A stretch of DNA of 24,034 nt. It comes from a virus. Positions within the stretch are counted from its first letter, which is position 1; every line of letters begins with the position of its first letter. Of this stretch, positions 1 to 24,034 are shown one piece after another. The notes under the pieces were generated by a model that saw only the letters and a list, made by a program, of their open reading frames with translations, was not told where the DNA came from and ran no database searches. The stretch spans positions 1-24,034 of the IMG/VR virus record IMGVR_UViG_3300027375_000014; one strand, written 5' to 3'. Both the position numbers and the translations under genes were made by a program.

Positions 1-498
1 CGGTCTTGGGCCATACTTCTCTGAAGCAATAAAGCTCAAAGTGTAAGTACGAGCATCACCAAGTAAAGTTCCCCAATCTTCAGAACCAGTTGTTACATCA
101 CAACCAAATTCCTCACCTAATAACCAGAAGTTATCGTTACGATCCCAAACAACCACTCTCCATCTGCCAGTTGCTAAAGTTTCAACATCTTTAGTATCTA
201 ACCAAGGAGTTGCTTGTGATTTTGGTTTAAATTTAACTGTCAAGTTAGATTCGTGGAAAGTTGTGCCATTATCTCTTGATGAAGTGATGGTGTCAGTAAA
301 GCTATTCGCACCTTTCAACTCCCAAAAATATCCAGTATCTAAAGTAACACCACCAGATTGAGCGATTTTAGTAACCGCACCTGAAGCGTCAACTGTGATA
401 ACATCACTCCAAACGAATGGAATTAAAAACATACCTTGGATCCCACCAAGATATTCTTTACATGGCTCTAAACGAGCGTCTATTGTATTACAAGGCAT
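1..498 (-). CDS. Virion protein next to capsid gene, possibly tail tube (3' end off window)
   Basis: A frame open from the ATG at 498 to the window edge gives 166 residues without a stop. It begins MPCNTIDARLEPCKEYLGG, and later has a stretch with GEEFGCDVTTG and a final TYTLSFIASEK. This pattern resembles small virion proteins that I recall lying directly after the major capsid gene in Bacteroidota phages. The beta-rich character and size fit a tail-tube or similar ring-forming protein, but that is inference. It follows the capsid gene by 73 bases, with a terminator-like hairpin between them, so it may be expressed at a different level or from its own start. A head decoration or connector protein is an alternative. 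The C-terminus is missing. Confidence 0.6.
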   Translation of the reverse strand, partial: MPCNTIDARLEPCKEYLGGIQGMFLIPFVWSDVITVDASGAVTKIAQSGGVTLDTGYFWELKGANSFTDTITSSRDNGTTFHESNLTVKFKPKSQATPWLDTKDVETLATGRWRVVVWDRNDNFWLLGEEFGCDVTTGSEDWGTLLGDARTYTLSFIASEKYGPRP

Positions 499-518
499 TT
501 TATTATTATTTTTTTTTA

Positions 519-546
519 TAAAAAAGGGCGGGTTTTGGCCCACCCC
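519..546 (-). terminator. Intrinsic terminator after the capsid gene
   Basis: On the minus strand GGGTGGG (545-539) pairs with CCCGCCC (532-526), with one G-T wobble, around the loop CCAAAA. T-rich sequence follows at once. It lies 25 bases past the capsid stop and before the next gene, so it probably trims or attenuates transcripts after the most highly expressed gene. Confidence 0.75.
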
Positions 547-571
547 TTATTGTTAATGTTTCAGTTAATTA

Positions 572-1492
572 TTACGGAGTTACATTGATAACAACTTGTT
601 GAGCTGGGTTAGTTGCAATGATACCGCCCGTGAAACGCATTATGGTGCGGACATTCTGAGATCCGTCGATTTTAGATAAATCTATGACAGACACTTCGTT
701 AAAGTCGCTCAATAAACCAGTACCAAAGTGTAAATCAGATTTCATACCTAAAATACAGTCGTTATCAGATAAACCAGGACACATTGTTACTGGAATACCT
801 TGGAAGTTCATTGGCTTTTCACCAACATAGAATTGGAAGTTGTAGTTACCAGCAGATAAAGCAGCTTGGTAAGCCTTCATTGTAGATGGGCCAACATAGT
901 ATTGGTAACCTTCTTTACCGTACAATGCAGCTGGAGAGTAATCCAAAGCTTCTTGCAAACGAGCAACAACGTTACCTGAAGTTGTAGCACCAGCGAATGG
1001 GCGAACGATAGCAGAGTTGTCAATCAAGTATTGAACCATACCACCAGTGTAGAAAGTGTTAGATTTCCAGATACCTAATTCAACGGCTTGAGCAACCTCA
1101 GCAGCAACTTGAGCTAATAAAAATTGCTCGAATGTAGCTGGTAATTTTTCAAATGCAGAGTAACCAGCTTGTGCAGCTTCCCAAGTTGTTCTCAAGTTGT
1201 TCTTACACAAAGTTAAGTTTACTTGTTTTTCAACTGTGGTCAATACATATTCTCCCAAAGTGATTGAAGAGCTATCTGTGTAATCACAAGTTGCGTTGTC
1301 TACGCTGATTGATTGTTGCCAGTTACGAATAACTTGCTTGTAAGCAACATTAGGGTGCAAAGTGATTAATTCTTTTGCAAGAGTTTCACCACTCAAAAGG
1401 GCGGCAGCGATATATTCGTTACCGAACTGACCAGCATAAGTATTTGGAGATACTGTAGGGCCAGAAAGTTTGATGTTTTTTAAATCTTTCAT
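572..1492 (-). CDS. Major capsid protein
   Basis: This is the probable major head protein, 306 residues from the ATG at 1492 (MKDLKNIKLSGP). A longer frame exists upstream, but it would run into the preceding gene, and the AT-rich gap 1493-1505 fits a start here. The N-terminal AGQFGNEYIAAALLSG, the central LTLCKNNLRTTWEAAQAGYS and the following LPATFEQFLLAQVAAEVA match my memory of capsid proteins in Bacteroidota siphophage-like genomes. Size and order (protease, scaffold-like gene, then this) are those of an HK97-fold head module. A terminator-like hairpin follows. The HK97 fold itself is inferred from context, not seen in the sequence. Confidence 0.8.
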   Translation of the reverse strand: MKDLKNIKLSGPTVSPNTYAGQFGNEYIAAALLSGETLAKELITLHPNVAYKQVIRNWQQSISVDNATCDYTDSSSITLGEYVLTTVEKQVNLTLCKNNLRTTWEAAQAGYSAFEKLPATFEQFLLAQVAAEVAQAVELGIWKSNTFYTGGMVQYLIDNSAIVRPFAGATTSGNVVARLQEALDYSPAALYGKEGYQYYVGPSTMKAYQAALSAGNYNFQFYVGEKPMNFQGIPVTMCPGLSDNDCILGMKSDLHFGTGLLSDFNEVSVIDLSKIDGSQNVRTIMRFTGGIIATNPAQQVVINVTP

Positions 1493-1505
1493 TTTATTTG
1501 TTTTT

Positions 1506-2123
1506 TTATTTGAATAATTGGTTAAATACTCGGTCAGTAACGGTTTCGTTTCTTTTCTCACCGATTTTAAATTTGATTGAATTTACTGGATTTGCCTCTG
1601 GAGAGTGGAATGATCTTGGAGCTTCCTCAGATGCTAAACGAGATACTAACTCGTCACGCTCTTCAGTTACACTTGACAATTTCATTTTAAGAGCATTTAA
1701 CTCTTCTCTGATTTCAGAAATTTCAGCAGAAAACTCACTTACTTTAGTTGTAGTTTCAGTTAACTTTTTAGGCTTTGCCATTTCCTCAACGATTTGTTCT
1801 TTCATTGGTTCATCTTGCATTACTTCCTCAATGATTGGCTCTTCCATTACTTCCTCTTCTTTAGTGGAAATTTCCACGATGTAACCTTTGTCGTCAACTT
1901 TTACAATAGTGCCATCTTCCATAGCGTATTCACCTTGTGGAGCTGGGATTTTGCCATCTTCAGTAACTACGAAAATAGCACTTCCAACTTCAAAAGATTC
2001 AGCGTCAAATGTAGCTTGACCATCCATTGTTTTCATTGATGCAAGGTTAACTTCAACGGCTGGAGCTTCGGCTTTAATGCCTAAAGCAACCATCACTCTG
2101 TTTAATGTTTCGTTTGCGTTCAT
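1506..2123 (-). CDS. Scaffold-like protein
   Basis: The product has 205 residues. The N-terminal half, up to about residue 90, looks folded and beta-rich. A very acidic stretch rich in E, M and P follows (about 87-115), then a predicted coiled coil (about 125-165: SAEISEIREELNALKMK). It ends in a basic tail with ETVTDRVFNQLFK. An acidic, helical protein between prohead protease and capsid genes is the usual picture of a head scaffolding protein, cut or expelled during maturation. The role comes from position and composition; no family motif was recognised. It could instead be a minor head protein. The gap to the capsid start is 13 bases. Confidence 0.6.
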   Translation of the reverse strand: MNANETLNRVMVALGIKAEAPAVEVNLASMKTMDGQATFDAESFEVGSAIFVVTEDGKIPAPQGEYAMEDGTIVKVDDKGYIVEISTKEEEVMEEPIIEEVMQDEPMKEQIVEEMAKPKKLTETTTKVSEFSAEISEIREELNALKMKLSSVTEERDELVSRLASEEAPRSFHSPEANPVNSIKFKIGEKRNETVTDRVFNQLFK

Positions 2124-2137
2124 ATTTATAAAACTTA

Positions 2138-2743
2138 TTATTTTGTGTTGTTACAATTTTGCCATTCAGTCAAGATGCTTATTACCTCTTGCAATTTGGC
2201 CTCTTCATCGGTTAACTCTTTAGTGAACTTTTGTCCTTTATCTACAAAATAACCCTCAATGCTAAAGCCCTGAACAAGTCCAGTTTTTACATAATCATTC
2301 CATACCTCTTCATTCTCGACTTTCATAGCAACCATCCAAGTCCCGATTGGATCAGTCATTCCATACAAAGCAGACTTGTCCTTCTCCATATCTTCCTTAA
2401 CCCAAGATTCAACCAGGCATAAACCTTGAATTTTAACGGCGTGTTCTAAAGTCGCTTGACCTTGATTACCTCTTTGCAAGTAAAGTTCACTTGCCTTCTT
2501 TACAGTTGCCCTTGAAAAATAGCAATAAAATTCCATCCCATCTTGATTGCGATAGATTGGTTTGTTTGGTATTAATGCTGGGCCTAATAAGATTCTTTTT
2601 TCAGCATCAACAGTGGCAAATTTTACCTTATGGTTATTAAGTGCCACGAAGTTAGATTCAATGGCTGGTGATTTTACGATACTGATTGCATCGATACCAC
2701 TTGCCATTTGATCCTCATCAAGTAATAACTCCAGAATCTGCAT
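2138..2743 (-). CDS. Prohead serine protease, XkdF-like
   Basis: This 201-residue protein probably processes scaffold and capsid proteins inside the prohead. Visible motifs fit the XkdF-type phage protease family: GPALIPNKPIYR (54-65), TLEH with the likely catalytic His101, LVESWV (110-115), GTWMVAMKV (134-142), and GFSIEGYF (159-166) with the likely catalytic Ser161. The ATG shares one base with the stop of the gene before it (TAATG), which suggests coupled translation. It precedes the scaffold-like and capsid genes, the normal place for a maturation protease. The third catalytic residue was not assigned. Confidence 0.82.
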   Translation of the reverse strand: MQILELLLDEDQMASGIDAISIVKSPAIESNFVALNNHKVKFATVDAEKRILLGPALIPNKPIYRNQDGMEFYCYFSRATVKKASELYLQRGNQGQATLEHAVKIQGLCLVESWVKEDMEKDKSALYGMTDPIGTWMVAMKVENEEVWNDYVKTGLVQGFSIEGYFVDKGQKFTKELTDEEAKLQEVISILTEWQNCNNTK

Positions 2744-3033
2744 TATTTTATACGACTATAAAGTTTAGTACAAACTGCAAGTTTTTCTTGCAACATCTTT
2801 TTGCCTTTAGTGATTCTATCCATTAAAGGAGTATCACCGATTTGCTTTGATAGTTTATCCATCAATTCAAACTCTGGAATCATATTGTTTAATGAATCCA
2901 TATTGCCCTTGATTTTATTTTGCACTTCATTTAATTTAGCTTCCAACTGTGGCATTTGCATCGCCAAGTCGTTTATAGATGTTTCGATTGCATCTATTTT
3001 ACCCAAATCAATTTTAAAACCTTTCTTTTGCAT
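2743..3033 (-). CDS. Small coiled-coil protein of the structural module
   Basis: This protein has 96 residues, is almost wholly helical in appearance, and is charged. Heptad-like hydrophobic spacing runs from about residue 13 to 90 (QLEAKLNEVQNKIKGN). There is no signal peptide or membrane segment. It sits between the tape-measure-like gene and the protease and overlaps the protease start by one base. The family was not recognised. A head or tail assembly accessory protein is plausible from position only. Confidence 0.65.
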   Translation of the reverse strand: MQKKGFKIDLGKIDAIETSINDLAMQMPQLEAKLNEVQNKIKGNMDSLNNMIPEFELMDKLSKQIGDTPLMDRITKGKKMLQEKLAVCTKLYSRIK

Positions 3034-3047
3034 ATATATAAAATTGT

Positions 3048-4880
3048 TTAGCCCCCTAATGTTGCATTTTGGCTTATGCGTCTGTCAAGACTTTGTCTGC
3101 TTGTTACATCGTTACCCACGACATACGCTTTTTGAGGGCCACCAACCGCACCTTGTAAGCTTCTTGCCATCTGTGTTGAGGAATCAACTTGCCCTCCAAC
3201 AACGCCTATTGATGGGCCACCAGTTCCACCACTTACTCCTCCAGTTTCAACCCCCATTTTACTCGCTTGTTCTGATATCTTTTTTATGTTAGCGATACCA
3301 GTTGCAATAACCGAAGCCATTAATAAAAAATTCATTGGCGGTGGAGCTGATGCCAAGGCCTTATTCGCTGCGACATATGTATCAATAACCGCTTGACCAA
3401 TAGCTAAAACTGTTGCACCTTTAGAGTTTTCTTTTAGTAAACCTTGAATAGCTCCCAATACTTGTTTTGTAGCGTCAAGTTTACTTTGAATTTGAGCTTG
3501 TTCTGCGTCTTGTAAAGCTTTAGTCTCTTCTTGTTGCTTTTTAGTTAAATCTAACTTTTGTTGAGCAATTGTTTTTTCAATGTCTAAAGTATCGAGGCCA
3601 TTTTTTACTCTGCTATTATAGATTTCTTGATTCTTGGCAAGTTCTAAATCAAGTAAAGTTTGTTGCAATACTTTCTCATCTTCAATAGTTTGCATTGCCA
3701 CAAGTTTTTTACGCTCGTATTGATCAGCAATGGTCTTCTCTTCCTGAGCATATTGCTCTTTTAATTGTGCGTCTTTAGCTTGTTTTGCCTTTTCAGCTTC
3801 CTCTTGTGCTTTCTTATCAGCATCCGCATTTATTTTAGCGACATTATTCTGATATTGTTTATTGATTAACTCTAATGCCTTGGCTTTTTCTTTTGCATTC
3901 ATTGTTGAACGCTGAATATCAAGTTTGGCGTTTTCATTGTCAATCTCGGCTTGTTTTAAAGCCTTCTCCCTTTCGGTCTGGATTGAATCAACGGCAAGTT
4001 TCTGTTCTAAAGCTCTAATTTTATCAGCTGATTCTTGCCTTTGTTTATTATAATCTTCAATTCTTTTCTTCCTATCCTCTGCTTGTTTCTTTTCTTCCTC
4101 GGCTTTAGCTTTTTTAGCGTCAGCATCTTCCTTTTCAATCTTTTGGTTTTCTTTAGCAAATTCTTTTCTCTTATTTGCAAGATTGGTTTCGGTGTTTAGG
4201 ATTTGTATTTCAGCTTCTTGTAGTTGCTTTTTACGGTCTTTTGATTCCCCATTTAAAGCAATTTCCTTTCTGATATTTTCGGCTTTCTTTTTAGCGTTCT
4301 TTAGCTCTTCAGCAGCCAAACTTGTCTCGGCATCGGAAATCTTTTTAAGTGCTGCCTTCCTTTCATCAAGCGTTTTATTAGTATCATTTAAAATTTCTTT
4401 AGCTTCGGCTAAATCTTTATTCTGTTTTGCTCTTTTAAGTGCCAGGGATTCTTCAGCGTCCTCAACTTCCTTAATGCTATCCGCCAAGTCCGAAGCCTGG
4501 TCACCAGTTACGCCAAACCATCCAGCAACGGCCTCTAATACTCCAATAAATTTATCAGCTAAAAATATAGCAAAGTCTTGAACAACCTTTACAACTGGAC
4601 TTATAATGCCTTTAAATATTGCAGTAATTTTGGCAAGTTTGCCCATACCTTCATCAGTTGACTGCAAAGCCTCATAAAGCGTTTTTAATGCAATAGCAAT
4701 ACCAGATATAACTAAAACAATTGGGTTTTTAATTAATTGTAAGAATTGTTTACCTAATCCAGATACGGCATTTGCAGCATTACCAACTGGCCCTGGTAAA
4801 CTACCAAAGCTTTTGCCTATATTGTCAAGCTTCTCATCGAAACCGTCAAGGTCTAACCCAAACTTAATTTTCTTAGCCAT
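3048..4880 (-). CDS. Tape-measure-like coiled-coil protein
   Basis: The product has 610 residues. A short N-terminal region is followed by a hydrophobic helix (about 47-72), then a second hydrophobic stretch (about 85-125). A very long alternating Lys/Glu coiled coil covers about 135-470. Another hydrophobic part (about 485-535, with AIGQAVIDTYVAANKAL) follows, then a Gly-rich stretch and a C-terminal part with AYVVGNDVTSRQSLDRR. This design fits a tail tape-measure or a coiled-coil internal virion protein. At about 1.5 angstroms per residue, a general rule for tape measures, it would set a tail near 90 nm. It lies between tail and head genes. The start ATG overlaps the small gene upstream by 28 bases. 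Confidence 0.65.
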   Translation of the reverse strand: MAKKIKFGLDLDGFDEKLDNIGKSFGSLPGPVGNAANAVSGLGKQFLQLIKNPIVLVISGIAIALKTLYEALQSTDEGMGKLAKITAIFKGIISPVVKVVQDFAIFLADKFIGVLEAVAGWFGVTGDQASDLADSIKEVEDAEESLALKRAKQNKDLAEAKEILNDTNKTLDERKAALKKISDAETSLAAEELKNAKKKAENIRKEIALNGESKDRKKQLQEAEIQILNTETNLANKRKEFAKENQKIEKEDADAKKAKAEEEKKQAEDRKKRIEDYNKQRQESADKIRALEQKLAVDSIQTEREKALKQAEIDNENAKLDIQRSTMNAKEKAKALELINKQYQNNVAKINADADKKAQEEAEKAKQAKDAQLKEQYAQEEKTIADQYERKKLVAMQTIEDEKVLQQTLLDLELAKNQEIYNSRVKNGLDTLDIEKTIAQQKLDLTKKQQEETKALQDAEQAQIQSKLDATKQVLGAIQGLLKENSKGATVLAIGQAVIDTYVAANKALASAPPPMNFLLMASVIATGIANIKKISEQASKMGVETGGVSGGTGGPSIGVVGGQVDSSTQMARSLQGAVGGPQKAYVVGNDVTSRQSLDRRISQNATLGG

Positions 4881-5023
4881 AATCTTATTATCCCTCTTTT
4901 AATTTTAAATTTTACTTTGTCTTTTCTGGTCTTTAACTTATATTTACCTTTGGCAATTTCTACATTCTCAGATACTCCAACCCATTCGTTTGATTGGGAC
5001 AGTTTTATTATTTCGTTTATCAT
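4853..5023 (-). CDS. Small basic protein, 56 residues
   Basis: This short frame fills the gap between two large structural genes. Its ATG overlaps the TGA of the 894-residue tail protein in an ATGA arrangement. Its end overlaps the tape-measure-like gene by 28 bases. The product begins MINEIIKLSQSNEWVG and its second half is strongly basic (GKYKLKTRKDKVKFKIKRG). The family was not recognised. The ATGA coupling and the absence of any other use for the gap are the reasons for calling it. Confidence 0.6.
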   Translation of the reverse strand: MINEIIKLSQSNEWVGVSENVEIAKGKYKLKTRKDKVKFKIKRGIIRLWLRKLSLG

Positions 5024-7704
5024 ATTATTCGCTCGATTGTAAATGATGTCCTTTCAATGTCTATGTTTTTAGTCGATCCGTCAAGAGTATAAGCTCTTAA
5101 CTTAACAACTTGGTTTTCGCCTATTGTCGCACTTGCGATAAGATTTATGGACAAAATTGTATTGGCGTGTGTTTCTTGATAGGCCTCTGTTTGTACGCCA
5201 TCAATATTAACTTCATAGCCAACTTTAGCCGATGAACCGTTATTGATTACCATATTGACATTGATTCTATACTGCCCAGATGTGTTTATTGTTACCTGGC
5301 TATTGGCTAAATCATAAGTATAAAATCTTTGATCACCGTCAAACCCGACATCAGTCAATGTTATAACTTGTGGCGTTGGGTTAACTGTTATTGGTAAGTT
5401 GCTATAATTCCACATCGTTACCTTATTAAGTGAAACCAAAGGAAGTATATTATCCATAATTGGAGTAATCATTGATTGAGCTGATATGTTGAATGTTTCA
5501 ATATCAACTGCATCCGTAGTATAAATACCTCCGCCTTCAATCGCATTGGCTAAAGCTTTACGAATAGGATTCCCATCTATAAAGGTCTTGCCATTATCCG
5601 TTGCGACCACTGTATTAAATGTAGGTTTTTTGCCAGTTGTTGAAGTAACTTGTAAATAGTTTACATTCGGATAAGTGATCAACTCAATGACGGCCTTTTG
5701 GCTTAACAAATCGTATTGGATTTTTTGAATCTTATAATAGTTTCCACTTATAGCCACATTATCATTCAGCTTCATATTAAGCCAAACGCCAACTGGTAAT
5801 ACCGCATTAACCACAACGATTCGGCTTCTTGATGAATAAAGCCTTGACAAATATTTATTCCAGTATAACCAATACATAGAATTGATTGGCATATTGCCTT
5901 TAAGTGGTGCTTCAAGCCCAAATGCAGTTGAATAAGCTCCAGATGTATAATTGCTAAAAGGAGATGATGGCGGATATTGAGTGATTAAAGAAGTCCCTAC
6001 ATAGAAACTATTTGCAACTGTTTTCAGATTTGTGTTTCGCCCATTATAGAATAGAATCAACTTTTGGTCAACCCCTTGAGATTCTGAATTGATTATAAAC
6101 GGCATTTCAATGTCCGTATTGCTGATCATATTCCCTGAAGTGTCAACCTCTTGGATCAATGTTATTGGGTTCACCTGGAAAACCGTTTCAAACTCGATTG
6201 GCTCGTCGCTGAAGTCAACATCAGGCCTAAAGGTAACATCCCCAAAGTTTCGTTTATAGGTTGTTTTAAAGAATGTCTGTGGTAAAGCTTCGCCCTCTTT
6301 GTGCTTCATTGTAATTGATGATGGCACATTCATCTTTCTATGAGTTAGATTCTTAAAATCTATAAACTCAGTGTACTCGACATTTTGTCCTAAAGCATAC
6401 CAATCTTCAATGTTATGCAATTCAAAACCATCAATAGTATTTGACGGCACAAGCACCGCATTAAACATTTGAAGAACAGAATTGAAAAACTCTGAAACTT
6501 TAATCTCTGGCATCACTCGTGCCATATCAACAAGCACTTGGCTTGTAGGCGGAGACAATAAACAAGCAATGCTACCATCAACCACCGCATCAACTGGTGT
6601 ATTGTAAATAAATTGAACCACATCTCCTTTGCTTAATCTTAAAAAATTGCAAAATTGCTGACCACTGCTAACCCATTGAGCTGCCGTTTTGTTTTGATAA
6701 AAGCCTTTTGTTTTGCCATTAACAGTTACTTTAACGCCAAGCGTTGGTGTAAATGTAGGGGCAACTAATGGAGTGTAATTTGTAATTGTTAACCCAAAAG
6801 TATATTGACCAGTTTCAGGGCAAGTATAAGTGTATGTTGTATTATTCCAAGCCCCACTTGTATTACCAGTTACAACTGTATTTCCAACTGGCAAAGCAAA
6901 CCAAGTATTTAAAGTGCTTGTTGGTTTAAAAATACTTTGCGGAGCTGAATCATTAGCCTCAAAGTTACCATAATTATTGCCGTTGATACGATCAAAATAA
7001 CTTCCAGGGGCTTCTTGTGGTGTTACATAAAGATATTCAAACTCTGGTCTTGATAATAATGTACCCCCTAAACTAAAATTTTCAGCCGTAAAGATATTTT
7101 CAATCATATCTTTAAGCAAAATTGATGGCCTTAAGCCTTTATAGTTGATTGTATTTTGTACGCCTATGTCATAAGATACCCCACCACTCTTTTTGCAATA
7201 ACGATATCCGTATCCGTAGTCTTTTAAATCCCAAATAATCGCACCGCCTAAAATACCACCAGTCCAAGACGAAACGACTAAAGCATTGCTGATCGTATGT
7301 AAGTAATTTGACCAATCAATTTCGGGCAATGTCTTCTCACCCCAATTGACTAAAAGCTTCTTGGTTGTGCCATAGAAAACTATATTATAAGAGCTTGGAA
7401 GTCCGTCAATGAATTTAACCTCGAGCAATTCAATTTCACCAGTAAAGACTGGCAAGCCGTGTATGTAAATTTCACCACTTAAGGCAAAGTTCTGATTCCA
7501 GCTTTGCAAAAGGACATTCTCGTCAAAATAGTTTTGAAATATCTTATTGTTTGATTCTGTAGCTGGTATGGTAAAGTTCTGTGAGAAGTCAGTAAAGACA
7601 GTATCAATCTTTGAATAGTCTTTTATCTGTCTGTTCAGCTCGATTGATTCATCTTGAAACAAGTCAACCAGTTTGCCATCTATAATAAGCGAAAAATATA
7701 TCAT
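5020..7704 (-). CDS. Large tail/baseplate protein with jelly-roll-like domains
   Basis: The product has 894 residues. The N-terminus (DLFQDESIELNRQIKDYSKID, then FSQNFTIPATESNNKIF) fits a conserved structural protein I recall from Bacteroidota phages. A central region (about 290-385, with CPETGQYTFGLTI) and the last 115 residues (about 780-894, with TSGQYRINVNMVINNG) both read like beta-sandwich, C1q/TNF-like modules. Such modules often sit in host-facing or trimeric parts. The gene overlaps its upstream partner by four bases and its downstream small gene by ATGA. Likely roles are tail tip, baseplate or an adhesin-bearing minor tail protein. The exact position in the virion is not visible from sequence. 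Confidence 0.65.
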   Translation of the reverse strand: MIYFSLIIDGKLVDLFQDESIELNRQIKDYSKIDTVFTDFSQNFTIPATESNNKIFQNYFDENVLLQSWNQNFALSGEIYIHGLPVFTGEIELLEVKFIDGLPSSYNIVFYGTTKKLLVNWGEKTLPEIDWSNYLHTISNALVVSSWTGGILGGAIIWDLKDYGYGYRYCKKSGGVSYDIGVQNTINYKGLRPSILLKDMIENIFTAENFSLGGTLLSRPEFEYLYVTPQEAPGSYFDRINGNNYGNFEANDSAPQSIFKPTSTLNTWFALPVGNTVVTGNTSGAWNNTTYTYTCPETGQYTFGLTITNYTPLVAPTFTPTLGVKVTVNGKTKGFYQNKTAAQWVSSGQQFCNFLRLSKGDVVQFIYNTPVDAVVDGSIACLLSPPTSQVLVDMARVMPEIKVSEFFNSVLQMFNAVLVPSNTIDGFELHNIEDWYALGQNVEYTEFIDFKNLTHRKMNVPSSITMKHKEGEALPQTFFKTTYKRNFGDVTFRPDVDFSDEPIEFETVFQVNPITLIQEVDTSGNMISNTDIEMPFIINSESQGVDQKLILFYNGRNTNLKTVANSFYVGTSLITQYPPSSPFSNYTSGAYSTAFGLEAPLKGNMPINSMYWLYWNKYLSRLYSSRSRIVVVNAVLPVGVWLNMKLNDNVAISGNYYKIQKIQYDLLSQKAVIELITYPNVNYLQVTSTTGKKPTFNTVVATDNGKTFIDGNPIRKALANAIEGGGIYTTDAVDIETFNISAQSMITPIMDNILPLVSLNKVTMWNYSNLPITVNPTPQVITLTDVGFDGDQRFYTYDLANSQVTINTSGQYRINVNMVINNGSSAKVGYEVNIDGVQTEAYQETHANTILSINLIASATIGENQVVKLRAYTLDGSTKNIDIERTSFTIERII

Positions 7705-8810
7705 CGAACAATGCTATTGATTAGTGGTTGAGCGTATTCAAAATTGAATGTGTACATTATAAGCTTATCGTTTTTAGCCGTCTTTTTATCAAAGGCAGAA
7801 TCCACGATCTGACAAGCATAGGTTTTAGCATTGTAATAAACAAATACTGCCGAGCTTAAAAGCAACTGTTGGAAATAATCGACATAAGATTCGGGAATCC
7901 AGTTAGTATTTGCAAGTTGCTTGTATACACCTTGAATATTATAAGGTGTTTTGATCCCAACGCCATAAGTCCAGGCCTCCGCCATATTAGTTTGAGCATA
8001 TATGCCTTTGTAATATTCCTCTTTAGTTGTAGTCATTGCAACCTTACTAACCGCATTAAATGAATACCCCTCAATAACGCCATACCTATTTTTGAATAGT
8101 ATAGTTGTCGTGCCGTATTTATTAGGACAATCAAACTTGACGCTTATGGTTTCCGATCCAGTTGAGTAATTGAATACGATATTGATATCATTACCCCAAG
8201 TCCCCCCAGCCGTTATGAGTTGTTTTAGCTCAACCGCTTGGATGTAAGTGCTTGAATTGGTAACCGCAGTCGGAGTGATGGTGCTTGTGCCACAAACAAT
8301 GCTTGTTATTTTAGTCGCATCATACCAGATATAATCGTATTGCGTTTCTGTGGTAAGGTATACTGTTGTTCTGTCAGTTAAAACTCGTTTAGTGGTCGCC
8401 TGGTTAAACCCTTCAAGTGTATATTCGTATCCTTTAGTGGCTAAAATGACATTGCTTGTTACTGGAGACGATGAACCACCGCCCCAAAATCCGTTTACCT
8501 TAACCGCACAATAAACTGCACCGCTTCCAATAGTTGATGTGGATGCTCCAATGGTTAAAAAATTGTCGCTTATATATTGAGTAACAATTTTAGAAATATC
8601 AATCCAACTTCGATTACCAGCGTATGTATCTGGAAGCCTATTGATTTCCGCTATCGGTGAAGCTGGTATGGTAGTCGTGCCACTCCACACATAGATTTTG
8701 TATTGATAAACAAAATTAGGTTGAGCGTAGTCGGTGTCATACGCTTGATATAGCATTGATGACAATGCTCCTTTTATGCTTGTAGGTTGTACGGTTAAGC
8801 TTATAGCCAT
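7701..8810 (-). CDS. Minor tail/structural protein
   Basis: This protein has 369 residues, is beta-rich, and has many Thr and Ser. It begins MAISLTVQPTSIKGALSSM and contains a conserved-looking tract (FDCPNKYGTTTILFKNRYG) near residues 228-246. It overlaps the start of the 894-residue tail protein by four bases, so the two are probably made together and may form one complex. I recognise the type as a structural protein that sits beside the large tail protein in Bacteroidota phages, but I know no exact function. There is no membrane segment or enzyme motif. Confidence 0.6.
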   Translation of the reverse strand: MAISLTVQPTSIKGALSSMLYQAYDTDYAQPNFVYQYKIYVWSGTTTIPASPIAEINRLPDTYAGNRSWIDISKIVTQYISDNFLTIGASTSTIGSGAVYCAVKVNGFWGGGSSSPVTSNVILATKGYEYTLEGFNQATTKRVLTDRTTVYLTTETQYDYIWYDATKITSIVCGTSTITPTAVTNSSTYIQAVELKQLITAGGTWGNDINIVFNYSTGSETISVKFDCPNKYGTTTILFKNRYGVIEGYSFNAVSKVAMTTTKEEYYKGIYAQTNMAEAWTYGVGIKTPYNIQGVYKQLANTNWIPESYVDYFQQLLLSSAVFVYYNAKTYACQIVDSAFDKKTAKNDKLIMYTFNFEYAQPLINSIVR

Positions 8811-8811
8811 T

Positions 8812-9354
8812 TTATAATATTTTATTTAAATTATCTGCAACATCTTGCTCAATTGCCTCTTTTAATTTATTGGCAAATCTATCCTCTGTTATGTCAACAC
8901 TCATATCAATAAATGGATAAGCTTCAATACCAAAAAATTTGATTTTTCGATTCATACAAAAAGCCATTGCCTTCCTATTGTTTTTTGTGTTCTTTAAAAA
9001 TTCACCGCTCTTTGTATTTCTTGGCTTTAGTCTTTTTTGGCCAATCCATTTGTCCATCTGATCAACTGGTATGCCCTTGCCTGGCTTTCTGCCGTCATTA
9101 ATATAATTACCATAGTCGGCCATCTCAACAAAATACTTTCCTTGCACATATACTGGCTTGATGCTATTTACTAATTGACCAGATGCGGTATGGTTAGCTC
9201 TGATTGATTTTATACTAATATTTTTAGGTCTCCCATTTTGCCATTCAGCTCTATAAGTTTTTCTTAACACTTTAGCCCCCAAATTGATTTTCATTTGGTT
9301 AGCCTGGAATGTTACAATTTCCCTTAAAACTTTATTGGTATTAACAGTATCCAT
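8812..9354 (-). CDS. Tail-completion/neck protein, HK97 gp10-like
   Basis: The product has 180 residues and is basic. The central ASGQLVNSI (about 57-65), followed by DYGNYINDGRKPGKGIP (about 80-96), and the later GIEAYPFIDMSV, follow the general layout of gp10-like tail-completion proteins, with a Tyr/Gly-rich core and a basic middle. Such proteins join the head-tail connector to the tail tube. It overlaps the gene before it by 14 bases and lies one base from the gene after it. The assignment is by pattern and place. Confidence 0.55.
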   Translation of the reverse strand: MDTVNTNKVLREIVTFQANQMKINLGAKVLRKTYRAEWQNGRPKNISIKSIRANHTASGQLVNSIKPVYVQGKYFVEMADYGNYINDGRKPGKGIPVDQMDKWIGQKRLKPRNTKSGEFLKNTKNNRKAMAFCMNRKIKFFGIEAYPFIDMSVDITEDRFANKLKEAIEQDVADNLNKIL

Positions 9355-9835
9355 CAGTTACAATTGGGTTTGCCACATCTATATTTAATGTGATTGTATA
9401 TCCAGCTATTACATCATCGTATGTCTCCTCAAACGCAGTTAATTGAATAGGCTTTTGAATCTCCAGAGCATTGTAGTAAAGCTCTTCATATTTGCGACAA
9501 GCAATTGCGAAGTCAACATATAACTGTTGAAGCACCATTGCGTAGTTATTATTCTCTGTGTATCCAATCTCTGAATAAAGCGTCTCTTGGTTTAAGCCTT
9601 GATTTTCGGTTGTGATAGTATTTACACGATCAGCAATCATTATGTTCACCTGGACGGTTGCCATAACCTCATCAAGACTTACTTGGCTTACATTAGTATG
9701 CATATAAGGATAAACCAACATTGAACGCATATTCATTTCGGTAATATTACCGTGGGAATATCTTGCACCCATTTCGTTTGCCACATCCTTACAAAACGCT
9801 AAAGCCGTGCCAATATGATTTTTATCTTTTTGCAT
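9341..9835 (-). CDS. Possible tail terminator or neck protein
   Basis: The product has 164 residues and was not firmly recognised. It has a helical N-terminal half (HIGTALAFCKDVANEMG), a middle with VMATVQVNIMIADRV, and a C-terminal strand-rich end (AGYTITLNIDVANPIV). Size and place beside the gp10-like gene fit a tail terminator or neck protein. Its ATG lies inside the last codons of the -1 frame of the chaperone gene (which stops at 9822), and nine bases past the end of the zero frame. Either version could therefore feed ribosomes into it. Confidence 0.5.
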   Translation of the reverse strand: MQKDKNHIGTALAFCKDVANEMGARYSHGNITEMNMRSMLVYPYMHTNVSQVSLDEVMATVQVNIMIADRVNTITTENQGLNQETLYSEIGYTENNNYAMVLQQLYVDFAIACRKYEELYYNALEIQKPIQLTAFEETYDDVIAGYTITLNIDVANPIVTDGYC

Positions 9836-10088
9836 TTGTTTTATTTAATTCTGATTTTTGAACTTCTTGAAGATCGAGTACATAACTTTGCCACAATAGT
9901 GTCTTGTGTATAGGGAGGCATACCACAGCATCAGTTTTGAGTATGTCTCCGTTAGTAAGTCCGTAAACAAAGCCGTACCATCCCCATTTTTTACTGAACG
10001 CTGAAACTCCCGCATTTGCGAGTCCTTCGGATTCTCCTCCGCTAAAGACTTCAGAATATAGCTCACTAAGTCGCTTCCTAAATTGCAA
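9822..10088 (-). CDS. -1 frame extension of the tail chaperone (gpGT-like)
   Basis: This frame has no ATG at its head; it opens with TTG inside the T run. A -1 slip on T9 after codon 160 of the zero frame would join the first 160 residues to 88 residues of this frame, for a 248-residue fusion ending at 9822. The extension contains SKKWGWYGFVYGLTNGDI and LPIHKTLLWQSYVLDL, which look like genuine protein rather than noise. Its stop overlaps the start of the next gene by 14 bases. The tail-assembly role is inferred from lambda G/GT-type frameshifting, which is the known precedent. It could be expressed alone from the TTG, which seems less likely. Confidence 0.6.
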   Translation of the reverse strand: MQFRKRLSELYSEVFSGGESEGLANAGVSAFSKKWGWYGFVYGLTNGDILKTDAVVCLPIHKTLLWQSYVLDLQEVQKSELNKTNAKR

Positions 10089-10567
10089 AAAAAAAGCATC
10101 GCACCTTTTACATATGCCATTGGAATTTCTTGAAAATCCTCGTTTATTTTGCCATTGTAAGCTTCAATTGTATAATGTTTGCCATCATCTTGTTTGATTG
10201 GCCTATACAAAACCGACATTATCTTGTATAGATTGTCCCTTTCTTTTTGGTAATTGTCTATGTCAATAAATTCAGCCGTTGTTATCTCATCAAGATTTGG
10301 AATAAATCCGTATTTAATCCCATTAAGCTCAAATGTCCTTATCAAACCAGGATCATCTGTTAAAGCTTCTTTAATATTATTTAGGATTTCCTCAAGTGTC
10401 TTATAAGGAATCTTTTTTATTTCGTGCGTGTTAATCTCGCAGAAAATGGAAATGGTTTGTATTGCTCTATCAAAGTCGCTCAATGTCTCTGGGAGCTTTT
10501 CAAACTCCAAGTATTGATGCAACTTAATATCCTTTAAACTTGTTGGTACAATTAGGCTTCTCTCCAT
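9845..10567 (-). CDS. Putative tail assembly chaperone, zero-frame product
   Basis: The product has 240 residues. Features include IVPTSLKDIKLHQYLEFEKL near the start, KYGFIPNLDEITTAEFIDID (about 85-104) and KIMSVLYRPI (about 115-124), then GAMLFFCNLG where a run of nine T lies. After that the frame stays open for 80 more residues, including KNGDGTALF. I recognise the type from Bacteroidota phages, where it lies among tail genes. Position before the tape-measure-like gene and a slip site fit a gpG-like tail chaperone. It follows a terminator, so it may begin its own transcription unit, although I saw no clear promoter. No enzyme motif is present. Confidence 0.65.
   Translation of the reverse strand: MERSLIVPTSLKDIKLHQYLEFEKLPETLSDFDRAIQTISIFCEINTHEIKKIPYKTLEEILNNIKEALTDDPGLIRTFELNGIKYGFIPNLDEITTAEFIDIDNYQKERDNLYKIMSVLYRPIKQDDGKHYTIEAYNGKINEDFQEIPMAYVKGAMLFFCNLGSDLVSYILKSLAEENPKDSQMREFQRSVKNGDGTALFTDLLTETYSKLMLWYASLYTRHYCGKVMYSIFKKFKNQN
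10087..10095 (-). other. Putative -1 ribosomal frameshift site (T9)
   Basis: On the minus strand the zero frame reads ATG CTT TTT TTT TGC. This contains the canonical slippery heptamer T TTT TTT in the right phase. A shift of one base back moves directly into the second open frame (TTG CAA TTT AGG). I saw no clear downstream pseudoknot by eye. Confidence 0.6.
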
Positions 10568-10602
10568 ATGGGAATAAAACCCAAAAAAGCCGATTTGTTA
10601 CG

Positions 10603-10625
10603 AAAAAAGGGGCTTTAATGCCCCC
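10603..10625 (-). terminator. Intrinsic terminator between the terminase and tail blocks
   Basis: On the minus strand GGGGC (624-620 of the 10-kb block) pairs with GCCCC (10613-10609) around a six-base loop, and six T follow. It lies one base past the stop of the 83-residue gene and 36 bases before the chaperone start. It therefore separates the terminase/small-gene unit from the structural unit. Confidence 0.8.
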
Positions 10626-10877
10626 TTAAAAGATTGAATGGTCGCCGAAACTATCCGTATCGACATACTTATTGAATAGGTCAACTATTTTATTGTGGGC
10701 ATCAATTATAACCCTTTGGGCGTTGCCAGTGCCGTAGTAAATATCCTCTTTTAATGTCTCAAGGATATATACGGCCTCTTCTCTGATTTTCTCGTCGCAG
10801 TCATTGAAATGGCTTTCAACAAAGTCCTCAAGTTCATAAAGGTCGTGTGATGGGCAATTGTCTTCGTTTAGTTTCAT
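10626..10877 (-). CDS. Acidic hypothetical protein, 83 residues
   Basis: The product is very acidic, with pI clearly low (CPSHDLYELEDFVESHF), and looks helical. It has no membrane segment or known motif. It overlaps the gene before it by four bases (ATGA) and is the last gene before an intrinsic terminator. It belongs to the three-gene unit behind the promoter at 11199. The function is unknown. Confidence 0.65.
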   Translation of the reverse strand: MKLNEDNCPSHDLYELEDFVESHFNDCDEKIREEAVYILETLKEDIYYGTGNAQRVIIDAHNKIVDLFNKYVDTDSFGDHSIF

Positions 10878-11089
10878 ATCTTATTTATTTCTTTTTTTAC
10901 TTGTTGCCAGTATTTAATTCTATCAAGGGAAGTGTCCCCATTGTTATGCTCAAATGTATCCCATAGCATTTCTTCGACAAATATCAAAGCACATTCTCTG
11001 GCATTCCCAATCTGTTGAGTTTCAGAAATGGCCTCAACATAATAGATGTACTTGTCAAATAATTGTTTTGCCTTTTCTTTAGGTGTCAT
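10874..11089 (-). CDS. Small conserved phage protein (MTPKEKA type)
   Basis: This 71-residue protein begins MTPKEKAKQLFDKYIYY and contains ARECALIFVEEML and YWQQVKKEINKI. I recognise this as a very common small protein of Bacteroidota phages and prophages, always of unknown function. Its start is coupled by ATGA to the tiny membrane protein gene before it, and its end by ATGA to the next gene. Confidence 0.75.
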   Translation of the reverse strand: MTPKEKAKQLFDKYIYYVEAISETQQIGNARECALIFVEEMLWDTFEHNNGDTSLDRIKYWQQVKKEINKI

Positions 11090-11187
11090 AGTCTTTCAAT
11101 TATAGCGATTAAAGTGCCAAGTGCTAATGCCGTAATCATAATGGCATTAAATAGGTGAAGTGCGATGTTTTTAATTATGTTTTTCAT
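11086..11187 (-). CDS. Tiny single-pass membrane protein, 33 residues
   Basis: The frame from the ATG at 11187 gives a 33-residue product starting MKNIIKNIALHLF. One hydrophobic helix fills most of it, with basic residues at the front and ERL at the end. Its TGA overlaps the next ATG (ATGA). The ATG lies 11 bases from the -7 box of a near-perfect promoter, the same spacing as other first genes here. That makes it the leading gene of a three-gene unit. The function is unknown; membrane anchoring or holin-like action are possible. Confidence 0.65.
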   Translation of the reverse strand: MKNIIKNIALHLFNAIMITALALGTLIAIIERL

Positions 11188-11198
11188 ATTTGATGGAG

Positions 11199-11228
11199 CA
11201 AAGATACACTTATATTTTATATTTACAA
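11199..11228 (-). promoter_or_regulatory. Bacteroidota-type promoter (TTG-N19-TATCTTTG)
   Basis: The minus strand has TTG at 11228-11226, a 19-base spacer, and TATCTTTG at 11206-11199. This matches the known Bacteroidota vegetative pattern TTG-N19-23-TAnnTTTG. It lies just after the large terminase gene and 11 bases before the 33-residue gene. A second TATATTTG at 11238-11231 lacks a good TTG partner. Confidence 0.75.
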
Positions 11229-11247
11229 AACAAATATACAAATATTT

Positions 11248-12417
11248 TTATCTGATTGAATATTTGCCATAATTAGGTCGGTTAAATGAATTGAATATAG
11301 CATACCTAGAAGCATCAATACCGTGGTTAAAAGCATCCACTGGCCTATTGGTAGCCTTGCCGTCTTTGTCCTGAATATACTTGTAGTTTCTGAACTCCTT
11401 AATTAAATTAGTTGATCGTGTGGTAATATGTATTTTGTAACGCCTCATCATATCAATTCCAATATTTATACTATCTGGGCCTTTAGCCGTTGGTTTTACA
11501 TTAAATCCATATGAATGAATCTCATTGATGGACTTCGGTTCGCTTGAATCAGCAAATATATTTACTCGCCTATCTATGTTTAGCGACCTCATAACATCTA
11601 CAATATCCTTGTTTGTCATTCCGTTCTGATAAATATGCTCATCAAGGTATATCTTATCGTCATAAAGATAAACAGAAACCAAGGCCGTAGGATCTTGGGT
11701 ATATCCAAAGTCTAAACCATAAGCAATGAATCGAGCTTCTTGTGGTATATTGCCAATCTCCTCGTAATTAAATACCAATAGTTTTGATTGAGCTTTTTGT
11801 CCAAGTCCATAGATTCTCCAATATGTCTCGTCAACTTCCTTTAACCGTTCAATCTCTGCCACCAGGTTAGCATCAAGGAATGGATTGTCTTTATATGTGG
11901 TTACAAAAAACTCCGCATCAGGTCTTGGGATGATATTATCATAAAGCCAGTGATACTCTTCGGATGGATTAAAGTCAATTATTACCTTGTCCGTTGTTCT
12001 TATATTTAATTGGAAGAAATCTTCCCATTTAAGCTCATTGCCCTCATTGACAAACAATAAGTGCCTTTTGCGACCTCTAATCTTTTGTGGTTCATCCAAG
12101 CTTACAAACTCAACCACATTGGAATTAAGATGATATTCATTAACAGACTTGTAGTGATCCTCTTCGTTATATAAATCATATTTGCGGAGTAACTCAAAAA
12201 AGTCCCTCATCACTGATCCACGAAGTGCTGGGCCGTGTTTCCTTACTATTGAAATTATTTTGTTTTGATTGGATAAGCAATACTTGAATATAATCCAAAT
12301 AAGGATATTGTAAGTCTTACCAGACCTTGTGCCTCCTTGCTCAATGGTAAATCTTTTAGCGCTTTTCTCAAGGTGCGAGAAAACACAATTACTCTTCAAG
12401 TTTATTGATAACTTCAA
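11248..12417 (-). CDS. terL: Terminase large subunit
   Basis: This is the packaging motor ATPase and nuclease, 389 residues, a normal length. The Walker A site is GGTRSGKT (28-35). The Walker B strand is LLFVNEG (120-126) with Glu125. The RNase H-like nuclease domain shows GLDFGYTQDPTA (Asp236), FADSSEPKSI (Asp290) and VDAFNHGIDASRYA (Asp361 or Asp368). This is the PBSX/Terminase_3 type arrangement. It overlaps the small subunit gene by 29 bases. The promoter of the next unit follows its end. No portal gene comes after it, which is unusual. Confidence 0.95.
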   Translation of the reverse strand: MKLSINLKSNCVFSHLEKSAKRFTIEQGGTRSGKTYNILIWIIFKYCLSNQNKIISIVRKHGPALRGSVMRDFFELLRKYDLYNEEDHYKSVNEYHLNSNVVEFVSLDEPQKIRGRKRHLLFVNEGNELKWEDFFQLNIRTTDKVIIDFNPSEEYHWLYDNIIPRPDAEFFVTTYKDNPFLDANLVAEIERLKEVDETYWRIYGLGQKAQSKLLVFNYEEIGNIPQEARFIAYGLDFGYTQDPTALVSVYLYDDKIYLDEHIYQNGMTNKDIVDVMRSLNIDRRVNIFADSSEPKSINEIHSYGFNVKPTAKGPDSINIGIDMMRRYKIHITTRSTNLIKEFRNYKYIQDKDGKATNRPVDAFNHGIDASRYAIFNSFNRPNYGKYSIR

Positions 12418-12748
12418 TATTAATATCTAATGCTTTGCCATTCATTCCCGTAATCTCCTTGCGTTCAATATATCCTCTGTCCTTACCCTTTGTTTTGAGC
12501 ATAAAGATAATAGCCGTTGGATTGCCATCTCTGATAAGCTCATATAGTTTTGATTCAGTAAAATCTAAAACAAGGTTTTGAATCTCTTGAACTTTATCTG
12601 CAAACTCTGGATCATCACGCATCCATTTATATGGAGTTGTTCTATCCATATTCAACTTTTTAGTTGCTTGACTTATTATTCCAAGGTGCTTCTCTAAAAC
12701 TTCAAGAAAGGCTTCCTTTTTAGATTGTAGATTTTGTTGAATATTCAT
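12389..12748 (-). CDS. terS: Terminase small subunit
   Basis: This is the DNA-recognition part of the packaging terminase, 119 residues. A helix-turn-helix-like region lies at about 20-52 (GIISQATKKLNMDRTTPYKW). A helical oligomerisation part with ESKLYELIRDGNPTAIIFML and a tail with GYIERKEI follow. This layout is typical of small terminase subunits in Bacteroidota phages. It overlaps the large subunit by 29 bases, and its ATG overlaps the stop of the small gene before it (ATGA). Confidence 0.9.
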   Translation of the reverse strand: MNIQQNLQSKKEAFLEVLEKHLGIISQATKKLNMDRTTPYKWMRDDPEFADKVQEIQNLVLDFTESKLYELIRDGNPTAIIFMLKTKGKDRGYIERKEITGMNGKALDINIEVINKLEE

Positions 12749-12882
12749 TTTAGCTTTATGGTTACTTCAATCCAATAAATAAGGAATGACAAGTTGATTA
12801 TAACCTCATTTTCCTCATAGTCTAATATAAGAGACGGCCATATATAAATACAAGTATACCACTTGCCTGATTTAATCTTCAT
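12745..12882 (-). CDS. Small hydrophobic protein, 45 residues
   Basis: This is taken from the ATG at 12882, not the longer frame reaching 13017, which would lie over the gene before it. The start overlaps the end of the 90-residue gene, and the stop overlaps the ATG of terS (ATGA). The product begins MKIKSGKWYTCIYIWP and alternates aromatic and aliphatic residues, suggesting beta strands or membrane contact. Tight coupling on both sides is the main support. The function is unknown. Confidence 0.6.
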   Translation of the reverse strand: MKIKSGKWYTCIYIWPSLILDYEENEVIINLSFLIYWIEVTIKLK

Positions 12883-13144
12883 AAGTTTCTTTGTAGTATT
12901 GTTCAAATCCTTTTCCTCCTTCTTCCATTGATTCTTGTCCAGCTTTGAATATTCTAAACGCTTCAAACTTTTCAATTTTAATTTTAATAGGTGTAAGTTT
13001 AGCCATACACAAATCACGATTTAATATACTTGTATGGAATGTATTCATCATTTTAATAACATCTTCGTGTGTATATATGACATTAGATTTATCGGAATTT
13101 CCGATTTTTCTTTCAATTTTTGTTTTCATTTGTTGTTTTTTCAT
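12872..13144 (-). CDS. Hypothetical protein, 90 residues
   Basis: The product is basic at the front (MKKQQMKTKIERKIG) and has a stretch with YTHEDVIKMMNTFH. It ends acidic with GFEQYYKETYED. The ATG overlaps the stop of the DUF3310 gene by four bases, and its end overlaps the start of the 45-residue gene by 11 bases. No known family was recognised. A regulatory or DNA-associated role cannot be judged from sequence. Confidence 0.65.
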   Translation of the reverse strand: MKKQQMKTKIERKIGNSDKSNVIYTHEDVIKMMNTFHTSILNRDLCMAKLTPIKIKIEKFEAFRIFKAGQESMEEGGKGFEQYYKETYED

Positions 13145-13389
13145 AACTCTTTTATTTTTTGTTCATACCATTGCGCTTTCTTTAAATCTTGGTCAATAGG
13201 TTGGTTTGGTTTATTGCCTAAACGCATACGATATTTAAAAGCACACATTTGACAGTGCAATTTAAAAGCTTCTTTCCCCCATATATCAACCATCATTTCC
13301 CAGACTTCCTTGTTTAGTGTTTTATAGTGGTTTGGGTTAATGTAGTCATATACCTCGCCTTGTTCTCCGTTTTGATGTAATTCAGCCAT
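13141..13389 (-). CDS. DUF3310 family protein
   Basis: The product has 82 residues. The core INPNHYKTL (18-26), EVWEMMVDIWGKEAFKLH, then AFKYRMRLGNKP and DLKKAQWYEQKI, is the DUF3310 signature. This phage family is often annotated as nucleotide-kinase related, although I know of no proven reaction. The conserved part begins near residue 17, so the first residues (MAELHQNGEQGEV) are less certain. They overlap another short frame by 76 bases. It is coupled to the next gene by ATGA. Confidence 0.8.
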   Translation of the reverse strand: MAELHQNGEQGEVYDYINPNHYKTLNKEVWEMMVDIWGKEAFKLHCQMCAFKYRMRLGNKPNQPIDQDLKKAQWYEQKIKEL

Positions 13390-13469
13390 TCTGAAAATTT
13401 GATTGGGTTAATGTTGCGCTCTTGTAAATAGTCAAGCGTTTGTGTAGTTAGTGGAGTTAATTTTTTCAT
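13314..13469 (-). CDS. Small hypothetical protein overlapping the DUF3310 start
   Basis: This 51-residue frame starts at the ATG at 13469, which overlaps the stop of the gp88-like gene (ATGA). The product begins MKKLTPLTTQTLDYLQERN and then has IKFSEWLNYIKTEN, a plausible helical protein. Its last 76 bases lie over the beginning of the DUF3310 gene in another frame. Start coupling and the otherwise empty gap 13390-13465 support it. The long overlap argues for caution. Confidence 0.45.
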   Translation of the reverse strand: MKKLTPLTTQTLDYLQERNINPIKFSEWLNYIKTENKARYMTTLTQTTIKH

Positions 13470-14080
13470 ATTGATTTCTTTTTGACCTTCATATTATCTA
13501 ATAGTGCAAAATTTATATTGGGCGTCCTTGCAAGATCATCATTTTGATCAATTCCAACCCCAATAGGAACCGCCTCTTTTGACGGGTATACTTTTACACT
13601 TTTTAAATTGTATTTTTCTATTAATTCATCCTGGCGGCCACCATAACTTGCAGTTAATACAAGATTTTTAGGGATTTCATTTATTCTATTAATCCAATAA
13701 CCAATAGACTTTGTATAGGCCCAAAATTCAATACCTGGATTTTCTTTTGCTATATCAATCCATAGGTCAAAATATGCTTGGTTAAAAAAATCTCCAGCAG
13801 CGTGTATCCTTACGGCTTTACAGTCTTTTGGCAAATCTGGTTTTATATTATTTTTAACAAGTTCAAAGTTTTTCCATCTGTGCTCCCTAACCGCTGGGAA
13901 CCTTTCTGGACTTGCGGCGTAACATCTATACTGCCCTTTTTTAATATCAAATTTGCCAGTCAATCGATCAACAGACACTTTACATTCTAGAGCAAACGGG
14001 CAAGTTGTACCAGTGGGCAAATTCCATTCATATACCGTATCTCGGTAATATTTTTTATTTTTTATAAATTTTCCTTTCAT
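13466..14080 (-). CDS. Gp88-family phage protein
   Basis: The product has 204 residues. Motifs are PTGTTCPFALEC (22-33, Cys27 and Cys33), YRCYAASPERFPAVREHRW (51-69, Cys53), VRIHAAGDFFNQAYFDLW (centre) and FWAYTKSIGYW. They match the phage gene-product-88 family first named in mycobacteriophages. Function is not established to my knowledge; the conserved Cys and His residues suggest a metal or cluster site. It has its own promoter seven bases upstream of the ATG, so its transcript would be essentially leaderless, and it begins the unit leading into the terminase genes. Confidence 0.8.
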   Translation of the reverse strand: MKGKFIKNKKYYRDTVYEWNLPTGTTCPFALECKVSVDRLTGKFDIKKGQYRCYAASPERFPAVREHRWKNFELVKNNIKPDLPKDCKAVRIHAAGDFFNQAYFDLWIDIAKENPGIEFWAYTKSIGYWINRINEIPKNLVLTASYGGRQDELIEKYNLKSVKVYPSKEAVPIGVGIDQNDDLARTPNINFALLDNMKVKKKSI

Positions 14081-14087
14081 ATCAGTG

Positions 14088-14118
14088 CAAATATAGTATT
14101 TTAATTTTACAATTTCAA
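14088..14118 (-). promoter_or_regulatory. Bacteroidota-type promoter (TTG-N20-TATATTTG)
   Basis: TTG at 14118-14116 and TATATTTG at 14095-14088 on the minus strand are separated by 20 bases. The box ends seven bases before the ATG of the gp88-like gene. The expected start point falls at or next to the ATG, which points to leaderless mRNA. The TTG reaches into the last codons of the HNH gene. Confidence 0.75.
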
Positions 14119-14375
14119 ATTTTACCTATATCCATTCGTAGCTTGTGTATTTTTTTTAGGTCTTCTTTGCAATCTGTAATATCACCGTACTCAATATGAC
14201 AAGGTCTGCATAATGCCATCAGATTAAATATATTATCCTTTGATGTTCTTCCGCCCATTCCTCTTGCCTCGATGTGATGGATGTCAGTTGCTCTGGCCTC
14301 ACAGACTTCGCAAGGTATAAAGTCGCTTGTGTCATAGCCAAAATAGTCCATATAAATTTTTGTGTGGTTTCTCAT
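14115..14375 (-). CDS. HNH endonuclease
   Basis: The product has 86 residues, one compact HNH nuclease domain. Cys22 and Cys25 (PCEVCEA) with Cys56 and Cys59 (ALCRPCH) form the structural zinc site. DIHHIEARGMGG (31-42) holds the catalytic His, Asn51 is the central Asn, and His60 completes the motif. It is a stand-alone nuclease rather than an intron-bound one. Phage HNH proteins near terminases often help packaging, but here it lies between a Mom-like gene and a gp88 gene. Its ATG overlaps the Mom-like stop (ATGA), and the plus-strand tRNA promoter lies over its first codons. Confidence 0.85.
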   Translation of the reverse strand: MRNHTKIYMDYFGYDTSDFIPCEVCEARATDIHHIEARGMGGRTSKDNIFNLMALCRPCHIEYGDITDCKEDLKKIHKLRMDIGKI

Positions 14376-14391
14376 TTTTTATTTATATTTG
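14360..14391 (+). promoter_or_regulatory. Plus-strand promoter for the tRNA gene
   Basis: TTG at 14360-14362, a 21-base spacer and TATATTTG at 14384-14391 read on the plus strand. The box ends 12 bases before the first base of the tRNA. It lies over the start of the HNH gene and the end of the Mom-like gene on the other strand. It is the only plus-strand promoter recognised. Confidence 0.65.
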
Positions 14392-15025
14392 CATCATTCT
14401 TATGCGGGGTTAGTGTAGTGGTAACACGCTCAGCCTCCAGTTGAGAATCGGCGTTCGATTCGACCACCCCGCTCAACTTTTTTGGGTAAGGTTTGTGTTT
14501 TAACTTATATTCCATAGTTAACTTTTTATCTAATGGATACACATATTTTCTTTTGCCTGCCAACTTTCTTTTAATATTTCCTTTTCCATGCCTTGAATGA
14601 ACCCATTTACCATTACAAAAATACTCATTACCACTTGATTGAGATTCTCCCAAATAAATCCAATTGGTAGCCTGGTATATTGTTCCATAATGGTCTTGTC
14701 CTTTATCTGAGTACGAAATTAACATTTTAACCGATGGACAATCTTTTTTTATTAACCTCATAGAAATTCCCAAGGCCTTTGATGTTATCTTTTGTTTTGA
14801 GTTTAATGCAACCCGTCTTAATTCTAATATCTCACCGTTTCTTAAATTCAATTGTTTACCAATTGTTGGCGTTGCTGGATACCCATATACAATTACACCA
14901 CAAAATTCACCATCATCATTGAATACCGCATAAGACATATTTGCCCCCGTTGGAATCCTTTTTGCATAATGAAAATTCAAACACGCAAATTTAACCGCCT
15001 TGTATGATGCCTTTTCTAATCTCAT
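14372..15025 (-). CDS. Mom-like DNA adenine modification protein
   Basis: The product has 217 residues. SYAVFNDDGEFCGVIVYG (31-48), EILELRRVAL (65-74), SKALGISMRLIKKDCP, MLISYSDKGQDHYGTIYQATN (101-121) and NGKWVHSRHG form the pattern of the Mom family. Its Mu member has a GNAT-like fold and converts adenine in DNA to a carbamoylmethyl form that blocks restriction. The conserved part ends about KPYPKK (178-183). Residues 185-208 are encoded opposite the plus-strand tRNA, and the last residues opposite its promoter, so the tail is probably non-essential. The ATG overlaps the ParB-like stop, and the stop overlaps the HNH start. Confidence 0.8.
   Translation of the reverse strand: MRLEKASYKAVKFACLNFHYAKRIPTGANMSYAVFNDDGEFCGVIVYGYPATPTIGKQLNLRNGEILELRRVALNSKQKITSKALGISMRLIKKDCPSVKMLISYSDKGQDHYGTIYQATNWIYLGESQSSGNEYFCNGKWVHSRHGKGNIKRKLAGKRKYVYPLDKKLTMEYKLKHKPYPKKLSGVVESNADSQLEAERVTTTLTPHKNDANINKK
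14404..14473 (+). tRNA. tRNA-Gly-like gene, probable anticodon TCC, irregular
   Basis: The 70 bases fold as a cloverleaf. The acceptor is GCGGGGT with ACCCCGC. The D arm is GTGT-AGTGGTA-ACAC. The anticodon stem CTCAG/TTGAG encloses the loop CCTCCAG, and the T loop is TTCGATT. G1-C72, C2-G71, a T at position 73 and C35-C36 fit bacterial glycine identity. Irregular points are C instead of U at position 33, two mismatches in the T stem (CGGCG against CGACC) and a short variable loop. A one-base shift of the loop would give CCA (Trp) with a proper U33 but a broken stem. No CCA is encoded. Six T follow shortly after the end. Confidence 0.7.
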
Positions 15026-15576
15026 ATTTCACCCGCGGAAACTGAAAAAAATGCCTTTGGGTATTTTCTGTCAATCAATTCTTGTATATCAATTTCAGCC
15101 TTTTGCAATTGTTCTGGACTTTCAAATGTAATTTTTAATGTCGCAGGTTTATTTTTGGGTTCATCAATTAAATCATCAATTTCAAGTTCTTCTTGAGTTG
15201 TAAAGTCTGTCGGTAAATCCATACCCCAATCCTCAAGCAAAGGTAAATCCCATTCGTTTGCAATCATATCCCAGTCCCATTCTCCATACCCAAGGTTGTC
15301 TTTAATTAAAAATTCCTTTTGCTGATCCTCGCTTAACTCATCGGCTATAATGATAGGCACTTCTTTGTATTTCAATTCCTTTAATGCCTTTAGTCTCATA
15401 TTACCCCCAAGGACAACCATATCCGAATTAACCACAATAGGCCTATACTCAAGCATCTGTGGTAAATCCTGGATTGATTTTAAAAGCTTTTGATACTTAT
15501 CCTTGTTTAGTTTACGAGGATTGTTTGGGTTCTCTTTGATTTCCTTGATCGGAATAAGTTTGATTTTTGATTTCAT
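15022..15576 (-). CDS. ParB/Srx-fold protein
   Basis: The product has 184 residues. ENPNNPRK (15-22), SIQDLPQMLEYRPIVVN (34-50), VVLGGNMRLKAL (54-65) and the later ADELSEDQQKEFLIKDN show the ParB-like nuclease domain. The remainder is an acidic, Asp/Glu-rich part with WDWDMIANEWDLP. Phages often place such proteins beside DNA modification genes; the Mom-like gene is directly downstream with a four-base overlap. A role in partition is unlikely in this setting. Activity such as nuclease or ATP/CTP use cannot be told from sequence. Confidence 0.82.
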   Translation of the reverse strand: MKSKIKLIPIKEIKENPNNPRKLNKDKYQKLLKSIQDLPQMLEYRPIVVNSDMVVLGGNMRLKALKELKYKEVPIIIADELSEDQQKEFLIKDNLGYGEWDWDMIANEWDLPLLEDWGMDLPTDFTTQEELEIDDLIDEPKNKPATLKITFESPEQLQKAEIDIQELIDRKYPKAFFSVSAGEI

Positions 15577-15712
15577 TATAATAATTTTTTAAAAGTTCTG
15601 CCTCTTCTCTATTTGGGAATGCTCCAACTATAATACCATCGTGCCAGACTCTGTAAATCTTTTTAGCATCTGGAGTATAATCGAATAAATAGCTTATGCT
15701 AATTGACGCCAT
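15512..15712 (-). CDS. Small hypothetical protein, 66 residues
   Basis: The product has YRVWHDGIIVGAFPNREE in the middle and then ELLKNYYNEIKNQ. This reads as a small alpha/beta protein, and the final dozen residues are polar. It overlaps the Cys-rich gene before it by 14 bases and the ParB-like gene after it by 65 bases. I did not recognise a family. The well-formed middle supports a real gene, but the long overlap with ParB leaves doubt about its end. Confidence 0.55.
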   Translation of the reverse strand: MASISISYLFDYTPDAKKIYRVWHDGIIVGAFPNREEAELLKNYYNEIKNQTYSDQGNQREPKQSS

Positions 15713-16133
15713 ATTCTTTATAAATGATTAATAAGTCATTGATCATATCTTGCCAGGCTTTAGGATTGCAAGTGCAAGGTCTATAAAATTTCCTTGAGTG
15801 AAATACTCTATTCCAAATAGTAGCAATTTCGTCGCCTTCTTGTTTAGTCAAGGTTGTATTGTTTACCTTTTGAAACTCGGTTAAATAGTTAAACTCGTTT
15901 TCTGTCAAGCACAATGGTTGCTTGTAACGGAATAACTTATTAAGCTTCTCTTTACGCTCTTCGCATCCGCAGTCTTCTCCAGCAATGAACTTGACTAATT
16001 TATCAATCCCAGTCGCTTTGGTTACCTTCGCAATCGTGTCCCCCAAACCTAATGATGGTTGTTCTTGTGTTTCTTGACTCTCGATATGCTCGATAATCGT
16101 TTTTTGTTTGTTTTTTAAGTTTTTCTTTTGCAT
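15699..16133 (-). CDS. Conserved Cys-containing phage protein
   Basis: The product has 144 residues. The tract GLGDTIAKVTKATGI (29-43), KLVKFIAGEDCGCEERKEK (45-63), KLNKLF, then CLTENE and a final CTCNPKAWQDMI show two paired-Cys sites (CGC and CTC) likely to bind a metal. I recall this protein as frequent in Bacteroidota phages, with no known function. The first 40 residues are encoded in a 131-base overlap with the end of the sigma-like gene. A DNA- or RNA polymerase-associated role would fit the neighbour, but that is inference. Confidence 0.7.
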   Translation of the reverse strand: MQKKNLKNKQKTIIEHIESQETQEQPSLGLGDTIAKVTKATGIDKLVKFIAGEDCGCEERKEKLNKLFRYKQPLCLTENEFNYLTEFQKVNNTTLTKQEGDEIATIWNRVFHSRKFYRPCTCNPKAWQDMINDLLIIYKEYGVN

Positions 16134-16593
16134 TTTTTATTGTGTTAAATATTGAATGTACTCCAATCCCAGTGCTTTTGGCAATGTCTCTTAAACTACA
16201 ACCATTTACAAAGTACAATTCAAGAAGCATTTGCTCATATTCACCGAAGCCCTGGATGATTCGTTTAAGTTTATGTATTAATACCTGATATTTTTGCTCT
16301 TGGTCATCAACTGGCTCAAGCTCATATTCAAAATTGGTAAAATCCGCACCGTATTCCTTGCGTTTGTGGAAGTCGTAATATAGATTCTGAATCACTTTAA
16401 ACACATAAACAGTATTAATGCCTCCAGAATAATTGATTAACTTATCTAAATTCCCCTCTTTGATTTGCAGTTCGCCTATTTTTAAGTACATCTGTTGCAC
16501 AATTTCCTTTGCCGTCGCTGAATCCGCCCCTAAATAGTTCGCTATTTTAAGCCATTCTTTGTGCTTATTGGCAAAGTCTTGAAGCGTTAACAT
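16003..16593 (-). CDS. Sigma-70-like RNA polymerase sigma factor
   Basis: The product has 196 residues. The N-terminal half (about 20-95, with ATAKEIVQQMYLKIGELQ and VFKVIQNLYYDFHKRKEYG) fits sigma region 2. The part at about 135-180 (MLLELYFVNGCSLRDIAKSTG followed by IGVHSIFNTIKNAKEKL) fits the region 4 helix-turn-helix. A phage sigma factor would switch host polymerase to a later gene class. The last 40 or so residues lie past region 4 and overlap the next gene by 131 bases. The VRR-NUC stop overlaps its start by seven bases. It could be a transcription regulator with only the region 4 fold. Confidence 0.75.
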   Translation of the reverse strand: MLTLQDFANKHKEWLKIANYLGADSATAKEIVQQMYLKIGELQIKEGNLDKLINYSGGINTVYVFKVIQNLYYDFHKRKEYGADFTNFEYELEPVDDQEQKYQVLIHKLKRIIQGFGEYEQMLLELYFVNGCSLRDIAKSTGIGVHSIFNTIKNAKEKLKKQTKNDYRAYRESRNTRTTIIRFGGHDCEGNQSDWD

Positions 16594-16934
16594 AGGTATT
16601 CTTTTATTTTGGCCTCAAAGTCTTCAAATGAATAACAAACAATATATTTGAATCCGCTATCCTCGACATCCTTTTGCCATTCCTTTTGAGTATCTGTTTG
16701 TTTATTAGGCTTGATTTTCATCTCGATGCACAAACCGTGGTAGTTTTCTGTTGGTTTTAGCAAGACAAGGTCAGCCACTCCAGACAAAACACCCTCGGCT
16801 TTTAATAGTTTAGCCGTTATAAGTGAGCGTTTGCCACCATTAGGCACTGCAAATAACAGTCTTGCAAGTTTAGGATAGTTAAACCTAAACCATTTGACGC
16901 ACATTATCTGCAATTTGCTTTCCTCGTGTTTCAT
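16587..16934 (-). CDS. VRR-NUC domain nuclease
   Basis: The product has 115 residues from the ATG at 16934. A start six codons earlier exists, but the chosen ATG overlaps the stop of the small membrane gene (ATGA). Motifs are HEESKLQ at the front, FAVPNGGKRS (28-37), GVADLVLL (52-59, Asp55), the catalytic pair in EMK (Glu71, Lys73) and a later Gln83 in DTQKEW. This is a single-domain VRR-NUC, a PD-(D/E)XK nuclease type found in phages and acting on branched or replicating DNA. Its place next to replication genes fits. Confidence 0.87.
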   Translation of the reverse strand: MKHEESKLQIMCVKWFRFNYPKLARLLFAVPNGGKRSLITAKLLKAEGVLSGVADLVLLKPTENYHGLCIEMKIKPNKQTDTQKEWQKDVEDSGFKYIVCYSFEDFEAKIKEYLC

Positions 16935-17032
16935 AAACTTGCCCAAACACAAAGTGCGAGTAACCCAAGCATCCCAAGTATAAAAAATACAATGGCTTGC
17001 ATTAGTTGGTATTTGTCGTCGTCGTTATACAT
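16931..17032 (-). CDS. Tiny single-pass membrane protein, 33 residues
   Basis: The product starts MYNDDDKYQLMQ with an acidic front. One hydrophobic helix (about 11-32, with IVFFILGMLGLLALCVW) follows and the protein ends WASL. The ATG overlaps the end of the gene before it by eight bases, and the TGA overlaps the nuclease ATG (ATGA). It fills the only gap here. The acidic N-terminus and its length match neither holins nor signal peptides clearly; the function is unknown. Confidence 0.6.
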   Translation of the reverse strand: MYNDDDKYQLMQAIVFFILGMLGLLALCVWASL

Positions 17033-17309
17033 AGCCCAATTCTTTTTTGCGTTTGTCTTGTGCTGATGTTTGACGATTCATCCAATTAGCACCCCTTAAG
17101 TCAGGCCTCATTTGTTGAAGTTGTCGCCTTGCTCGGCTTACTGATTCAAAACTTGGAATGGTTTTGTTCTTCATTGCCTTGAGTAATTCAAGGGCCGTGA
17201 TGTTTTGGGCATCGTAAAGCTTTAAGATTTGATTGTACAAATAATAGTCGCAATCTCTGGTGTGCTTTTGATACATCAAAATGTCTTCAATTGTCTCATT
17301 TATTTTCAT
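17025..17309 (-). CDS. Hypothetical protein, 94 residues
   Basis: The protein is helical and basic towards the end. The middle ITALELLKAMKNKTIPSFE (37-55) with SVSRARRQLQQMRPDLRG (56-73) is the most distinctive part, and I recall similar small proteins next to phage nuclease genes. The stretch with IPSFESVSRARRQLQ resembles a recognition helix, so nucleic acid binding is possible. It has a promoter eight bases before the ATG and leads the unit running through the nuclease and sigma-like genes. Confidence 0.65.
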   Translation of the reverse strand: MKINETIEDILMYQKHTRDCDYYLYNQILKLYDAQNITALELLKAMKNKTIPSFESVSRARRQLQQMRPDLRGANWMNRQTSAQDKRKKELGYV

Positions 17310-17317
17310 ATCTGAAA

Positions 17318-17325
17318 CAAATGTA
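17318..17325 (-). promoter_or_regulatory. Probable promoter -7 box (TACATTTG)
   Basis: TACATTTG on the minus strand fits the Bacteroidota TAnnTTTG box and ends eight bases before an ATG, as with the other first genes. There is no TTG at the expected distance (positions near 17345 are A/T only), so it is a weaker call. Confidence 0.5.
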
Positions 17326-17358
17326 CATTTAAAATTTTAAATTTAAAAAGAGTTACTT

Positions 17359-17382
17359 AAAAAATATTCACAATTTATGTGA
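17359..17382 (-). terminator. Weak terminator-like hairpin
   Basis: TCACA (17382-17378) pairs with TGTGA (17372-17368) on the minus strand, followed by ATA and six T. It overlaps the stop of the 80-residue gene. The stem is only five pairs. Confidence 0.35.
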
Positions 17383-17617
17383 TTCTGTAGTGTTTAAAGT
17401 ACATTACTTTAAATTCCTCATAAGATAGCATCGAAATAAACTCCATCCCACCACTATAAATACTTGTGTACTCTAACCCATCGTAGTCAATGTACTTGCC
17501 AAATGAATCTATGTGTATGAATAACCTTGGAGCAATATCACATTCAGACATAACATATCCCTCATCTTCATTCTCGAGTTGGGCATCGGTTAGCTGAAAT
17601 ATGTCAAGCTCAAGCAT
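17375..17617 (-). CDS. Acidic hypothetical protein, 80 residues
   Basis: The product begins MLELDIFQLTDAQLENEDEG. It is strongly acidic and contains aromatic-rich stretches such as FGKYIDYDGLEYTSIY (about 39-54). No membrane segment or motif was recognised. The ATG shares one base with the stop of the metallophosphoesterase (TAATG), so the two are co-translated. It ends the replication-side operon; a weak hairpin overlaps its stop. A function as DNA mimic or inhibitor cannot be shown from composition alone. Confidence 0.65.
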   Translation of the reverse strand: MLELDIFQLTDAQLENEDEGYVMSECDIAPRLFIHIDSFGKYIDYDGLEYTSIYSGGMEFISMLSYEEFKVMYFKHYRIT

Positions 17618-18612
17618 TAGTATATTTCTTTAGTAAAATAGTCAATACGCTTGTTGTGTACTCGGTAGTTTCCGTTTTCTTTAATCTCAATCATTGCAAA
17701 TCCCTGATTGTGTTTGGTGTTAAACGGATCATAATCAGGGGCGAGTTCGCATAAGCATCCAGTTGAGTATGTGGTTGATAGTTCGTGATTCAATATGCTT
17801 TCGGAGTGTTCAGATGTGGTATGGCAATGACCAATAAGCATTGATGACTTAATACGATTGTAAACGCCTCTCGCTGGGTTAACTGGACTAAAGAATCCCT
17901 TTACTATCATATGGCCGTGCGTCATAGGTAATTTGCCAGCCATCAAGATTACATTTTGATCGTGCCAAATGATATTCTTTTCTCTTAATTTAAGTCTTGA
18001 AGATAGTGTGTAATATTCATCGTGAAACAATGCTGGTGCTTTTTTCATCAAGTAACGCTTATACCAGTTGTCGTGGTTGCCTTCGATCCAATGTATCGGG
18101 CATTTGAAACGGTCATTAAGCATATCCAAAAAATCAGAAACCATTTCAAACCATTGACGGATTTCTGAATACAATGGTGGCGGAGCATCGTGGCTTGTGA
18201 ATGGCTCGTTGTCTAAAATATCACCCCCTAAAACTATGCAGTCAATCTTATTATCTAACCCAAATTGCAATGCACTTGTTAAAGCTTCATTGTCTTGGTT
18301 AGGGAAGTGTATATCACTTAACCAAAGCACTCTTGTGGCCCCTTCAATCTTTACAAATTTTCTGACATTGGCCCTTGATTCTGGCAAACCAAATGGGTTT
18401 TCTCTTGATTGAATCCTTTCTGTTTTGATTGGATTTTTAAGCTTTGACCATCTACCTGAATGTTGGCTTAAAATTGTTCTGGCTGCACTATAATTAGTGA
18501 ATAGTGTTGGATAATGCTCCATAAGTAACTGTGCAAGTGTACGAATGGATGATTGAGGATATTTAGCAAGGTATTCCCTTACTATTAATCCTTTTTTGCT
18601 GATTTGCCCCAT
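17617..18612 (-). CDS. Calcineurin-like metallophosphoesterase
   Basis: The product has 331 residues. The catalytic motifs are in order: LSDIHFP with Asp100 and His102, GGDILD (129-134), GNHDNW (178-183), THGH (231-234) and GHCH (261-264). These bind two metal ions for phosphoester hydrolysis. Before them, residues 1-90 form a basic region with a possible helix-turn-helix (about 8-55, REYLAKYPQSSIRTLAQLL). Phage members are generally taken as phosphatases or nucleases in DNA metabolism; the substrate here is not visible. It follows the replication genes. Confidence 0.85.
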   Translation of the reverse strand: MGQISKKGLIVREYLAKYPQSSIRTLAQLLMEHYPTLFTNYSAARTILSQHSGRWSKLKNPIKTERIQSRENPFGLPESRANVRKFVKIEGATRVLWLSDIHFPNQDNEALTSALQFGLDNKIDCIVLGGDILDNEPFTSHDAPPPLYSEIRQWFEMVSDFLDMLNDRFKCPIHWIEGNHDNWYKRYLMKKAPALFHDEYYTLSSRLKLREKNIIWHDQNVILMAGKLPMTHGHMIVKGFFSPVNPARGVYNRIKSSMLIGHCHTTSEHSESILNHELSTTYSTGCLCELAPDYDPFNTKHNQGFAMIEIKENGNYRVHNKRIDYFTKEIY

Positions 18613-18641
18613 TAAACATAGAACGCATCTTTACGATTTTG

Positions 18642-18887
18642 TTACTCATATGCTCCAGTCGTTGTGTTTCTTGTCTCTTCCGATTTCTGTACTTCAGTAT
18701 GCGTCAAGCCTTCAAAACTGAATCCCAAACTTTTAATAACTTCAACTTGTAAAACCTTTACTGGTTCTTTAAAATAGCGTTTACGATGGAAATACCCATC
18801 GGTGTGCTTATACACGACATCTTTAACCCACTTTGGCCCTTTGTCCGTTTGCACTAATAAATTAGCTCTGAATATTTCTGTTGGCAT
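18642..18887 (-). CDS. Hypothetical protein, 81 residues
   Basis: This is taken from the ATG at 18887 (MPTEIFRANLLVQTDKG). An upstream in-frame start would lengthen the overlap with the gene before it from 26 to 59 bases. The front half looks beta-rich and basic (KWVKDVVYKH), and the end is polar. The family was not recognised. It lies between the replication accessory gene and the metallophosphoesterase, in the same direction and with close spacing. Confidence 0.6.
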   Translation of the reverse strand: MPTEIFRANLLVQTDKGPKWVKDVVYKHTDGYFHRKRYFKEPVKVLQVEVIKSLGFSFEGLTHTEVQKSEETRNTTTGAYE

Positions 18888-19518
18888 AGCAAGTTCTATA
18901 ATGAAGACAAACACAAGCAAACATTCTCCAGTTGATATTTGGCAAGGAGAAGTTGTTAATGAATGTCATAAATGGGTTATTTTTCGTTTGGTCTCTTTTG
19001 TATTTATCTTCCAAAGCCAGTTTCAATTCGCTGATCATAATTTCAAGTACAAACTCTGGATATTGCATATCGTCGAATGTGCGAATGAACTCGTATTTAG
19101 AGCTAAAAAACATTGGGAACGAATCAAACTTTTTAGTCTCTTCGTACTCATACCAAACCTTCCTCATATCTTCATACCCCTGGCGTTCCTCCTCTGGAGT
19201 AAGCTTAACAAAGTTTTCAGTCTTTTTAACTTGTGGCTTTTGGATGTCAATTTCACCGAGCAACCCACTATTGATTGCCTTATAGATAACTGTGGCTACA
19301 AATTGAGCGTTTAGTCGCTCTGGCTTCTTTACATCAATTATGCCCATAATCCATTTGTCCATTGAATCCTTAATGACATTAATATTGTATTTGCCATAGT
19401 TTTGTTTGATAAATTCAACAATCTCCGCTGGATATTTCGGGATGTCAAGGTCGGCTAACATACATACATTCTCGAGTATCTTGCCTAATTCTTTATTTTG
19501 TGCGTCTTTAATGTACAT
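18862..19518 (-). CDS. Replication accessory protein, possible helicase loader
   Basis: The product has 218 residues and follows the replication initiator gene after a single base. It looks helical. The front third contains EIVEFIKQNYGKYNINVIK (about 32-50) and MGIIDVKKPERLNAQFVATV (about 58-77), a layout that I associate with helicase-loader-like proteins next to phage initiators. No Walker motif is visible, so it is not an AAA+ loader. Residues from about 110 on are charged and less typical. The role is inferred mainly from its neighbour. Confidence 0.5.
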   Translation of the reverse strand: MYIKDAQNKELGKILENVCMLADLDIPKYPAEIVEFIKQNYGKYNINVIKDSMDKWIMGIIDVKKPERLNAQFVATVIYKAINSGLLGEIDIQKPQVKKTENFVKLTPEEERQGYEDMRKVWYEYEETKKFDSFPMFFSSKYEFIRTFDDMQYPEFVLEIMISELKLALEDKYKRDQTKNNPFMTFINNFSLPNINWRMFACVCLHYRTCYANRNIQS

Positions 19519-19519
19519 A

Positions 19520-20179
19520 TTATTCCCAGATTATTTCTTTATATTCTTGTTTAGGCTTAATCTCATCGTCCCATCTTTCTTGGTTTAAATAAGTCATTGG
19601 ATGCGGATGAGAATAAGTTTCAAATGGTTTGTATTTTGCAAATGTAAAAATTGTTTCTTTAATTTTTTGTCTTTTCTCTTCGGAAAGATTTTTATATTTA
19701 TCCTTACATTTTTCTTTAGCAACTTTATTTGGATAAGCTTCCCAAAATTCGTCAAAACTAAATATAGTTTCTTTATCTTTATCTTGTTCTTTATCCATAT
19801 CCTTATCTTTATCTTTATCCTTAGCACCTTGTAAGGGGCTTATAAGGGGCTTAATTTTATATTTTTTATGAATTGATATAATTGATAAATGAACTCTATT
19901 TAAAGGATTTAATTCTCCATATTGAAAATCTATAAAATCCTTAATAAACCATTTTTGACCGTCATCAAATACCTGGATATGGTTGCCGAAAATTTTTATT
20001 GCATCATTAAAATCAATTTCACATCCGATTCTAATTTTAGCAACATCCTCATCTACTTGCCATATCCCAGCGTGATCGCAATCATCTAAAATATAAAACC
20101 AAAGGAGCTTGTAAGGTGCTTGTAAGCCTCTTATAAAGGGCTTATTCCATTTTGTTGTGTCAGTGAATCTTTTTGCCAT
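19520..20179 (-). CDS. Replication initiator-like protein
   Basis: The product has 219 residues. The N-terminal domain (1-105) has FTDTTKWNKPFIRGLQ, LLWFYILDDCDHAGIW (25-40) and WFIKDFIDFQYGEL. It resembles the winged-helix start domains of phage replication proteins. A linker of alternating Lys and Asp follows (119-137). The C-terminal part (140-215, with FDEFWEAYPNKVAKEK) resembles the end domain of DnaT/replisome-organiser-type proteins. Two clusters of 11-bp DNA repeats lie in its coding sequence, as expected if it binds an origin in its own gene. The next gene may load the helicase. Confidence 0.7.
   Translation of the reverse strand: MAKRFTDTTKWNKPFIRGLQAPYKLLWFYILDDCDHAGIWQVDEDVAKIRIGCEIDFNDAIKIFGNHIQVFDDGQKWFIKDFIDFQYGELNPLNRVHLSIISIHKKYKIKPLISPLQGAKDKDKDKDMDKEQDKDKETIFSFDEFWEAYPNKVAKEKCKDKYKNLSEEKRQKIKETIFTFAKYKPFETYSHPHPMTYLNQERWDDEIKPKQEYKEIIWE
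19820..19852 (-). repeat. Three 11-bp iterons (origin cluster A)
   Basis: Read on the plus strand, CTTAGCACCTT, GTAAGGGGCTT and ATAAGGGGCTT are contiguous. They lie within the initiator gene where it encodes KPLISPLQGAK. Just to their left, plus-strand repeats of TTTATC-like hexamers (the Lys/Asp linker) form an AT-rich tract that could be an unwinding element. Confidence 0.55.
20100..20143 (-). repeat. Four 11-bp iterons (origin cluster B)
   Basis: Read on the plus strand, CAAAGGAGCTT, GTAAGGTGCTT, GTAAGCCTCTT and ATAAAGGGCTT are contiguous 11-base units. All end in CTT, and most begin GTAAG or ATAAA/G. They encode KPFIRGLQAPYKLLW in the initiator. Cluster A, 248 bases away, has the same period and nearly the same sequence. 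Confidence 0.55.
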
Positions 20180-20181
20180 AA

Positions 20182-20667
20182 TTAAAAACCCTCATTTTCA
20201 TATTTAATATTTGTATCCCAATATTCAAAAGACAATCCATATATATCTACATTATATAAATAAATATTTGCATTTATAAATAAATCATTAATAAAATAAA
20301 TTTGTGGGTTTTTCTTTACCGAATAACCGATTAAAACAATTTCATAAGTAATTTCAAAGTTTTTAAATTTACCTCGTTTATATAAATATCTTTGAAGGCC
20401 TTTTAAATAACTTGATACTTGGCCAAAAGTATTTAAATCTAATTCTCTTTGTTTTAATTCATAAATAGTTATATGTAAAGCTGGAGTAAAATTACCTAAA
20501 TGAGAATAATCGTATGATTTTTCAAATGTAATTAAATCGGCTCTACCATACCTACCTAAATTAACTTGGCTTTTCTTTTTACCATAAATTGGTAACCCTT
20601 TTTGATTTAACACCTCATTTGGTGTTGTTAGAATAATGTTTTCTAATTTTTTTTCAATAATATCCAT
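20182..20667 (-). CDS. PD-(D/E)XK-like nuclease
   Basis: The product has 161 residues from the ATG at 20667. A start six codons earlier would lie inside the T run of the RNA hairpin. Visible features are GRADLITFE (Asp44), ITIYELKQRELDL (Glu70, Lys72), then FGQVSSYLKGLQRYL with Gln83. This is the usual order of a PD-(D/E)XK core (D...E-x-K...Q). It lies directly before the replication initiator, with a two-base gap, and directly behind the structured RNA. It could act on replication intermediates or host DNA. The acidic residue and spacing fit, but the fold is not proven. Confidence 0.6.
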   Translation of the reverse strand: MDIIEKKLENIILTTPNEVLNQKGLPIYGKKKSQVNLGRYGRADLITFEKSYDYSHLGNFTPALHITIYELKQRELDLNTFGQVSSYLKGLQRYLYKRGKFKNFEITYEIVLIGYSVKKNPQIYFINDLFINANIYLYNVDIYGLSFEYWDTNIKYENEGF

Positions 20668-20672
20668 AAAAT

Positions 20673-20784
20673 AAAAAAAGAGCAATAACTTTCAAAGACT
20701 TTCGCGTGGGTTCAAGATTACCCAGTCTTTTACTTGCTATTGCTCTATTTAAAATTAGTTTCATCTTGATTTAGGACGCGAATC
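20673..20784 (-). ncRNA. Structured RNA or attenuator with loop/bulge complementarity
   Basis: On the minus strand AGAGCAATA (20746-20738) pairs with TATTGCTCT (20687-20679), and AAAGACT (20730-20724) with AGTCTTT (20700-20694). GGGT/ACCC (20723-20720, 20711-20708) closes the tip, and a T run follows at 20679-20673. The apical loop (ATCTTGA within 20719-20712) and the seven-base bulge ACGCGAA (20707-20701) are both unpaired. Both are complementary, in the right order, to 5' segments TCAAGAT (20769-20763) and TTCGCGT (20782-20776). The promoter lies seven bases before the proposed start. It may be a stand-alone RNA or a leader controlling the nuclease and initiator genes. The start and end points are estimates. 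Confidence 0.7.
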
Positions 20785-20790
20785 CTTTTG

Positions 20791-20820
20791 CAAATATAAA
20801 GTTTGTTTTGTAATTTCCAA
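20791..20820 (-). promoter_or_regulatory. Bacteroidota-type promoter (TTG-N19-TATATTTG)
   Basis: TTG at 20820-20818, 19 bases, TATATTTG at 20798-20791 on the minus strand: a full match to the Bacteroidota pattern. It is the only promoter here that does not sit right before an ATG gene; it faces the structured RNA. Confidence 0.8.
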
Positions 20821-20828
20821 ATATTAAT

Positions 20829-20850
20829 AGTATTTTCGCAATACTTTTTT
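20829..20850 (+). terminator. Terminator-like hairpin reading rightward
   Basis: AGTATT (20829-20834) pairs with AATACT (20840-20845) around TTCGC, and T follows to 20850 on the plus strand. The stem is A/T-rich and there is no plus-strand gene to its left here. It may instead be a binding site upstream of the RNA promoter. Confidence 0.3.
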
Positions 20851-20864
20851 CATATCTGACGGAA

Positions 20865-21302
20865 TTAGGGGGCTATTGCCCCTTTTTTCTTTAATACAAT
20901 ACTATCTTTATAAGGCACAAATTTAGCAGACATCATTATTTCACCCTCCTCGCTGATCATTCCGTTGTTTGTTAAAGACAATCTATACGACTGTTTTGCA
21001 ACATCTTGGATAGCTTTTAACCTGGCGGATAGTTCAACATACTCTGGGATGTGGTCATACTCATAACGACCACCCCCAGTTCTTACTTCAACCACATATC
21101 CATTGAACTCTTGCTTATTGTACTGATTTGCAGACTTTAGAAAATCTTCGTTTAAATCGCTTGAAATCTTATCGATGGTATCTTGTATCTGTTTAAGTGC
21201 GATAAGCAGTTCTAAAGGCTCTGAATAGCCTAAATTGACATCATTGTGCATCATTCTCAATTCAGACAATACACTTATAGGGGATATTTTCTTTTTTAGC
21301 AT
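20865..21302 (-). CDS. Conserved phage protein near SSB, function unknown
   Basis: The product has 145 residues. The central VRTGGGRYEYDHIPEYVEL (about 73-91), then ARLKAIQDVAKQSYRLSL and the end VPYKDSIVLKKKG, are distinctive, and I recall similar proteins beside recombination and SSB genes in Bacteroidota phages. The first half is helical. It lies two bases after the SSB-like gene in one unit. No catalytic motif is visible. The last codons and stop form a G/C hairpin. Confidence 0.65.
   Translation of the reverse strand: MLKKKISPISVLSELRMMHNDVNLGYSEPLELLIALKQIQDTIDKISSDLNEDFLKSANQYNKQEFNGYVVEVRTGGGRYEYDHIPEYVELSARLKAIQDVAKQSYRLSLTNNGMISEEGEIMMSAKFVPYKDSIVLKKKGAIAP
20868..20888 (+). terminator. 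Terminator-like hairpin reading rightward
   Basis: GGGGC (20869-20873) pairs with GCCCC (20878-20882) around TATT, and six T follow (20883-20888) on the plus strand. On the minus strand it covers the stop codon of the 145-residue gene, with no T run, so it would work mainly against plus-strand transcripts. Confidence 0.45.
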
Positions 21303-21304
21303 AG

Positions 21305-21787
21305 TTAGAATGGCAAATCTTCCCTATTGTCTTTAGATATCTTCTTTGCTTTTAAGTCAAATTTCTCGCCCAACATTTCAAAGTATGGGTTAACTCCAGA
21401 TTCAACATAAGCTTCAAAGTATTTGGCGTGTTCAAATAAACTTTCAAACTTGATGTGTCCACTTACTACCAAATCAGTTACGCATTTAAGGACTGACATA
21501 CGAGCAATCTTCTTATCTTTATCAGGATCGCTTGGTTTAGATGCGAAAGGCACGAAAGGTGCTTTAACTGGCTTAACTGTGTGAAACAATTTGCCATTGA
21601 CATCTTTGCTTGTAATGTCGTAGGTTGATTCCTCACCCAATTTAAAAGAGGTTTGGTCTTTAGACTTTGAGTTGTAGTCTCCGACATCTCCGTTGCTAAA
21701 TCCGATTTCAAATCTGTACATTGTTCCGTACTTTGATTCCCAAGTCCCACTGGCTTGGATGTGGTTTACTGTGCTTGTTTTTTCCAT
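21305..21787 (-). CDS. Single-stranded DNA-binding-like protein
   Basis: The product has 160 residues. The front half (GTWESKYGTMYRFEIGF, then GEESTYDITSKD) is strand-rich and could be an OB fold. A helical part follows (about 90-125), and the protein ends DNREDLPF (153-160). This acidic tip ending in Pro-Phe resembles the C-terminal tail by which SSB proteins bind partners. Its place in the replication block, before the 145-residue gene, agrees. A phage single-strand annealing partner or inhibitor is the alternative. Confidence 0.55.
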   Translation of the reverse strand: MEKTSTVNHIQASGTWESKYGTMYRFEIGFSNGDVGDYNSKSKDQTSFKLGEESTYDITSKDVNGKLFHTVKPVKAPFVPFASKPSDPDKDKKIARMSVLKCVTDLVVSGHIKFESLFEHAKYFEAYVESGVNPYFEMLGEKFDLKAKKISKDNREDLPF

Positions 21788-21981
21788 TTTGATTCTGTAA
21801 TTAAAGTGTAATTCATTCTTGTTAAAATTTCGATTTTTTTCTCTTGGCTCATAGCATTGTGGCGAAAGTTAAACCTCCAACTTGCTATTGTGTTGTAATT
21901 AATGCCCATTGCGTCGGCTAACTCCTCATTGCTTTTAGCAAACACCTCACTCAAGGCCACTTGCATTGTTTGTTCTTCCAT
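21766..21981 (-). CDS. Small helix-turn-helix protein
   Basis: The product has 71 residues. EVFAKSNEELADAMGINYNTIASWRFNF (about 12-39) forms a helix-turn-helix with ELADAMG as first and NYNTIASW as recognition helix. It is probably a DNA-binding regulator. It overlaps the gene before it by 35 bases; an ATG five codons in (MQVALSEVF) would reduce this to 20. It overlaps the SSB-like gene by 22 bases. It may control the early operon; no operator was identified. Confidence 0.7.
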   Translation of the reverse strand: MEEQTMQVALSEVFAKSNEELADAMGINYNTIASWRFNFRHNAMSQEKKIEILTRMNYTLITESKWKKQAQ

Positions 21982-22240
21982 ATTCTATTTGTTTGATAAT
22001 AATGTCCCATTCAATCTCATCCAATAACACCATAAGCATCTTGTAAAGTGGCTCTGGGTTATCGCCAGAATACTCAACTATTTTGCCTCTGATGGCTTTG
22101 TATACATAAAGGTAAAGTGTTTGTGCATCAAAGCTTGGATTAGATAATAAAAATTGTTCGATGTTGATGATACCGTCAAGGTTCTCAATCATTTGGTAGG
22201 TAGGATAGTTACCAACCCCTAAATCTGTGTTGTATTTCAT
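21947..22240 (-). CDS. Hypothetical protein, 97 residues
   Basis: This is taken from the ATG at 22240 (MKYNTDLGVGNYPTYQM). Earlier ATGs fall within or before the promoter-like -7 box at 22252-22259, so they would not be in the transcript from it. The product is helical and acidic (NPEPLYKMLMVLLDEIEWD). No known family was recognised. It overlaps the helix-turn-helix gene by 35 bases. Confidence 0.6.
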   Translation of the reverse strand: MKYNTDLGVGNYPTYQMIENLDGIINIEQFLLSNPSFDAQTLYLYVYKAIRGKIVEYSGDNPEPLYKMLMVLLDEIEWDIIIKQIEYGRTNNASGLE

Positions 22241-22251
22241 ATTTGACATTG

Positions 22252-22282
22252 CGAATTTATATTTTATTTTGTAATTTTCCAA
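22252..22282 (-). promoter_or_regulatory. Probable promoter (TTG-N20-TAAATTCG)
   Basis: TTG at 22282-22280 and TAAATTCG at 22259-22252 on the minus strand, spacer 20. One base differs from TAnnTTTG. It ends 11 bases before the chosen ATG and lies over the end of the upstream gene, so it may add an internal start to the operon. Confidence 0.5.
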
Positions 22283-22548
22283 AACATACTTGGCGGATAG
22301 TTCATATTTTTCTTAATGGTTTTGTATTGGCCAAGGTATCCCCAAACCAATCCACCGTATTGCTTTTGTGAATAGATGATTGGGATGCCATTACGCATTC
22401 GCATCTCCTCAAACTTGTTGACGAATCGAGGACCATCACCAAACTCACTCCACCAAAATAAATAGTCGCCCTTTTTTAATTTCATAAACTCAATAACATC
22501 ATCCTCGTTGTATTGCATTACTGTCGGCAAGTGTTCTGTGATTACCAT
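22264..22548 (-). CDS. Hypothetical protein, 94 residues
   Basis: The product is rich in aromatic residues, with KKGDYLFWWSEFGDGPRF (about 25-42) and QYGGLVWGYLGQYKTI. It reads as a compact beta-rich small domain. No catalytic motif was recognised. It overlaps the gene before it by seven bases. A small regulator or protein-binding domain would be a guess. Confidence 0.6.
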   Translation of the reverse strand: MVITEHLPTVMQYNEDDVIEFMKLKKGDYLFWWSEFGDGPRFVNKFEEMRMRNGIPIIYSQKQYGGLVWGYLGQYKTIKKNMNYPPSMFWKITK

Positions 22549-22775
22549 AGGTTGATTTTTAAGATTGAATCCCCATACTTTTTTTGAGCAACCAACATAC
22601 CCATAATGATTTCAAATTTGTAGTGCTTCTTTTGTTGCAAGGCCCACACGAATAGGTGTTCATAGTGCATCGAAATGGTAACCACATTACCAACGGCCTC
22701 AATAGGCAATCTTGTTTTGATTCGATAGAGTTGCTCAAATCTCTTGGCAAGTCTAAAAAGTTCTATTGTTTTCAT
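22542..22775 (-). CDS. Hypothetical protein, 77 residues, first gene of early operon
   Basis: The start at 22775 (MKTIELFRLAKRFEQLY) is chosen because the longer frame from 22802 would cross the promoter -7 box. The ATG is ten bases from the box, as at other first genes. The product has a basic helical front and then strand-like stretches with VTISMHYEHLFVWAL. It overlaps the next gene by seven bases. It is the first gene of the early/replication block. The family was not recognised. Confidence 0.65.
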   Translation of the reverse strand: MKTIELFRLAKRFEQLYRIKTRLPIEAVGNVVTISMHYEHLFVWALQQKKHYKFEIIMGMLVAQKKYGDSILKINLW

Positions 22776-22785
22776 ATTGATGGCA

Positions 22786-22815
22786 CAAAGGTAGTATTTC
22801 AAATTGTAAAAACAA
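22786..22815 (-). promoter_or_regulatory. Bacteroidota-type promoter of the early block (TTG-N19-TACCTTTG)
   Basis: TTG at 22815-22813, 19 bases, TACCTTTG at 22793-22786 on the minus strand. This is a full match to the Bacteroidota pattern. It lies in the short gap between the endolysin gene and the early block and ends ten bases before the ATG. Confidence 0.8.
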
Positions 22816-22835
22816 AATAAATATGATAAAATTTT

Positions 22836-23255
22836 TTAAATGGCTGACAGTTGGAAGTGCATACCATCTTGTCTTAACCAAGTTCCACCCCAATCAAACC
22901 CAGCATCTGTGAAGCATTTGGCGAATGTCGGTGATAGTTTAGGTGTTTGATATAATCCGTTTTCAAAGGCATTTACATCGATAGCTAATCCCCAAGAATG
23001 CAAGCTCATAGTCGAAAGGCCTCGCTTTTTACGGATATTAAAGCAACCATCCCAGGTTTTAAGCTCTTTTACCGCTCCAGTATCAATAAGATTCTTAAAA
23101 GCCTTTTTAAGTGGCTCAACCATTAGCCTATTACAAAATATTCTTTTAGGGATTATACCAATTTCAAGTTCTGTTGGCACATCCCAAAGCGTCATACACT
23201 TGTTAGATGCTGACGGCTCACCGAATTTTGCTAAACACTGTTTACTTGATACCAT
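22836..23255 (-). CDS. Endolysin, M15-type peptidase
   Basis: The product has 139 residues and degrades the peptide part of host peptidoglycan for lysis. Zinc-site motifs of the M15 (VanY/D-Ala-D-Ala peptidase-like) family are SLHSWGLAIDVN (84-95, His86 and Asp93) and DGMHFQL (130-136, His133). FGEPSASNKCM lies near the front. There is no signal peptide, so it needs a holin; two small membrane genes directly before it are candidates. It overlaps the gene before it by 14 bases. Confidence 0.88.
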   Translation of the reverse strand: MVSSKQCLAKFGEPSASNKCMTLWDVPTELEIGIIPKRIFCNRLMVEPLKKAFKNLIDTGAVKELKTWDGCFNIRKKRGLSTMSLHSWGLAIDVNAFENGLYQTPKLSPTFAKCFTDAGFDWGGTWLRQDGMHFQLSAI

Positions 23256-23436
23256 CGACTTGAATAAAATTACTTAAAAATTTACCACAACCACCAATAA
23301 TTGCACACCATCTCATCAACTCTGGATCATTCAAATTAAATGAAGCTACAAATATAGTCGCCCCAGCAATGGCATCCCCAAACATACGGACTTGCTTTTG
23401 TGTTGGGCTGAAATATGGTTTTAGTTTTATCTGCAT
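23242..23436 (-). CDS. Small membrane protein of the lysis cassette
   Basis: The product has 64 residues with two hydrophobic stretches (about 19-33, GDAIAGATIFVASF; and 42-57, RWCAIIGGCGKFLSN). It is basic at the front. It could be a holin or an accessory membrane protein and overlaps the endolysin by 14 bases. The family was not recognised. Confidence 0.6.
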   Translation of the reverse strand: MQIKLKPYFSPTQKQVRMFGDAIAGATIFVASFNLNDPELMRWCAIIGGCGKFLSNFIQVDGIK

Positions 23437-23522
23437 CGTCCCTGGCCTCTATATTTTTTATCTGGCTTTGAGTTTTTACTATGAACGCCCTTATTGTTTT
23501 TTTTAGGCTTCACTTTGAACAT
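23427..23522 (-). CDS. Short basic protein, 31 residues
   Basis: The frame from the ATG at 23522 gives a very basic product beginning MFKVKPKKNNKGVHSK, with KKYRGQGRCR at the end. I recall similar short Lys-rich proteins with a GVH...RGQGR layout between lysis genes in Bacteroidota phages. It lies between two membrane genes and overlaps the next start by ten bases. The function is unknown; RNA or membrane binding are guesses. Confidence 0.65.
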   Translation of the reverse strand: MFKVKPKKNNKGVHSKNSKPDKKYRGQGRCR

Positions 23523-23538
23523 CTTTAGTACATCTACC

Positions 23539-23730
23539 TTACTCCCCTTCTTTGCCATTGATGTTTTTAGTTTTGAAATAGTAATAACGAATAGCAAAGA
23601 TACCCGATACGATAGCCACTAAACCCCAGAGAAATGAAACGATGGGTTGCACGCTTGTCATAAAGTGAGCAATGCCCCCAACAAAAGTGGTTGTTGTTAA
23701 TGCGTCGGCTATGTTATCGTTGTTACTCAT
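23539..23730 (-). CDS. Putative holin
   Basis: The product has 63 residues. A polar front and a weakly hydrophobic segment (about 12-27) are followed by a strong transmembrane helix (about 31-50, VSFLWGLVAIVSGIFAIRYY), then a charged end (KTKNINGKEGE). This shape and the place before an endolysin suggest a holin. The overlap with the gene before it is eight bases. Confidence 0.6.
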   Translation of the reverse strand: MSNNDNIADALTTTTFVGGIAHFMTSVQPIVSFLWGLVAIVSGIFAIRYYYFKTKNINGKEGE

Positions 23731-23947
23731 TTATCGGTGTCGGTGGAATTGGTGGGATATACTCAACAAAAGGGCAATCTAAAATCCACGCCCATTCTGA
23801 ATTAGTTACGATTACGATGTCATCAGCTGACAAGAATGTGAACCAATCTGCGTTAATATCTTGCACACAGTTGAAGTATTGGTCAGGGGCGTACATTACG
23901 CCTTGAATTGAATCTTTTTGATTTATAGTTAATTTATATCCGTCCAT
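23723..23947 (-). CDS. Hypothetical protein after the tail gene, 74 residues
   Basis: The product begins MDGYKLTINQKDSIQGVMY and is acidic, with aromatic residues (ADWFTFLSADDIVIV, WAWILDCPF). It has a Pro-rich end (YIPPIPPTPINE) typical of small structural or linker parts. It follows the truncated tail protein after three bases. It may be a fibre accessory protein. The family was not recognised. Confidence 0.6.
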   Translation of the reverse strand: MDGYKLTINQKDSIQGVMYAPDQYFNCVQDINADWFTFLSADDIVIVTNSEWAWILDCPFVEYIPPIPPTPINE

Positions 23948-23950
23948 AGT

Positions 23951-24034
23951 TTATACATTTCTTGAAAGTGAAGTTTGGAATTTATTTACTGCAATATATA
24001 AGTTGGCTGATTCCGTATCGCTAAAGCCATCACC
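23951..24034 (-). CDS. C-terminus of a tail/receptor-binding protein (5' end off window)
   Basis: The last 27 residues of a gene entering from the right edge are visible: TESANLYIAVNKFQTSLSRNV then TAA at 23953-23951. I recall a similar end (a LY-A-FQT-L-R-V pattern) in LamG-containing or other surface-binding tail proteins of Bacteroidota phages. The position just before a lysis cassette agrees. The rest of the protein is not in the window. Confidence 0.5.
   Translation of the reverse strand, partial: GDGFSDTESANLYIAVNKFQTSLSRNV

Follow-up and report, generated by a model that had tools for sequence, protein, structure and literature searches.

A conserved T-run in a Bacteroidota phage gene joins two long frames under selection and is predicted to yield two proteins with alternative C-terminal tails

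The slip gene and its surroundings

The stretch of DNA that was analysed (the window) is 24,034 bases long and is a virus record of IMG/VR. The gene of interest lies on the minus strand, as do the next gene, the tape-measure gene and the terminase gene given below. Its zero frame (9845-10567; ATG at 10567, stop at 9847-9845) encodes a predicted product of 240 aa, which belongs to phrog_32199, a family of function unknown (profile match of P0001, E 1.3e-22). A run of nine T (10087-10095; A9 on the plus strand) is read in the zero frame as ATG CTT TTT TTT TGC, which gives the heptamer U UUU UUU (T TTT TTT, 10088-10094) the phase that a -1 shift requires. The first codon of the -1 frame is TTG (10088-10086), and this frame (9822-10088) extends for 88 codons, with zero ATG, to a stop at 9824-9822 that overlaps the start of the next gene (9341-9835, 164 aa, ATG at 9835). 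The zero frame also stays open for 80 codons past the slip. The doubly open stretch is thus 240 nt long (9848-10087), and the same bases encode KKWGWYGF in the -1 frame and KNGDG in the zero frame. The initial annotation had described the run with its phase and heptamer, both open frames, the overlap with the next gene and the two peptides, and all of its coordinates proved correct on the minus strand. The predicted -1 fusion has 248 aa: 160 residues shared with the zero-frame product (10088-10567, by alignment; model block pLDDT 78-96) and 88 residues that are modelled as a helical domain with an invariant F..W.W motif. In most relatives a +1-frame stop (the TAG of TTTAGG; window region 10090-10075) lies about two codons past the run and would truncate transcripts from which one base had been deleted.

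The upstream neighbour is the terminase large subunit gene (11248-12417), with two small ORFs in between. The gene order is terS, terL and slip gene, followed in relatives by phrog_30964, phrog_29822 (weakly neck or tail completion) and phrog_35281; the next gene of the window occupies the place of the phrog_30964 members. In phage P12024L, too, the slip gene comes after terL, and by eye a terminase-like ORF was found upstream in 12 of the 13 listed loci. A probable tape-measure protein (3048-4880, 610 aa; phrog_3336, E 9.6e-9) is encoded five genes away.

Several other features of the window were recorded. Positions 572-12417 have an unusual order, with the terminase, the tail-side genes and the tape measure, then a protease (Peptidase_S78_2) and probable capsid genes. 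The 894-aa protein encoded at 5020-7704 carries the N-terminal motif FTDFSQNFTIPA, common to the large gene in the same place in many relatives. A sigma-like ORF (16003-16593, by eye) shares 131 nt with the next ORF (15699-16133), which is in another frame; the region 15699-16593 may thus hold another long overlap or a change of frame. Two further ORFs in different frames, at 18862-19518 and 18642-18920, have 59 nt in common.

Relatives and the predicted frame change

Relatives were gathered by searching with the protein of each frame separately, and both searches gave relatives. In the first set, which includes the window itself (L001), 134 loci passed the script filter; a further two (L135, L136) carried the site but missed the motif filter, and three (L137-L139) end before the slip site. 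Some loci are one contig fetched twice, and the first set holds 103 unique overlap sequences. Two further scans added 160 loci, each scan being limited to its best 80 among 343 to 576 confirmed relatives; the slip-gene family is therefore larger than the loci examined. The pooled collection consisted of one locus per unique first-set sequence and the 160 added loci (263 loci). Removal of duplicates and of loci with a -1 frame running off the contig left 230 unique sequences, from which 79 divergent representatives (at most 80% identity in the -1 protein) were taken. All 63 members of alignment A3 matched the profile of phrog_32199.

The relatives include one locus in a Bacteroidetes metagenome-assembled genome and two isolates, the Nonlabens phages P12024L and P12024S; when family members were compared with the phage collection by tblastn, only the Nonlabens phages matched at good E-values. 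The gp40-gp41 pair of these phages (phrog_32199 and phrog_38404) is a true homologue of the slip gene, with the same place after terL, the T9 run and the two frames, but it is annotated as two hypothetical genes and its zero tail has only 25 codons. In P12024L (locus L025, 5552-6246; JQ823123.1, 23946-24640), the separately annotated gp40 and gp41 belong to a single T9 slip gene, gp40 being its zero frame and gp41 a part of its -1 frame.

The sequence U UUU UUN was present in the zero-frame phase in 263/263 loci (230 unique sequences), and its last base was T in 250, G in 10 and C in 3. A T-run of 8-12 bases was found at the junction in all 160 added loci, and the first-set runs have 9-10; a T8 occurs in one lineage alone, nearly all members having at least nine T. 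Homopolymers are error-prone, and a run of this kind could be a sequencing or assembly error, or phase-variable, in a gene that is really read in one frame. We consider this hardly credible, since the phase is the same in all 263 loci from many metagenomes, members with T9 and T10 keep it by shifting the run, the run is also present in the isolate genomes of P12024L and P12024S, and both downstream frames are under selection (see below).

As the GenBank annotation of two genes in P12024L implies, the -1 ORF could instead be a separate gene with an internal start, such as gp41. Conservation, however, starts directly at the run (xxFR), and in 210 of the 230 unique sequences the open -1 frame lacks an ATG ahead of the W motif. 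The window has none either, so a slip is needed to reach the -1 frame. BFVD proteins (described below) also resemble both parts as one chain. An internal start is accordingly very improbable.

The predicted slippage could take place during translation or during transcription. Ribosomal -1 slippage is our first choice, because it is the in-phase heptamer that never varies and because the run is as short as T8 in one lineage. Slippage of the RNA polymerase on T9 or T10, in which one additional U would give the -1 protein and one U fewer a truncated third product, is a serious rival, though judged less likely. Such slippage would account for runs of at least nine T, which exceed what the heptamer needs. 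It would also suit the lack of a visible stimulatory RNA structure: no downstream stimulator was found by folding (z +0.46 to -1.38 in 10 folds), and a consensus fold of 11 sequences gave no convincing covariation. A +1 stop two codons on, which would end the third product, is present in 87 of 135 unique sequences and in most of the first set examined; this stop is nevertheless automatic from F-R in the -1 frame and L-G in the zero frame (TTTAGG). The strict invariant, moreover, is the in-phase U UUU UUN rather than a long run, and the T8-only lineage is nearer to the ribosomal requirement.

With ribosomal slippage as the preferred reading, most ribosomes would stay in the zero frame and make the 240-aa product, and some would slip by -1 on the U UUU UUU within T9 and make the 248-aa product, in which residues 1-160 would be followed by a different, helical C-terminal domain of 88 residues; the ratio of the two products is likewise a prediction. 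Over at least about 55 codons both tails would come from the same DNA, and would thus be alternative C-termini rather than a short form and its extension.

Coding constraint in the two frames

The zero frame was open for at least 47 codons past the slip in 218 of the 230 unique sequences. On a rival view, nothing matters beyond the -1 fusion and some generic zero-frame terminus, and the long zero frame is open by chance or codon bias. Synonymous reshuffling of the -1 codons gave the number of openings to be expected from selection on the -1 protein alone: 4.7 (background) or 15.4 (within-gene codon usage) of the 79 representatives, compared with 73 observed. In a first set of 44 sequences, the Fisher p-values for zero-frame openness with the -1 protein kept were 3e-48 and 7e-18, and those for -1 openness with the zero protein kept were 1e-54 and 4e-23, all overstated as the representatives are related. 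Taken alone, locus L003 (near-identical to the window, with the same -1 product) is more compatible with chance openness, at p = 0.018 (local) or 0.063 (within-gene codon usage); the reverse test on the same locus, with the zero codons reshuffled, gave p = 0.0005 or 0.002. The family-wide result is overwhelming, and the long open zero frame is not due to chance.

The initial annotation had proposed that substitution patterns be compared in both frames across related phages, and had named stops in the -1 frame of homologues, or conservation of the zero frame alone, as findings that would speak against it. The -1 frame was open and conserved in the relatives examined, and substitutions were classified in 40 disjoint pairs (first letter for the zero frame; N, nonsynonymous; S, synonymous). 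The rates were 0.069 (NN), 0.104 (SN), 0.204 (NS) and 1.02 (SS). For the zero frame, omega was 0.66 (0.55-0.79) by NN/SN, an estimate possibly biased because NN changes hit second positions of the -1 frame, and 0.20 (0.09-0.42) by NS/SS, where the SS class comprises only 38.5 sites; for the -1 frame, the two corresponding estimates were 0.34 (0.28-0.41) and 0.10. An omega below 1 in the zero frame also argues against the view that this frame is open by chance or codon bias. The -1-synonymous rate was 0.206 in the dual part, compared with 0.380 after the zero stop and with a zero-frame synonymous rate of 0.580 before the slip; the after-stop control is also below the pre-slip rate, and part of the drop is therefore not dual coding.

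The changes themselves were conservative in the other frame: those silent in the -1 frame had a BLOSUM score of -0.46 versus -0.99 in the zero frame (p 2e-4), and those silent in the zero frame scored 0.62 versus -0.13 in the -1 frame (p 2e-4). A stricter test that matched base changes gave p 5e-4 in the dual part and a smaller effect (p 0.03) in the after-stop control. Among distant members, the zero-frame similarity exceeded that of synonymously reshuffled -1 codons by z 38. In 28 short-tail members, the excess was 0.79 BLOSUM units in the dual part versus 0.23 in the after-stop control, which indicates that shared ancestry and codon bias account for the smaller part of it. With this region as control, zero-frame residues are conserved far beyond the demands of the -1 protein. 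Purifying selection acts in both frames: it is stronger in the -1 frame, and weaker but real in the zero frame.

The zero-frame constraint is not uniform along the tail. Examined column by column, the zero-frame excess fades from around codon 55, beyond which no members but those with long tails contribute. In the clade of the window, the ratio of the -1-silent rate to the pre-slip rate was 0.25 for codons 2-26, 0.50 for codons 27-52 and 0.58 from codon 55; in all 17 long-tail pairs together it was 0.43 from codon 55 onward, and in short-tail members past their zero stop, which serve as a single-coding control, it was 0.69. Zero-frame constraint is thus well supported for about the first 55 codons and weakly supported for the last 25 in the clade of the window, and these last 25 or so may be free, their ratio of 0.58 being near that of the control. 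Of the roughly 240 bases of dual coding proposed in the initial annotation, the 240 nt of double openness and the selection on both frames stand, while zero-frame selection shows clearly in roughly the first 55 codons and is weak beyond them in this clade.

A short zero tail (7-40 codons) was found in 12 of the 230 unique sequences, namely 16-25 codons in the P12024L lineage, 7 in L228, 40 in L077 and L091, and 36 in L078. The long zero tail is therefore not always needed and is common rather than universal. That the P12024L lineage and L228 manage with 7-25 zero codons, and that the final 25 codons are nearly unconstrained in the clade of the window, would be expected if the long zero frame were dispensable; set against the openness in 73 of the 79 representatives and the conservation of zero-frame residues, a zero frame open by chance or codon bias remains improbable.

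Structure, likely role and meaning

The model of the zero-frame product had a mean pLDDT of 88, with a mostly helical zero tail (block values 66-88), and that of the helical -1 domain had a pLDDT of 75. Foldseek searches of the PDB gave no hit at E<=0.001, and no match for the slip gene products was found in Pfam, NCBIfam or the PDB sequences; the PHROGs profiles likewise gave no usable link to a known tail chaperone. VIA-align rows for the zero-frame model covered mostly the helical hairpin 152-222, an arrangement that is common, with Z at or below about 7, and were set aside as not usable. The profile of phrog_166 ('tail protein') was matched by 2 of 63 members (best E 2.8e-5). In BFVD, the zero-frame model had 33 Foldseek hits at E<=0.001, all of them unnamed or uncharacterised phage proteins. 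Four BFVD proteins (234-267 aa) were common to the match lists of both models, with E-values of 1.6e-8, 8.3e-8, 2.6e-4 and 0.39 against the zero-frame model and weak ones (0.012, 0.021, 0.12 and 0.20) against the -1 model.

Another candidate relative is gp3 of Elizabethkingia phage TCUEAP1 (L309, 2164-2706), which lies directly after terL and whose single uninterrupted ORF ends in a -1-type C-terminal domain and contains no T-run. Its match to the -1 domain had an hhalign E of 5e-6 (probability 86). The fusion profile matched gp3 in the -1 domain only (13.4 bits, E 0.0023 among 1,000 sequences), its N-terminal part giving no match to that of the slip gene, and a scan of viral contigs with gp3 gave no relatives. 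On this sequence similarity, gp3 is a possible slip-free relative, and together with the BFVD proteins it suggests that the -1 fusion probably exists elsewhere as a single chain.

The genes lambda gpG/gpGT, HK97 gp13/14, P2 E/E' and Mu 41 likewise use a programmed slip (-2 in Mu 41, per its annotation) to make two products with a shared N-terminal part, and lie in the late structural module. A conserved predicted slip joining two ORFs in such a module was found here in 263/263 loci. Lambda-type genes, however, follow the major tail protein, whereas the slip gene follows terL and is five genes away from the tape measure, and hhalign comparisons with lambda G, Mu 41, HK97 gp13 and P2 E (one sequence each) detected no homology. 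Since the usual defining position before the tape measure is not occupied, we do not file the slip gene in the lambda family. The initial annotation had called it a tail chaperone gene of the lambda G/GT type; the conserved -1 slip site and the dual coding that it described are supported, but sequence, profile and fold gave no link to that family, and the gene adjoins the terminase rather than the tape measure.

In the window, a gap of 139 nt separates the 894-aa gene from the probable tape measure and leaves no room for another gene, so that the slip gene would be the likeliest candidate for an assembly chaperone made in two forms. By analogy with lambda gpG/gpGT, its products would most likely serve as an assembly chaperone or adaptor whose two forms are required in unequal amounts; the logic of the slip, the neck and tail neighbours and the stronger selection on the -1 domain point the same way. 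We consider it likely that this one gene of the phage structural module gives two proteins with a shared part of 160 residues and alternative C-terminal tails, with such a role.

In paramyxovirus P/V/W (transcriptional slippage) and influenza PA-X, a slip also lets one stretch of nucleotides encode a second C-terminus; these are animal RNA viruses with unrelated proteins, and the likeness is one of logic only. To our knowledge, long overlapping coding with selection in both frames is uncommon in DNA phages. The slip gene would be a phage assembly gene with two forms made by slippage, whose C-termini swap and share coding DNA. No description of the slip-gene family, or of a long dual-coding tail chaperone, was found in the openly licensed part of the PMC literature. 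Our reading, which we favour by a modest degree, is that a large family of Bacteroidota phages carries a dual-coding cassette in which the slip picks between two functional, mutually exclusive helical tails at a set ratio, a layout absent from the lambda-type genes compared. In lambda, the G part is reported to bind the tape measure and the T part the major tail protein, neither being present in the virion (PMC5009743). In genes of this type the distance from slip to zero-frame stop is short, as the initial annotation had stated: the mean is 26 nt in the SEA-PHAGES training set, as reported for PRFect (PMC10885494), and the distance is 20 nt in P2 E/E'. Here it is 240 nt, and the zero frame is under selection. 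A frameshift finder that looks for the slip near the zero-frame stop, at about that mean, may miss such genes.

The family is now annotated as unrelated hypothetical genes, and the finding corrects this annotation in Bacteroidota phages. Its hundreds of natural sequences let the constraint on each frame be measured, and the slip gene is a candidate for the assembly chaperone so far missing from these phages. It also raises the question of why a phage would swap a C-terminal domain instead of extending it.

Follow-up and report, generated by a model that had tools for sequence, protein, structure and literature searches.

Initiator gene and its surroundings

The window, by which we mean the whole 24,034-nucleotide stretch of viral DNA that was analyzed, can be identified as a tailed-phage genome because it carries genes for a terminase large subunit, a VRR-NUC nuclease and a metallophosphoesterase. 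The features with a bearing on replication are centered on a single gene for a predicted replication initiator and are arranged as follows:

19520..20179, minus strand: replication initiator gene (219 aa), an open reading frame whose product matches PHROG 270 and 9474 in its C-terminal part
19862..20179, minus strand: codons 1-106 of this gene, coding for a predicted winged-helix DNA-binding domain (AlphaFold2 model and structural matches)
19760..19861, minus strand: codons 107-140, coding for a linker of low pLDDT; this DNA carries cluster B and the hexamer tract
19523..19759, minus strand: codons 141-219, coding for a C-terminal domain common to many other phage initiators (PHROG matches, tblastn)
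20102..20143, no strand assigned: cluster A, in which four 9-bp sites recur every 11 bp at the gene's 5′ end, an optional and putatively auxiliary or regulatory array (array score, B-site matrix)
19822..19852, no strand assigned: cluster B, in which three 9-bp sites recur every 11 bp, the proposed initiator-binding core of the origin (array scan, homologues, synonymous conservation)
19770-19823, no strand assigned: hexamer tract of 76% A+T, with the unit reading GATAAA along the gene strand, a proposed melting or helicase-loading stretch (Tandem Repeats Finder)
19850..19903, no strand assigned: 87% A+T stretch on the opposite side of cluster B, ranking third among the least stable 54-bp stretches in the window, an alternative melting site
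18862..19518, minus strand: the next gene (218 aa), a possible helicase loader by position only, kept at 98-100% protein identity in phages with swapped initiators
11248-12417, 16587-16952 and 17617-18612, minus strand: genes for the terminase large subunit, the VRR-NUC nuclease and the metallophosphoesterase, respectively

The product of 19520-20179 is predicted to be a DNA-binding replication initiator from its PHROG families and a winged-helix model. Its C-terminal part matches two PHROG families of replication initiation proteins (270, E 3.8e-12; 9474, E 3.5e-10), and tblastn matches in phage records are almost confined to this same domain. Across 28 aligned homologues, the PHROG matches include “DnaD-like helicase loader” (13) and “replication initiation O-like”, the latter being matched by 3 of the 28 family members (best E 6.5e-12) and not by the protein of the window itself. 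In the predicted structure, the winged helix is confident over approximately residues 10-106 (block-mean AlphaFold2 pLDDT of 80-96 for residues 11-110), the linker falls to a pLDDT below 50 at residues 114-138, and the C-terminal part is helical and less certain. The structural matches of the model are winged-helix domains, namely those of CRP, CodY, Cdc6/ORC and pPS10 RepA; they are modest (Z of at most 5.8) and point only to a generic winged helix, and a Foldseek search of the full-length model against the PDB retrieved nothing significant (best E 0.42). When projected onto this architecture, cluster A encodes the first helices of the initiator, and cluster B together with the hexamer tract encodes the linker.

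The product of the gene following the initiator (18862-19518) shows no informative family match and no recognizable helicase or loader motif; in relatives, the same region codes for a DnaB-type helicase domain (L003) or gives AAA matches below the cut-off (L018, L053). On the other side of the initiator, the gene upstream contains the 54-bp stretch with the lowest stability in the whole window (20239-20292), which is 91% A+T and features a 21-bp tandem repeat. GC skew, proposed as a check in the sequence-only reading of this DNA, gives no turning point across the window, where all genes run in one direction and could hide such a switch. A DnaA-dependent origin of the oriC type was considered and rejected, as neither TTATCCACA nor TTWTNCACA occurs on either strand of the window.

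Repeat clusters and the case for selection on DNA

The sequence-only reading had reported seven 11-base units in the initiator gene, and all of them are present at positions correct to within 2 bases. A matrix built on the repeat units and scanned over the whole window places the units of cluster B at 19822, 19833 and 19844 (TAGCACCTT on the plus strand, AAGGGGCTT twice) and those of cluster A at 20102, 20113, 20124 and 20135 (AAGGAGCTT, AAGGTGCTT, AAGCCTCTT and AAAGGGCTT). The unit takes the form of 9 bp, approximately AAG-N3-CTT, with a 2-bp spacer, and its orientations are mixed; this fits the units better than the TAAGG/AGC core of the earlier description. The AT-rich hexamer tract said to adjoin the second group of repeats was located at 19770-19823, and the two similar peptides attributed to the clusters, KPFIRGLQ and KPLISPLQ, are indeed encoded by them.

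In the 24-kb window, cluster B ranks first (23/27) and cluster A second (22/27) when scored as three 9-mers at 11-bp spacing in either orientation, and A ranks first among four-unit 11-bp arrays (43/54). When 60 sequences of 24 kb were simulated under a Markov model, B's three-unit score was attained 3 times, whereas no four-unit array scored above 40 and A was never equaled. Cluster B by itself in a single genome is only marginally beyond chance, and it is the homologues that make the case. The second-best four-unit 11-bp array of the window lies at 16097-16142 (score 39) and is probably a chance occurrence; the simulations also give scores of 39-40.

We assembled 80 homologues from viral contigs and added 11 found in genome bins, another 54 from viral contigs (the sets overlap in part) and one from a phage record. 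Homologues whose units are flipped escape a direct-repeat lag test, and a mixed-orientation test was used instead. By this test, the best 11-bp array of the whole gene sits at the linker in 29 of the 31 genes tested, with p <=0.05 against synonymous-codon shuffles for 28 of those 29. In a set of 64 nonredundant homologues, 57 have a B-region array beyond the synonymous-codon expectation (approximately 3 expected), and 11 bp yields the top mean score among the 11 spacings tested (21.2 vs 15.0-17.1). Once degeneracy and pairwise divergence are corrected for, synonymous-codon identity is maximal exactly at B in two clades that were analyzed separately: 0.84 against an expected 0.50 in one (gene-wide p 0.01) and 0.99 against 0.66 in the other (0/2000). 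The core of the array differs by clade, being AAG-N3-CTT, GGTGC/GCACC or AAGGGT/ACCCTT; its units flip orientation among homologues, and the peptides encoded are unrelated. Furthermore, a GAYAAR tract of at least three units follows B in 55 of the 64, and in three of these, namely L018, L096 and L097, the reading frame of the tract is shifted, such that L018 has the peptide GQGQ instead of DKDK, with L096 and L097 being less regular.

Because the arrays exceed the synonymous shuffles, the synonymous peak falls at B, and both frame and orientation change among the homologues, these comparisons indicate that cluster B is an element selected as DNA, beyond the protein that it encodes. The same data contradict the proposal that the repeats arise incidentally from constraint on the protein, wherein similar peptides and a charged DKDK linker would be selected and the DNA would merely follow codon use. 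That proposal can draw on the likeness of KPFIRGLQ and KPLISPLQ and on the overlap of cluster A with conserved residues, but it is left barely credible by the excess over synonymous shuffles, by the synonymous peak, and by the persistence of the 11-bp array over unrelated peptides and of the tract in another frame. The DNA-level conservation beyond protein constraint, for which the sequence-only reading had turned to homologues, is therefore strongly borne out for cluster B by the 57 of 64 and the synonymous peak. The contrary pattern that it had named, a protein kept without the 11-base period, is confined to a few homologues: L119 and L143 keep the protein, but neither an 11-bp array nor a hexamer tract was found in their linkers, and their origins may have moved elsewhere. 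A different arrangement is seen in L019, in which cluster A is significant and the linker with cluster B and the tract is absent after approximately residue 98 of the initiator, as if deleted or rearranged.

Cluster A presents another picture, and the sequence-only reading, which had built its candidate origin on both clusters, holds up for B and has to be tempered for A. The A region is significant in 23 of the 64 nonredundant homologues (approximately 3 expected). With an 11-bp phased matrix derived from the B sites of other genomes, it stands above synonymous shuffles in 9 of 10 genes of the close clade (p <=0.014); the window is one of these nine, and for its own cluster A none of 500 synonymous shuffles reaches the score given by such a matrix. 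Significance is lacking for this region in the AAGGGT clade and in L021 and L113, and excess synonymous conservation, sought in two clades, was not seen. When genomes were compared by eye, the A and B cores matched in L096 and L125 and not in L131, L085 or L086, and we therefore claim no co-variation between them. Judged by these sequence matches, cluster A is a real but optional second array; as for its role, auxiliary origin sites or an operator on its own gene would be our guess.

The optional nature of A and its placement near the start codon, where a bound protein would be well positioned as a roadblock, lend some appeal to the view that the arrays are operators only, with an initiator/repressor regulating the replication operon and the origin lying elsewhere. 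Binding for regulation and binding for initiation would indeed predict the same data here. Nevertheless, cluster B is found approximately 330 bp from the start of the gene and adjoins a conserved hexamer tract rich in A+T, a layout that resembles an origin more than an operator, and the experimentally known cases with such a layout (lambda and SPP1) are origins; accordingly, we consider operators without an origin improbable.

Initiator exchange among sister phages

In seven contigs, the gene downstream of the initiator is kept at 98-100% protein identity. One of them has the initiator of the window, and the other six (L166, L168, L169 and L170-L172) have four other initiators, which differ in their N-terminal domains and linkers and are related in the C-terminal domain. 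Around the replaced segment, the DNA is 89-94% identical to the window upstream and 87-88% downstream, with the similarity to the window picking up again inside the part coding for the initiator C-terminal domain; among L168, L169 and L170, homology restarts at the AT tract, immediately past the repeats. The swapped initiators of L166 and L169 have their own 24-bp iterons (full score, p 0.005 against synonymous shuffles), and L168 shows GTGAAAAATTTGCAC-like repeats approximately 24 bp apart, as recognized by eye only; no clear iterons were found in the swapped initiator of L170. These comparisons show that the DNA-binding domain and the linker repeats are inherited as one cassette, which is what would be expected if the linker repeats are the binding sites of that domain.

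The segment replaced in the sister phages (upstream of position 1501 in L166, L168, L169 and L170-L172) takes in the window gene 20182-20685. It is within this gene that one might look for an origin in another AT-rich or repeated stretch nearby, for example 20239-20292, with B reduced to a secondary binding site. Its stability, the lowest of any 54 bp in the window, would favor such a placement, as would its 21-bp tandem repeat; however, it falls within the segment that the sister phages replace, and cluster B and its tract are kept in most homologues, making an origin there highly improbable.

A candidate origin within the linker-coding DNA

Taken together, cluster B and the adjoining AT-rich hexamer tract very probably constitute the replication origin of the phage, lying within the stretch of its own initiator gene that codes for the linker. 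The best reading of the window, by analogy, is an intragenic theta origin that would work like those of lambda O, P22/L gene 18 and SPP1 gene 38. An origin of the lambda O type inside the initiator gene, as the sequence-only reading had suggested, gains support from the DNA-level conservation of B and, independently, from the joint swapping of domain and repeats. Several features expected of this kind of origin are found at the locus: repeats within the gene, selection at the DNA level, an AT-rich neighbor as judged by composition, a predicted initiator, and exchange of initiators along with their own repeats. The kind itself is already known; this member is set apart by 11-bp sites of mixed orientation, a tract that persists when the reading frame changes, a second array that is optional, and a series of swaps occurring in nature.

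From lambda, SPP1 and the iteron plasmids, we infer the following scheme, in which initiator binding leads through melting to helicase loading. The N-terminal winged helix would bind the sites, which at their 11-bp spacing recur once per helical turn and so face the same side of the DNA, to form an O-some-like complex, which would strain and melt the neighboring AT-rich DNA. Such DNA flanks B on both sides, with the 76% tract on one and the 87% stretch on the other; both qualify as unwinding stretches on sequence alone, and the DNA would open at either or both of these candidate melting sites. The C-terminal domain, along with the neighboring loader or helicase, would then put the replicative helicase on the exposed strand, and cluster A might serve the same initiator as an optional second array. 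A more tentative variant, which we regard as possible but unlikely, is that the hexamer tract is a frame-independent single-strand element, (GAYAAR)n, recognized by the initiator or loader for helicase loading, that the DKDK, GQGQ, NKNK and EKEK linkers are its passive translation, and that cluster A is an operator for self-repression.

Several known systems offer parallels. For the Salmonella phage L, six imprecise 11-bp repeats, TGTCCAACGGA, within the initiator gene 18 have been put forward as the origin (PMC8022706). It resembles the window in having 11-bp repeats in the initiator coding sequence and in different initiators carrying different iterons, whereas the repeat sequence is unrelated to that of the window; the phage L origin is likewise a prediction, and the passage on it describes neither a hexamer tract nor a second array. 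Lambda has four 18-bp iterons and an AT-rich stretch in gene O, and the lambda and Stx phage origins share with the window mid-gene iterons in the initiator adjoining an AT-rich stretch; their initiator is followed by helicase-loading genes, and that of the window by a gene that is a possible loader by position only (PMC3349717, PMC7466680). These iterons of 18 bp (four, or six in Stx phages) differ from the 9-bp mixed-orientation sites at 11-bp steps of the window, and the lambda origin is experimentally proven, whereas that of the window is a candidate. The oriL of the Bacillus phage SPP1 similarly features direct repeats and an AT-rich unwinding element inside the origin-binding-protein gene 38; however, its second binding region, oriR, is approximately 13 kb away, whereas cluster A lies in the same gene as B, and its loader gp39 and helicase gp40 have been identified, unlike their counterparts in the window (PMC6316719). 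The RK2 oriV/TrfA system of iteron plasmids has a winged-helix initiator lacking an AAA+ domain, iterons and short repeats in the adjoining AT-rich stretch, but it is a plasmid origin with DnaA boxes, and single-strand binding of the repeats has been demonstrated for RK2 (PMC4081077). In the open-access literature, we found no paper on origins of Bacteroidota phages of the kind seen in the window.

More distant initiators sharing the C-terminal domain include those of the Vibrio phages 1.133.O (L153) and 1.116.O (L158), wherein the 11-bp array is clear: their linkers have 11-bp GACAAACGAAT-like repeats followed by an AT-rich tract, and their N-terminal parts are unlike that of the window. The 11-bp array is also significant in SE-1, ctXG6705 and Asapag, in the last case outside the linker; in most other distant initiators with the same C-terminal domain, it is not significant, and some show other periods. 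The relatives from genome bins belong mostly to Bacteroidota, with some from Elusimicrobia, Gastranaerophilales and Bdellovibrio, although several of these metagenome bins may be mis-assigned. An initiator of the window’s family is also encoded by the Pseudanabaena phage Pan5 (L082, 4001-4807), with a cyanobacterial host on record, the other named relatives being mostly from Bacteroidota bins; this might reflect either a host transfer or a mis-assigned host.

The locus thus offers a candidate origin for a large group of phages, most of them uncultured, whose relatives come from bins of Bacteroidota and of a few other phyla. It also suggests a practical rule: where the linker repeats of a phage initiator gene persist although peptide and reading frame change, they probably mark the origin. 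Initiator swapping among the sister phages amounts to a natural experiment on why origins lie within initiator genes, as the DNA-binding domain and its target sites would travel together.

Follow-up and report, generated by a model that had tools for sequence, protein, structure and literature searches.

Control of replication initiators by RNA is textbook knowledge for plasmids and is also known in phage P4. In the rep leaders of ColIb-P9 (repYZ), IncB and IncL/M plasmids, the loop of a 5' hairpin pairs with a downstream word, and the stop codon of a leader ORF overlaps the start of the initiator. Competition between the ColIb-P9 pseudoknot and an antisense RNA, as cited in PMC10724649, provides a precedent for switching by rival pairings. 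The rep mRNA leader of pT181 carries an intrinsic terminator and kissing-competent hairpin loops (PMC4878617). In P4, transcription of the replication operon ends prematurely when the CI RNA pairs with seqA and seqC, according to the summary in PMC4825925. Two further phage RNAs bear on the present case: IsrK of the Gifsy-1 prophage, where one promoter yields a terminated short RNA and a read-through mRNA and translation of the gene that follows is coupled to that of a short ORF (PMC4825925), and the c4 RNA of P1 and P7, whose loop words are complementary to target words and which is involved in heteroimmunity (PMC12197685).

The window analysed here (the whole stretch of 24,034 nucleotides of IMG/VR virus record IMGVR_UViG_3300027375_000014) carries on its minus strand a promoter followed by ~110 nt that end in a strong hairpin with a T-run, immediately ahead of an ATG at 20667. 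Sequence comparison suggests that in many Bacteroidota viruses the replication operon begins with a short RNA of this kind, in which the loop of the terminator hairpin is complementary to the RNA's own 5' end. The features of the locus, with the basis for each and with L003 and L107 denoting related contigs, are:

20791..20821, minus strand: Bacteroidota-type promoter, from sequence (-33 element TTTGG at 20821-20817; -7 motif TATATTTG at 20798-20791)
20668..20790, minus strand: class A leader RNA element, from the end of the -7 motif to the last base before the ATG; five-relative alignment and CM hits
20776..20782, minus strand: 5' segment A, TTCGCGT, partner of the bulge; double compensatory changes, two of them in L003 and a further one in L107
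20763..20769, minus strand: 5' segment B, TCAAGAT, partner of the apical loop; compensatory changes in L003 and L107; overlaps the uORF start codon (20764-20762)
20736..20746, minus strand: 5' arm of stem P1, AGAGCAATAGC; fold and one double compensatory change
20679..20689, minus strand: 3' arm of P1, GTTATTGCTCT; fold and covariation
20724..20730, minus strand: 5' arm of stem P2, AAAGACT; two double compensatory changes
20694..20700, minus strand: 3' arm of P2, AGTCTTT; fold and covariation
20720..20723, minus strand: 5' arm of stem P3, GGGT, with its partner ACCC at 20711-20708; fold
20712..20719, minus strand: apical loop AATCTTGA, 8 nt, of which ATCTTGA pairs with segment B; covariation
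20701..20707, minus strand: bulge ACGCGAA, 7 nt, pairing with segment A; covariation
20668..20679, minus strand: T-rich tail TTTTTTTATTTT of the presumed intrinsic terminator, from sequence; seven-T run at 20679-20673
20654..20764, minus strand: short upstream ORF (uORF) of 36 codons that spans the hairpin and has its stop codon beginning 11 nt beyond the next ATG
20182..20667, minus strand: first downstream gene, 161 aa; other genes stand in its place in relatives
19520..20179, minus strand: replication-initiation protein, phrog_270, from a phrog match

The minus-strand promoter, hairpin, T-run and complementarity of loop and bulge to the 5' segments are all present as the original prediction had described them, except that the promoter, taken there as a full match, is better described as Bacteroidota-type than as sigma-70. 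The hairpin is three-part, with an 8-base loop and a 7-base bulge, and the next gene's ATG lies 12 bases beyond its stem; a strong hairpin and a T-rich tail between promoter and start codon give the leader the anatomy of an attenuator. The leader RNA folds with a minimum free energy of -30.9 kcal/mol (z = -3.65), a value equalled by none of 200 shuffles. P3 is invariant among relatives, and its support comes from folding alone, with no covariation. No plus-strand promoter consensus occurs in the window leader. Elsewhere in the window, a stretch with ~82% identity to the leader promoter lies at 22249-22283 on the minus strand without a leader hairpin behind it, and a terminator-like plus-strand hairpin (20867-20884) sits just upstream of the leader promoter, overlapping the end of the upstream CDS, though the genes are on the minus strand.

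A homologous element occurs in seven further contigs (L003, L107, L084, L085, L086, L090 and L096), with L085 and L086 identical to L084. L003 differs from the window at 11 of 112 bases; 8 of these fall in the four pairing words, each of them compensated by a change in its partner: TTCGCGT/ACGCGAA has become TTCGCAC/GTGCGAA, and TCAAGAT/ATCTTGA has become TCAGTAT/ATACTGA. L107 carries a variant of the segment A-bulge pair (TTGGCGT/ACGCCAA). The counterparts of segment B are other yet complementary words in L084 and L096: GTAGTTA/TAACTAC, shared by L090 and shifted in register by one position relative to the window, in the former, and GCAGT/ACTGC (five contiguous pairs), with two further pairs across one mismatch, in the latter. 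Both sides have changed in 7 of 34 pairs of a five-sequence alignment, and the covariation score, in which the register shift of L084 and L090 counts against the loop helix, was reached by none of 500 shuffles. In a matrix of all word combinations, full pairing is absent between words of unlike type. The original prediction held that chance was unlikely at both unpaired places, and on this evidence the loop-5' and bulge-5' pairings are real, far beyond chance.

The pairing words also outpace the rest of the element (8 of 30 sites versus 3 of 82 between the window and L003, P = 0.001; window versus L107, P = 0.005). The promoter is identical in L003, L084, L090, L104 and L107; in L096 the -7 motif is kept and the sequence upstream of it is unrelated, so that promoter core and leader behave as a unit. 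Quick, coordinated word change in near-identical phages is expected if recognition between molecules matters. It is not predicted by a static tertiary fold, in which the pairing would compact a small stable RNA or protect its 5' end and the gene start behind the T-run would be incidental. Such a fold agrees with the words being mostly unique in the locus and pairing within the leader only; it leaves unexplained both the faster change of the paired words and the recurrence of the element, with its T-run, in front of replication genes, and we regard it as improbable.

The element always lies directly before an ATG, and the adjoining gene varies among relatives: nuclease-like in the window and L003, a short ORF in L090, Mom-like in L096, and the initiator itself in L084 and L107. 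Whatever the first gene, the initiator follows the leader in every relative, and the proposed position of a structured RNA upstream of nuclease and initiator genes is upheld, with the qualification that other genes come first in relatives. The 161-aa protein (GRADLI...ELKQ) encoded at 20182-20667 resembles, by eye, a PD-(D/E)XK nuclease; it has no significant Pfam or PHROG match. The Mom-like DNA-modification gene right behind the L096 leader was likewise assigned by eye from its translation, and a Pfam Mom homologue is also found elsewhere in the window (14372-15025). The initiators of closely related phages have a common C-terminal part (FSFESFWNLYP...; L104 3612-, L105 3633-, L107 2509-, L109 3613-), and several of them have unrelated N-terminal domains, a modular exchange of the presumed origin-binding part beside the exchanged leader.

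Leaders of unrelated sequence, at this locus as well as in further phages, follow the same design: a terminator-like hairpin has a loop that is complementary, mostly over 6-9 nt, to a 5' segment or to the loop of a 5' hairpin. L104 shares its upstream gene and promoter with the window and has an unrelated leader, in which CATT[GGTCAAG]AATG faces the loop CTTGACC (7/7); judged by its sequence, this is a cassette replacement at the same site. Further metagenomic examples are L005, whose 5' CTACCACA matches the loop TGTGGTAG (8/8); L007, L008, L014 and L016, with a 5' hairpin loop GGTGAAG and CTTCACC (7); L015, a homologue of the L007 group in which the inner half of the terminator is replaced (GTAGAAG with CTTCTAC, 7); L006 (CGGCAA with TTGCCG, 6); L056 (ATGACT with AGTCAT, 6); and, more weakly, L018 (CTGCA with TGCAG). 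Among named phages, matches of 7-9 bases occur in Tenacibaculum phage JQ (GCATCCTAC with GTAGGATGC), F. columnare phage FCV-1 and dozens of isolates (GTAGAGAG with CTCTCTAC; the word in FCOV-S1 is GTAGAGA), and Flavobacterium phages snusmum9-1 (GTGGAACG with CGTTCCAC), morran9-1 (GTGAGAAG with CTTCTCAC) and FCL-2 (CATCCAC with GTGGATG). In Parabacteroides phage PD482P1, chosen afterwards by its initiator as a test case, GTTCG[AACTACCAC]CGAAC is complementary to the terminator loop GGTGGTAG at 8/8 positions.

These leaders share a Bacteroidota-type -7 motif, a 5' word or hairpin loop, a terminator-like hairpin with a complementary loop, a T-tail (5-7 T in the 8 bases past the stem in all leaders examined) and a place at the head of a replication operon with a replication-initiation gene behind, and we propose them as one leader class. 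In every class tested, the 5' word lies at +8 to +21 after the -7 motif and the loop or bulge word at +64 to +83. Cognate matches of at least 7 bases were present in 10 of 13 leaders, as against 2 of 146 non-cognate pairings between classes. Across four homologous leaders of Flavobacterium phages, both partners differ in 5 of the 8 kissing pairs, and pairing holds in 31 of 32 cells. Because some metagenomic examples were first picked by eye, the case draws its strength from covariation, from the comparison of cognate with non-cognate matches and from the named phages.

Automatic scans give a measure of the background. Among 571 terminator-like hairpins, 18 had matches of at least 7 bases, compared with ~9 in permuted controls, which means that most single matches are due to chance and that real ones are identified only by position, covariation and T-run; a stricter scan returned 17 reverse-complement matches, versus 6 and 6 in two controls. 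Five candidates from the first descriptor scan (L028, L037, L045, L063 and L077), in which the stretch overlaps coding sequence, were judged chance matches, as were L087 and L088, found with the pattern ATTCGCGTCCTAA..ATG. The pattern GACTGGGT..ACCC..GCGAAAGTC had no match in the genomes of 84,980 bacterial and archaeal species, and a nucleotide search of the window element against named phages returned chance matches only. A genome scan with the initiator alignment recovered 12 distant relatives, among which automatic scans recognised no such leader. Bacteroides phage BKO1-3 and Vibrio phage 1.036.O have no such leader directly upstream of the related gene, and in Riemerella phages this gene lies inside an operon with no comparable gap upstream; the leader is thus not a fixed companion of the initiator.

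Rfam 15 covariance models gave no match at gathering score in the window or at 15 loci carrying other leader classes, and a permissive search of 20500-20960 produced sub-threshold matches only, in keeping with the first impression that no known RNA class was recognisable. This library presumably includes C4 antisense RNA and isrK. In open-licence PubMed Central papers we found no description of the terminator-loop/5'-end design, and none of RNA control of initiators in tailed phages of Bacteroidota.

In classes A, C, D and E, an ORF with 32-36 codons begins at the 5' word or beyond it and continues without a stop through the hairpin, ending from -2 to +26 relative to the next start; among class A relatives the frame is open in L003, L107, L084 and L096. 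In five leaders (L003, L096, L005, L006 and L018) the stop and the following start codon overlap, as TAATG or ATGA; in other uORF leaders they lie near each other. For a single leader, an open frame has a probability of 5-19% by chance; taken together, the open frames are suggestive. No equivalent frame was seen in classes B, G, H and I, so leader translation cannot be a universal switch and would be at most an optional layer. That the frame at 20764-20654 encodes a real short protein, with the base pairing a by-product, fits the open frame found throughout class A and in classes C, D and E, and is nonetheless very hard to credit: between the window and L084 the amino acids are not conserved, most codon differences altering the residue while the pairs stay, and in the classes that lack the frame the kissing pairs covary too. 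Homologues keeping this frame while losing the base pairs had been named as evidence against a structured RNA; the relatives instead keep the pairs while peptide residues change, and the frame also stays open.

We lean somewhat towards the view that this is the 5' leader of a replication operon working as an attenuator, with the loop-5' pairing as an off-lock. Transcription would start just before the 5' segments, and most transcripts would stop at the hairpin and T-run, giving an RNA of ~105-120 nt, with the initiator expressed from read-through transcripts only. Contact of the 5' segments (in other phages, the 5' hairpin loop) with the terminator hairpin's loop and bulge would favour the off state by locking that hairpin; in the uORF classes, the pairing would also cover or crowd the start codon and keep a ribosome from entering and opening the hairpin. 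The off-lock is favoured by analogy with the pairing of P4 CI with seqA and seqC. Against it, termination is predicted from sequence, the uORF is confined to some classes, and termination should depend mainly on the outer stem by the T-run, which the pairing leaves untouched, so that pairing might instead delay folding and raise read-through. The opposite sign, in which cis pairing raises read-through and sister transcripts compete, fits the anatomy about as well.

The original prediction had envisaged a switch between the terminator hairpin and an alternative fold. This part gains no support here: in other classes the 5' partner is often a hairpin loop, leaving the terminator stem fully formable, and there is no strand complementary to the terminator's outer 5' arm, except perhaps in FCL-2. 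The loop-5' interaction looks like a kissing or pseudoknot contact made on top of the hairpin, not like a fold that competes with it, and with no antiterminator strand, that one phage perhaps excepted, control would have to lie with the loop-5' contact, leader translation or some protein. A related proposal is that cis pairing delays or disturbs the terminator (on) and that ready-made leader RNA of the same phage blocks this pairing (off), an analogue of the ColIb-P9 contest between pseudoknot and antisense RNA with a sense competitor. In all classes the 5' partner is transcribed first, with its complementary word ~50-75 nt later, and the words evolve fast and specifically, as this proposal would have it; the terminator stem, however, far exceeds a 7-9 bp loop helix in strength, and the two can coexist. 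We consider this reading doubtful.

With both halves present on every transcript, the words could also pair from one molecule to another, and under the off-lock accumulated leader RNA of the same phage could repress expression of the replication genes, whereas that of a relative could not. Taken further, the RNA might act mainly in trans as a self-specific immunity or incompatibility RNA, like P4 CI, the terminated leader of a resident phage silencing the replication genes of an incoming sister and the words diversifying to escape cross-repression. We think this unlikely as the main role, although near-identical phages carry different word combinations that do not match in full when unlike, whole cassettes are exchanged at one site, initiator N-terminal domains are exchanged as well, and P4 offers a precedent (summarised in PMC4825925). 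The partner in cis always has the higher local concentration, so that cis pairing should usually outcompete trans pairing, and a downstream second target word like seqC of P4 is missing. FCV-1-type phages, moreover, are lytic, which makes lysogenic immunity an improbable common purpose.

Returning to the attenuator with its off-lock, a pairing that is kept while its sequence varies from virus to virus points to a self-recognising control of viral replication. As a tentative extension, there may be a widespread, so far undescribed class of phage RNA in which the leader of each virus's replication genes recognises itself by a fast-changing loop/5'-end code; sister copies of a virus would then detect each other's transcripts and curb replication, or shut out close relatives, with no need for a protein repressor or antisense gene. 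Tailed Bacteroidota phages are common in gut and aquatic viromes, and cultured ones hold natural word variants (F. columnare phages FCV-1 and FCL-2, Flavobacterium LMO9 phages and Parabacteroides phages), so that sign, cis or trans action and superinfection effects are directly testable. The leader anatomy may also serve as a signature for replication promoters in unannotated phage genomes, and the leaders are natural candidates for a set of orthogonal attenuators.

That RNA leaders regulate replication initiators is known; the terminator-loop/5'-end design, in many unrelated versions, is new to Rfam and to the open-licence papers searched. Like IsrK, the leader described here combines a presumed short terminated RNA and a read-through mRNA from one promoter, but IsrK controls the anrP/AntQ module rather than a replication initiator. 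Like the c4 RNA of P1 and P7, it is a phage RNA with loop words complementary to target words, but c4 targets translation of an antirepressor mRNA and not a replication leader; neither family has an Rfam match here. Several classes resemble the ColIb-P9, IncB and IncL/M leaders in heading an initiator, in the downstream pairing of a 5' loop and, in part of the uORF leaders, in a stop codon that overlaps the next start, whereas the plasmids use an antisense RNA and translational activation and the partner here is the terminator loop. An opposite-strand -7 consensus is absent from 12 of 15 leaders and present in L007, L015 and L096. With pT181 the leader shares a terminator, presumed here, and kissing-competent loops before a rep gene; pT181 differs in its antisense RNA and in an antiterminator that sequesters the terminator's 5' arm, an arrangement rejected here: in 13 of 15 leaders the longest complement measures 3-5 nt, and FCL-2 and L056 reach 7 and 6 nt. 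A second target as in P4 was likewise rejected, each 5' word occurring once in the 2.4-7 kb scanned per locus, bar one distant copy in L015. P4 CI/seqA shares with the present system a phage replication-operon leader, premature termination (presumed here) and an RNA complementary to the transcript's 5' word (PMC4825925); in contrast to CI, a processed RNA that also has the downstream target seqC, the complementary loop here belongs to the presumed terminator itself.
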